A stretch of 32,277 bases of DNA from a virus. The notes below the pieces were generated by a model. That model was not told where the DNA came from. It searched no databases and saw nothing but the letters and a program-made list of their open reading frames with translations. The stretch is taken from IMG/VR virus record IMGVR_UViG_3300002460_000018, positions 1 through 32,277 of that record, one strand, 5' to 3'. Within the stretch, counting starts at the first letter, position 1; every line of letters begins with the position of its first letter. Made by a program: the position numbers and the translations under genes. This document shows positions 1 to 32,277 of the stretch, piece by piece.

Positions 1-66
1 GCTGGAATAGTATTACTCGAGGATTGAGCAGAAGTCTGAGGCGTTGGATTCTGAGAAGAATAAGCA
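1..66. repeat. Left copy of the 66-bp terminal overlap
   Basis: Bases 1-66 are identical to 32212-32277. Removing one copy gives a 32,211-bp circle, and the ejection-type gene that starts at 116 on the minus strand stays in frame across the join. This is what circular assembly of a circularly permuted or circular genome gives. It is not necessarily a physical terminal repeat, because the break lies inside an 87-bp-period repeat. Confidence 0.93.
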
Positions 67-116
67 TTTAAAGCTGCTAAATCTCCTGCTGGAATAGTAT
101 TCTGATTCGGTCTCAT
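1..116 (-). CDS. N-terminus of 533-aa ejection-type virion protein (continues at 32211)
   Basis: The ATG at 116 overlaps the stop of the preceding 215-aa gene (ATGA). This segment encodes the first 38 residues, starting MRPNQNTIPAGDLAALNAYSS, then a Ser/Gln/Pro-rich spacer and the start of a second NTIPAGDLAAL copy. Reading continues in frame from base 32211 into the long reading frame ending at 30726, giving 533 aa in total. The nearest internal ATG at 32102 would drop 75 residues and both repeat copies. Function is discussed under the other half (30726-32277). Confidence 0.85.
   Translation of the reverse strand, partial: MRPNQNTIPAGDLAALNAYSSQNPTPQTSAQSSSNTIP
53..101. repeat. 49-bp direct repeat, copy B (period 87 bp)
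   Basis: Bases 53-101 are identical to 32177-32225. On the closed circle the two copies lie 87 bp apart (29 codons) with a unique 38-bp spacer. Both are in frame in the same gene and encode NTIPAGDLAALNAYSS twice. The contig break falls inside this array, so the true copy number is at least two and may be higher. Confidence 0.9.
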
Positions 117-760
117 TTTACGGGTTTCCATCCTTGTGGCGATCCTGGATCTTTAGTGTAAATCTTTCCACTCGGCGCCTGCAAATTTCCATCGGGGAGT
201 AATATTGCTTTTTGTGTATTTCCTAATGCGCCTCCTGTTATTACACTTGGCACTGTTGGGGCACTTGGATTTAAGGCAGTCATTGCCGATGTAGCTTGAT
301 TCAATGCTTGTTGATACTGTGCTGTAGAAATAAGTCCTAATTTATAATCATGTAAATAAGGAATTAATGCATTCATAGCAGTAGCACTGATACGTGCTTG
401 TTGAGAAGCAGGAACATATTCATTAATCAGTTGTTGATTAGTTGCTGCAGCCGAAGTTTGCGCTGTAGATGCTCCCGTTAAATTTATATTAGCTTGTGTA
501 GCGGCGGGTTGAAGCTGAGCATTCAACATATTTGCATAAGCAGTTGGAAATGCATATCGGCCTTGCGCTAGTGCATTTTGTCCGGCTCCCATTTCTTGCG
601 CAGCTATACCTTGTTGCTGTTGGGGAGCATAGCGCGCTTGAGCTTGTGCAATTTGATTTTTGTACATTTGATTTAATAAGGCATTAGACCCGCCCATTGC
701 TGTAGTAACAATACCACCAGGACCAACTGGCGCATATGAAGGCTGCATTGGTAATCTCAT
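113..760 (-). CDS. Putative internal virion (ejection-type) protein, 215 aa
   Basis: This is an Ala/Gln/Asn-rich protein without a recognised domain. Residues 30-110 are rich in Q, A and Y (IAQAQARYAPQQQQG), and the middle contains a probable helical stretch. It starts at an ATG preceded by GAGGAAA. Its stop overlaps the start of the 533-aa gene by four bases, indicating translational coupling. It is the second of three consecutive genes at the position of P22 genes 7, 20 and 16, whose products are ejected with the DNA. The ejection role is inferred from synteny and composition only. Confidence 0.7.
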   Translation of the reverse strand: MRLPMQPSYAPVGPGGIVTTAMGGSNALLNQMYKNQIAQAQARYAPQQQQGIAAQEMGAGQNALAQGRYAFPTAYANMLNAQLQPAATQANINLTGASTAQTSAAATNQQLINEYVPASQQARISATAMNALIPYLHDYKLGLISTAQYQQALNQATSAMTALNPSAPTVPSVITGGALGNTQKAILLPDGNLQAPSGKIYTKDPGSPQGWKPVK

Positions 761-788
761 TTATTTTTCCTCATGAAAATTTTCATAA

Positions 789-1517
789 TTACCAAGGAAT
801 ATCAGCAGCTAGTGAAGCTAGACCGCCAATCATATTCGCAGTATTGCTTTGATTTCCTTGTGCTTGCCCATATGCTGCCATACCTTGCGCTCCTGCTTCT
901 TGGCCATATAATCCTAATAATGAATTAGCACCCATTAATCCAGTACCCATCATATTTTCTTGCGCATTTCCATATTGTTGATTAATACCAAACGCATTAC
1001 TCATCCAATTTTGCATATCTTGTTGCGATATATTTCCTGCATTTTGTTGCATTTGCATAGCAAGAGGAGTGGATCCCATTAAACCTGCTGCAGAACCCAT
1101 ATTCTGTCCGGATCGCATAGCTTGTTGTTGCATGAATTTTGCATTTGGCGATTCTTGATATTGATTCATTAAATTATTTTGAAATTGAGCTGGATTTTGC
1201 ATGGTTTGCGCCCAATTAGCATAATTACTCATTGCATTTTGACCCATCGTATTATATGGATTTATTGCGTTCGCGCCCATTTGGGCGTATTGACTATATG
1301 CATTTCCTGCGGCTCCATAAGGAGATCCAGAATTTCCAAATATTCCAGATAGAAGATCGCCTATTCCGCCTGTATCACTAAGTACAGATTGCCACCCTGA
1401 TTGACCTCCTGCGCCTGAATTCCCTCCTAATGCGCCTAATTGATTTCCTCCGCCGTACCCTCCGCCGTACCCGCCAGTTCCACCAGGAAACATTTGATTA
1501 TAATAACTAGGATCCAT
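789..1517 (-). CDS. Putative internal virion protein, Gly/Asn/Gln/Met-rich, 242 aa
   Basis: The product has a glycine-rich N-terminus (GGYGGGYGGGN at about residues 14-24), then Asn/Gln/Met-rich sequence with NPYNTMGQNAMSNY near the centre and an AAGLMGSTPL segment at about residue 150. I chose the ATG at 1517, beginning MDPSYYNQMF, because AAGGAA lies just upstream; the longer frame to 1556 adds only a poorly supported extension. Its order (after a small protein in the needle position, before two more A/Q-rich proteins) matches the P22 ejection genes. The family was not identified and the role is inferred. Confidence 0.72.
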   Translation of the reverse strand: MDPSYYNQMFPGGTGGYGGGYGGGNQLGALGGNSGAGGQSGWQSVLSDTGGIGDLLSGIFGNSGSPYGAAGNAYSQYAQMGANAINPYNTMGQNAMSNYANWAQTMQNPAQFQNNLMNQYQESPNAKFMQQQAMRSGQNMGSAAGLMGSTPLAMQMQQNAGNISQQDMQNWMSNAFGINQQYGNAQENMMGTGLMGANSLLGLYGQEAGAQGMAAYGQAQGNQSNTANMIGGLASLAADIPW

Positions 1518-1533
1518 TTTATATTCCTTTTTT

Positions 1534-1797
1534 CTAATAAGATGTCCAAGTACCATTTTTAAAATATTGCGCGGTATTTAATGTAATATTATATATTGTT
1601 TGTCCGTTTTTTGGCGAACTAATTGAATCTCTTTGTGTTGTTGTAAGTATTGGCGGTGTAATTCCAAATTCACTTATATAGTCACTTAAATTTTGATTAA
1701 ACATCGTGAAGAAATTTCTCCATGGATTGCTTAATTTTCCGGAATTTCCTTCAGTAATTGGATCATTTACTGGAAATAAATCTAAACTATTTGCCAT
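1534..1797 (-). CDS. Small virion protein at the P22 tail-needle position, 87 aa
   Basis: The start at 1797 (MANSLDLFPV) has GGAG six bases upstream, inside the end of the gp10-like gene, and only two bases separate the genes. The C-terminal half reads ILTTTQRDSISSPKNGQTIY...YFKNGTW, a short beta-rich motif found at the ends of many phage fibre-like proteins. Position directly after gp4-like and gp10-like genes is where P22 encodes gp26, but at 87 aa it is far shorter than gp26 (233 aa) and shows no coiled-coil needle. It may be a small plug or tail-tip protein. Confidence 0.72.
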   Translation of the reverse strand: MANSLDLFPVNDPITEGNSGKLSNPWRNFFTMFNQNLSDYISEFGITPPILTTTQRDSISSPKNGQTIYNITLNTAQYFKNGTWTSY

Positions 1798-1799
1798 TA

Positions 1800-3914
1800 T
1801 TACTCCGGTAGCTCTGAAACAGCCCAACTAGCACCTAATATGACGAATGGGTAATCATTATAAAATTCAAACTTTGCAACAAATCCTTGACCGCGTGGAA
1901 TTACTCCAAGCTTTCTCCAAAGTGTTCTAAATTTTCTTTCGCCCGTTTGTCCCATAGGCGCTTTTACACTATATCCATAAGATTGGCCGCCGTCTTTAGA
2001 TATTGATAAGAATACAAATAAATTGGCAGCGTTCTGTCCTAATGAATCGGTCTCAGCCAATAATTCCTCACCTGATTCAGTTAAAATTTCTTCTTCATTT
2101 TCAGTAAAAATCGGATTATCTATCAGTTGAGTCGATAAATTAGCTACGTGACCTTGTAATAAATCAAGTTGCAATCTATCAATGCGCAATCTTTGATAAC
2201 CAGGAGGAACGAATGATCTTGTTATTCTAATTCTTTTAATTCTTTGATCATCGTTTGTATAAGTATTGACATCTAAAATATACATGGTAGAAGCACTATA
2301 ACTTCCGACAAAATTCTTTCCATTAAAATATCCAAGTGTTTGCGCAGGGTGTCTGTTCCCAGTTAATATTTCTTCTTCGTGCCAATATTTTGTAATGTCA
2401 TTTGTAGGATCAGAATGTGAAACATTATAAACAAAAGTATGATCAGAAGTTGTGAAATTCATTCTATAAAAAATAATACCATTTTCTTTAATTAAAAATG
2501 ATCGGCAATCTGAAATGCCTGTAGAAGCTGCAAAACGAGCTAACGTATAATCTAATGCGCGAGTAGAAGACTCCATTGCTTGCGAGCCTACTACCATCAT
2601 TACAGAGCCTAATCCATTTCTATCTTGAGATAGGAAAAATAATCTATCAAAATCTACTGCTATGCTTCCGATTGCAGCGCATCCATATTCAATTAATAAT
2701 GAATTATTTCTTCGAAATGGTAGGTTAGTTCCAACACCTGCATTTTCCCAAATCTCTGTAAAATATTCTGAAAAGAAAAATATTCTTCTATGTAAAGTTC
2801 GACAAGCAACAATAGTACCGGGATGGCTAATAACTTCACCTTGTTGCAACTGCCCGTTATTTGTAAATGTACCTGTCCCACCTAACACAGATGTGATAGC
2901 AACGCCACCATTAGTGGCTGAAACCGTTATCGTTGTTAAATCAACTATTGATTGAATATAAAACGTATCGGTTATATTAAATTCTACCGGTAATGCTTTA
3001 TTTGCAACACTCCCATTTCCGCCAGCTACAGATGTTATTGCAACACCACCATAGGTCGCCGAAACTGTAATGGTTGTTGGATTAACTACTGATTGAACAT
3101 AAAATGTATCGGTAATATTAAATTCAATAGGTATCGCGCCGCCTGAAAAAATAATAGGAGTTCCAACTTGATAATCCGCAATTGTAACTCCTGCACCATA
3201 GGTTAAAACTACATCTGCCACACCTGCTGCCATCGTGAAAGTGGCATCAGTATTTCCTGGATCTGAAAAAAGAATAGGTGTGCCTACTTGATAATTAGAA
3301 GTTGATACACCAGTTGGAAAAGTTAAAAGTAAATCAGAAGAAGCTGCGGATATTGTAAATGCAGTTTGAGTAATAATAGAGGTTGCATCAGCGCCCCAAA
3401 TTAATCCTTGATTCAAAGATGATAATTGAAATTGATTTGTCGTGCCATCTGGAACGACAAAGAAATTATCAAGTGTGCAAACATCAAGTGGTATGGTAGG
3501 AAATGCAGGATCCGTTATTTGTGTAAATAATGAAGTGGTTGTATCCCAAATATATCCTGATACACCGTCAACAAATATAATCTGAAATGAATTTGCATCA
3601 ATTCCAACATATCCGTCAGTCGTAGTTAGCGTTCCTATTTGAATTAATATTTCATTTGTATCTAATCGAAATACACCACTTCCCACTACAAAATACATAA
3701 AACCTAATAATACATATTGCGCTCTAAAACCTTCTGTTTGAGAGCCAAATGTAAAATGGGCATTAATTAATCCTGACGTCCATAATAGAGATTTAGGTTT
3801 TTTACCTAAAGGATCATTATACTCAAACATATTGACGGTGCGTTCAGCATCAATAGACGAAATACGCTGATTATTATAGCTTCCGACGATTTCAAAATTT
3901 TGGGTTTTTATCAT
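1800..3914 (-). CDS. P22 gp10-like packaged-DNA stabilisation protein with an inserted repeat domain, 704 aa
   Basis: The N-terminus (NNQRISSIDAERTVNMFEY) and the FFVVPDGTTNQF and RRIFFFSEYFTEIWENAG segments match the layout of P22 gp10-type head-completion proteins, beta-propellers that plug the portal after packaging. P22 gp10 is about 470 aa. The excess here is mostly an insert at residues 184-352 built of two internal duplications, plus a short acidic LTE-rich loop at 603-622. It lies directly downstream of the gp4-like gene, as in P22. Family assignment rests on motifs and synteny. Confidence 0.82.
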   Translation of the reverse strand: MIKTQNFEIVGSYNNQRISSIDAERTVNMFEYNDPLGKKPKSLLWTSGLINAHFTFGSQTEGFRAQYVLLGFMYFVVGSGVFRLDTNEILIQIGTLTTTDGYVGIDANSFQIIFVDGVSGYIWDTTTSLFTQITDPAFPTIPLDVCTLDNFFVVPDGTTNQFQLSSLNQGLIWGADATSIITQTAFTISAASSDLLLTFPTGVSTSNYQVGTPILFSDPGNTDATFTMAAGVADVVLTYGAGVTIADYQVGTPIIFSGGAIPIEFNITDTFYVQSVVNPTTITVSATYGGVAITSVAGGNGSVANKALPVEFNITDTFYIQSIVDLTTITVSATNGGVAITSVLGGTGTFTNNGQLQQGEVISHPGTIVACRTLHRRIFFFSEYFTEIWENAGVGTNLPFRRNNSLLIEYGCAAIGSIAVDFDRLFFLSQDRNGLGSVMMVVGSQAMESSTRALDYTLARFAASTGISDCRSFLIKENGIIFYRMNFTTSDHTFVYNVSHSDPTNDITKYWHEEEILTGNRHPAQTLGYFNGKNFVGSYSASTMYILDVNTYTNDDQRIKRIRITRSFVPPGYQRLRIDRLQLDLLQGHVANLSTQLIDNPIFTENEEEILTESGEELLAETDSLGQNAANLFVFLSISKDGGQSYGYSVKAPMGQTGERKFRTLWRKLGVIPRGQGFVAKFEFYNDYPFVILGASWAVSELPE
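2880..3332 (-). repeat. Nested internal duplications in the gp10-like gene
   Basis: Two pairs of imperfect coding repeats lie here. Residues 195-217 and 235-257 both end YQVGTPIxFS (3264-3332 and 3144-3212). Residues 265-298 and 312-345 both read NITDTFYxQSxV...TITVSAT.GGVAITSV (3021-3122 and 2880-2981). The DNA copies differ at many third positions, so the duplications are old or conserved as protein. The composition is typical of a beta-rich surface domain. Confidence 0.85.
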
Positions 3915-3926
3915 AATTGAGAAACC

Positions 3927-4667
3927 CTATGAGAAAACAAATATATTTTGCCAATAGAAAGGATCAGGATTACTCATGACTGAAGAAGGTCTAATGCTTA
4001 AATCTGTTTCATTGGTATTTTTCCAAATCTGCATATATTCTTGATACTCATCTTCCATTTGAACAGTCCAGTTTGCCGATGGGTAATAACCGCAAAATTT
4101 GCGCGCTACCGCGTATTTTAATAAGCCGTATGCATTAGGAGGTAGTTGCCCAATTGTGTCCTGCTGCCCCACTGAATTCATCATAAGCTTCATTTGAAGC
4201 GAACATGTGTATGTTTGATCTGGAACAGGATATACATTCACAAATGATTGTGTTGCTTGCTTATTTAAAAAGATCATTTGTGGACGTGTTGTTAAATTCG
4301 ATTGACGTGTAACTTCATAAAATTCAGCTTTGCTAATAATTCGAAGTGGATAAATTAACTGAGTGGGACCAGTTGTCGGTACATTGTAATTTGCAAATGT
4401 TAAATCAATTACTCGATCAGCTGTAATATCTGCGCTTACTATATCGGAAATAGAATAAATTTGTTGTCCAACTACAAAATCAAATTCAACTGTCGTTAAA
4501 TAGGGAATATAAATTGAATCAGAATTCCATTTATCTAATAGTTCATTAATTATATCTAAGCCCGTTGTGAGCATGAAAGCATCTGGCGTTTCGTTTGTTC
4601 CCAATTCTCCCACCAAGTAGAGAGCATTTACAATGACGTCATTTGTTGTACGAATAATTTGAGTCAT
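3927..4667 (-). CDS. P22 gp4-like head-to-tail adaptor, 246 aa
   Basis: The protein opens with a helical segment (DVIVNALYLVGELG...LDIINELLDKWNSDSI), then beta strands, then GLLKYAVARKFCGYY and EYQEYMQIWKNTN helices. The pattern RTTNDVI...ALYLVGELG plus LL.KWN is characteristic of the P22 gp4 tail-accessory family, which forms the ring below the portal and closes the head. P22 gp4 is 166 aa, but longer homologues are common. It sits between coat and the gp10-like gene, as in P22. Confidence 0.8.
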   Translation of the reverse strand: MTQIIRTTNDVIVNALYLVGELGTNETPDAFMLTTGLDIINELLDKWNSDSIYIPYLTTVEFDFVVGQQIYSISDIVSADITADRVIDLTFANYNVPTTGPTQLIYPLRIISKAEFYEVTRQSNLTTRPQMIFLNKQATQSFVNVYPVPDQTYTCSLQMKLMMNSVGQQDTIGQLPPNAYGLLKYAVARKFCGYYPSANWTVQMEDEYQEYMQIWKNTNETDLSIRPSSVMSNPDPFYWQNIFVFS

Positions 4668-4693
4668 TGTTTATGCTCTCCATTTAACGCTAC

Positions 4694-4960
4694 TTACTTA
4701 ACAGGAAAAGCAACTTTATCTAGACCTGCTGTTAGGGATCTAGCATATTCCTGTGCATGTTCACCATTGTTGCACATATAAGCATTAAACTTTTCTGCTT
4801 CTTTTTTTAGCTCTGGTGCTTTACCTGCGAATTTATCTTGAGCATTTTGTACTTTTTTTACAAAATTATCCTTCGCATTATGTTCCGCTTCCAACCGGCG
4901 TTGACGCGCTTGTGCATTTACGTTTTCTTTGCCTTTTAGGCCGTTGTATCTGTCCATCAT
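4694..4960 (-). CDS. Small helical protein of unknown function, 88 aa
   Basis: The preferred start is the ATG-ATG pair at 4960 (MMDRYNGLKGKEN), preceded by GAGGG eight bases upstream. The longer frame to 5014 has no such site. The product is Lys/Glu/Ala-rich and predicted helical (RQRRLEAEHNAKDNFVKKVQNAQDKF), ending AFPVK. It lies between coat and the gp4-like gene and overlaps the preceding small gene by 83 bases in another frame. No family recognised. Confidence 0.65.
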   Translation of the reverse strand: MMDRYNGLKGKENVNAQARQRRLEAEHNAKDNFVKKVQNAQDKFAGKAPELKKEAEKFNAYMCNNGEHAQEYARSLTAGLDKVAFPVK

Positions 4961-5093
4961 TTTCGTTACCCTCAAAGTTATTTTTGCAGCTCGGATGATC
5001 AAACCATTCACCACTATCCGTTAGCTTGTTTCTATCTTCGACTGAAACAACTCGCATTCCTTCAATCTTATTATAAACACACGCTAACGGCAT
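4878..5093 (-). CDS. Small conserved-looking phage protein, 71 aa, overlapping the next gene
   Basis: Starts MPLACVYNKIEGMRVVSVED with AAGG seven bases upstream, ten bases after the coat stop. The N-terminal half contains GMRVVS...LTDSGEWFDHPS, which resembles short proteins encoded near coat genes in other phages. The last 28 codons overlap the following 88-aa gene in another frame and encode a very basic tail (RPKRQRKRK). The tail may be a by-product of the overlap, or the original gene may have ended earlier. Function unknown. Confidence 0.6.
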   Translation of the reverse strand: MPLACVYNKIEGMRVVSVEDRNKLTDSGEWFDHPSCKNNFEGNENDGQIQRPKRQRKRKCTSASTPVGSGT

Positions 5094-5102
5094 ATTCTTT
5101 CC

Positions 5103-6314
5103 TTATGATAAAAGTACAACTGCATATTGTGGATGCCAAGCAAAACCAGTTAACACGTCAATACGCATATAGTTTTGATATCCCAAAATGTCACCTGTTT
5201 GCGTTACAGCTAATGACAATCCAGTTTCAGAATCAATAGCTACACTCGCATAAGGCACTTGTAATTTATACAACGGAGGACAAACGATATCTAATGCACG
5301 ACTTGGATAAGCTACGTTTACATTATGGCTTGTGACCATAGTAACAACAGCATTATTAGGAATTGCATTTGAAACGTTTTGCAGTGGAGAGCTTGTATCG
5401 CTGATAATTGTTGGTGAAACACTAACAGTAATATTTCCAGCACCATCTGAGTTTGCAGCAGCTGTCACTACAAACTGCATATTTTGACCTGTTGAAGCGC
5501 GCGACAGTGGATTAACACTGGTAACGCCTGCAATCGATATCAAATCACCTGGTAGGAAGTAATTAGTAATAGTGAAAGTTGCGCCATCCATTACTAAAGT
5601 ACTGCCCGAACTGACAGCGCCATTAATCAATAATGTATCGGCTTGATATAAACGAGGGCCATCCCCTGCTACGTGGTTTACAATATTTTGCGATTGGAAA
5701 ATATCAAAATAGGATAAGTGACCAATTGCAGATTGACGCACGATATCTTCGTTAAATACAGGCGTGAAGTTATTTAATAGTGCTGATTTCAAACTAGAAC
5801 CATCACGAACCGTCATAGCAAGATAAGCATCAGAGCTAATATTAACGCCTTTTTCGAGCAATTCTGCACCAGCTAAATCAACTGTTGCAAAAGAGTTAAT
5901 AGCAGTACCGGCAGTTCCTGTATACGAATAAAGCGTTTGTTCAGCAGCTACACAAATATCTCTTTCCATTTGAGAGATTATATTTTGAATTGCTGGCTGA
6001 ATAAATAAACGTGAAAAATCTTCGATACGCAGTGTTAAATCTTGAATTGTATAAGCAATCAAAGCATGGTATTGATGCGCAACAGTGATATTTTCAACTG
6101 TTTCAATGATGCTTTGGGGTACCGCAGTTGAACCATCACCAATTACAAATTGATTTTGACGACGAACTTGTAAGGTATCACCAATTTTATAACCTGAATT
6201 ATTGAAGTCATCTTGATAGATTCGCGAACCAGTCATTACGAAAGGTGCGTTGTTTGCAAACATTGCCAAAGCTGTATTTGACACAAGTTGGGTATTAATA
6301 AATTGATTAGGCAT
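5103..6314 (-). CDS. P22 gp5-like major capsid protein, 403 aa
   Basis: This sits directly after the scaffold gene. The N-terminus (NTQLVSNTALAMFANNAPFVMTGSRIY) and then YKIGDTLQVRRQNQFVIGDG, an arrangement typical of HK97-fold coat proteins of the P22 gp5 group, are visible. The region 240-320 (LLINGAVSSGSTLVMDG...ISIAGVTSVNPLSR) probably corresponds to the inserted domain of that group. The ATG at 6314 is preferred over 6329 because GGAG precedes it at normal spacing. P22 gp5 is 430 aa, so length fits. Confidence 0.85.
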   Translation of the reverse strand: MPNQFINTQLVSNTALAMFANNAPFVMTGSRIYQDDFNNSGYKIGDTLQVRRQNQFVIGDGSTAVPQSIIETVENITVAHQYHALIAYTIQDLTLRIEDFSRLFIQPAIQNIISQMERDICVAAEQTLYSYTGTAGTAINSFATVDLAGAELLEKGVNISSDAYLAMTVRDGSSLKSALLNNFTPVFNEDIVRQSAIGHLSYFDIFQSQNIVNHVAGDGPRLYQADTLLINGAVSSGSTLVMDGATFTITNYFLPGDLISIAGVTSVNPLSRASTGQNMQFVVTAAANSDGAGNITVSVSPTIISDTSSPLQNVSNAIPNNAVVTMVTSHNVNVAYPSRALDIVCPPLYKLQVPYASVAIDSETGLSLAVTQTGDILGYQNYMRIDVLTGFAWHPQYAVVLLS

Positions 6315-6364
6315 TACTACACACTCCATAAATTCTGGGGTGGTATAGGAAACCGTTTCCTAAC

Positions 6365-7171
6365 TTATTTCCAGCCACCAGATTTCATTTTCGCCCGTAT
6401 GCTAGATATAGGCGTTTTTTCGTTTACGCCGCCTGAAACTGGAGTTGCCGATGATTTGATATTGCCTATTGGGGCACGTGATTGCGTAATTTTATTCTCG
6501 CCACCACTAATCAGAGCATGCGACAATTTCGCCATTTCTGCTGCTTGATCTACTGGTTGGAGTTTAGAAATACGTTTGAGTTCGTCTGGATTCTTAGCAA
6601 GGTTATACAATACCTCTCCCGCTGATCCCTCACCTTTTTTTGGTAAGGTCAACGCATAATCACGCATGGTTGTAGTCACTGGAAGATCATCACTAAAAAC
6701 TTTCTCGCGAAAGTCAGAATACTTATCTTCCATATTATCCAAATGCTCTTGCAAATTACGATATTGCTTTTGCATATGGTTTGCGCTTTCTGCCTGTCTT
6801 TGTTTTTGTTCCTGCAAATCTCTTTGCTGGAGCGCAAAATTGACAGCTTTTTGTATTGGATCCTCGCCCGAATTCATTCCATCTTGGGAATTCATCATTT
6901 GACCTGAATATGCTTGTTGACCCATTTGGGAGTGCATTGCAGCCATTTGCGACTGTAATTCTCTCATCTCTCTATCGTGTTGACGGCTTTGTTGTTTCAA
7001 CCGTTTTTGCACATATAAAGGATCCGATGGACCATTTGTATTATTAGATGTTCCTAATAAAGTGCCGGGATTATTTATTTCACCTGCAGCTTCAGCTGGC
7101 TCACCTAAACTTTCCAAAACATTTTCAGCATTCAAAGGCTGATTTTCTTCAATGTTATCGGACTCTGACAT
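6365..7171 (-). CDS. Scaffolding protein, 268 aa
   Basis: Located between portal and coat, where P22 encodes gp8. It has an acidic, disordered N-terminus (MSESDNIEENQPLNAENVLESL), a long Gln/Arg/Met-rich helical middle (LKQQSRQHDREMRELQSQM and QQRDLQEQKQRQAESANHMQ) and a short basic C-terminus ending RAKMKSGGWK. An acidic, coiled, basic-ended protein of 250-300 aa is the classic scaffold design; the basic tail would bind coat. GGAG lies ten bases before the ATG. The call is strong by position and character, not by a sequence motif. Confidence 0.78.
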   Translation of the reverse strand: MSESDNIEENQPLNAENVLESLGEPAEAAGEINNPGTLLGTSNNTNGPSDPLYVQKRLKQQSRQHDREMRELQSQMAAMHSQMGQQAYSGQMMNSQDGMNSGEDPIQKAVNFALQQRDLQEQKQRQAESANHMQKQYRNLQEHLDNMEDKYSDFREKVFSDDLPVTTTMRDYALTLPKKGEGSAGEVLYNLAKNPDELKRISKLQPVDQAAEMAKLSHALISGGENKITQSRAPIGNIKSSATPVSGGVNEKTPISSIRAKMKSGGWK

Positions 7172-7248
7172 TAATTTCTTACTCCTGGCATTATATGCCC
7201 CGCAATTTAGGCGTTTGCGTTCGCCCCGAGGAATTCTCGTATTTGGAC

Positions 7249-7295
7249 ATTATAGAGTCTATAGGTATAGCTGATAGTTCTACCGGTAGACTATC
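7249..7295 (-). promoter_or_regulatory. Stem-loop after the portal gene and possible promoter for scaffold/coat
   Basis: The 123-bp gap between portal and scaffold holds a near-perfect inverted repeat at 7273-7295 (GATAGT/ACTATC arms around CTACCGGTAG, one bulged base) touching the portal stop codon. It has no T-run, so it is not a standard terminator. A perfect -10 hexamer TATAAT lies at 7254-7249 on the minus strand, but the best -35 at 17-bp spacing is weak (CTATCA). Together these could raise scaffold and coat relative to portal. Confidence 0.35.
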
Positions 7296-9538
7296 TATGG
7301 ATTTGAATTATTTGGCGGCTGATTTTGATTTTTATTATTCATCAATGTAGCTAGGTCAATCGTATGCTCTAAATGAGATTTATGTAATTCAATATCCTGA
7401 GAACGTCGCTCATTAACAGCGCCAGCTGCAATCTTAGTTAAATCAGCAATCAGTTTAGATTTTCCTATCTCATTTTTATTGTGATCATCTTGAAGTTTGC
7501 CCAGCATTTCGATTGCTTCGTTTTGAATACGTGCTGCATCCAATTGATGTTGTCTTTCATCATTTACTTTTTGATTTTGAATCTGCGTCATCTTCATATG
7601 CAGCTCAGCAGTTTTTTGTTGCATTTCTTGCTGCTGCATTTGCATTTGTTGTTTGGCCATCATCTCTTGTGGATTAGGAGGAGTAGGGGGCATAGGCTCA
7701 CCTGATTCCTTCGCTAATATTTGCGGAGGAACTAGATTCTTTAATCTCTCCACCATTTGAGGCATAAACTCAACATCTAAATTTTTAGCCCACAGATCAG
7801 CTATTAAACTGAATGCTTGAGGATTCATTGCAGCAGTTTGCTGTAAGAATTCCAGCGCAATTTCTTTTTGAACTGCAAAGCTCGGACCTGCATCTATTTC
7901 AATATCATAATCGCCTTCTTGCATCTTATTTTTAACAGAACCCTCTTTTTGTTCATGATTAAAAATAACAGTGGAAGTTTTTCCATCTGATTTTGTAACA
8001 GGCATATGACGTTCATCTTCACCGATAATATGAGGCAATAAATCATTTACAATTCTGCCCGCTTGAGCAATAGACTGATTCAAGTTATCAAAAAAGATAT
8101 AAGCAGCAAGACCGCCTTCTAATTTACGCTCACGTCTTGCTTTGCCAGATAGATCACGCGATTGAATAACTTCTTGCTCACTAAAGCCCAAAATCTCTTT
8201 TACATCTTGAGTAGAACGTTGCATGTTCTGCATAAGCTCGGGCGCCATTCCCCATGCCATTTGTTTCTGCGGCATTTGACCTGTTTTAGGATCTGGGCGA
8301 GCTGGTAGCATTCCCACTTGGACTTCAGGATTACGCCATATTTGCTCATATCCAGTAATATTTTCAGCCGTTCCTAACCATTGTTCACGCCGTCTATTCT
8401 TAATCTCAGCTGCAATTTCAGATCCAAAATAGTTAATACATCTTTGAGCATCTTTAGCTTCATGAATAAATGATTTAGTAAATTGTCTTCCGTCTTCAAA
8501 ATAACTATCGCCATCAACAAAAATAATAGGAAGATGTTTCGATGGGAACTCTTCAAAATCAATAATGCAATCACGCAACATTAAATATCGCATAATGCGA
8601 TAATCTTCTGTTTGTCTTTTGCTAATTACATGCGGAATTCCGTTCTGAATAATACGTGCAATGATTGATCCTTCTACAATGTCTTGTTGTTTTTGATAAA
8701 CCTTTTGAGCCTCTTCCCAGTGATATTCACTCACTGACATGCCGTTTGAGAGTTGAACTACAGATAACGGAAACCATTCTTTTACATATTGATCAGCAAT
8801 AGCAATCGTATCGCGAGTCTGCCATTGATAATCAACTAGCATATAGGGATCAATAAATGAAACTGGATTGGTAATGTAAGGATAGGTTGCAAAGAACTCA
8901 TCTCGAGTCATGGTGAATGTTCGAGAACAAAAATTACCATCACCCTTATGTGGTTTAACAGCCGTTGGATCCCAAGCACATCGGGTGGCATCAATGATTG
9001 TCTGATATTCTATTGTCTTGTTAAAGCTATAGGCACTTTCAAATTTAGTACCAACTTGGAACGCGCCCCATCCCATCATTAAAGCATTTTTAAATGCAGT
9101 TTGATAAACCAAATCGTTTTGAGATTGATAGGCGAATGTTCTAACTAGATCAGTTCTAAGATCGAGTTGTTCTTGTTCTATTTTTCCATTTAATGAGCGA
9201 ACCATTAGATTGGGTTTATTTTTTCGTTGTTCTCCCAAGATCTTTTTAGTTGTGTCATAGAGTTTGTTAAAAGTAAGTGCAGGTTTTTGTAAGCGACTAA
9301 AATCTGCACGCTCTTGCATTGACCATTGGTTCCTGACCACAAATTCGAGATCGGCTTTGCCTTGTGATACGTTATCGCCAAAGTAAGACATCCAACTGTT
9401 TAGATTTTTATGAGCACGCGTTAAAACGTGCTCTTCATCTATACCATTTTCATCAAGTTCGGCTATGCGTTTTTCCTGCATTTCGTTGATGTCTTTATCA
9501 TCAATCATATTATTTAAATCGTCAGGCAAATGTTGCAT
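7295..9538 (-). CDS. P22 gp1-like portal protein, 747 aa
   Basis: A large portal of the P22 type (P22 gp1 is 725 aa): the dodecameric DNA channel and terminase dock. Recognisable segments include KPALTFNKLYDTTKKILGEQ, RCAWDP, FVDGDSYFEDGRQFTKSF and AKDAQRCINYFGSEIA. The last 120 residues are a Gln/Met/Asn-rich coiled region (KQQMQMQQQEMQQK...), as in the long C-terminal barrel helices of P22. I chose the ATG at 9538 (MQHLPDDLNN), preceded by GAGGG, rather than a TTG at 9559. It lies between the Tad2-like gene and the scaffold. Confidence 0.9.
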   Translation of the reverse strand: MQHLPDDLNNMIDDKDINEMQEKRIAELDENGIDEEHVLTRAHKNLNSWMSYFGDNVSQGKADLEFVVRNQWSMQERADFSRLQKPALTFNKLYDTTKKILGEQRKNKPNLMVRSLNGKIEQEQLDLRTDLVRTFAYQSQNDLVYQTAFKNALMMGWGAFQVGTKFESAYSFNKTIEYQTIIDATRCAWDPTAVKPHKGDGNFCSRTFTMTRDEFFATYPYITNPVSFIDPYMLVDYQWQTRDTIAIADQYVKEWFPLSVVQLSNGMSVSEYHWEEAQKVYQKQQDIVEGSIIARIIQNGIPHVISKRQTEDYRIMRYLMLRDCIIDFEEFPSKHLPIIFVDGDSYFEDGRQFTKSFIHEAKDAQRCINYFGSEIAAEIKNRRREQWLGTAENITGYEQIWRNPEVQVGMLPARPDPKTGQMPQKQMAWGMAPELMQNMQRSTQDVKEILGFSEQEVIQSRDLSGKARRERKLEGGLAAYIFFDNLNQSIAQAGRIVNDLLPHIIGEDERHMPVTKSDGKTSTVIFNHEQKEGSVKNKMQEGDYDIEIDAGPSFAVQKEIALEFLQQTAAMNPQAFSLIADLWAKNLDVEFMPQMVERLKNLVPPQILAKESGEPMPPTPPNPQEMMAKQQMQMQQQEMQQKTAELHMKMTQIQNQKVNDERQHQLDAARIQNEAIEMLGKLQDDHNKNEIGKSKLIADLTKIAAGAVNERRSQDIELHKSHLEHTIDLATLMNNKNQNQPPNNSNP

Positions 9539-9593
9539 AGACCATCCCTCTTCTAACAAATAAGTACTGCAATAACAAATCTTACATCACTTA

Positions 9594-9875
9594 TTAGGCT
9601 GCGCACACACCTTGTTCTTCAACCATAGCTTCTTTTGGTTGATGCCAGTTAGTATTTTTAATAAACCAATCATCAGCTTCTAAATCTTCAAGCAGAGGAA
9701 TATAGTTTCCAAACTGCGCATTGGGAAGATAGCGAAAAGACATAATATAATTCACGCCTTTAAACATTACACAGAATTTTTCATCTTTGGGACATTCATT
9801 TGTTGCATACTCCCATGCAGCACGAGATACATGCGCACCATCTTTCATCAGTTCATAAGCTTCAATATAGTTCAT
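9594..9875 (-). CDS. DUF2829/Tad2-like protein (possible anti-Thoeris), 93 aa
   Basis: The sequence follows the DUF2829 pattern: MNYIEAYELMKDGAHVSRAAW (F/Y-x-E-A...L-x2-G-x2-V-x-R-x2-W), a central beta strand, YIPLLEDLEADDWFI near the end (W/Y-x-P...D-x2-A-x-DW). Tad2, a member of this family, blocks Thoeris defence by sequestering its cyclic ADP-ribose-type signal. Length (about 90 aa) fits. It sits alone between terL and portal, where P22 has no such gene. Family call is by motif; the anti-defence role is inferred. Confidence 0.7.
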   Translation of the reverse strand: MNYIEAYELMKDGAHVSRAAWEYATNECPKDEKFCVMFKGVNYIMSFRYLPNAQFGNYIPLLEDLEADDWFIKNTNWHQPKEAMVEEQGVCAA

Positions 9876-9896
9876 TTTTTACCTCTTTTTAGTTTA

Positions 9897-12506
9897 TTAC
9901 ACACCGGTTACCCATTGTACGACTGGGTTAAATATATCAATTGGGGGTTTATCGTCTTTTTTCGAGTCCATAATTCTATCGGAGGCGAATTTCATGAGGC
10001 CATATTGCAATGCGTCATGCGGATGGGAAAATCTATTCTTATTTGGTTTTTCATGAAATCTTTCATCGCCTGAAATAGAAAGACGTTTAAAATGATAACC
10101 ATTTACAAATCCTTTACGAAGAACGGGACAACCTTCACGATTTAATTGCAACGCTGGTTGTCCGTCAATCATAGTATTTAAAAAATATCTAACAGAACTA
10201 ATACGCACTAATGGATCATTTGTGTGCGCAGGATTAGTTGGAATTCCTAATGATGTTAACTCGCCTATACAGCTTAGCTCTTCCATAATCCCATCGCTTG
10301 CCATACCAGCAGGATCTGCTTCTGATGCGCCTATTTTGTTATAAGGAAAATCAATTGGCAAGGAAGGCAACACCACATTCTGCGCAAAAGTTCTAATTCC
10401 CATGTCTTCTGCTAGATACTCTTTAAGGATTAATATTCTTCCACGGGCAGTGAGTTGGAAAACAACACAGGCAGGGGTATTTCCATTCCAACTAGGTTTT
10501 CCATTTCTACGAATATAGAGCACATGATATGGAACATTAAGACAATAAATTTTACCTTTGTATTTTACTTTTCTAAAGTTGCGTCTTAAAAGTTCAGCAC
10601 GTTTTGCGCGTTTTTTTATCGTAACAACCCAGACGCCTTCGCCACTAATTATACGATCAGTTCCATTTTCGTTAATAATACTTAACTGGGGTTTCTGCCA
10701 TCGGTATGATGAATTCCATCCGCACTTTTGAACAATTTCTTGAAGGTCATCCCGCATTTTGATTGATTTAGTTGCAATAGTATGTTCAGAAGCACCATTG
10801 GGACGAATTCGTATATGCCCATCACCTGCTGTATATGAATAAATAAACGCCTTTAGTTCATTAGCAGGCATATCTTTTATTTCTTGAGGAGCAAATTTAT
10901 TCCCAGAAATTCCAAAAGATTTTAAATACAAACCTAACGAGTTATCAGTTACAGTCCACACTCCGCAATCATCTTTAAATCTATAAACCCAATTTAAACC
11001 AGTTTTATTTAATATCTCCTGCATAATGGGATTTTGATTGTTTTGATAAATGGAAATCCTATAACTATTACCAACCTTATAAACGGAACCTTCAGATAAA
11101 TAGAGTCCCATAAATTCTGCAAATTCGTGCGCTTTCATTCCAAAGTATTTAATAGAGTAATCGAAATTGGGTTTCCATTCTGAGCATACATCTACATAGT
11201 GATGACCAGAATGATGCTCAGCTAACCATTGTGCAGATTGAAAATGAACTTTATCTGGAGTGTCACGATATGTAAAAGGAACTCTGTGCTCAGGCGTTAC
11301 ACAAAAATTAACCTCAGTACTCGCCCATTCTAATAATTCCCCTTCGTAATCAAAATCCACTTTAAAATTTATCAGTGTAAATTCCATTTCTTTAGTTTTA
11401 GGATTACGCGTGGCAGCTAAATCAACATGCTCATTTACATCCTTAAATAATTTCCAACCATTATTAGTAAGAACTTCTGTATCGTCTGAATAACACAAAC
11501 CAAAATCCCAACATAAATGAATAGGAATACCCTGAATTGCGACGACATTCTGCGCAGAGTGAATGTCATCGTTATATTCAGGATAAACGCGTTTGCCGCT
11601 CTCAACGATTCCATAGCGTCCTACGCAATATACTTTTATAAAGCCCTCAGATCGTTTCTCTGAAAGCTTTACATAATAATCAGGAGATAGATTTTCATAG
11701 TTATCAGCTAATGGATTTGCAATGTAATTGTGATGAATATCTTTTAAAAGAGTTCCGTCCTCATTTAATTTAAGTCCAGAAGGCTGATGAAATATTTTAT
11801 AATTTTCAGTTGGGTTTAACTCAAAGTCTTTATAAATCCAATGATCCTCATCAGGAGGGTTAGTATCGCAAATAATGCCGGACCAATAAGGTTGATTACA
11901 AAACGCATGAGATGGATAGCGATGATTTACCCGTCCAATTAAATGATGCAAGACCGCTTGAGGAACTTCCGAGAGTTCATTAATGTATGCACCTGTTGCT
12001 TCGATAGATTTAAGCTTGCGTATGTCTTCATCTCGATCCAATGCGATAAAAACAAGCTCAAGCTCAATAATGCCGTGCCCATCATTAAAAGTATGCTCAT
12101 AAGTAAGAAGTGGCTTTTGTCTTTTTTTAATAACACCCAATTCACCAAACCACGTTAACCATGTCTGCAGTGTTGTGCTTTGAAGCTCCCCTGATGTATT
12201 TCTTATGATTAACCATTTTGATTTGCGTCTATTGTTATGCCATTTTGGCATTTTACAGGCTTGTTCTACAATTTTATGAATGCACATAGTTGACTTACCA
12301 GATCCATAGGCACCCATTACCAGCTGGACAAATGTATCGTCTTTGCCAAATGCAGCTCCTGTAATGCTCGGTTTATATATTCTGTTTTTATCATGCAAAA
12401 ATAATACTGTATGATCTTTCTCAAACTGAATATGCTGCACATCTTCTCGCGCAAATGAAGAGCGCATTTGTTCAAATTCATTTTGTATTTGAGAAAGGGA
12501 GATCAT
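9897..12506 (-). CDS. Large terminase subunit interrupted by an intein, 869-aa precursor
   Basis: The ATPase/nuclease motor that packages DNA. Walker A is GAYGSGKS (residues 65-72), the Walker B-type segment is GAYINELSE (172-180). The RuvC-like nuclease has D334 in CWDFG, D731 in EADPAG and D831 in HPHDALQYG. Residues 338-676 are an intein; splicing joins WDFGL to TPACVVF, restoring the usual WDFGLTPAC motif and a 530-aa protein, close to other terminases (P22 gp2 is 499 aa). Its start overlaps the stop of the zinc-ribbon gene (ATGA). Confidence 0.93.
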   Translation of the reverse strand: MISLSQIQNEFEQMRSSFAREDVQHIQFEKDHTVLFLHDKNRIYKPSITGAAFGKDDTFVQLVMGAYGSGKSTMCIHKIVEQACKMPKWHNNRRKSKWLIIRNTSGELQSTTLQTWLTWFGELGVIKKRQKPLLTYEHTFNDGHGIIELELVFIALDRDEDIRKLKSIEATGAYINELSEVPQAVLHHLIGRVNHRYPSHAFCNQPYWSGIICDTNPPDEDHWIYKDFELNPTENYKIFHQPSGLKLNEDGTLLKDIHHNYIANPLADNYENLSPDYYVKLSEKRSEGFIKVYCVGRYGIVESGKRVYPEYNDDIHSAQNVVAIQGIPIHLCWDFGLCYSDDTEVLTNNGWKLFKDVNEHVDLAATRNPKTKEMEFTLINFKVDFDYEGELLEWASTEVNFCVTPEHRVPFTYRDTPDKVHFQSAQWLAEHHSGHHYVDVCSEWKPNFDYSIKYFGMKAHEFAEFMGLYLSEGSVYKVGNSYRISIYQNNQNPIMQEILNKTGLNWVYRFKDDCGVWTVTDNSLGLYLKSFGISGNKFAPQEIKDMPANELKAFIYSYTAGDGHIRIRPNGASEHTIATKSIKMRDDLQEIVQKCGWNSSYRWQKPQLSIINENGTDRIISGEGVWVVTIKKRAKRAELLRRNFRKVKYKGKIYCLNVPYHVLYIRRNGKPSWNGNTPACVVFQLTARGRILILKEYLAEDMGIRTFAQNVVLPSLPIDFPYNKIGASEADPAGMASDGIMEELSCIGELTSLGIPTNPAHTNDPLVRISSVRYFLNTMIDGQPALQLNREGCPVLRKGFVNGYHFKRLSISGDERFHEKPNKNRFSHPHDALQYGLMKFASDRIMDSKKDDKPPIDIFNPVVQWVTGV
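10479..11495 (-). mobile_element. Intein with LAGLIDADG homing endonuclease in terL, 339 aa
   Basis: Begins at Cys338 (CYSDDTEVLTNNGW, block A), with block B FCVTPEHRV (T404, H407). Two LAGLIDADG motifs, FMGLYLSEGS (E472) and FIYSYTAGDGH (D562), about 90 residues apart, mark a homing endonuclease with both acidic residues kept. The end is IYCLNVPYHVLYIRRNGK...WNGN, with Asn676 last and Thr677 as the first C-extein residue. The penultimate residue is Gly rather than the usual His. All catalytic positions look intact, so it is probably active in splicing. Confidence 0.92.
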
Positions 12507-12670
12507 TTTTTAAGCGTCTTCAATGGTTGTGGTTGATAGAAATACTCTCTTGTTGAATATCTAAAACAACAATCCAAACATTCCCGTCTACGCTTGACAT
12601 GATTTTTATTCTCATCTTTTCGCGTATAAAGAATCATTGATTTAGAAGATTCGCAAAGAGGGCAATTCAT
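12503..12670 (-). CDS. NrdR-like zinc-ribbon protein, 55 aa
   Basis: Encodes MNCPLCESSKSMILYTRKDE, then RRRECLDCCFRYSTREYF: a CxxC...CxxC zinc ribbon with the RRRECLxCxxRYST signature seen in the N-terminal domain of NrdR and related phage proteins. The ATP-cone of NrdR is absent. It overlaps its neighbours by four bases on both sides (ATGA at each end), so it is tightly coupled to terL. It may bind DNA; whether it regulates or assists packaging is unknown. Confidence 0.78.
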   Translation of the reverse strand: MNCPLCESSKSMILYTRKDENKNHVKRRRECLDCCFRYSTREYFYQPQPLKTLKK

Positions 12671-12864
12671 TTTTTATTTTTACGTATGTGAGCTAACGTT
12701 TGAGCAAGCGTAACTTGTTTTTGAATCTTTGGATTTTTACTCTTTGCCGCTTTCGCCATTTTCTTAGCGGGAATTTTTTCGCCTAAAGGAACGCCCAGTT
12801 CTTTGTGAAGTTTACCTTTACTGGATTTTGGTAAAGCCTTTTGAATCCATTTCTTGTCAGCCAT
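12667..12864 (-). CDS. Small basic phage protein, 65 aa
   Basis: A lysine-rich protein with KGKLHKELGVPLGEKIPAKKMA followed by TLAQTLAHIRKN. The LHxxLGVPxGxKIP core recurs in small basic proteins of many phages; function is unknown. AGGGAGG lies before the ATG inside the end of the HNH gene (8-bp overlap), and its stop overlaps the zinc-ribbon start. A truncated-looking relative of its N-terminus lies beyond the HNH gene at 13403-13450. Confidence 0.8.
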   Translation of the reverse strand: MADKKWIQKALPKSSKGKLHKELGVPLGEKIPAKKMAKAAKSKNPKIQKQVTLAQTLAHIRKNKK

Positions 12865-13375
12865 AAACGCCTCCCTTCAATATCAAATTCGCTAACTTCG
12901 GATACTCTTTCGCGTGGCACTGAACGCATAAAATAATAATATTCGTCTTTTCATTTACTAACTCTGGATGATTAGCATAACTCAAAATGTGATGTCCCTG
13001 TAATTTCTCAGTTGAACTACACTTTTGACATTCTTTTATTTCTTTTCGTAATTCCTTTATTGCTTTACGCGTCCAGTGGGGTCTTTCAGATATCCCACCA
13101 TTCCATTTTGGATGCCTATTCCCTTTAACGCATAATCCAGTATATGTTCGTCTGCATTCAGTAGAGCAACACTTCGTTATCTCTGCCTGGTATCTCTTTA
13201 CAACGTATTCCTTTTCGCAAATAACACATTTCTTTTTAACTTTAAAACTCTTCCCTGGTTTCTTAGAAGTGCAAGATCGAGAACAGAATTTACCAAGGCG
13301 ATCATGCCTTGCGTGAAATTCCTTATCGCATCTCTCGCAATTTCTTTTTATTAAGCCTGTTCCCCACTTTCCCAT
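12857..13375 (-). CDS. HNH homing-type endonuclease with zinc fingers, 172 aa
   Basis: Two Cys4 finger units come first (CERCDKEFH...FCSRSC and CVICEKEYV...CCSTEC), then GNRHPKWNGG, a segment common in phage homing endonucleases. The HNH core follows: CQKCSSTEKLQGHHILSYANHPEL...NIIILCVQCHAKEYP. The ATG at 13375 has AAGAAG at good spacing; a GTG six bases upstream is less likely. It sits between a 15-codon stump and a small basic gene, as expected of a freestanding mobile endonuclease. Confidence 0.88.
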   Translation of the reverse strand: MGKWGTGLIKRNCERCDKEFHARHDRLGKFCSRSCTSKKPGKSFKVKKKCVICEKEYVVKRYQAEITKCCSTECRRTYTGLCVKGNRHPKWNGGISERPHWTRKAIKELRKEIKECQKCSSTEKLQGHHILSYANHPELVNEKTNIIILCVQCHAKEYPKLANLILKGGVYG

Positions 13376-13402
13376 ATTCACTTCTTAAAAGTGGATAGGC
13401 TA

Positions 13403-13450
13403 TCATTTTACAGCGCCAGAAATCCAATTACCGCTTTTGCTCTTTGCCAT
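13403..13450 (-). pseudogene. 15-codon open frame, probable stump of a small basic phage protein
   Basis: Encodes MAKSKSGNWISGAVK then TGA, with a strong AAGGAA site upstream of the ATG. The peptide resembles the beginning of the small basic LGVPxGxKIP family (compare MADKKWIQKAL of the 65-aa gene). The HNH gene begins 28 bases after its stop. It could be a remnant left when the HNH gene was inserted, or a tiny real peptide. Confidence 0.45.
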
Positions 13451-13462
13451 TTTAAATTCCTT

Positions 13463-13774
13463 TTAAAAATCCCAATCATCTTGGATGGCTTCTATTCGTG
13501 AGCGAGCATCAAATTTACTAAATGGATTGGAAGATATGCCTACGCCCTTGGAACCATCCCTTATTTCTTCAATCTTCAATGTGTACCCCTTCTCAATATG
13601 AAACCTTAAAAAGAAAAAATAATCGATATCGTCATATTCTCTTATTGAATAATCAAACTCCCCATATTTCTCTATCGTAGAATTCTTATATCCCCATGTG
13701 GGGTTCTTCATTAAATCTTCAGTAAAATCCCCTTCGGGATCTCTAAATATTCTAATGACCAATGGATTAAGCAT
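13463..13774 (-). CDS. Unknown protein, 103 aa
   Basis: Contains MLNPLVIRIFRDPEGDF, an aromatic acidic centre (YDDIDYFFFLRFHIEKGY) and a GVGISSNPFSKFDARSRIEAI tail. Predicted mixed alpha/beta and soluble, without cysteines. The start has an AAAGG element nine bases upstream, just after the stop of the 61-aa gene. No family recognised. It sits between terS and terL in a stretch of accessory genes. Confidence 0.65.
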   Translation of the reverse strand: MLNPLVIRIFRDPEGDFTEDLMKNPTWGYKNSTIEKYGEFDYSIREYDDIDYFFFLRFHIEKGYTLKIEEIRDGSKGVGISSNPFSKFDARSRIEAIQDDWDF

Positions 13775-13779
13775 TTTTA

Positions 13780-13965
13780 CTAACCTTTAGAAACAGGCTG
13801 ACCTAATACTCTATAGGCCGAATCTAAATTAACATACGCAGGAGAACTATTATTAATAACGGCTTCATCATCTTGTTTAACGCTTGCTAAAACTTCTGCA
13901 GGTCTTGATTTTAATCTATGATCAACAAAAGAAGAACTCGAACTATTTTTATTATTCTTTTTCAT
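13780..13965 (-). CDS. Small unknown protein, 61 aa
   Basis: Begins MKKNNKNSSSSSFVDHRLK with a low-complexity Ser stretch and ends YRVLGQPVSKG. AAGGGAATAAAG before the ATG lies in the end of the terS gene, with a 14-bp overlap, so it is probably coupled to terS. No domain is visible. The gene is supported by its ribosome-binding site and tight packing. Confidence 0.6.
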   Translation of the reverse strand: MKKNNKNSSSSSFVDHRLKSRPAEVLASVKQDDEAVINNSSPAYVNLDSAYRVLGQPVSKG

Positions 13966-14401
13966 CTTTATTCCCTTTTAACTTTTGTGATTCAGCAAGA
14001 ATTTTTTTAAACTCTTCCATTTGTGCTGCCAATTCCATTGTTGGAACATTCGGAGAAAAATGTTTCCAAAATCTGCGCTCTAAAATCCACTCAGCACCGC
14101 GATGACCTTTTTCGGCTGGTCTAATATCAGCTAAGCAAGATGCGATTGCATTCTTCTCAATCACGCGCAATCCCTCAACCAATGATGCGTGAGGGGTATC
14201 ATCACCTTCCGCTATATCAATCTCACCTTGCAAAATACAATTATATAAATGAGCTGGCGACAACCTATTTGCAGTAGCTGCTATTTCATAGGGAATTCCA
14301 AGCGCAATGTCAGCTAAAATCTTTTTTAATTTATGGGGCGTAGCTAATTCCATGTGCCTCCCAGTGCGCTTTTTCTCCGAAACAGGCTTTATAACTGCCA
14401 T
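13952..14401 (-). CDS. Putative small terminase subunit, 149 aa
   Basis: The N-terminal part has a helix-turn-helix-like segment (LKKILADIALGIPYEIAATANRLSPAHLYNCIL), followed by a helical region (GLRVIEKNAIASCLADI, GAEWILERRFWKHF) and a charged tail. This layout is typical of small terminases that recognise the packaging site and hand DNA to TerL. It is the first gene after a good leftward promoter and precedes terL by four short genes. P22 gp3 itself is not obviously similar. Confidence 0.72.
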   Translation of the reverse strand: MAVIKPVSEKKRTGRHMELATPHKLKKILADIALGIPYEIAATANRLSPAHLYNCILQGEIDIAEGDDTPHASLVEGLRVIEKNAIASCLADIRPAEKGHRGAEWILERRFWKHFSPNVPTMELAAQMEEFKKILAESQKLKGNKDEKE

Positions 14402-14464
14402 AATGTCCTACCTGTATTTTTCAGCATTATTGCACATCTAGCGTTTCAATAAAAGTCAATCTTT

Positions 14465-14505
14465 TTTATATTTCTATTGTATTTGTCTGACAATTGTCAT
14501 ACATT
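14465..14505 (-). promoter_or_regulatory. Leftward late promoter with palindromic operator; divergent rightward promoter
   Basis: On the minus strand -35 TTGTCA (14493-14488), a 17-bp spacer and -10 TATAAA (14470-14465) form a near-consensus sigma70 promoter about 60 bp before terS. On the plus strand -35 TTGTAT (14477-14482), 17 bp and -10 TACATT (14500-14505) face the RHH gene. The perfect palindrome TGACAATTGTCA (14488-14499) covers the leftward -35 and sits in the rightward spacer, a natural operator for the adjacent RHH protein. Confidence 0.7.
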
Positions 14506-14531
14506 ATTTTCCCACAAGGAGTAATAAACAA

Positions 14532-14699
14532 ATGGACAATAAAGTTTCATCAAAACGCATTTGCGTGCGGCTCTCAGTTATTGAATCAGAAAGATTAAAT
14601 AAACTTATGAACTATTACAAAAAAACTCAATCAGAAATAATAAAAAATTCTTTATTTAATCTATATTGTTCTAAATTTAATGAAGGGGATAAAAAATGA
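14532..14699 (+). CDS. Ribbon-helix-helix regulator, 55 aa
   Basis: MDNKVSSKRICVRLSVIESERLNKLM...KTQSEIIKNSLFNLY has the Arc/CopG shape: a short beta strand (KRICVRLS), helix A, a turn (KKTQ), helix B. AAGGAG lies eleven bases before the ATG. It is on the opposite strand to the surrounding late genes and divergent from terS across a palindrome that overlaps both promoters. It is therefore a likely dimeric repressor of itself and of the late promoter, comparable in size to P22 Arc (53 aa). Confidence 0.78.
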   Translation: MDNKVSSKRICVRLSVIESERLNKLMNYYKKTQSEIIKNSLFNLYCSKFNEGDKK

Positions 14700-14761
14700 T
14701 AGTTTTAATACTTTTAATAATAATAATTTTTCTAATTATAAAAAAACCACGTAAGAAATAA
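14696..14761 (+). CDS. 21-aa hydrophobic membrane peptide
   Basis: The peptide MIVLILLIIIIFLIIKKPRKK is one transmembrane helix of Ile/Leu with a basic cytoplasmic-type end. Its ATG overlaps the stop of the RHH gene (ATGA), indicating coupling. It ends at 14761, exactly abutting the stop of the convergent holin gene at 14762. Such peptides occur as small toxins, lysis modulators or regulators of membrane proteins; which applies is unknown. Low-complexity AT-rich DNA can produce such frames by chance. Confidence 0.5.
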   Translation: MIVLILLIIIIFLIIKKPRKK

Positions 14762-15274
14762 TTATGAACGCGTCTGCGCAGGTGCGGGTAGATTAATTTC
14801 TTGTGATTTTTTTGTTGCACCAAAGTAGTAAGATAAAATTGTTATAAACCCCGTAGAAAATTGTCCAATTACCAAATACAACAAATTAGTGTCTGTTTTC
14901 GCAATGGGCACAAAAGAAATAATAAAGCACATTCCAAAAAAACCCATTACCATGATAATTGCAATAAATTCCATTACCCAATCTCGTTTACCGGTGGCAG
15001 TGACAATTTTTGATTCCCTATCCCGGGCTGAAGCTCTATCATTGGCTAGAATTTGATCTAAATCATGCCTATGTGTTATTTCGAATTCTGCGAGCTTGAG
15101 AGCAGCGTTTGGGTCATTTGATATTGCGGTAGCTAGTTCATCATTATCGTTGCTCTGAACTCCAAATAGAGCTTTTAAACCAGATATTATTAATCCACTT
15201 CCTGGTAATACCGAATTTAGGACACTTCCGAGAATTGGAGCTGCTGTACTAACCACTTTTCCCAATGTGGACAT
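14762..15274 (-). CDS. Holin of the GTA/3-TM type, 170 aa
   Basis: N-terminal hydrophobic hairpin-like segment (ILGSVLNSVLPGSGLIISGLK, about 13-34), a charged central helix (EITHRHDLDQILANDRASARDRE), then two strong transmembrane helices at about 100-122 and 131-152 and a polar tail. This matches the three-TM holins described for gene transfer agents and many phages (GTA_holin_3TM). AGGAGG precedes the ATG, and it follows the lysozyme stop by one base, so the two form a lysis pair. It would form the inner-membrane lesion releasing lysozyme. Confidence 0.82.
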   Translation of the reverse strand: MSTLGKVVSTAAPILGSVLNSVLPGSGLIISGLKALFGVQSNDNDELATAISNDPNAALKLAEFEITHRHDLDQILANDRASARDRESKIVTATGKRDWVMEFIAIIMVMGFFGMCFIISFVPIAKTDTNLLYLVIGQFSTGFITILSYYFGATKKSQEINLPAPAQTRS

Positions 15275-15275
15275 T

Positions 15276-15713
15276 TTAACCTCCTGTTGTCATTACTCCT
15301 GTTTCAATTATAGCTGATAATTCTTTAACGCGATGGGGAACCTGATTTGCCCATAAACTTGATCTCATGGCTTTAGCTGCACTTTGATAATCACTATTAT
15401 CCAAAAATTCGATAGTATCTTTGAATTTTAAAAAATTGTTTGAACCCAGATTAAAAACCATACTGATTAGGGCGATTTTTCTTACTGAATCTAATTTTTT
15501 AAACCACGAGAACGATTTTAATAAAAAATTATATGCTGTTTGCCAATCTTCTTCGTAAATAAGATCAATAATATCATCGGAAAAGCCATTGGAGCATAAA
15601 TGACCAATTCCCACTGTTTCATTGTTTTTTGTATCACGATAGATAAAATTTCTTCTACCCTCTTGTCTTGTCAACATTTTCTTCAAGATTTTTTGATCTT
15701 CTATCGGCAACAT
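15276..15713 (-). CDS. T4-type lysozyme (GH24 endolysin), 145 aa
   Basis: The catalytic region LTRQEGRRNFIYRDTKNNETVGIGH carries E18, D27 and T33 with exactly the T4 lysozyme spacing (E11, D20, T26). The rest has the expected helices (ISMVFNLGSNNFLKF, AAKAMRSSLWANQVP). There is no signal peptide, so export depends on the holin just downstream. GGGGAA lies before the ATG. It cleaves the peptidoglycan glycan backbone. No spanin pair is recognisable nearby. Confidence 0.92.
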   Translation of the reverse strand: MLPIEDQKILKKMLTRQEGRRNFIYRDTKNNETVGIGHLCSNGFSDDIIDLIYEEDWQTAYNFLLKSFSWFKKLDSVRKIALISMVFNLGSNNFLKFKDTIEFLDNSDYQSAAKAMRSSLWANQVPHRVKELSAIIETGVMTTGG

Positions 15714-15843
15714 AACGTTCCCCTTTTTGTTCTATAAGTTCAGCAGGTCTTCCGCATTGCATGCAAACATAGTAATGCGTAACCTCACCCTCGACGATTA
15801 CGTATGTTCTACAGCATCGGCTTATCAGCATTAAATTTTCCAT
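15655..15843 (-). CDS. Small zinc-ribbon protein overlapping the lysozyme gene, 62 aa
   Basis: MENLMLISRCCRTYVIVEGEVTHYYVCMQCGRPAELIEQK contains a CC near the start and CxxC (CMQC) later, a plausible zinc ribbon. The last 19 codons overlap the lysozyme start in another frame. No good ribosome-binding site precedes the ATG at 15843; the internal ATG at 15831 has a weak GGAAAA. It comes first after the 15875 terminator. Function unknown. Confidence 0.55.
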   Translation of the reverse strand: MENLMLISRCCRTYVIVEGEVTHYYVCMQCGRPAELIEQKGERYVADRRSKNLEENVDKTRG

Positions 15844-15874
15844 TTTTTATCAGATTTTAAAATAATTATAGCAT

Positions 15875-15897
15875 AAAAATGGCGTATTTAAGCCATT
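15875..15897 (-). terminator. Probable leftward rho-independent terminator
   Basis: The inverted repeat AATGGC (15878-15883) / GCCATT (15892-15897) with an 8-base loop is followed on the minus strand by a TTTTTA run. It lies between the HNH gene of the replication block and the lysis genes, which would separate early from late leftward transcription. The six-base-pair stem is short, so termination is probably partial. Confidence 0.5.
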
Positions 15898-15914
15898 CTT
15901 ATCTTTTTTGATTA

Positions 15915-16235
15915 TTATTCAGCGTCTTTCAAAGATTTGTGATAAAGCAAATGATGTTTTCGACAAAACCATAAAATGTCATAAGGCTTAGAATAATCTT
16001 CATGATGCGCCTCTACATTCAGATCCCCACATTTTTCGCAAGGTAATTTTTTTAATAAGCCTCGTCGAATTCGCATTTTAGTTTTTGATCTAACGCGCCC
16101 TTTAAATTTTTGCTCTTCGTTCGGTGGATGGGTTTTTCTATATTCTCTCATGTATGCATTCTTACAAGTTTTGCAATAGCGGGGATCGCCAAAATTAATT
16201 TTTGTTGTGCAGCGAGCACATTTATCTATAATCAT
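15915..16235 (-). CDS. HNH-type zinc-finger protein, 106 aa
   Basis: An N-terminal Cys4 knuckle (CARCTTKINFGDPRYCKTC), a basic linker (RVRSKTKMRIRRGLLKK) and a CEKCGDLNVEAHHEDYSKPYD core with WFCRKHHLLYH. The AHHxDYxKPxD...CxxHH pattern is the compact HNH version found in many phages near lysis or replication genes. It may act as a nicking or homing endonuclease. AGGA precedes the ATG at nine bases. It is the last gene before the 15875 terminator. Confidence 0.8.
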   Translation of the reverse strand: MIIDKCARCTTKINFGDPRYCKTCKNAYMREYRKTHPPNEEQKFKGRVRSKTKMRIRRGLLKKLPCEKCGDLNVEAHHEDYSKPYDILWFCRKHHLLYHKSLKDAE

Positions 16236-16278
16236 TAAAAATTTTCCTACGTTTCTTGTGAAACTATATCGTAGAACA

Positions 16279-16620
16279 TTAACTGATATCTAAAGCTCTC
16301 TTAACCCACTTCATTGCTTGTCCCGTGATGAGATGATACTTAGTTACGCGTAGGACAATAAATCCCATTAATGCAGCTTCGTTGTATTTTTCAGCATCGG
16401 CCGTAAATCCTTTTGCTGAGGTGTGACGAGATTTAGAGAAAATACCTCCTTCAATTTCCAGTATGAGGCCTTTCAAGGGAAATCGCTCAGGAGGAAAAAT
16501 CCAAACAAAGTCAGAACGCCACCTACGATCTTCACAGAATCGAAACTCACGTATCGGCTCCGGTAGCCCTGCTTCTTTGATTAACGCCTCTGCAATGCGT
16601 TCTAAATAGCTTTTACTCAT
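16279..16620 (-). CDS. PD-(D/E)XK-type nuclease, 113 aa
   Basis: Motifs in order: GLPEPIREFRF, RRWRSDFVW (D37), LILEIEGG (E55/E57), KSRHT...GFTADAEKYNEAALMGFIVLRVT (H66, K78). The D-x(n)-E-x-E-GG and RHT-GF-x2-D-x-EKYN layout is a common phage nuclease family of the restriction-endonuclease fold, found beside replication genes and perhaps processing branched DNA. I use the ATG at 16620 (MSKSYLERI) with GGAAGGAAG upstream; it overlaps the helicase end by 8 bp. Confidence 0.8.
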   Translation of the reverse strand: MSKSYLERIAEALIKEAGLPEPIREFRFCEDRRWRSDFVWIFPPERFPLKGLILEIEGGIFSKSRHTSAKGFTADAEKYNEAALMGFIVLRVTKYHLITGQAMKWVKRALDIS

Positions 16621-17548
16621 TTCTTCCTTCCATGTAATTAAATGGCCTTTCAGTTTCATATTCTTTTAGGACGGTAAATCTTTTATCGTAATAAAGAGAT
16701 GCTCGAAATAACTCACCAATTTCTCTTTTTTTATCCCGCATAATTATTGAGTCACCAAAAGCTAAAGATTTTTCTTCCGCATCTGTTAACTCGCAATTTT
16801 CTTTTAACTTTGCATTTGCTCTTATTTTTGTATTATTGATGGTAACTGATATGTGATTATCAACCATATTCACGATATTACTGCTTCCAGAAACGTCATA
16901 CATTCCAGGGCAGGGAAGGTCTCTATTTACAGCAGGCTTTTTAGAATGCGCAACTAATATGACGCAAACATTTCTTTCTTTTGAAAACTGCAAAAGCTTC
17001 TGAGTAATCTCATGTTGTTTTTTAAAGTCATCCACCAATGAATTGAGCATCATCAAATTGTCAAAAACGAATAAATCACACCCAGCATATTCACAAGCTA
17101 TTCTCGCACTCTCTATCAAGCAATCAATATCAGCATGACCAAGCAAATCATAAGTGAATATTTTCTTGTCATAAAAATTATAGCATTTAGTCAGATATTC
17201 AAATGTTGGATCAATAACACCAGTGGCTTGCCGGTATAACCTTCCCCATAAATTACCCGTAGATAACTCAAGGCTTGCGATAAAGGCTCTCGCACCTTGC
17301 TTAACGCAATGCAATGCAATATGGTTAACAAACTCTGATTTTCCGTGACCCGTATAGCCAGATATGATAGTCATCTCACCTTTTGCGATCAGAAAAGAAT
17401 TTCGTAATTTTTTCCATGGCAATTCATATCCAGTTTGCTTTTCTTGAAACCATTGCCAAGCATCTAATCGAGCATCCCAGGCGCTTACAACATTTGCACT
17501 GAGTAACGAGCGATGAACCTCATCAGTAAATAAAATCTCTTTTTCCAT
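16613..17548 (-). CDS. Replicative DNA helicase, DnaB/RecA fold, 311 aa
   Basis: Walker A GYTGHGKS (64-71), catalytic-type E94 in ASLELS, Walker B LFVFDN (159-164) and the sensor ILVAHSKKP (197-204) are clear. It corresponds to the C-terminal ATPase of DnaB or T7 gp4 without a primase domain or DnaB N-domain. With the initiator immediately upstream (one base between genes) it forms the replication pair, comparable to lambda O/P or P22 genes 18/12. It would be the hexameric helicase loaded at the iterons in the initiator gene. Confidence 0.9.
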   Translation of the reverse strand: MEKEILFTDEVHRSLLSANVVSAWDARLDAWQWFQEKQTGYELPWKKLRNSFLIAKGEMTIISGYTGHGKSEFVNHIALHCVKQGARAFIASLELSTGNLWGRLYRQATGVIDPTFEYLTKCYNFYDKKIFTYDLLGHADIDCLIESARIACEYAGCDLFVFDNLMMLNSLVDDFKKQHEITQKLLQFSKERNVCVILVAHSKKPAVNRDLPCPGMYDVSGSSNIVNMVDNHISVTINNTKIRANAKLKENCELTDAEEKSLAFGDSIIMRDKKREIGELFRASLYYDKRFTVLKEYETERPFNYMEGRNE

Positions 17549-17549
17549 T

Positions 17550-18257
17550 TTAACCCATTCCCACTTCGTGAATAGATGATTGTTTTTTGGTCAAACATGA
17601 TTTGCAGTCTTTGTGGCTCAACTCCAATTCATCTTCCCAACCCTTGTTTCTCAAATAAACGTCCGGTGCGGGTATGTATTGTTTTTGCTGACCTTTGCAA
17701 GCAACCCAATTCATTTGGCATTTCTTTCGTTGTTCAATATTTGCCTTTATATCGTCAGAGCACACCCACAGTTTTTTTTCGTTCCATATTTTTAATGCTC
17801 GATCCTTTTTAACTTTCTTTGGATAAGTCTTATAAAAATCTGAAAACAAATTATCACTGTCATGGTCATTCTCCGAATGGCCAAGTTCTATTGGAGGTTC
17901 TTTCTGTAGGTTATCTTTAGAGGGGTGAACGCCGTTCACTCTCTGGGGTGAATGCTGTTCACTCTCAGAGTGAACGCGGTGCACCCTATCAAGGTCAAAT
18001 TTATAAAGATTTGATGTATCTCGACCGTTCGAATGAACTCGACTTGTCTTAATAAGATAACCAAGCTTAACCAATTTTTTTACAGTATTTATTGCAGATC
18101 GTTCAGTGATTGAACAAAATTTTGCGATTGTTGGGTATGATGGCCACGCCTCATCGTCTGAGTTTGCATAATTGGCCATAGCGAATAATACATATTTTAA
18201 AAGATGTTTATTTTTAAAATCTAATTCGCTAACTTTTGTTATCATTTTTAATGACAT
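17550..18257 (-). CDS. Replication initiator with winged helix, 235 aa
   Basis: Residues 1-90 form a winged helix-turn-helix (KYVLFAMANYANSDDEAWPSYPTIAKFC...RSAINTVKKLVKLGYLIKTSR), as in lambda-O-like initiators. The linker at about residues 90-113 is encoded by DNA carrying three iterons. The C-terminal part (FSDFYKTYPKKVKKDRALKIW...APDVYLRNKGWEDEL) is a motif of many phage replication proteins, probably helicase-contacting. AAGGAAGG precedes the ATG and overlaps the stop of the 51-aa gene. Confidence 0.85.
   Translation of the reverse strand: MSLKMITKVSELDFKNKHLLKYVLFAMANYANSDDEAWPSYPTIAKFCSITERSAINTVKKLVKLGYLIKTSRVHSNGRDTSNLYKFDLDRVHRVHSESEQHSPQRVNGVHPSKDNLQKEPPIELGHSENDHDSDNLFSDFYKTYPKKVKKDRALKIWNEKKLWVCSDDIKANIEQRKKCQMNWVACKGQQKQYIPAPDVYLRNKGWEDELELSHKDCKSCLTKKQSSIHEVGMG
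17925..17984. other. Three palindromic iterons within the initiator gene: candidate replication origin
   Basis: Three 15-bp near-palindromes lie at 17925-17939 (GTGAACGCCGTTCAC), 17948-17962 (GTGAATGCTGTTCAC) and 17970-17984 (GTGAACGCGGTGCAC), starts 23 and 22 bp apart, about two helical turns. They fall in the linker region of the initiator gene, as the iterons of lambda ori fall inside gene O. Spacing is not a multiple of three, so they are not explained as a protein repeat. Confidence 0.75.
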
Positions 18258-18267
18258 AAAACCTTCC

Positions 18268-18423
18268 TTAGTAATTGAGATGAAGTTTCAATGATCTGAT
18301 ATTTGAACCATATAAGTCATCAAGCGGTATAAACAATTTGCAATACGCGAATCGCAAATGAGAATCCATTTCTGACCACAGGAATGAGGGGAGAATATTT
18401 ACAATTTCTGTCCAATTAAGCAT
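18268..18423 (-). CDS. Unknown 51-aa protein, first gene of the leftward early operon
   Basis: MLNWTEIVNILPSFLWSEMD...LFIPLDDLYGSNIRSLKLHLNY. AAAGGA sits seven bases before the ATG, and its end (TAAGGAAGG) supplies the ribosome-binding site of the initiator gene ten bases later, so the two are coupled. Neutral, aromatic-rich, without a clear domain or membrane segment. It might be a small replication accessory or leader protein. Confidence 0.62.
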   Translation of the reverse strand: MLNWTEIVNILPSFLWSEMDSHLRFAYCKLFIPLDDLYGSNIRSLKLHLNY

Positions 18424-18517
18424 GACAAATCCTTTATCAATAATTAATAAAAAATTAAATCTTAATTTGACTCGAAAATTGATTGAGAATCGGGAAGGAT
18501 GGTATATTATTCTCGAT

Positions 18518-18544
18518 TCTTAATTATCTCGAATATAATTAAGA
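18518..18544. promoter_or_regulatory. Palindromic candidate operator
   Basis: Perfect 10-bp inverted arms TCTTAATTAT (18518-18527) and ATAATTAAGA (18535-18544) flank the 7-bp centre CTCGAAT. In the leftward leader RNA it could also form a hairpin, but there is no T-run to act as a terminator. CTCGA also occurs at 18471 and 18512, suggesting repeated protein-binding sites. Confidence 0.5.
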
Positions 18545-18557
18545 TACTTTTAGCGGC

Positions 18558-18577
18558 GGGCGTTTACTACAACGCCC
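18558..18577. other. Hairpin in the control region
   Basis: GGGCGTT and AACGCCC (7-bp arms, 6-base loop TACTAC) form a G+C-rich stem in otherwise A+T-rich DNA. No T-run follows on either strand. It resembles the hairpins at 19450 and 23893 in its GGCG/CGCC core and may be an attenuator or RNA-processing signal. Confidence 0.4.
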
Positions 18578-18662
18578 AAAGCGTTCAACCATTCTGCACT
18601 ATCCGTATAACATTTCAAGCATAATGTACTGTTTTAGAAAATAAATTTCCCATAAGTTCGAT

Positions 18663-18703
18663 ATATAAAATGTTCTAGCATTTGAATGTCAATGTGCTAT
18701 GAT
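18663..18703. promoter_or_regulatory. Overlapping divergent early promoters with TAGCA operator
   Basis: Leftward: consensus -35 TTGACA (18692-18687 on the minus strand), 18-bp spacer, -10 TTATAT (18668-18663). Rightward: extended -10 TGCTATGAT (hexamer at 18698-18703), about 30 bp before the RHH start. The inverted half-sites TAGCA (18676-18680) and TGCTA (18695-18699) lie between and over both promoters. TCTAGCAT recurs at 18914-18921 after the RHH gene. Confidence 0.6.
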
Positions 18704-18732
18704 AACCAAAATTTCAAAGAAGAGGTAAGAAA

Positions 18733-18891
18733 ATGGCCAAAACACCTGATATCAAAAAATTCAATGTAAAATTGCATTTTCAACTGTGGCTGCATTTAAA
18801 AACATTTGCGATGAAGAATAATTCAACCATGAATGGATTAATTGTAGATTTAATTGAATCCCATCGAAAAAGAAATGAAAAAAATACTTGA
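18733..18891 (+). CDS. Ribbon-helix-helix regulator, Arc-like, 52 aa
   Basis: MAKTPDIKKFNVKLHFQLWLHLKTFAMKNNSTMNGLIVDLIESHRKR shows the RHH layout: strand KKFNVKLH, helix A, turn (NNSTMN), helix B. Length matches Arc. GAGG precedes the ATG after a leader of roughly 25 bases. As the first rightward gene beside overlapping divergent promoters it is the best candidate for the early repressor, controlling itself and the leftward replication operon. The second RHH protein (14532-14699) is a distant relative. Confidence 0.78.
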   Translation: MAKTPDIKKFNVKLHFQLWLHLKTFAMKNNSTMNGLIVDLIESHRKRNEKNT

Positions 18892-18900
18892 CGCATGGAA

Positions 18901-18935
18901 AGTATCTTGATACTCTAGCATCACTTAAATAAAAC
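18901..18935 (+). promoter_or_regulatory. Rightward promoter overlapped by a palindrome
   Basis: AGTATCTTGATACT (18901-18914), arms AGTATC/GATACT, covers the -35 TTGATA (18907-18912). A 17-bp spacer leads to -10 TAAAAC (18930-18935), just before the 134-aa gene. The spacer contains TCTAGCAT (18914-18921), also seen at 18674-18681. This would drive the recombination operon separately from the RHH gene. Confidence 0.5.
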
Positions 18936-18949
18936 TAAGGAAATGGAAC

Positions 18950-19354
18950 ATGCGGGATTACGCACAAAAATATATAAACCCATTAGCGCGGGAAATTGTA
19001 GAAGATCATATTGATAGGTATGGTATGAATACTCATATTTTAGTCGGTCAATTAACTGAAAATGATCTCAAAAAATTCACGAGGGTATTAAAAGACGAAG
19101 AAAGAGATTTGTCATTTTTATTAGATAGCGATGATTTAAACTGTCTGACTTCTATTTGTTTTAGAACAGATTCAAAAGAAGATAAAATTATAATGACTGA
19201 AAATATTCTTGATAAAATTACTCAATACTATAAGCCCCGAATGCAAGAAATATTAGATGATATGCAAACTTCTATCTTTACTGAATATCATGAGTTACAT
19301 GGATTTAGAAAAGTAAAGGATATAGAAACAGGGGAAGTGAGATGGTCAAAATGA
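18950..19354 (+). CDS. Unknown early protein, 134 aa
   Basis: Acidic and largely helical (REIVEDHIDRYGMNTHILVGQL, FTRVLKDEERDLSFLL, ITQYYKPRMQEILDDMQTSI). AAGGA lies eight bases before the ATG. First gene of the rightward recombination operon behind a palindrome-covered promoter. Its stop overlaps the start of a small membrane protein (ATGA). No family recognised. Confidence 0.75.
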   Translation: MRDYAQKYINPLAREIVEDHIDRYGMNTHILVGQLTENDLKKFTRVLKDEERDLSFLLDSDDLNCLTSICFRTDSKEDKIIMTENILDKITQYYKPRMQEILDDMQTSIFTEYHELHGFRKVKDIETGEVRWSK

Positions 19355-19446
19355 AAACGTGGATGATAAATTTTTTATATTGGTCGTGGTTTACGACAGC
19401 GATCTTATATTTTACTTATAAATTTTGGATTCATTTTACAAATTAA
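19351..19446 (+). CDS. 31-aa single-span membrane protein
   Basis: MKTWMINFLYWSWFTTAILYFTYKFWIHFTN is one aromatic-rich membrane helix. The ATG overlaps the preceding stop (ATGA). An in-frame ATG at 19342 (MVK...) with GGGGA upstream would add three residues. A 9-bp hairpin follows directly. Function unknown; size and coupling resemble other phage membrane microproteins. Confidence 0.5.
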   Translation: MKTWMINFLYWSWFTTAILYFTYKFWIHFTN

Positions 19447-19449
19447 GAG

Positions 19450-19475
19450 TTTAGGCGCTTGTCACAGCGCCTAAA
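19450..19475. terminator. Perfect 9-bp hairpin between early genes
   Basis: TTTAGGCGC (19450-19458) and GCGCCTAAA (19467-19475) enclose an 8-base loop. No T-run follows on the plus strand, so it may be an attenuator or processing site rather than a full terminator. It separates the 134-aa/membrane gene pair from the YqaJ gene. Confidence 0.45.
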
Positions 19476-19523
19476 GTCGGATCAAAAGGAGTTCTTACAC
19501 CAGCAACTTTAGGATAACACAAA

Positions 19524-20363
19524 ATGTTAACTGAAAAACAGAAAAAGATAAGAATGTCGGGAATTGGGGCTAGCGAATGCAGCACTCTTTTTAATCTCAA
19601 TGAGTACAGCACAGTTTACCAGCTGTGGCTTCTAAAAACGGGTATGGCTGAGCCAGAACCTGAAAACGACAACATGTGGTGGGGCACAAATTTAGAACCC
19701 GTTATACGTCATCGTTATGAGAAAGAAACCGATAAAGTTGTAACCTACGATCCTGAAACTAAATTCTGCGATCTCTCTCCTTACATGATGTGCCATCTTG
19801 ATGGAATGCTCCCAGATGAAAAGAAACTGTTAGAGATTAAGACGGCTCGATACAATCAATCTCATTGGGGCGAAGCTGGTAGCTCAGAAATTCCACCGCA
19901 ATATACTATCCAATGTCAGCATCAATTAGCATGTATGCCTGGATATGAATCAGTAGATTTATGTGTTTTCTTTTGGCAAACAAAATCAATTGTTATTTAC
20001 AATATTAAACGCAATGAAGAAATCATTTCTAAAATTATTTCTGGCGTAAATAAATTTTGGAAAGATCATGTATTGCCGAGACTCGCACCGGATCTTTATA
20101 CAATTGAAGATGTGAAACTTGCTTATCCATTAAATAATCATGAGTTTGTGGAAGCTTCTCCGGTTGAAGTCTTTGCTCATGAGAAATTAATTGATTTTAG
20201 AAAGAAGCTTAAAAAATTGGAAGAAGAAGAGCTTTCTTATAAAACAGATTTAATAATTATGACTGGCGCTAATTCTGGTATTAAAAACAATGGCGATCTT
20301 CTTTGCACCTACAAAGCAAATAAAAATGGCGTTAGAAATTTTATATTATATGGGGAAAGTTAA
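19524..20363 (+). CDS. YqaJ/lambda-exo-type recombination exonuclease, 279 aa
   Basis: GIGASECS (13-20), MWWGTNLEPVIRHRY (51-65, E58), CHLDGM (D93) and LLEIKTA (E104, K106) are the YqaJ family signatures, giving the D-x10-E-x-K active site of the lambda exonuclease fold. PPQYTIQCQHQL follows, as usual. It degrades one strand of duplex ends to produce ssDNA for the RecT-type annealing protein encoded three genes downstream. AGGA lies nine bases before the ATG. Confidence 0.92.
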   Translation: MLTEKQKKIRMSGIGASECSTLFNLNEYSTVYQLWLLKTGMAEPEPENDNMWWGTNLEPVIRHRYEKETDKVVTYDPETKFCDLSPYMMCHLDGMLPDEKKLLEIKTARYNQSHWGEAGSSEIPPQYTIQCQHQLACMPGYESVDLCVFFWQTKSIVIYNIKRNEEIISKIISGVNKFWKDHVLPRLAPDLYTIEDVKLAYPLNNHEFVEASPVEVFAHEKLIDFRKKLKKLEEEELSYKTDLIIMTGANSGIKNNGDLLCTYKANKNGVRNFILYGES

Positions 20364-20364
20364 G

Positions 20365-20589
20365 ATGAATGATAAATCTATTTTAGATGCTTTTAAATAT
20401 TTAAATGATGAGATAATAAGCATACGAAGTAAATTGTGGGATGAAGGTGAAGAAGTAAAAGAAAATACTTACCGACAGATAATGAGTCTTCATAACGATA
20501 TAAAAACTATTTTCGAAATGATTGATAATCTTACGATTATGTCGAAAAAATTAGCATGGATAATAGAAAATCAATTTAAGGTGCATTAA
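20365..20589 (+). CDS. Unknown small helical protein, 74 aa
   Basis: MNDKSILDAFKYLNDEIISIRSKLWDEG...NDIKTIFEMIDNLTIMSKKL is almost wholly helical and probably coiled-coil. The ATG at 20365 has GGGGAAAG upstream in the end of the YqaJ gene, one base from its stop. Longer frames upstream lack a start signal. Function unknown; lies between the exonuclease and recT. Confidence 0.7.
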   Translation: MNDKSILDAFKYLNDEIISIRSKLWDEGEEVKENTYRQIMSLHNDIKTIFEMIDNLTIMSKKLAWIIENQFKVH

Positions 20590-20590
20590 A

Positions 20591-20926
20591 ATGAGCAAAA
20601 TATTTAATAATATAGATTTACAAGAAGCCTACACAAATCAAAATGAAATGAATTTTTATTCGGATGAAGAAAAAACCGCTTTCTCTGCTGATATTAAAAC
20701 ATTAGAAGCTTTATTTAGAGACAATCTAAATAATAATTATGAATATATATTAAATTTAACTGAATTATTAATATGGGATAACAGCACAGGCAAAATTCTT
20801 TATAAAAAAGAAGAATATAAGAAAAATCTCATTGAAACTCCATGGGCAGTTAGAAAAATGGCATACGAACATAATTCATTGGGGAATTTTCTAAGAAAGA
20901 TTTCAGATATATTGAGCGGGGAATAA
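20591..20926 (+). CDS. Unknown protein, 111 aa
   Basis: Acidic, Asn-rich protein (MSKIFNNIDLQEAYTNQNEMNF...EALFRDNLNNNYEYILNL) without cysteines or membrane segments. AAGGTG lies before the ATG, one base after the previous stop. Gene density and coupling support it. Position between exonuclease and recT suggests a recombination accessory, but nothing in the sequence shows this. Confidence 0.7.
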   Translation: MSKIFNNIDLQEAYTNQNEMNFYSDEEKTAFSADIKTLEALFRDNLNNNYEYILNLTELLIWDNSTGKILYKKEEYKKNLIETPWAVRKMAYEHNSLGNFLRKISDILSGE

Positions 20927-20930
20927 AAAA

Positions 20931-21773
20931 ATGAACGATTTAAAACCTACTTCCTACTTAGAGCCAACGAATTTTGCAGAAGCTGAGAAATTTGCACATA
21001 TGGTTTCGGAATCTGATTTTGCCCCTAAGGATTTCAAAGGAAAACCCGGAAATATTTTAGTGGCCATGCAATTTGGAAATGAAATTGGATTAAAGCCAAT
21101 GCAAGCACTTCAGAATATTAGCGTCATCAATGGCAAACCTTGTTTGTGGGGCGATGCAGCACTTGGACTTATTCGTTGTCATTCATCTTGTAAAGGCGTC
21201 AAGGAATGGATGGATGGAACGATAAGAGATAATACTGCAATTGCATACTGCGAAGTAATTCGTGGATCTGAGAAGATTTTAAGAAGCTTTTCGATAGACC
21301 AAGCAAGACGAGCAGGATTGCTGAGCAAACAAGGTCCATGGCAATCTTACCCCGAAAGAATGTTGCAAATGAGAGCGCGTGGATTTGCGCTGCGAGATGC
21401 TTATGCAGATTTACTCAAAGGTATGTATTTAAGAGAAGAACTTGAGGGATCAGCTTTTAACGACCAAACAAATGATAGTTTTCCAATCAAAATCGGAAAC
21501 GAAGCAATTAAGAATGAAATAATAGAACAGGAAACAACCAATTTAGGAAGTCGTCAAAAGAGCGATGAAATAATTGAAACAATAAAAGAATGCACCTCAT
21601 ATGATGCTTTACGAGCGATCGGATTAAAAATAAAAGAATCGGCTTTAACTTTAACTGATAAAAAAAGATTGGCTGATTCCTATCGTGAAAAATTATCAAC
21701 CATTAAATCTGAGACGGAAAAATCGGAAGAAACAAATCAGGAAGGAAGCGAAGGACGTGAAACAGAAGAGTAA
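20931..21773 (+). CDS. RecT-family single-strand annealing protein, 280 aa
   Basis: Core motifs of the RecT group are evident: NILVAMQFGNEIGLKPMQAL...NISVINGKPCLWGDAAL (41-77), FSIDQARRAGLLSKQGPWQSYPERMLQMRARGFALRD (120-156). The C-terminal 100 residues are Glu/Lys-rich and less conserved. Such proteins anneal ssDNA made by the partner exonuclease, here YqaJ. GGGGAA precedes the ATG. The end overlaps the GTG start of a zinc-finger gene by 17 bp. Confidence 0.9.
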   Translation: MNDLKPTSYLEPTNFAEAEKFAHMVSESDFAPKDFKGKPGNILVAMQFGNEIGLKPMQALQNISVINGKPCLWGDAALGLIRCHSSCKGVKEWMDGTIRDNTAIAYCEVIRGSEKILRSFSIDQARRAGLLSKQGPWQSYPERMLQMRARGFALRDAYADLLKGMYLREELEGSAFNDQTNDSFPIKIGNEAIKNEIIEQETTNLGSRQKSDEIIETIKECTSYDALRAIGLKIKESALTLTDKKRLADSYREKLSTIKSETEKSEETNQEGSEGRETEE

Positions 21774-21933
21774 TAAATATTTATGCGCATTGTGTCAGAG
21801 TGATACGAAATTAATAAATTTTTCGGTTAGATCTAGCGTATATAAAAAAATATTCTGTGATATGGAATGTTTTAATAATTTTATAAAACAAAAAGAGAAG
21901 GAAAATAAAGATGAATTACCAACCAATATATAA
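21757..21933 (+). CDS. Small FCxxxC zinc-finger protein 1, 58 aa, GTG start
   Basis: CALC...KKIFCDMEC gives C-x2-C-x19-C-x3-C, a TRASH/MYM-like knuckle. I use the GTG at 21757 (AAGGAC just upstream); an ATG at 21685 would lie 89 bp inside recT and lacks support. Two paralogues follow at 22326 and 22956. Its KEKENKDELP tail shares KEKENKD with paralogue 3, and the same DNA carries the ribosome-binding site and ATG of the SSB gene. Confidence 0.65.
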   Translation: MKQKSNKYLCALCQSDTKLINFSVRSSVYKKIFCDMECFNNFIKQKEKENKDELPTNI

Positions 21934-22312
21934 ATCAATTGTTCCTTCCGGGGATTATGATTTTAAAATTGTAAAATCTGTGGAGGGCGCTTCTAAAGCT
22001 GGGAAACCTATGCTTACATTAACGGTTACAATTGGAGATGCGGCTAATCATAAAACAACAGTATTTTGGAGATGCTTGCTTGATTCTGGATTTCTGAGAA
22101 ATGTAGCGCAAGGCTGCGGCTTATTAGAAGTTTACGAATCTGGAAAGCTAGAAGCGCATGATTTTGACAATAAAGAAGGAACTTGTTTGGTTGAAGTAGA
22201 AGAAAATGCTTTGTACGAAAAAAACAATACTATCAAAACTTTCTATGCCAAAAAAGAAGAAAAAAGTAGTTCATCTACGCCTGATATTATAGATAATGAT
22301 ATCCCTTTTTAA
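21911..22312 (+). CDS. DUF669-like ssDNA-binding protein with SSB-type tail, 133 aa
   Basis: IVPSGDYDFKIVKSVEGASKAGKPMLTLTVTIGD has the OB-fold start of DUF669 phage proteins. The C-terminus, after a Ser-rich linker, is DIIDNDIPF, almost the DDDIPF tip by which bacterial SSB recruits partners. It would coat ssDNA during replication and RecT recombination. AAGGAAAATAAAG precedes the ATG, inside the preceding zinc-finger gene (23-bp overlap). Confidence 0.82.
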   Translation: MNYQPIYKSIVPSGDYDFKIVKSVEGASKAGKPMLTLTVTIGDAANHKTTVFWRCLLDSGFLRNVAQGCGLLEVYESGKLEAHDFDNKEGTCLVEVEENALYEKNNTIKTFYAKKEEKSSSSTPDIIDNDIPF

Positions 22313-22325
22313 AAAGGTATTTAAA

Positions 22326-22469
22326 ATGGTTAATAAAACAGATTGTTGTAAATATTGTAAAAAAACAATTCAAATTATGTTGAATCCAGTTTTTTGCAAA
22401 GATTTTAATAGGACTTTTTGCAATAAAATATGTCTAAAACAATATAGAAAGGAAATAAAAAATGCGTAG
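22326..22469 (+). CDS. Small FCxxxC zinc-finger protein 2, 47 aa
   Basis: MVNKTDCCKYCKKTIQIMLNPVFCKD...TFCNKICLKQYRK keeps C-x2-C...FC-x3-C. CKYC and the following IM-LxP segment match paralogue 3 closely (CKYCYQNTEIMLAP). It starts 13 bases after the SSB gene and overlaps the next gene by 8 bp; its end contains AAAGGAAATAAAAAATG, the start site of that gene. Function unknown; probably binds zinc. Confidence 0.65.
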   Translation: MVNKTDCCKYCKKTIQIMLNPVFCKDFNRTFCNKICLKQYRKEIKNA

Positions 22470-22635
22470 AACATGTAGATTCTTTAAACATAATATAAGT
22501 GATGAACATTTTTTATATGAAACTCCACGCTATAATTCACCTGTTAATACTGACAGTAAAGAATATAAAGAGGAAAAAGAATATTTAGCCAATACACAAA
22601 AATTTAATGATACGCCGGATAACCCGAGTGCATAA
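22462..22635 (+). CDS. Unknown small protein, 57 aa
   Basis: MRRTCRFFKHNISDEHFLYETPRYNSPVNT... is charged, Asn/Glu/Tyr-rich, probably disordered in its second half. AAAGGA lies eight bases before the ATG inside the previous gene. The 3' end overlaps the lipoprotein gene by up to 29 bp. No family recognised. Confidence 0.6.
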   Translation: MRRTCRFFKHNISDEHFLYETPRYNSPVNTDSKEYKEEKEYLANTQKFNDTPDNPSA

Positions 22636-22804
22636 ATTAATTACGATAAGCATAATTTTTATTGCCTGTATAATATCGGGATGCGCCCAAAAATCATCTC
22701 AACCAATTAAGCCAGTGACGGTCGAGCTACGCTGTGCAAAAATTAGTGATTCGCTGGGCGCATATCATGGGAAAGATGTTGTAGTTAGAGAGATAGGATA
22801 TTAA
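22607..22804 (+). CDS. Small lipoprotein, 65 aa
   Basis: Basic N-terminus (MIRRITRVHK), hydrophobic helix (LITISIIFIACIISGC) and a lipobox IISG-C26 mark a lipoprotein signal peptide; the mature part would be about 40 aa (CAQKSSQPIKPVTVELRC...). No ribosome-binding site precedes the ATG; a GTG at 22628 (residue 8) with GGAT upstream is an alternative start. Early expression and small size recall phage lipoproteins that block receptors or superinfection. Not proline-rich like Rz1, and no partner spanin lies nearby. Confidence 0.62.
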   Translation: MIRRITRVHKLITISIIFIACIISGCAQKSSQPIKPVTVELRCAKISDSLGAYHGKDVVVREIGY

Positions 22805-22806
22805 TA

Positions 22807-22955
22807 ATGAGAACTGATTATTCTTCTGAAGATATGATAAGAGCCGCGATAAACAAAGTTTTATAAATTTAGAAAATGCTGAAATAGCAATTGAAGAATG
22901 CCGTCGTAAAATAATTAAAAAACCGGATGATATAATTAAGGAATACGAGGATTAA
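22807..22955 (+). pseudogene. Frameshifted small helical gene, about 50 codons
   Basis: The ATG at 22807 gives MRTDYSSEDMIRAAINKVL then a stop at 22864-22866. A -1 shift at the AAA codon 22855-22857 continues as SFINLENAEIAIEECRRKIIKKPDDIIKEYED to a stop at 22953-22955. The joined 49-residue product is a coherent charged helix, and its end abuts the next ATG, so the original gene was probably continuous. Either the phage gene is broken or the contig lacks or gains a base near GTTTTATAAATTT. Confidence 0.55.
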
Positions 22956-23132
22956 ATGGGAAGGAAAAAATTAGACTTTGATTGCAAATATTGCTATCAA
23001 AATACAGAAATAATGTTAGCGCCTATTTATGTTGATTCATATAAGGGTCACTTCTGTGGTTTGGACTGTTATAATTTAAAAGAAAAGGAAAATAAGGATG
23101 TGGCACCAAAGGAATCATACGTTGAACTTTGA
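22956..23132 (+). CDS. Small FCxxxC zinc-finger protein 3, 58 aa
   Basis: MGRKKLDFDCKYCYQNTEIMLAP...GHFCGLDCYNLKEKENKDVAP. It has C-x2-C-x20-C-x3-C and shares CKYC/IMLxP with paralogue 2 and KEKENKD with paralogue 1. The DNA for KENKDV carries AAAGGAAAATAAGGATG, the start of the next membrane-protein gene, at the same place where paralogue 1 carries the SSB start. Confidence 0.66.
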   Translation: MGRKKLDFDCKYCYQNTEIMLAPIYVDSYKGHFCGLDCYNLKEKENKDVAPKESYVEL

Positions 23133-23328
23133 TATATCTGGATTAAATATATTAACCATTATTTTTATCATTCTAAAATTATGTCATGTTATTAATTGGT
23201 CATGGTGGTTCGTAATAACTCCAACAATTTTATTTTTTTTATCACCTTTTTTAATTGTTGGATTATTATTTGGCGTAGTTATTTTGATTGAATTATTGCA
23301 GAAATTTTATTTCAAGATAAAAAAATGA
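23098..23328 (+). CDS. Fragile-X-F-like small phage membrane protein, 76 aa
   Basis: Two membrane helices: LNILTIIFIILKLCHVINWSWWFVITPTILFF and LSPFLIVGLLFGVVILIELL. The ISGLN.LTIIFIILKLxxVINWSWWxVxxP pattern is that of a widespread small phage protein labelled transmembrane Fragile-X-F in databases; function unknown. The start overlaps zinc-finger gene 3 by 35 bp, with GGA nine bases upstream. Confidence 0.75.
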   Translation: MWHQRNHTLNFDISGLNILTIIFIILKLCHVINWSWWFVITPTILFFLSPFLIVGLLFGVVILIELLQKFYFKIKK

Positions 23329-23418
23329 TCAATCTGTTATTTTACCTATAAATACAGGGTTTTTTACGAAAATTAAGTAGTTATTCACAAGGTTACGCAC
23401 AAAAAATGGGGATAAAAA

Positions 23419-23646
23419 ATGTGTAAGTGCATTGCTTGTAACAATCAAATTAAAGAATTGTTAAAAGAAAATAATGAATTAAAAAATTTTATAAGAGAAC
23501 TTGGATCAAAAATCCGTCTGATAGATGGCGGCTGTGAAATGGTAATGGATTTATTAAAAAAGCTGGAGGATAAAAAAAATGGAACGAATCCTGAAATGGG
23601 GGATAGTTATGGGTGCGAGTGTTGCTGGAGCTTATATCGCTCATAA
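23419..23646 (+). CDS. Cys-rich coiled-coil protein, 75 aa
   Basis: MCKCIACNNQIKELLKENNELKNFIRELGSKIRLIDGG: an N-terminal CxCxxC then an Asn/Glu/Lys coiled coil. The last 22 codons overlap another gene and read GCECCW. GGGGAT precedes the ATG. Upstream (23329-23418) is a gene-free gap containing TTATTCACA, which matches a DnaA-box consensus, and TTACGCACA. Function unknown. Confidence 0.6.
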   Translation: MCKCIACNNQIKELLKENNELKNFIRELGSKIRLIDGGCEMVMDLLKKLEDKKNGTNPEMGDSYGCECCWSLYRS

Positions 23647-23677
23647 ATTAGGATGTTGTGTTTGTTTTACTTGTTAA
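23579..23677 (+). CDS. 32-aa membrane microprotein with Cys-rich end
   Basis: MERILKWGIVMGASVAGAYIAHKLGCCVCFTC: a Gly/Ala-rich single membrane helix ending in a CCVCFTC cluster. GGAGG lies ten bases before the ATG, within the overlapping 75-aa frame. The design (TM helix plus C-terminal cysteines) recurs at 23711 and, on the other strand, at 24253. Function unknown. Confidence 0.5.
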   Translation: MERILKWGIVMGASVAGAYIAHKLGCCVCFTC

Positions 23678-23710
23678 AAAGTTTCTGTTGCGATTAAGAG
23701 AGGTATTTTT

Positions 23711-23884
23711 ATGTTTGAACTTTTAATGCTTTATTTAGGATTATGGGTGTTTGTAATTATTTTTAAAATATTTGAATGGCTGCCAACACCTTCTAATTAT
23801 AAGCCTAAAATTGTGAATTTTGATTCTAATTTTGAGAGAGATCACAACTGTCCCTGCATGTGCGAAAGCGAATGCGACAATTAA
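23711..23884 (+). CDS. 57-aa membrane protein with Cys-rich tail
   Basis: MFELLMLYLGLWVFVIIFKIFEWLP is a membrane helix, followed by a polar stretch and the cluster NCPCMCESEC at the end. GAGAGG lies seven bases before the ATG. Last rightward gene before the hairpin near 23900. Four cysteines in ten residues suggest metal binding or disulfides at the membrane. Confidence 0.62.
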   Translation: MFELLMLYLGLWVFVIIFKIFEWLPTPSNYKPKIVNFDSNFERDHNCPCMCESECDN

Positions 23885-23887
23885 ACT

Positions 23888-23917
23888 TAAAAAGGCGCTT
23901 TTGAAAACGCCCAAATA
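23888..23917. terminator. Hairpin ending the rightward early operon
   Basis: AAAAAGGCG...CTTTTGAAAA...CGCCC just after the last rightward stop can fold through GGCG/CGCC and the inner TTT/AAA. It lies between two convergent genes, where a bidirectional terminator is expected. The stem is imperfect, with no long T-run. Confidence 0.45.
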
Positions 23918-23931
23918 AGTTTATTAATGCA

Positions 23932-24210
23932 TTAAAATTTTGTGTGTTTCGCTTTTTTCAAAGCTGCTAACTCGCCTTTTCTTTCATGCATTTTTTCTTT
24001 CTTTTCATGCGCTACATGTTTTTTTTCGCCTTTAGCTTCAGCTTTATGATGTTTTGCGCTTTTATTATAAGCTTTTCCTGCAGCTGCTTCTTTGGCTTTT
24101 GACATTGCAGATTCTGCGTGTTCATGATGCATTGCTGCTTTTTCATGATGCTTTGCAGCCTTTGCCATATGCATAGCAGCTTTTTTATGATGTTCAGGTG
24201 CTCTAGCCAT
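23932..24210 (-). CDS. His/Ala/Lys-rich repeat protein, 92 aa
   Basis: MARAPEHHKKAAMHMAKAAKHHEKAAMHHEHAE: repeats of HHxKAAMH type with about sixteen histidines, then a Lys-rich histone-H1-like part (KHHKAEAKGEKKHVAHEKKEK). GGAGAA precedes the ATG. Likely an extended helix that could bind metal ions or nucleic acid. It points against the early operon and lies downstream of the 24505 terminator, so it must be read through or have its own promoter. No family assigned. Confidence 0.7.
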   Translation of the reverse strand: MARAPEHHKKAAMHMAKAAKHHEKAAMHHEHAESAMSKAKEAAAGKAYNKSAKHHKAEAKGEKKHVAHEKKEKMHERKGELAALKKAKHTKF

Positions 24211-24252
24211 TTCTATTCTCCAAAATTATAAAAAGTGTCTTTTAAATATCCA

Positions 24253-24486
24253 TTATTCCTTTTTTAAAATTTTATGCAAGCAATTACATACTCCGCAGGT
24301 GCAATTACAATATTTGCAATGCGTATAATCCCATATTTTATGATTTCTGAAATGTCGGGAGCAATAATCATAGTTATCTTTATCGATATTTTTGTGAAAT
24401 TCGATATATTTTATTATTTCTAAAACAACCAGAATTATTCCAAAAAAACCAAAAATAAATAATAATGAATCGATCATAATATCCAT
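24253..24486 (-). CDS. 77-aa membrane protein with Cys-rich C-terminus
   Basis: One membrane helix (IDSLLFIFGFFGIILVVLEIIKYI) followed by a soluble end with CSRHF...HCKYCNCTCGVCNCLHK: seven cysteines in about 30 residues. The ATG at 24486 has a weak signal; the ATG three codons later (MIDSLL) is possible. It resembles the rightward genes at 23579 and 23711 in design, though not detectably in sequence. Probably a zinc- or disulfide-stabilised membrane-anchored domain. Confidence 0.65.
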   Translation of the reverse strand: MDIMIDSLLFIFGFFGIILVVLEIIKYIEFHKNIDKDNYDYCSRHFRNHKIWDYTHCKYCNCTCGVCNCLHKILKKE

Positions 24487-24504
24487 ATCTCAAATTGAAT
24501 ACGT

Positions 24505-24544
24505 AAAAAAACCGCTGACTCAGGGGCTATAAAATCAGCGGTTA
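24505..24544 (-). terminator. Rho-independent terminator of the late operon
   Basis: AACCGCTGA (24510-24518) and TCAGCGGTT (24535-24543) form a perfect 9-bp stem. On the minus strand the hairpin is followed by a run of seven T. It lies about 60 bp after the stop of the last fibre-cluster gene, so it ends the leftward virion transcript. Confidence 0.85.
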
Positions 24545-24604
24545 GTGAAAGTCTTGTCGGTCCTTCATTTAAAATTTTACATGAAAAATAAAAAATTAGA
24601 AAAT

Positions 24605-25024
24605 TTATTTCAAACAATCTGGCATGTAATTTTTTAGTTCTTCTAAATCTGCAGGAAGATTAAGTGTTACATCACGCAATATTTGTTTCTTGACAGCGAT
24701 TTCAGATTGTAATACTGCATCACCTTGTTCAACAGCACGCATAAATTCAACGTCTAATTCAGCTAGCTTTGGAGCACGTAGAGCACGAAGTTTGTCTTTC
24801 TTAATTTCGAGTGCTTTAGCTGGATGAATATCCAATTTCCCATTATCCATCCACGCATCACGGAAATAACGATCTTGTGGTAATTCGGAATCTTCAACTT
24901 CACGATGCGATACGTAACCTTCAACTGCCAATGCATCACGTAATAATAATTCTGGTGTGGCTTCGCTAGATGGAATTACAATAGCCACACCGCCGTCAAT
25001 TCTTTTAACTGCTATTTTTCTCAT
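24605..25024 (-). CDS. Conserved fibre-associated phage protein, 139 aa
   Basis: MRKIAVKRIDGGVAIVIPSSE...LPQDRYFRDAWMDNGKLDIHPAKALEIKKDKLRALR. The DRYFRDAW-x-D...D..KA.EI-x-D..R..R pattern is common in small phage proteins encoded after tail fibres, possibly fibre chaperones. The ATG overlaps the fibre stop (TAATG) with GGAG upstream, so the two are coupled. Last gene before the terminator. Confidence 0.78.
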   Translation of the reverse strand: MRKIAVKRIDGGVAIVIPSSEATPELLLRDALAVEGYVSHREVEDSELPQDRYFRDAWMDNGKLDIHPAKALEIKKDKLRALRAPKLAELDVEFMRAVEQGDAVLQSEIAVKKQILRDVTLNLPADLEELKNYMPDCLK

Positions 25025-26739
25025 TATTGATCTCCAAATAACGCACAATTTACTGCAACATCGGCCAAAGCTAATGCGTTGTTATATGTTAATATGTTTA
25101 CATAGGCGACGTTAAATGCACCAACTTTTCCGAAAAAACCTTCTGTCCCTACGCTTATTTCAGTTACAAAAGATGCAGAAGAAAATGAAACAGTAAAATT
25201 TACGTTAGCGTCACCTGTTCCTGTATCTGTGATTGAGCTTACATTATATGAATCTAATAATGTTGGTGTATTGTTGTAACGTGCCCACGCTTTAGCAGCA
25301 CTCGCATGATATTGCTGTGTACCTGGTGCAACATAAGTAGTAGTAGAAGTTCCTGTTTCTTGATCTGCTTGTGATGCAGCTGCTACTGGACTTTGCATTG
25401 TAGGCAACATAGCAGCGCCATTCGAGGTTAGGACTTGACCCGCCGTTCCAACAGAAGCAATAGATTGCAATACGCCGGTTGTGGTCGTACCACCACATAA
25501 GACAGCATATTCAGTCGTAGTCGTTAAACCCGTACCACCATTTGGAACCGTTACAGGAATCGCAGTTGCCCATTGAATGAATGTAACTGGATCAGTACCA
25601 ACGACTGCAACGGTTGCTGTTTGCATCCACGCAGAACCGCCTAATGTAGTGCCGCCTGATAAAATAGGAACTAAATCGCCTGGTTGAATTTCAGTTGGGG
25701 TGTCAAAATCAGTTGCGCGTGTTAAAACCCACGCAACAGCACCAGATCCAACAGTCGTCACAGTGTAGATACCATTTTGCAATGTCGATGCTTGGTTTTT
25801 TATTAATACCCGTTGCCCAACAGTAGGGGAAACACCATCAGCACTGAAAGCAACTAAGGCGCCATTATTAGTTAATGTCGCGCCAACTCCGGCGGTGCCA
25901 TTGGCATAGATAACAGTGAAAGCGGCTGTAGAAGCACATACACAATTTGCTTGGATATTTAATCCCGTGGCAACCGCATCAACATAAGCTTTAGTAGCAG
26001 CATCTTGCGCACTTACAGGATCAGTTACACTATTGATCAAGTTGCTATTCATATTCAATGCTTCAGCTTGAGCACCGACACGAGTAATGTTGTCTTGAAC
26101 TGCCGTGGGTAATGTTGATGAAATACTTGGAACGCCGGCGCCACTGGTAACTAATGTACCGTCATTTCCAGTTGCCAATCCAGTGACGGTGTTTGAACCG
26201 TTTGAATAAAGTAAATTACTTGCGGTATAAGTATCTGCAAATGTTGATGTTGTATAAGCATTCGTGGTTCCATCAGAGCGTACTATTTTTCCTGCAGAAC
26301 CGACTGTATTTGGCCACAATGATGTTGATGCAACCCAGTTAGTGCCATCAGAAATAGTAATCTTTCCAGATGTCGCCGAAGCATTCGGAAAAGTTGGAGT
26401 TGACAATACATAATTCGTGCCGTTAGAAAGCAAAACTTTATTGGCAGTCGCACCTGCTGATGATGGAACGGTAGAAGTCGACCATGTTGGTGCAGCGTTA
26501 GAACCCGACAATAGCATTTTACTTGCAGTTGCAGTAGGCGCTAATAATTGAACTTGTGTTGCGTCAGTATAAAGAATACCGCCATTAGCAGGCGTTACTA
26601 TATTTTGTTGATAAAGAGTCAATAATTGGGTAAATGTAGCTTGATAGGTAGTACCACCAACTGCAGGTTGAACCTCTGCAAATACGTCAGTTAAAGCGGG
26701 TGTAGCTATCGCAGGTAATGCACTAATTTTAACACCCAT
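25024..26739 (-). CDS. Tail fibre-like protein with 25-aa repeats, 571 aa
   Basis: The N-terminus MGVKISALPAIATPALTDVFAEVQ is typical of phage fibre attachment segments. Residues 70-195 are about five imperfect 25-aa repeats (KxLLSxGxNxxxSTxTFP). 231-255 carries NLINSVTDPVSAQDAATKAYV, a fibre motif. 262-390 is a module also present in the 535-aa fibre. The C-terminal domain (YVAPGTQQYHASAAKAWARYN...) probably contacts the host or completes the trimer. AAGGAG precedes the ATG. Confidence 0.82.
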   Translation of the reverse strand: MGVKISALPAIATPALTDVFAEVQPAVGGTTYQATFTQLLTLYQQNIVTPANGGILYTDATQVQLLAPTATASKMLLSGSNAAPTWSTSTVPSSAGATANKVLLSNGTNYVLSTPTFPNASATSGKITISDGTNWVASTSLWPNTVGSAGKIVRSDGTTNAYTTSTFADTYTASNLLYSNGSNTVTGLATGNDGTLVTSGAGVPSISSTLPTAVQDNITRVGAQAEALNMNSNLINSVTDPVSAQDAATKAYVDAVATGLNIQANCVCASTAAFTVIYANGTAGVGATLTNNGALVAFSADGVSPTVGQRVLIKNQASTLQNGIYTVTTVGSGAVAWVLTRATDFDTPTEIQPGDLVPILSGGTTLGGSAWMQTATVAVVGTDPVTFIQWATAIPVTVPNGGTGLTTTTEYAVLCGGTTTTGVLQSIASVGTAGQVLTSNGAAMLPTMQSPVAAASQADQETGTSTTTYVAPGTQQYHASAAKAWARYNNTPTLLDSYNVSSITDTGTGDANVNFTVSFSSASFVTEISVGTEGFFGKVGAFNVAYVNILTYNNALALADVAVNCALFGDQ

Positions 26740-26750
26740 AAAATACTCCT

Positions 26751-26903
26751 TTAACTATGTTCTATGTCTAAGTTTTTTCCGGCTTCAGTTAAAATAATTT
26801 GACTATCTTCTGTTAATATTGCATATGCATCGTGTGCAGCGCTTCCGGTAGTAGCAGCATATATAATCTGCGTGATGTAACCGCTTCCGATCCATTGGGA
26901 CAT
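26751..26903 (-). CDS. 50-aa protein with LTE motif
   Basis: MSQWIGSGYITQIIYAATTG...DAYAILTEDSQIILTEAGKNLDIE. The ILTEDSQIILTEAG stretch resembles the acidic LTE loop of the gp10-like protein (EEILTESGEELLAE). A GGAT lies upstream of the ATG, and the stop-proximal AAAGGAGT serves the next fibre gene 11 bases later. Probably a small fibre-linked protein. Confidence 0.6.
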   Translation of the reverse strand: MSQWIGSGYITQIIYAATTGSAAHDAYAILTEDSQIILTEAGKNLDIEHS

Positions 26904-27097
26904 GTTTTAAATCCACTTTAAAATCGTTGAATTATTGTAACTATATACTATCATACGATCCAGCAAAACCTAGCGCGACGGTGCGAAAAGTAGATTTCTT
27001 CATCTGCCTGGTTTTGTCCTATCAGAAGACAGCGCGAGAAGTAGATTTCAAGATTCGATAGCCAACTTGGAGTCAGCTATCGAGTACCTTAAAGTCT
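26904..27097. other. Non-coding gap with repeats and a hairpin between fibre genes
   Basis: Two imperfect 22-bp direct repeats (26977-26998 and 27028-27049, 19 of 22 identical) lie 51 bp apart. A hairpin with 8-bp arms (TCGATAGC 27055-27062, GCTATCGA 27076-27083) follows the preceding fibre stop on the minus strand, without a T-run. A 7-bp inverted pair CAAAACC/GGTTTTG (26964-26970, 27010-27016) encloses one repeat. No protein is convincingly encoded. Confidence 0.55.
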
Positions 27098-28705
27098 TTA
27101 TACAGCAGGAGTGATGGCTATCCATGATACCTGGGTAGCAGCACCAGGATCAGCGCTGAAAGTAACAGTTAATGTATTAGCCGTTGGAACTACTTTCACA
27201 ATAGATGCAGTATTTGATTGCGCAAGTATTGATGCAGTAACAATTGAAGTTGCACCAATGCCAGTTGCAACGAAAGCATTTGATGTACCACCACCGCCAT
27301 AAGCAGCTGTTGTATTTGCTAAAACTGCAAACCCAGCATCAACCAATAATCCAGCAGTACCAGAAGCCTTAACAACGTTTCCAGATACAAGCGCTGTAGT
27401 TCTAATGCAGAAATTAGCTGTAGCAGCTGCTGGATCAGGAATACTGACAACAGACGCTTGACCCATTGCAGCATTACTGATTGTTGTTATTGTATTACCC
27501 GTATTATCAACTGCTGCTAATTGTAATGATCCTTTAGCGGCTGTTGTTGGGAATGAAGATACAAAACCTGCATTACCAGAAGATCCTGCGGTGATATCGC
27601 CAGCAGATGCTGCCAAATCACCCAGTGTCAAAGTCAAATTGCCTGTAGCAATCGATTGTGTACCAGCGCTATCCGTCAATAAGAAGTTAGAAGTTGCTTG
27701 ACCTGGATCAGGAATGCTAACTACTGATGCTTGGCCCATAGCTGCGTTGCTAATGGTAGTTAAAGTATCACCTGTATTATTAACAGCTGTTAATCTTAAC
27801 GATCCTCTAGCAAGAGTTGCAGGAAAGGACGATACAAAACCTGCAGCCCCAGAAACTCCGGCAAGCAAATTACCAGCATCAACTTGCAGGCTTCCAGAGG
27901 TAATATGTTGCGTACCAGCGCTATCAGAAATAATAAATTCAGCAGTTGCTTGTCCACCATCAGGAATACTGTATACCGAAGCCTGACCATGAGCAGCATT
28001 GCTTACTGTTACATTAGTATTTCCAGTATTGTTTACAGCAGCAAAAATCAATGTGCCACTTGCAGCAGTTGCGGGGAACGAAATAAATGTTCCAGCATCT
28101 GCAGAAGATCCAGATGTAACATTTCCAGCAGTAGAAGCAATAGCACCAGATGCTGTAAATGCGCCAGTAACAGACAAAGCTTGACCTAAAGTTACTGTGG
28201 TTGTAGCCGCCTTAATATTTCCCGCTGTATCAGAAAATACAGGAAGCGCGTTAGCAGTTGAAGCAGCACCTGAAAAAGATACTGACCCTGCACCTGGATC
28301 AGCATTAAATACAAGCGCATTAATACCCAACTGTGCAGGTAATGGTTCTACAATTGTATAAAAATTACCTGCATTTAATGAACCAGCAGCAACAGCCACA
28401 TTCTGACCCGCTAACATTTGTTCCATGCTTTGTTGATCAGAAGCACGTTTTAAAACTACCGTTGAACCAATGCTATCAACTATATATACACCTTGTTCAT
28501 TGGTATTAGTTTGTGTCTGAAGTAATACCCGATCACCTTCTTCACATACAACACTGTCAATCGTTAGAGAAGAAGCAGCAACTGTCAAGGTTGCACCTAC
28601 TCCATTATTAGTTTGACCATTATAATAAGTTCCAGCGATATTGGCAGTGGATACCAACCTCACAGGCGTTAGCGTTGGATAAACATTAAATTGTTGAAAA
28701 GCCAT
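27098..28705 (-). CDS. Tail fibre-like protein with three long repeats, 535 aa
   Basis: Residues 15-135 form the module shared with the 571-aa fibre (NGVGATLT...GDRVLLQTQTNTNEQGVYIV...LKRASD). Residues 194-277, 278-368 and 369-442 are three repeats with the core SFPxTxAxGxLxxxAVxNTG and NAAxGQASVxSIPD. A Gly-rich joint (YGGGG, 469-473) leads to a beta-rich C-terminal domain. Low-complexity Ala/Thr/Ser/Gly composition fits a trimeric fibre or decoration. GGAG precedes the ATG. Confidence 0.75.
   Translation of the reverse strand: MAFQQFNVYPTLTPVRLVSTANIAGTYYNGQTNNGVGATLTVAASSLTIDSVVCEEGDRVLLQTQTNTNEQGVYIVDSIGSTVVLKRASDQQSMEQMLAGQNVAVAAGSLNAGNFYTIVEPLPAQLGINALVFNADPGAGSVSFSGAASTANALPVFSDTAGNIKAATTTVTLGQALSVTGAFTASGAIASTAGNVTSGSSADAGTFISFPATAASGTLIFAAVNNTGNTNVTVSNAAHGQASVYSIPDGGQATAEFIISDSAGTQHITSGSLQVDAGNLLAGVSGAAGFVSSFPATLARGSLRLTAVNNTGDTLTTISNAAMGQASVVSIPDPGQATSNFLLTDSAGTQSIATGNLTLTLGDLAASAGDITAGSSGNAGFVSSFPTTAAKGSLQLAAVDNTGNTITTISNAAMGQASVVSIPDPAAATANFCIRTTALVSGNVVKASGTAGLLVDAGFAVLANTTAAYGGGGTSNAFVATGIGATSIVTASILAQSNTASIVKVVPTANTLTVTFSADPGAATQVSWIAITPAV
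27380..28126 (-). repeat. Three coding repeats (84, 91 and 74 codons) in the fibre gene
   Basis: Each unit carries a Gly-Ser entry (GNVTSGSS, GNLLAGVS, GDITAGSS), FVSSFPxTxAxGSL, AVxNTGxTxTTISNAAMGQASVVSIPDP and, in the first two, DSAGTQ. The second and third are more alike than the first. Such in-frame arrays can change fibre length by recombination. Confidence 0.88.
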
Positions 28706-28733
28706 TTTTATTTCTCCATGTTTTTAATAATTA

Positions 28734-29024
28734 TTAACTTCCTACGCGAATGTCCGTCGCAGTTGTTCCTGCTGAATTAATCATAACAGAATAAATAGGA
28801 TGCCATACACCAGCAGCTAAATTTACTAGTGTTTCAGTAGTTCCATCCCATTTAACATATGATACATCACCAGTTATACCGATATACAACCACGTCATAA
28901 ATTCGCCGTATTGTACATCATTAGTAGGTTCCATTGTTCTAACTACGCCCGACATAATTCTAGTGGGGCCTGTTTTTAAGTTAGCATCTAGTTTTGGTAC
29001 ATTAAGAAGATTTAAAATAGCCAT
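28734..29024 (-). CDS. Spike-base-like small virion protein, 96 aa
   Basis: YIGITGDVSYVKWDGTTETLVNLAAGVWHPIYSVMINSAGTTATDIRVG follows the pattern YxGxxGDVxVxxxxGxxxTxxNVxAGxxxPVxxxxVxxTGTTAT of small proteins related to the gene-transfer-agent spike base (RCAP_rcc01079 type). It lies between two fibre genes, ten bases after the 538-aa gene. It would sit at the base of fibres or spikes. AGAGAG precedes the ATG. Confidence 0.75.
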   Translation of the reverse strand: MAILNLLNVPKLDANLKTGPTRIMSGVVRTMEPTNDVQYGEFMTWLYIGITGDVSYVKWDGTTETLVNLAAGVWHPIYSVMINSAGTTATDIRVGS

Positions 29025-29034
29025 ATTTTACTCT

Positions 29035-30651
29035 CTAAAGCTTAATAAAAAAGTTGAAAAATGAGCTTGGTTGCATTAAATTTATTGAAGCTACACCACC
29101 CGTATTATTTCCAGTCGTTCCAGTTGGTAAAGCATTATCATTAAATGCATCGCTACCACTAGCAAATCCAAATGGACCGGCATCATTTGTCATCCATCCT
29201 CCGGTCGGTGGTGCATTAGCTGTAAATGGGTGAACATGATTCGGTACATCGGTTGTACTTTCTGATCCAAAAATTGAACCTAACGTTCTAGCAGTTAATC
29301 CTGATCCTGAACCAGCGCTTGCTAATGCGCGTCCTAATGCGGCTTGCAATGTAAGTGTTTTATTTGCCTCAAAATCAGCGGCAGCGCTTGCACCTAATGC
29401 ACCACCACTCACTATACATAATGTATTACCACTCGGGCTTGAAACATTGTTCCATAATAAATTATATAGCGGAAAAGTATTTATAGAAGCTCCCAAAAAA
29501 GCATCTGCAATTGGATTTGAAGTAGCTGCAGAGGCTGCGGAGCCAATTGTCAAATCATCCATTAATAAATAGCCATACGGAGCTGCGATATTATAACCGC
29601 CTATTACATGTCCCGTTCTTTCTGAATTTACTAATGATTCAATTGATTCAACTGATGAGAATTGAGTGGTAGGTGCTACAGTTCCTAAATAAATACACGG
29701 TTTTATTAAATCAATATTTGTTGTCAAATTTAATGGATATTGTAATTGCAAAAATAAACCATCATTACCGCATGCACCCACTACTTTTCCCGCTATAGCC
29801 TGAACAGTTGTATGCACTGTAAATTGTTGCCATGCAGGTGTTAAAGTTAAAGTTTGAGTTAATGTGCGAACAGTTGCAGATGCAGCTGTGCCGTCTCCAA
29901 AAAATTGTGTAAGATATATTTTTAATGTTGTAGTGCCAGAATTTCCACGCGCCCAAATTGTAAAAGAAATAGAAGTATTTTGAATGCTTTGAACGCCTTT
30001 AGAAATTGGAATTTGGATATATTTAAATGTTTCAAGACCTGCGCCTACTGCAGTACAAGCATAATTAAGATAATTCTGTGGAGTTAAATCAGTACTCAAT
30101 GAATTATCACCAACGCTAAATGGTGTGATAGTTATTGTGTCGGTACAATTTGTATTGCTTTTATAAAAATAAATATCTGGCCCATAATTAGAATCAGTCA
30201 ATGCAAGTCCCGTATGAATGCCAGGTGCAATTTTAAAAGTTGATAACCCAATTTGTGAATTTAACGAAACACCTCTCCAGAAAATATTATTTGGAACAAG
30301 ATTCGTAATGTCTAAAATCGTGGTTGTTCCACCACCGCCGCCACCACCTGTTCCGTCAAAATTATCAATCGTCCATTGAAGAACATTATTTTCATCATAA
30401 ACTTCTATGTAATAAAGATCAGTAGGAGCTGTCGAATCAAATTTCCAATAAAAAGGCCCTTGAGATCCATTTTCATCAAATAAAATTGGGTTTGCCCATG
30501 GTAATGCACCTGCAGAATCCTGATAAACAAATTTTTCAACGGTGTGATCCAAACTGGAATACGTATACATACTTCCAGCGCCAAGAGGAACGCCAACTAA
30601 ATTGGCAATATACCATTTTGGATTTGGAGCTAATGAATATGTTATCGTCAT
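29035..30651 (-). CDS. Tail fibre with collar-type C-terminus, 538 aa
   Basis: The N-terminal 100 residues (LVGVPLGAGSMYTYSSLDHTVEK..ANPILFDENGSQ..DLYYIEVYDENN) have the layout of podovirus fibre or spike head-binding domains. A Gly7 hinge (about 102-108) leads to a carbohydrate-binding-like beta domain. The end (IFGSESTTDVPNHVHPF...SINLMQPSSFFNFFIKL) is a phage tail-collar/MdpB-type tip: HxH motif and a hydrophobic IKL finish. This is the first fibre gene after the ejection genes, the position of an adhesin. Confidence 0.82.
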   Translation of the reverse strand: MTITYSLAPNPKWYIANLVGVPLGAGSMYTYSSLDHTVEKFVYQDSAGALPWANPILFDENGSQGPFYWKFDSTAPTDLYYIEVYDENNVLQWTIDNFDGTGGGGGGGTTTILDITNLVPNNIFWRGVSLNSQIGLSTFKIAPGIHTGLALTDSNYGPDIYFYKSNTNCTDTITITPFSVGDNSLSTDLTPQNYLNYACTAVGAGLETFKYIQIPISKGVQSIQNTSISFTIWARGNSGTTTLKIYLTQFFGDGTAASATVRTLTQTLTLTPAWQQFTVHTTVQAIAGKVVGACGNDGLFLQLQYPLNLTTNIDLIKPCIYLGTVAPTTQFSSVESIESLVNSERTGHVIGGYNIAAPYGYLLMDDLTIGSAASAATSNPIADAFLGASINTFPLYNLLWNNVSSPSGNTLCIVSGGALGASAAADFEANKTLTLQAALGRALASAGSGSGLTARTLGSIFGSESTTDVPNHVHPFTANAPPTGGWMTNDAGPFGFASGSDAFNDNALPTGTTGNNTGGVASINLMQPSSFFNFFIKL

Positions 30652-30725
30652 TTAAAATCCATATTGAGTTGAAATTCCTTCGTAGCCATTCTACCCATCT
30701 TTTTTAGTAATTAAAATTAATATCG

Positions 30726-32277
30726 TTATGGAGTTGGACTATTTAATTCATTTTTATTTTGAAAATATGCGCGCGCTCCAATTCCACCTAAGTTTATCAG
30801 ATGATGATTTTTTAATGTATTTAATATTTTTCCTGTCCATGTAGAATTTAATAAATTTGCTTTATTTACACCGGTTGTAACAGCATCATATAGATTCTGA
30901 ATATTGTTCATATGAGAATTATATAAAGAAGCTGCGTCTGGATTCATGGAAAGCGCAGTTTGTTCAGGGGTTTGTGCATTTTCAATAATTGGTTTTAAAA
31001 TAGATTGTACAGCTTGCGGAGTTTGATCGAGCGTAGTTCCACGCACTAAATTATTTATTCCTTTGGAGGAATTATAAATATTTTGATTTACACTAAAAGC
31101 ATTATCAGCATCTGAATATCCTTGCGCTAAATTAGGATCAATATTTGTTAATGCCGGTTGAATAATATTGTTTTTAAGAAAATTTTTACCTTGCGAAAGA
31201 AGACTTATTTGTGCCGATGTAGGATTTGGAATAGCATTAAAAGCTTGTTTCAAATTATCTGCATTCCCTAATGTAGGATTTTCAGCAAATGCATTAAATG
31301 ATTTTCTCACCCCGGACGAAGGGATAAAACCCGTATTAGAATTTTCGAAATCATTCAACCAATCTTGAGGGAACATCCCGCGTATTGCATCAGGATTAGT
31401 TCCAACATTCGATATTCCAAGAGAGGGATCACCACCTAATCTTTCAGCAACATCTGGATTTTCATTTAAAAGTTGCTGCGTCATTTGATCAAAAGGAGAT
31501 GTAGCAGGTACTGCGATGGCAGGTTGGTCAGAAACAGAGGTTAGGCCACCATATCCTTTCGTATATTGATTAACTAAATCTTGAGCTTGTCCGCTTATTT
31601 TTTGAATTCCTTGCGCAGTTAATTTATTTAATCCAGCATTATTTCCAAATCTATTTATAATTCCCTGAATAGTATCTGGTGCGCCACCAGCTAATGCTCC
31701 TACTGCACCTACTGTCGCTCCAAGAGCGGGATTATTAGTATTCATTCCAGCCCCAAAAGCAATATTTGGAATAACACGGGACCCAATATATTGTGAAACA
31801 TCACCAATCATTCCAGGGCCAAATCTTAATGCATTTCCAATAGAAGAAATTGGGATGGACGCTCCCAGTAATGCGCTGCCGATATTAGCGGTGGTATTAT
31901 AAACTGGAGAAACAGGAGAGGGTAGTCCTATTGACTTCCCTATATTTGCAATATCTTGACCCATATTTGAATTAGAACCCAAATAATGATTTCTCATCCA
32001 GGGCGCTGCAGAAGGGGATATTACATTAGGTGCAATATCAGATCCAATAGCAACTAATCCAGAGGGAATATTAAATATTGCTTGGCCAGCTTTTGCAGCC
32101 ATATCTATAGGTAATTCTCCGTATGACGCAGCGCTTTTAAGATAATTTTCAGTATTACCTAAATAAGATGAAACAGGAGAAGAATAAGCATTTAAAGCTG
32201 CTAAATCTCCTGCTGGAATAGTATTACTCGAGGATTGAGCAGAAGTCTGAGGCGTTGGATTCTGAGAAGAATAAGCA
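30726..32277 (-). CDS. Ejection-type internal virion protein, main part of 533 aa (runs off the window)
   Basis: The frame is open to the window edge; on the circle it starts at base 116. It contains two NTIPAGDLAALNAYSS repeats, then hydrophobic stretches (AKAGQAIFNIPSGLVAIGSDIAP, IGSALLGASIPISSIGNAL, ALGATVGAVGALAGGAP) and a long helical C-terminal half. Alternating hydrophobic/Gly-rich and helical regions and its position as the last of three genes before the fibres match P22 gp16-type ejection proteins, which help form the channel for DNA across the envelope. The role is inferred. Confidence 0.75.
   Translation of the reverse strand, partial: AYSSQNPTPQTSAQSSSNTIPAGDLAALNAYSSPVSSYLGNTENYLKSAASYGELPIDMAAKAGQAIFNIPSGLVAIGSDIAPNVISPSAAPWMRNHYLGSNSNMGQDIANIGKSIGLPSPVSPVYNTTANIGSALLGASIPISSIGNALRFGPGMIGDVSQYIGSRVIPNIAFGAGMNTNNPALGATVGAVGALAGGAPDTIQGIINRFGNNAGLNKLTAQGIQKISGQAQDLVNQYTKGYGGLTSVSDQPAIAVPATSPFDQMTQQLLNENPDVAERLGGDPSLGISNVGTNPDAIRGMFPQDWLNDFENSNTGFIPSSGVRKSFNAFAENPTLGNADNLKQAFNAIPNPTSAQISLLSQGKNFLKNNIIQPALTNIDPNLAQGYSDADNAFSVNQNIYNSSKGINNLVRGTTLDQTPQAVQSILKPIIENAQTPEQTALSMNPDAASLYNSHMNNIQNLYDAVTTGVNKANLLNSTWTGKILNTLKNHHLINLGGIGARAYFQNKNELNSPTP
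32177..32225. repeat. 49-bp direct repeat, copy A
   Basis: Identical to 53-101. On the closed circle this copy encodes the second NTIPAGDLAALNAYSS in the 533-aa protein. It is partly contained in the 66-bp terminal overlap. Confidence 0.9.
32212..32277. repeat. Right copy of the 66-bp terminal overlap
   Basis: Identical to bases 1-66. It closes the circle at 32,211 bp. Confidence 0.93.

Follow-up and report, generated by a model that had tools for sequence, protein, structure and literature searches.

Replication origins inside initiator genes

In lambda and the Stx phages, the location of the replication origin inside the initiator gene is established (PMC7466680). Likewise, the origin repeats of the phages TP901-1 and Tuc2009 (PMC8965321) and of SPP1 oriL (PMC6316719) lie within the initiator gene and are bound by its product. 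For the Staphylococcus phage 80alpha an origin of this kind has been proposed (PMC5499656), and in the RepA_N plasmids (pSK41) the origin is central in rep, between the N-terminal DNA-binding domain and the C-terminal domain, both of which are DnaD-like (PMC5703833).

The stretch of DNA analysed here (the window) is a full IMG/VR virus record of 32,277 bases. The phage is podovirus-like, with a portal protein ~25% identical to those of Vibrio and Thalassomonas phages. The features of its initiator locus are as follows:

17550..18257, minus strand: replication initiator ORF, 235 aa, with an N-terminal winged helix, a linker and a C-terminal F..FY..YPKK-type region
17997..18206, minus strand: winged-helix domain (aa 18-87; AlphaFold2 pLDDT ~85-95; PF13730 at aa 21-68)
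18063..18104, minus strand: recognition helix (aa 52-65) and adjoining T51, from the AlphaFold2 helix position and covariation
17970..17984, unstranded: iteron 1 (numbered along the gene), gene-strand sequence GTGCACCGCGTTCAC
17948..17962, unstranded: iteron 2, gene-strand sequence GTGAACAGCATTCAC
17925..17939, unstranded: iteron 3, gene-strand sequence GTGAACGGCGTTCAC
17884..17924, minus strand: putative unwinding element AACC-N9-AACC-N8-AACT, immediately 3' of iteron 3 and rich in A on the gene strand
16613..17548, minus strand: DnaB-like helicase gene, 311 aa, adjoining the initiator (PF03796, E 6e-10; phrog_239 DNA primase/helicase)

With high probability, the three repeats are the predicted initiator-binding half of the replication origin of the phage, embedded in the gene of the initiator itself; as putative landing sites for the protein encoded by that gene, the iterons are almost certainly interpreted correctly. 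The locus joins the known class of initiator-gene origins, to which a family-wide specificity rule is added here.

The window resembles the lambda ori in gene O: near-palindromic iterons recur every ~20-24 bp within the linker-coding part, midway along the initiator gene, and an A-rich stretch comes next on the gene strand (PMC7466680). The iterons differ from those of lambda in sequence and length, HTH_36 occurs in place of Phage_rep_O, and the neighbouring gene codes for a DnaB-like helicase, as opposed to the P-type loader of lambda. The parallel with lambda, with a different iteron, had been drawn in a preliminary description of the window, and it is borne out by the position at the junction between winged helix-turn-helix (wHTH) and linker, as in lambda O. 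The protein itself lies outside the lambda O family: no match of the window initiator to PF04492 (Phage_rep_O) was found up to E = 1, and the hhalign probability was 0.3%.

Similar comparisons can be made with the other systems. ORF20 of 80alpha resembles the window in that an annotated putative rep_origin in the initiator gene consists of near-palindromic repeats and then AT-rich repeats, whereas its iterons and HTH differ. This putative origin (L108 9674-9899) contains AAACCGTTAACGGT-type near-palindromes, then ACTAATAAT repeats ~15 nt apart, i.e., the two-part layout of the window in other sequences. The rep gene of TP901-1, in contrast to the window, is without GTGAA iterons, and the RepA_N Pfam profile has no match in the window initiator. 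Weak sequence and fold similarity links the window winged helix with the N-terminal domain of DnaD (PF21984, E 0.02; 2vn2, E 0.0024; 2v79), but DnaD is a host helicase-loading protein and not an iteron-binding initiator.

The initiator ORF (17550-18257) matches PF13730 HTH_36 at aa 21-68 (45.9 bits, cut-off 25, E 4.9e-12) and the phrog_270 replication initiation protein (E 2.2e-32). Beyond the confident winged helix, AlphaFold2 gives a linker that is disordered and only a poor model of the C-terminal region. The helicase of 16613-17548 is probably the one loaded at the putative origin; its role and that of the initiator C-terminal region are proposed on the basis of gene order and by analogy with lambda and SPP1. 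Among viral contigs, the helicase has no close relatives and the initiator has five loci only, which have in common with it the C-terminal region alone and are without GTGAA iterons. The search gave no close relative of the window phage, and iteron conservation was thus tested at the family level only. No host DnaA boxes occur near the iterons, and the window contains three such boxes vs 5.7 expected.

Iterons in the window and in relatives

The window iterons, at positions 17925 (GTGAACGCCGTTCAC), 17948 (GTGAATGCTGTTCAC) and 17970 (GTGAACGCGGTGCAC), all match GTGAANGCNGTNCAC, which has no other exact match in the 32-kb contig. They are encoded at the wHTH-linker junction, directly after the winged helix of the minus-strand initiator, with start-to-start spacings of 23 and 22 bp. 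The three near-palindromes, 22-23 bp apart in a winged-helix initiator gene, are therefore located precisely where the preliminary description had placed them. Its consensus, GTGAAxGCxGTxCAC, requires some qualification: all three copies match it, but the inner GCxG is local to this phage, relatives keep GTGAA-N5-TTCAC, and one arm of iteron 17970 is imperfect (GTGCAC vs GTGAAC).

As neither spacing is divisible by three, the iterons fall, in gene orientation, into codon frames 0, 1 and 0 and are read as VHRVH, (S)EQHS and VNGVH. Three or more GTGAA-N5-TTCAC sites (with at most one mismatch) arose in only 10 of 20,000 synonymous-codon shuffles in which the protein was kept, which argues for selection on the DNA, as the out-of-phase spacing had earlier been taken to imply. 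The observed number of 8-mer repeats at a lag of 20-25 nt was matched in 9 of 20,000 such shuffles. By computation, the window iterons are real, off codon phase, selected as DNA, kept in place in relatives and matched to the helix.

A scan of 2.9 million viral contigs revealed tandem GTGAA-N4-GTnCAC palindromes in 92 stretches. Most of these occupy the central part of ORFs whose N-terminal part is a helix-turn-helix, in very different phages and in both usable frames; many of the encoded proteins are without similarity to the window initiator, and a few of the stretches are collagen-like or unrelated repeats. The viral copies alternate between VNxVH and SExxS(P) peptide readings, with spacings mostly of 21-24 nt. 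The iteron is GTGAA-N5-TTCAC, and dozens of phage initiators that differ widely from one another carry it in tandem at the equivalent place.

Relatives were also sampled protein-first, by HTH alignment, which provided 74 initiators from gammaproteobacterial and other genomes. The iterons had been expected to persist where the protein does, and indeed 68 of the 74 carry a recognised array at the equivalent place, immediately after the HTH. Five iteron types are represented: GTGmA-N5-TkCAC, GGGkCA..TGmCCC, GTAGGC..AGCAC, GTGCC..AGCAC and GTGAC-N5-GTCAC. Visual inspection suggests that the remaining initiators, of no recognised type, carry arrays as well. A second sample, of the Pfam family across one phylum, contained further types, e.g., GTCCCGAAATCGGGAC in L419 and TGCGAAGCTACTTCGCA in L403. 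A broad HTH alignment (A1) was rejected as a scanning profile, being too divergent.

The arrangement extends to plasmids. In the 12.5-kb circular Bacillus smithii plasmid pDSM4216, five GTGAA iterons with spacings of 23/22/23/22 lie in an HTH_36 gene, the only gene of this plasmid with a replication-initiator profile. Equivalent HTH_36 genes and iteron arrangements occur in Clostridioides, Microbulbifer and Shewanella phage-plasmids; those of Clostridioides and Piscirickettsia additionally encode another annotated initiator. In a Paenibacillus crassostreae strain, the plasmids pPC01 and pPC02 harbor an identical initiator, WP_068658774 (L438 5765-6583 and L434 19750-20568), so either the plasmids are compatible regardless or there is an assembly issue. 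The initiator of a 79-kb Piscirickettsia salmonis plasmid (L424 1501-2383) is split by a frameshift; a 42-kb phage-plasmid codes for an intact homologue together with trfA, and its skew minimum is nearer to trfA.

GC skew was rejected as evidence for the origin. The cumulative minimum of the window, near 18 kb, coincides with the switch of coding strand and vanishes at fourfold-degenerate sites, where the window shows no strand bias. In pDSM4216 (amplitude P 0.05) the minimum and the iterons are separated by 29 bp, and in the C. difficile phage-plasmid by 0.9 kb; overall it lies near the iterons in two of seven circular relatives and disagrees in the other five, at distances of 5-10 kb.

Recognition helix and iteron type

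Examination of 71 typed genes shows that the HTH columns most informative on iteron type are 55, 52, 50 and 56 (L310 numbering), all of which fall where the recognition helix begins. In partial Mantel tests, the helix residues scored 0.80 with the rest of the domain controlled for (0 of 999 permutations), and the rest of the domain scored -0.01 with the helix controlled for; rest-of-domain identity was the only control for kinship, in place of a full tree model. The iteron type follows five recognition-helix residues and not the remainder of the domain. In this regard, the pair L318 and L319 is 96% identical outside the helix and wing; their helices (SKRSVMN vs DRSTVRK) and their iteron types differ.

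Prediction of the iteron type from the nearest helix was correct in 95% of cases when all pairs were used and in 71% without pairs of at least 70% HTH identity, compared to a majority class of 63%. Of 46 distinct GTGAA-type helices, taken from divergent phages chosen for their GTGAA iterons, 40 combine R52 with I/V/M/F/Q at position 55, vs 4 of 17 others (P = 4e-6). The corresponding window residues, T51, R53, S54, I56 and N57 (TRSIN), fit the GTGAA-iteron type. The closest full-length relatives of the window initiator, those of Piscirickettsia plasmids (29-32% identity), have the helix SERTVQR and, at the equivalent place, a GTGAC..GTCAC-type palindrome, which is followed by two AACC copies spaced 12 nt. 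This match between helix and iteron is the strongest support for the predicted role of the initiator N-terminal domain as the reader of the iterons.

No earlier description of the helix-iteron correspondence, the GTGAA-N5-TTCAC iterons or the AACC element was found in the literature searched, which did not include the review of Weigel and Seitz (2006), and the general pattern (helix-iteron rule and AACC element) is provisionally regarded as new.

The AACC element and the predicted origin

The AACC element of the window is weakly, and only suggestively, above chance: its AACC pair was matched in 1,091 of 20,000 synonymous shuffles, and a pair of this kind is found in 3 of 378 background coding stretches. 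In relatives the element was scored by counts. Among 45 non-redundant protein-sampled genes, the 60 nt after the last iteron contain 108 copies of AACC vs ~54 from synonymous shuffles, and GGTT is absent from the same 60 nt. A pair of AACC 10-18 nt apart occurs in 33 of the 45 genes vs 29% of shuffles. As the excess is only about twofold, the encoded peptides carry part of it.

AACC repeats directly follow the iterons in most proteobacterial relatives, whatever the iteron type, with a core, AGAACCAGTCACTCTTTTGAACCAGTCAATGAACC, that is common to different types, and AACC runs also occur behind unrelated iterons. Bacillota-type phages have instead an A-rich stretch without AACC, as does lambda. 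Arrays of GAACCA triplets alone are mostly proline-rich coding repeats, with a minority behind iterons, so that the motif is informative only beside iterons. The initiator C-terminal domains 3' of the element (L310-L383) are strongly mosaic, whereas the wHTH and the AACC element stay; the putative origin therefore sits at a module boundary.

The following mechanism is envisaged. The N-terminal winged helix would bind each GTGAA-N5-TTCAC palindrome, probably as a dimer, and at a spacing of 22-23 bp, or about two turns of the helix, the bound initiators would all lie on the same side of the DNA. The complex of initiator and iterons may then open the A-rich AACC-repeat stretch on its 3' side, and the opened strands would be passed to the DnaB-like helicase encoded next door. 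We lean slightly towards a broader interpretation, in which the locus belongs to a very large superfamily of phage and plasmid origins. In such a superfamily, five helix residues would specify an iteron ~100 bp further on in the gene, with protein and site co-evolving in one cassette; the AACC(A) repeats, which recur about once per helical turn and are kept while iterons and C-terminal domains change, would represent a sequence-specific unwinding element that is read single-stranded by a shared factor. The origin iteron is often predictable from the recognition helix, and the lambda parallel becomes a readable rule. For many phages and phage-plasmids that are still uncharacterised, the gene alone can indicate where the origin is, and natural protein pairs open to testing the long-standing question of the joint change of origin and initiator specificity and of the cause of strand opening.

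Palindromic sites of a winged-helix protein would look alike if they were operators, at which the initiator represses or paces its own transcription or blocks RNA polymerase while replication starts elsewhere, and MarR, LexA and other regulators are indeed among the fold and sequence neighbours of the initiator. The sites are located, however, ~270 bp into the gene rather than at a promoter; they are always in tandem at about two helical turns, the conserved AACC element adjoins them in most proteobacterial relatives, and one relative is the only recognisable initiator of the circular plasmid pDSM4216. We consider this explanation unlikely. Recombination sites, serving at the boundary of repeats and AACC element to swap the C-terminal initiator domains, and not an origin, would account for the finding that over 30% of 3-mers are shared by 67% of pairs in the N-terminus vs 2% in the C-terminus. 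Mosaicism is nevertheless expected anyway at a functional module boundary, and the helix-iteron match and the regular two-turn spacing would be left unexplained, which renders this alternative very improbable.

The repeats might also reflect selection on the protein only, with a repeated linker peptide (VNxVH / SExxSP) encoded by DNA that is similar by chance. The linker peptide is indeed repetitive and disordered, but translation of the DNA in two frames yields peptides unrelated to each other, both in the window and in relatives; the DNA is rarely reproduced by synonymous shuffles and has an iteron sequence that tracks the DNA-reading helix. In view of the frame change, this explanation is refuted for practical purposes, its residual probability being negligible. 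The predicted origin is the preferred reading of the repeats.

Several other features of the window were recorded. On the minus strand, the terminase large subunit ORF (9897-12506) is split by a likely intein, with LAGLIDADG_3 at aa 551-604 between the terminase parts; the same strand codes for an HNH-type endonuclease (12857-13381, PF01844) and a small Cys/His-rich protein, HNH-like in look and without a Pfam match (15915-16235). The AT-rich divergent intergenic region 18258-18949 contains an imperfect inverted repeat (18459-18475 / 18529-18545) and, on the plus strand, a 52-aa ORF (18733-18891) whose product weakly matches a ribbon-helix-helix profile (MatP_C, E 0.003); the region has the appearance of a control region for lysis-lysogeny or early functions. 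On the strand opposite to the initiator, 19524-21773 (plus) encodes a pair consisting of a YqaJ/RecE-like exonuclease and a RecT-like annealing protein.
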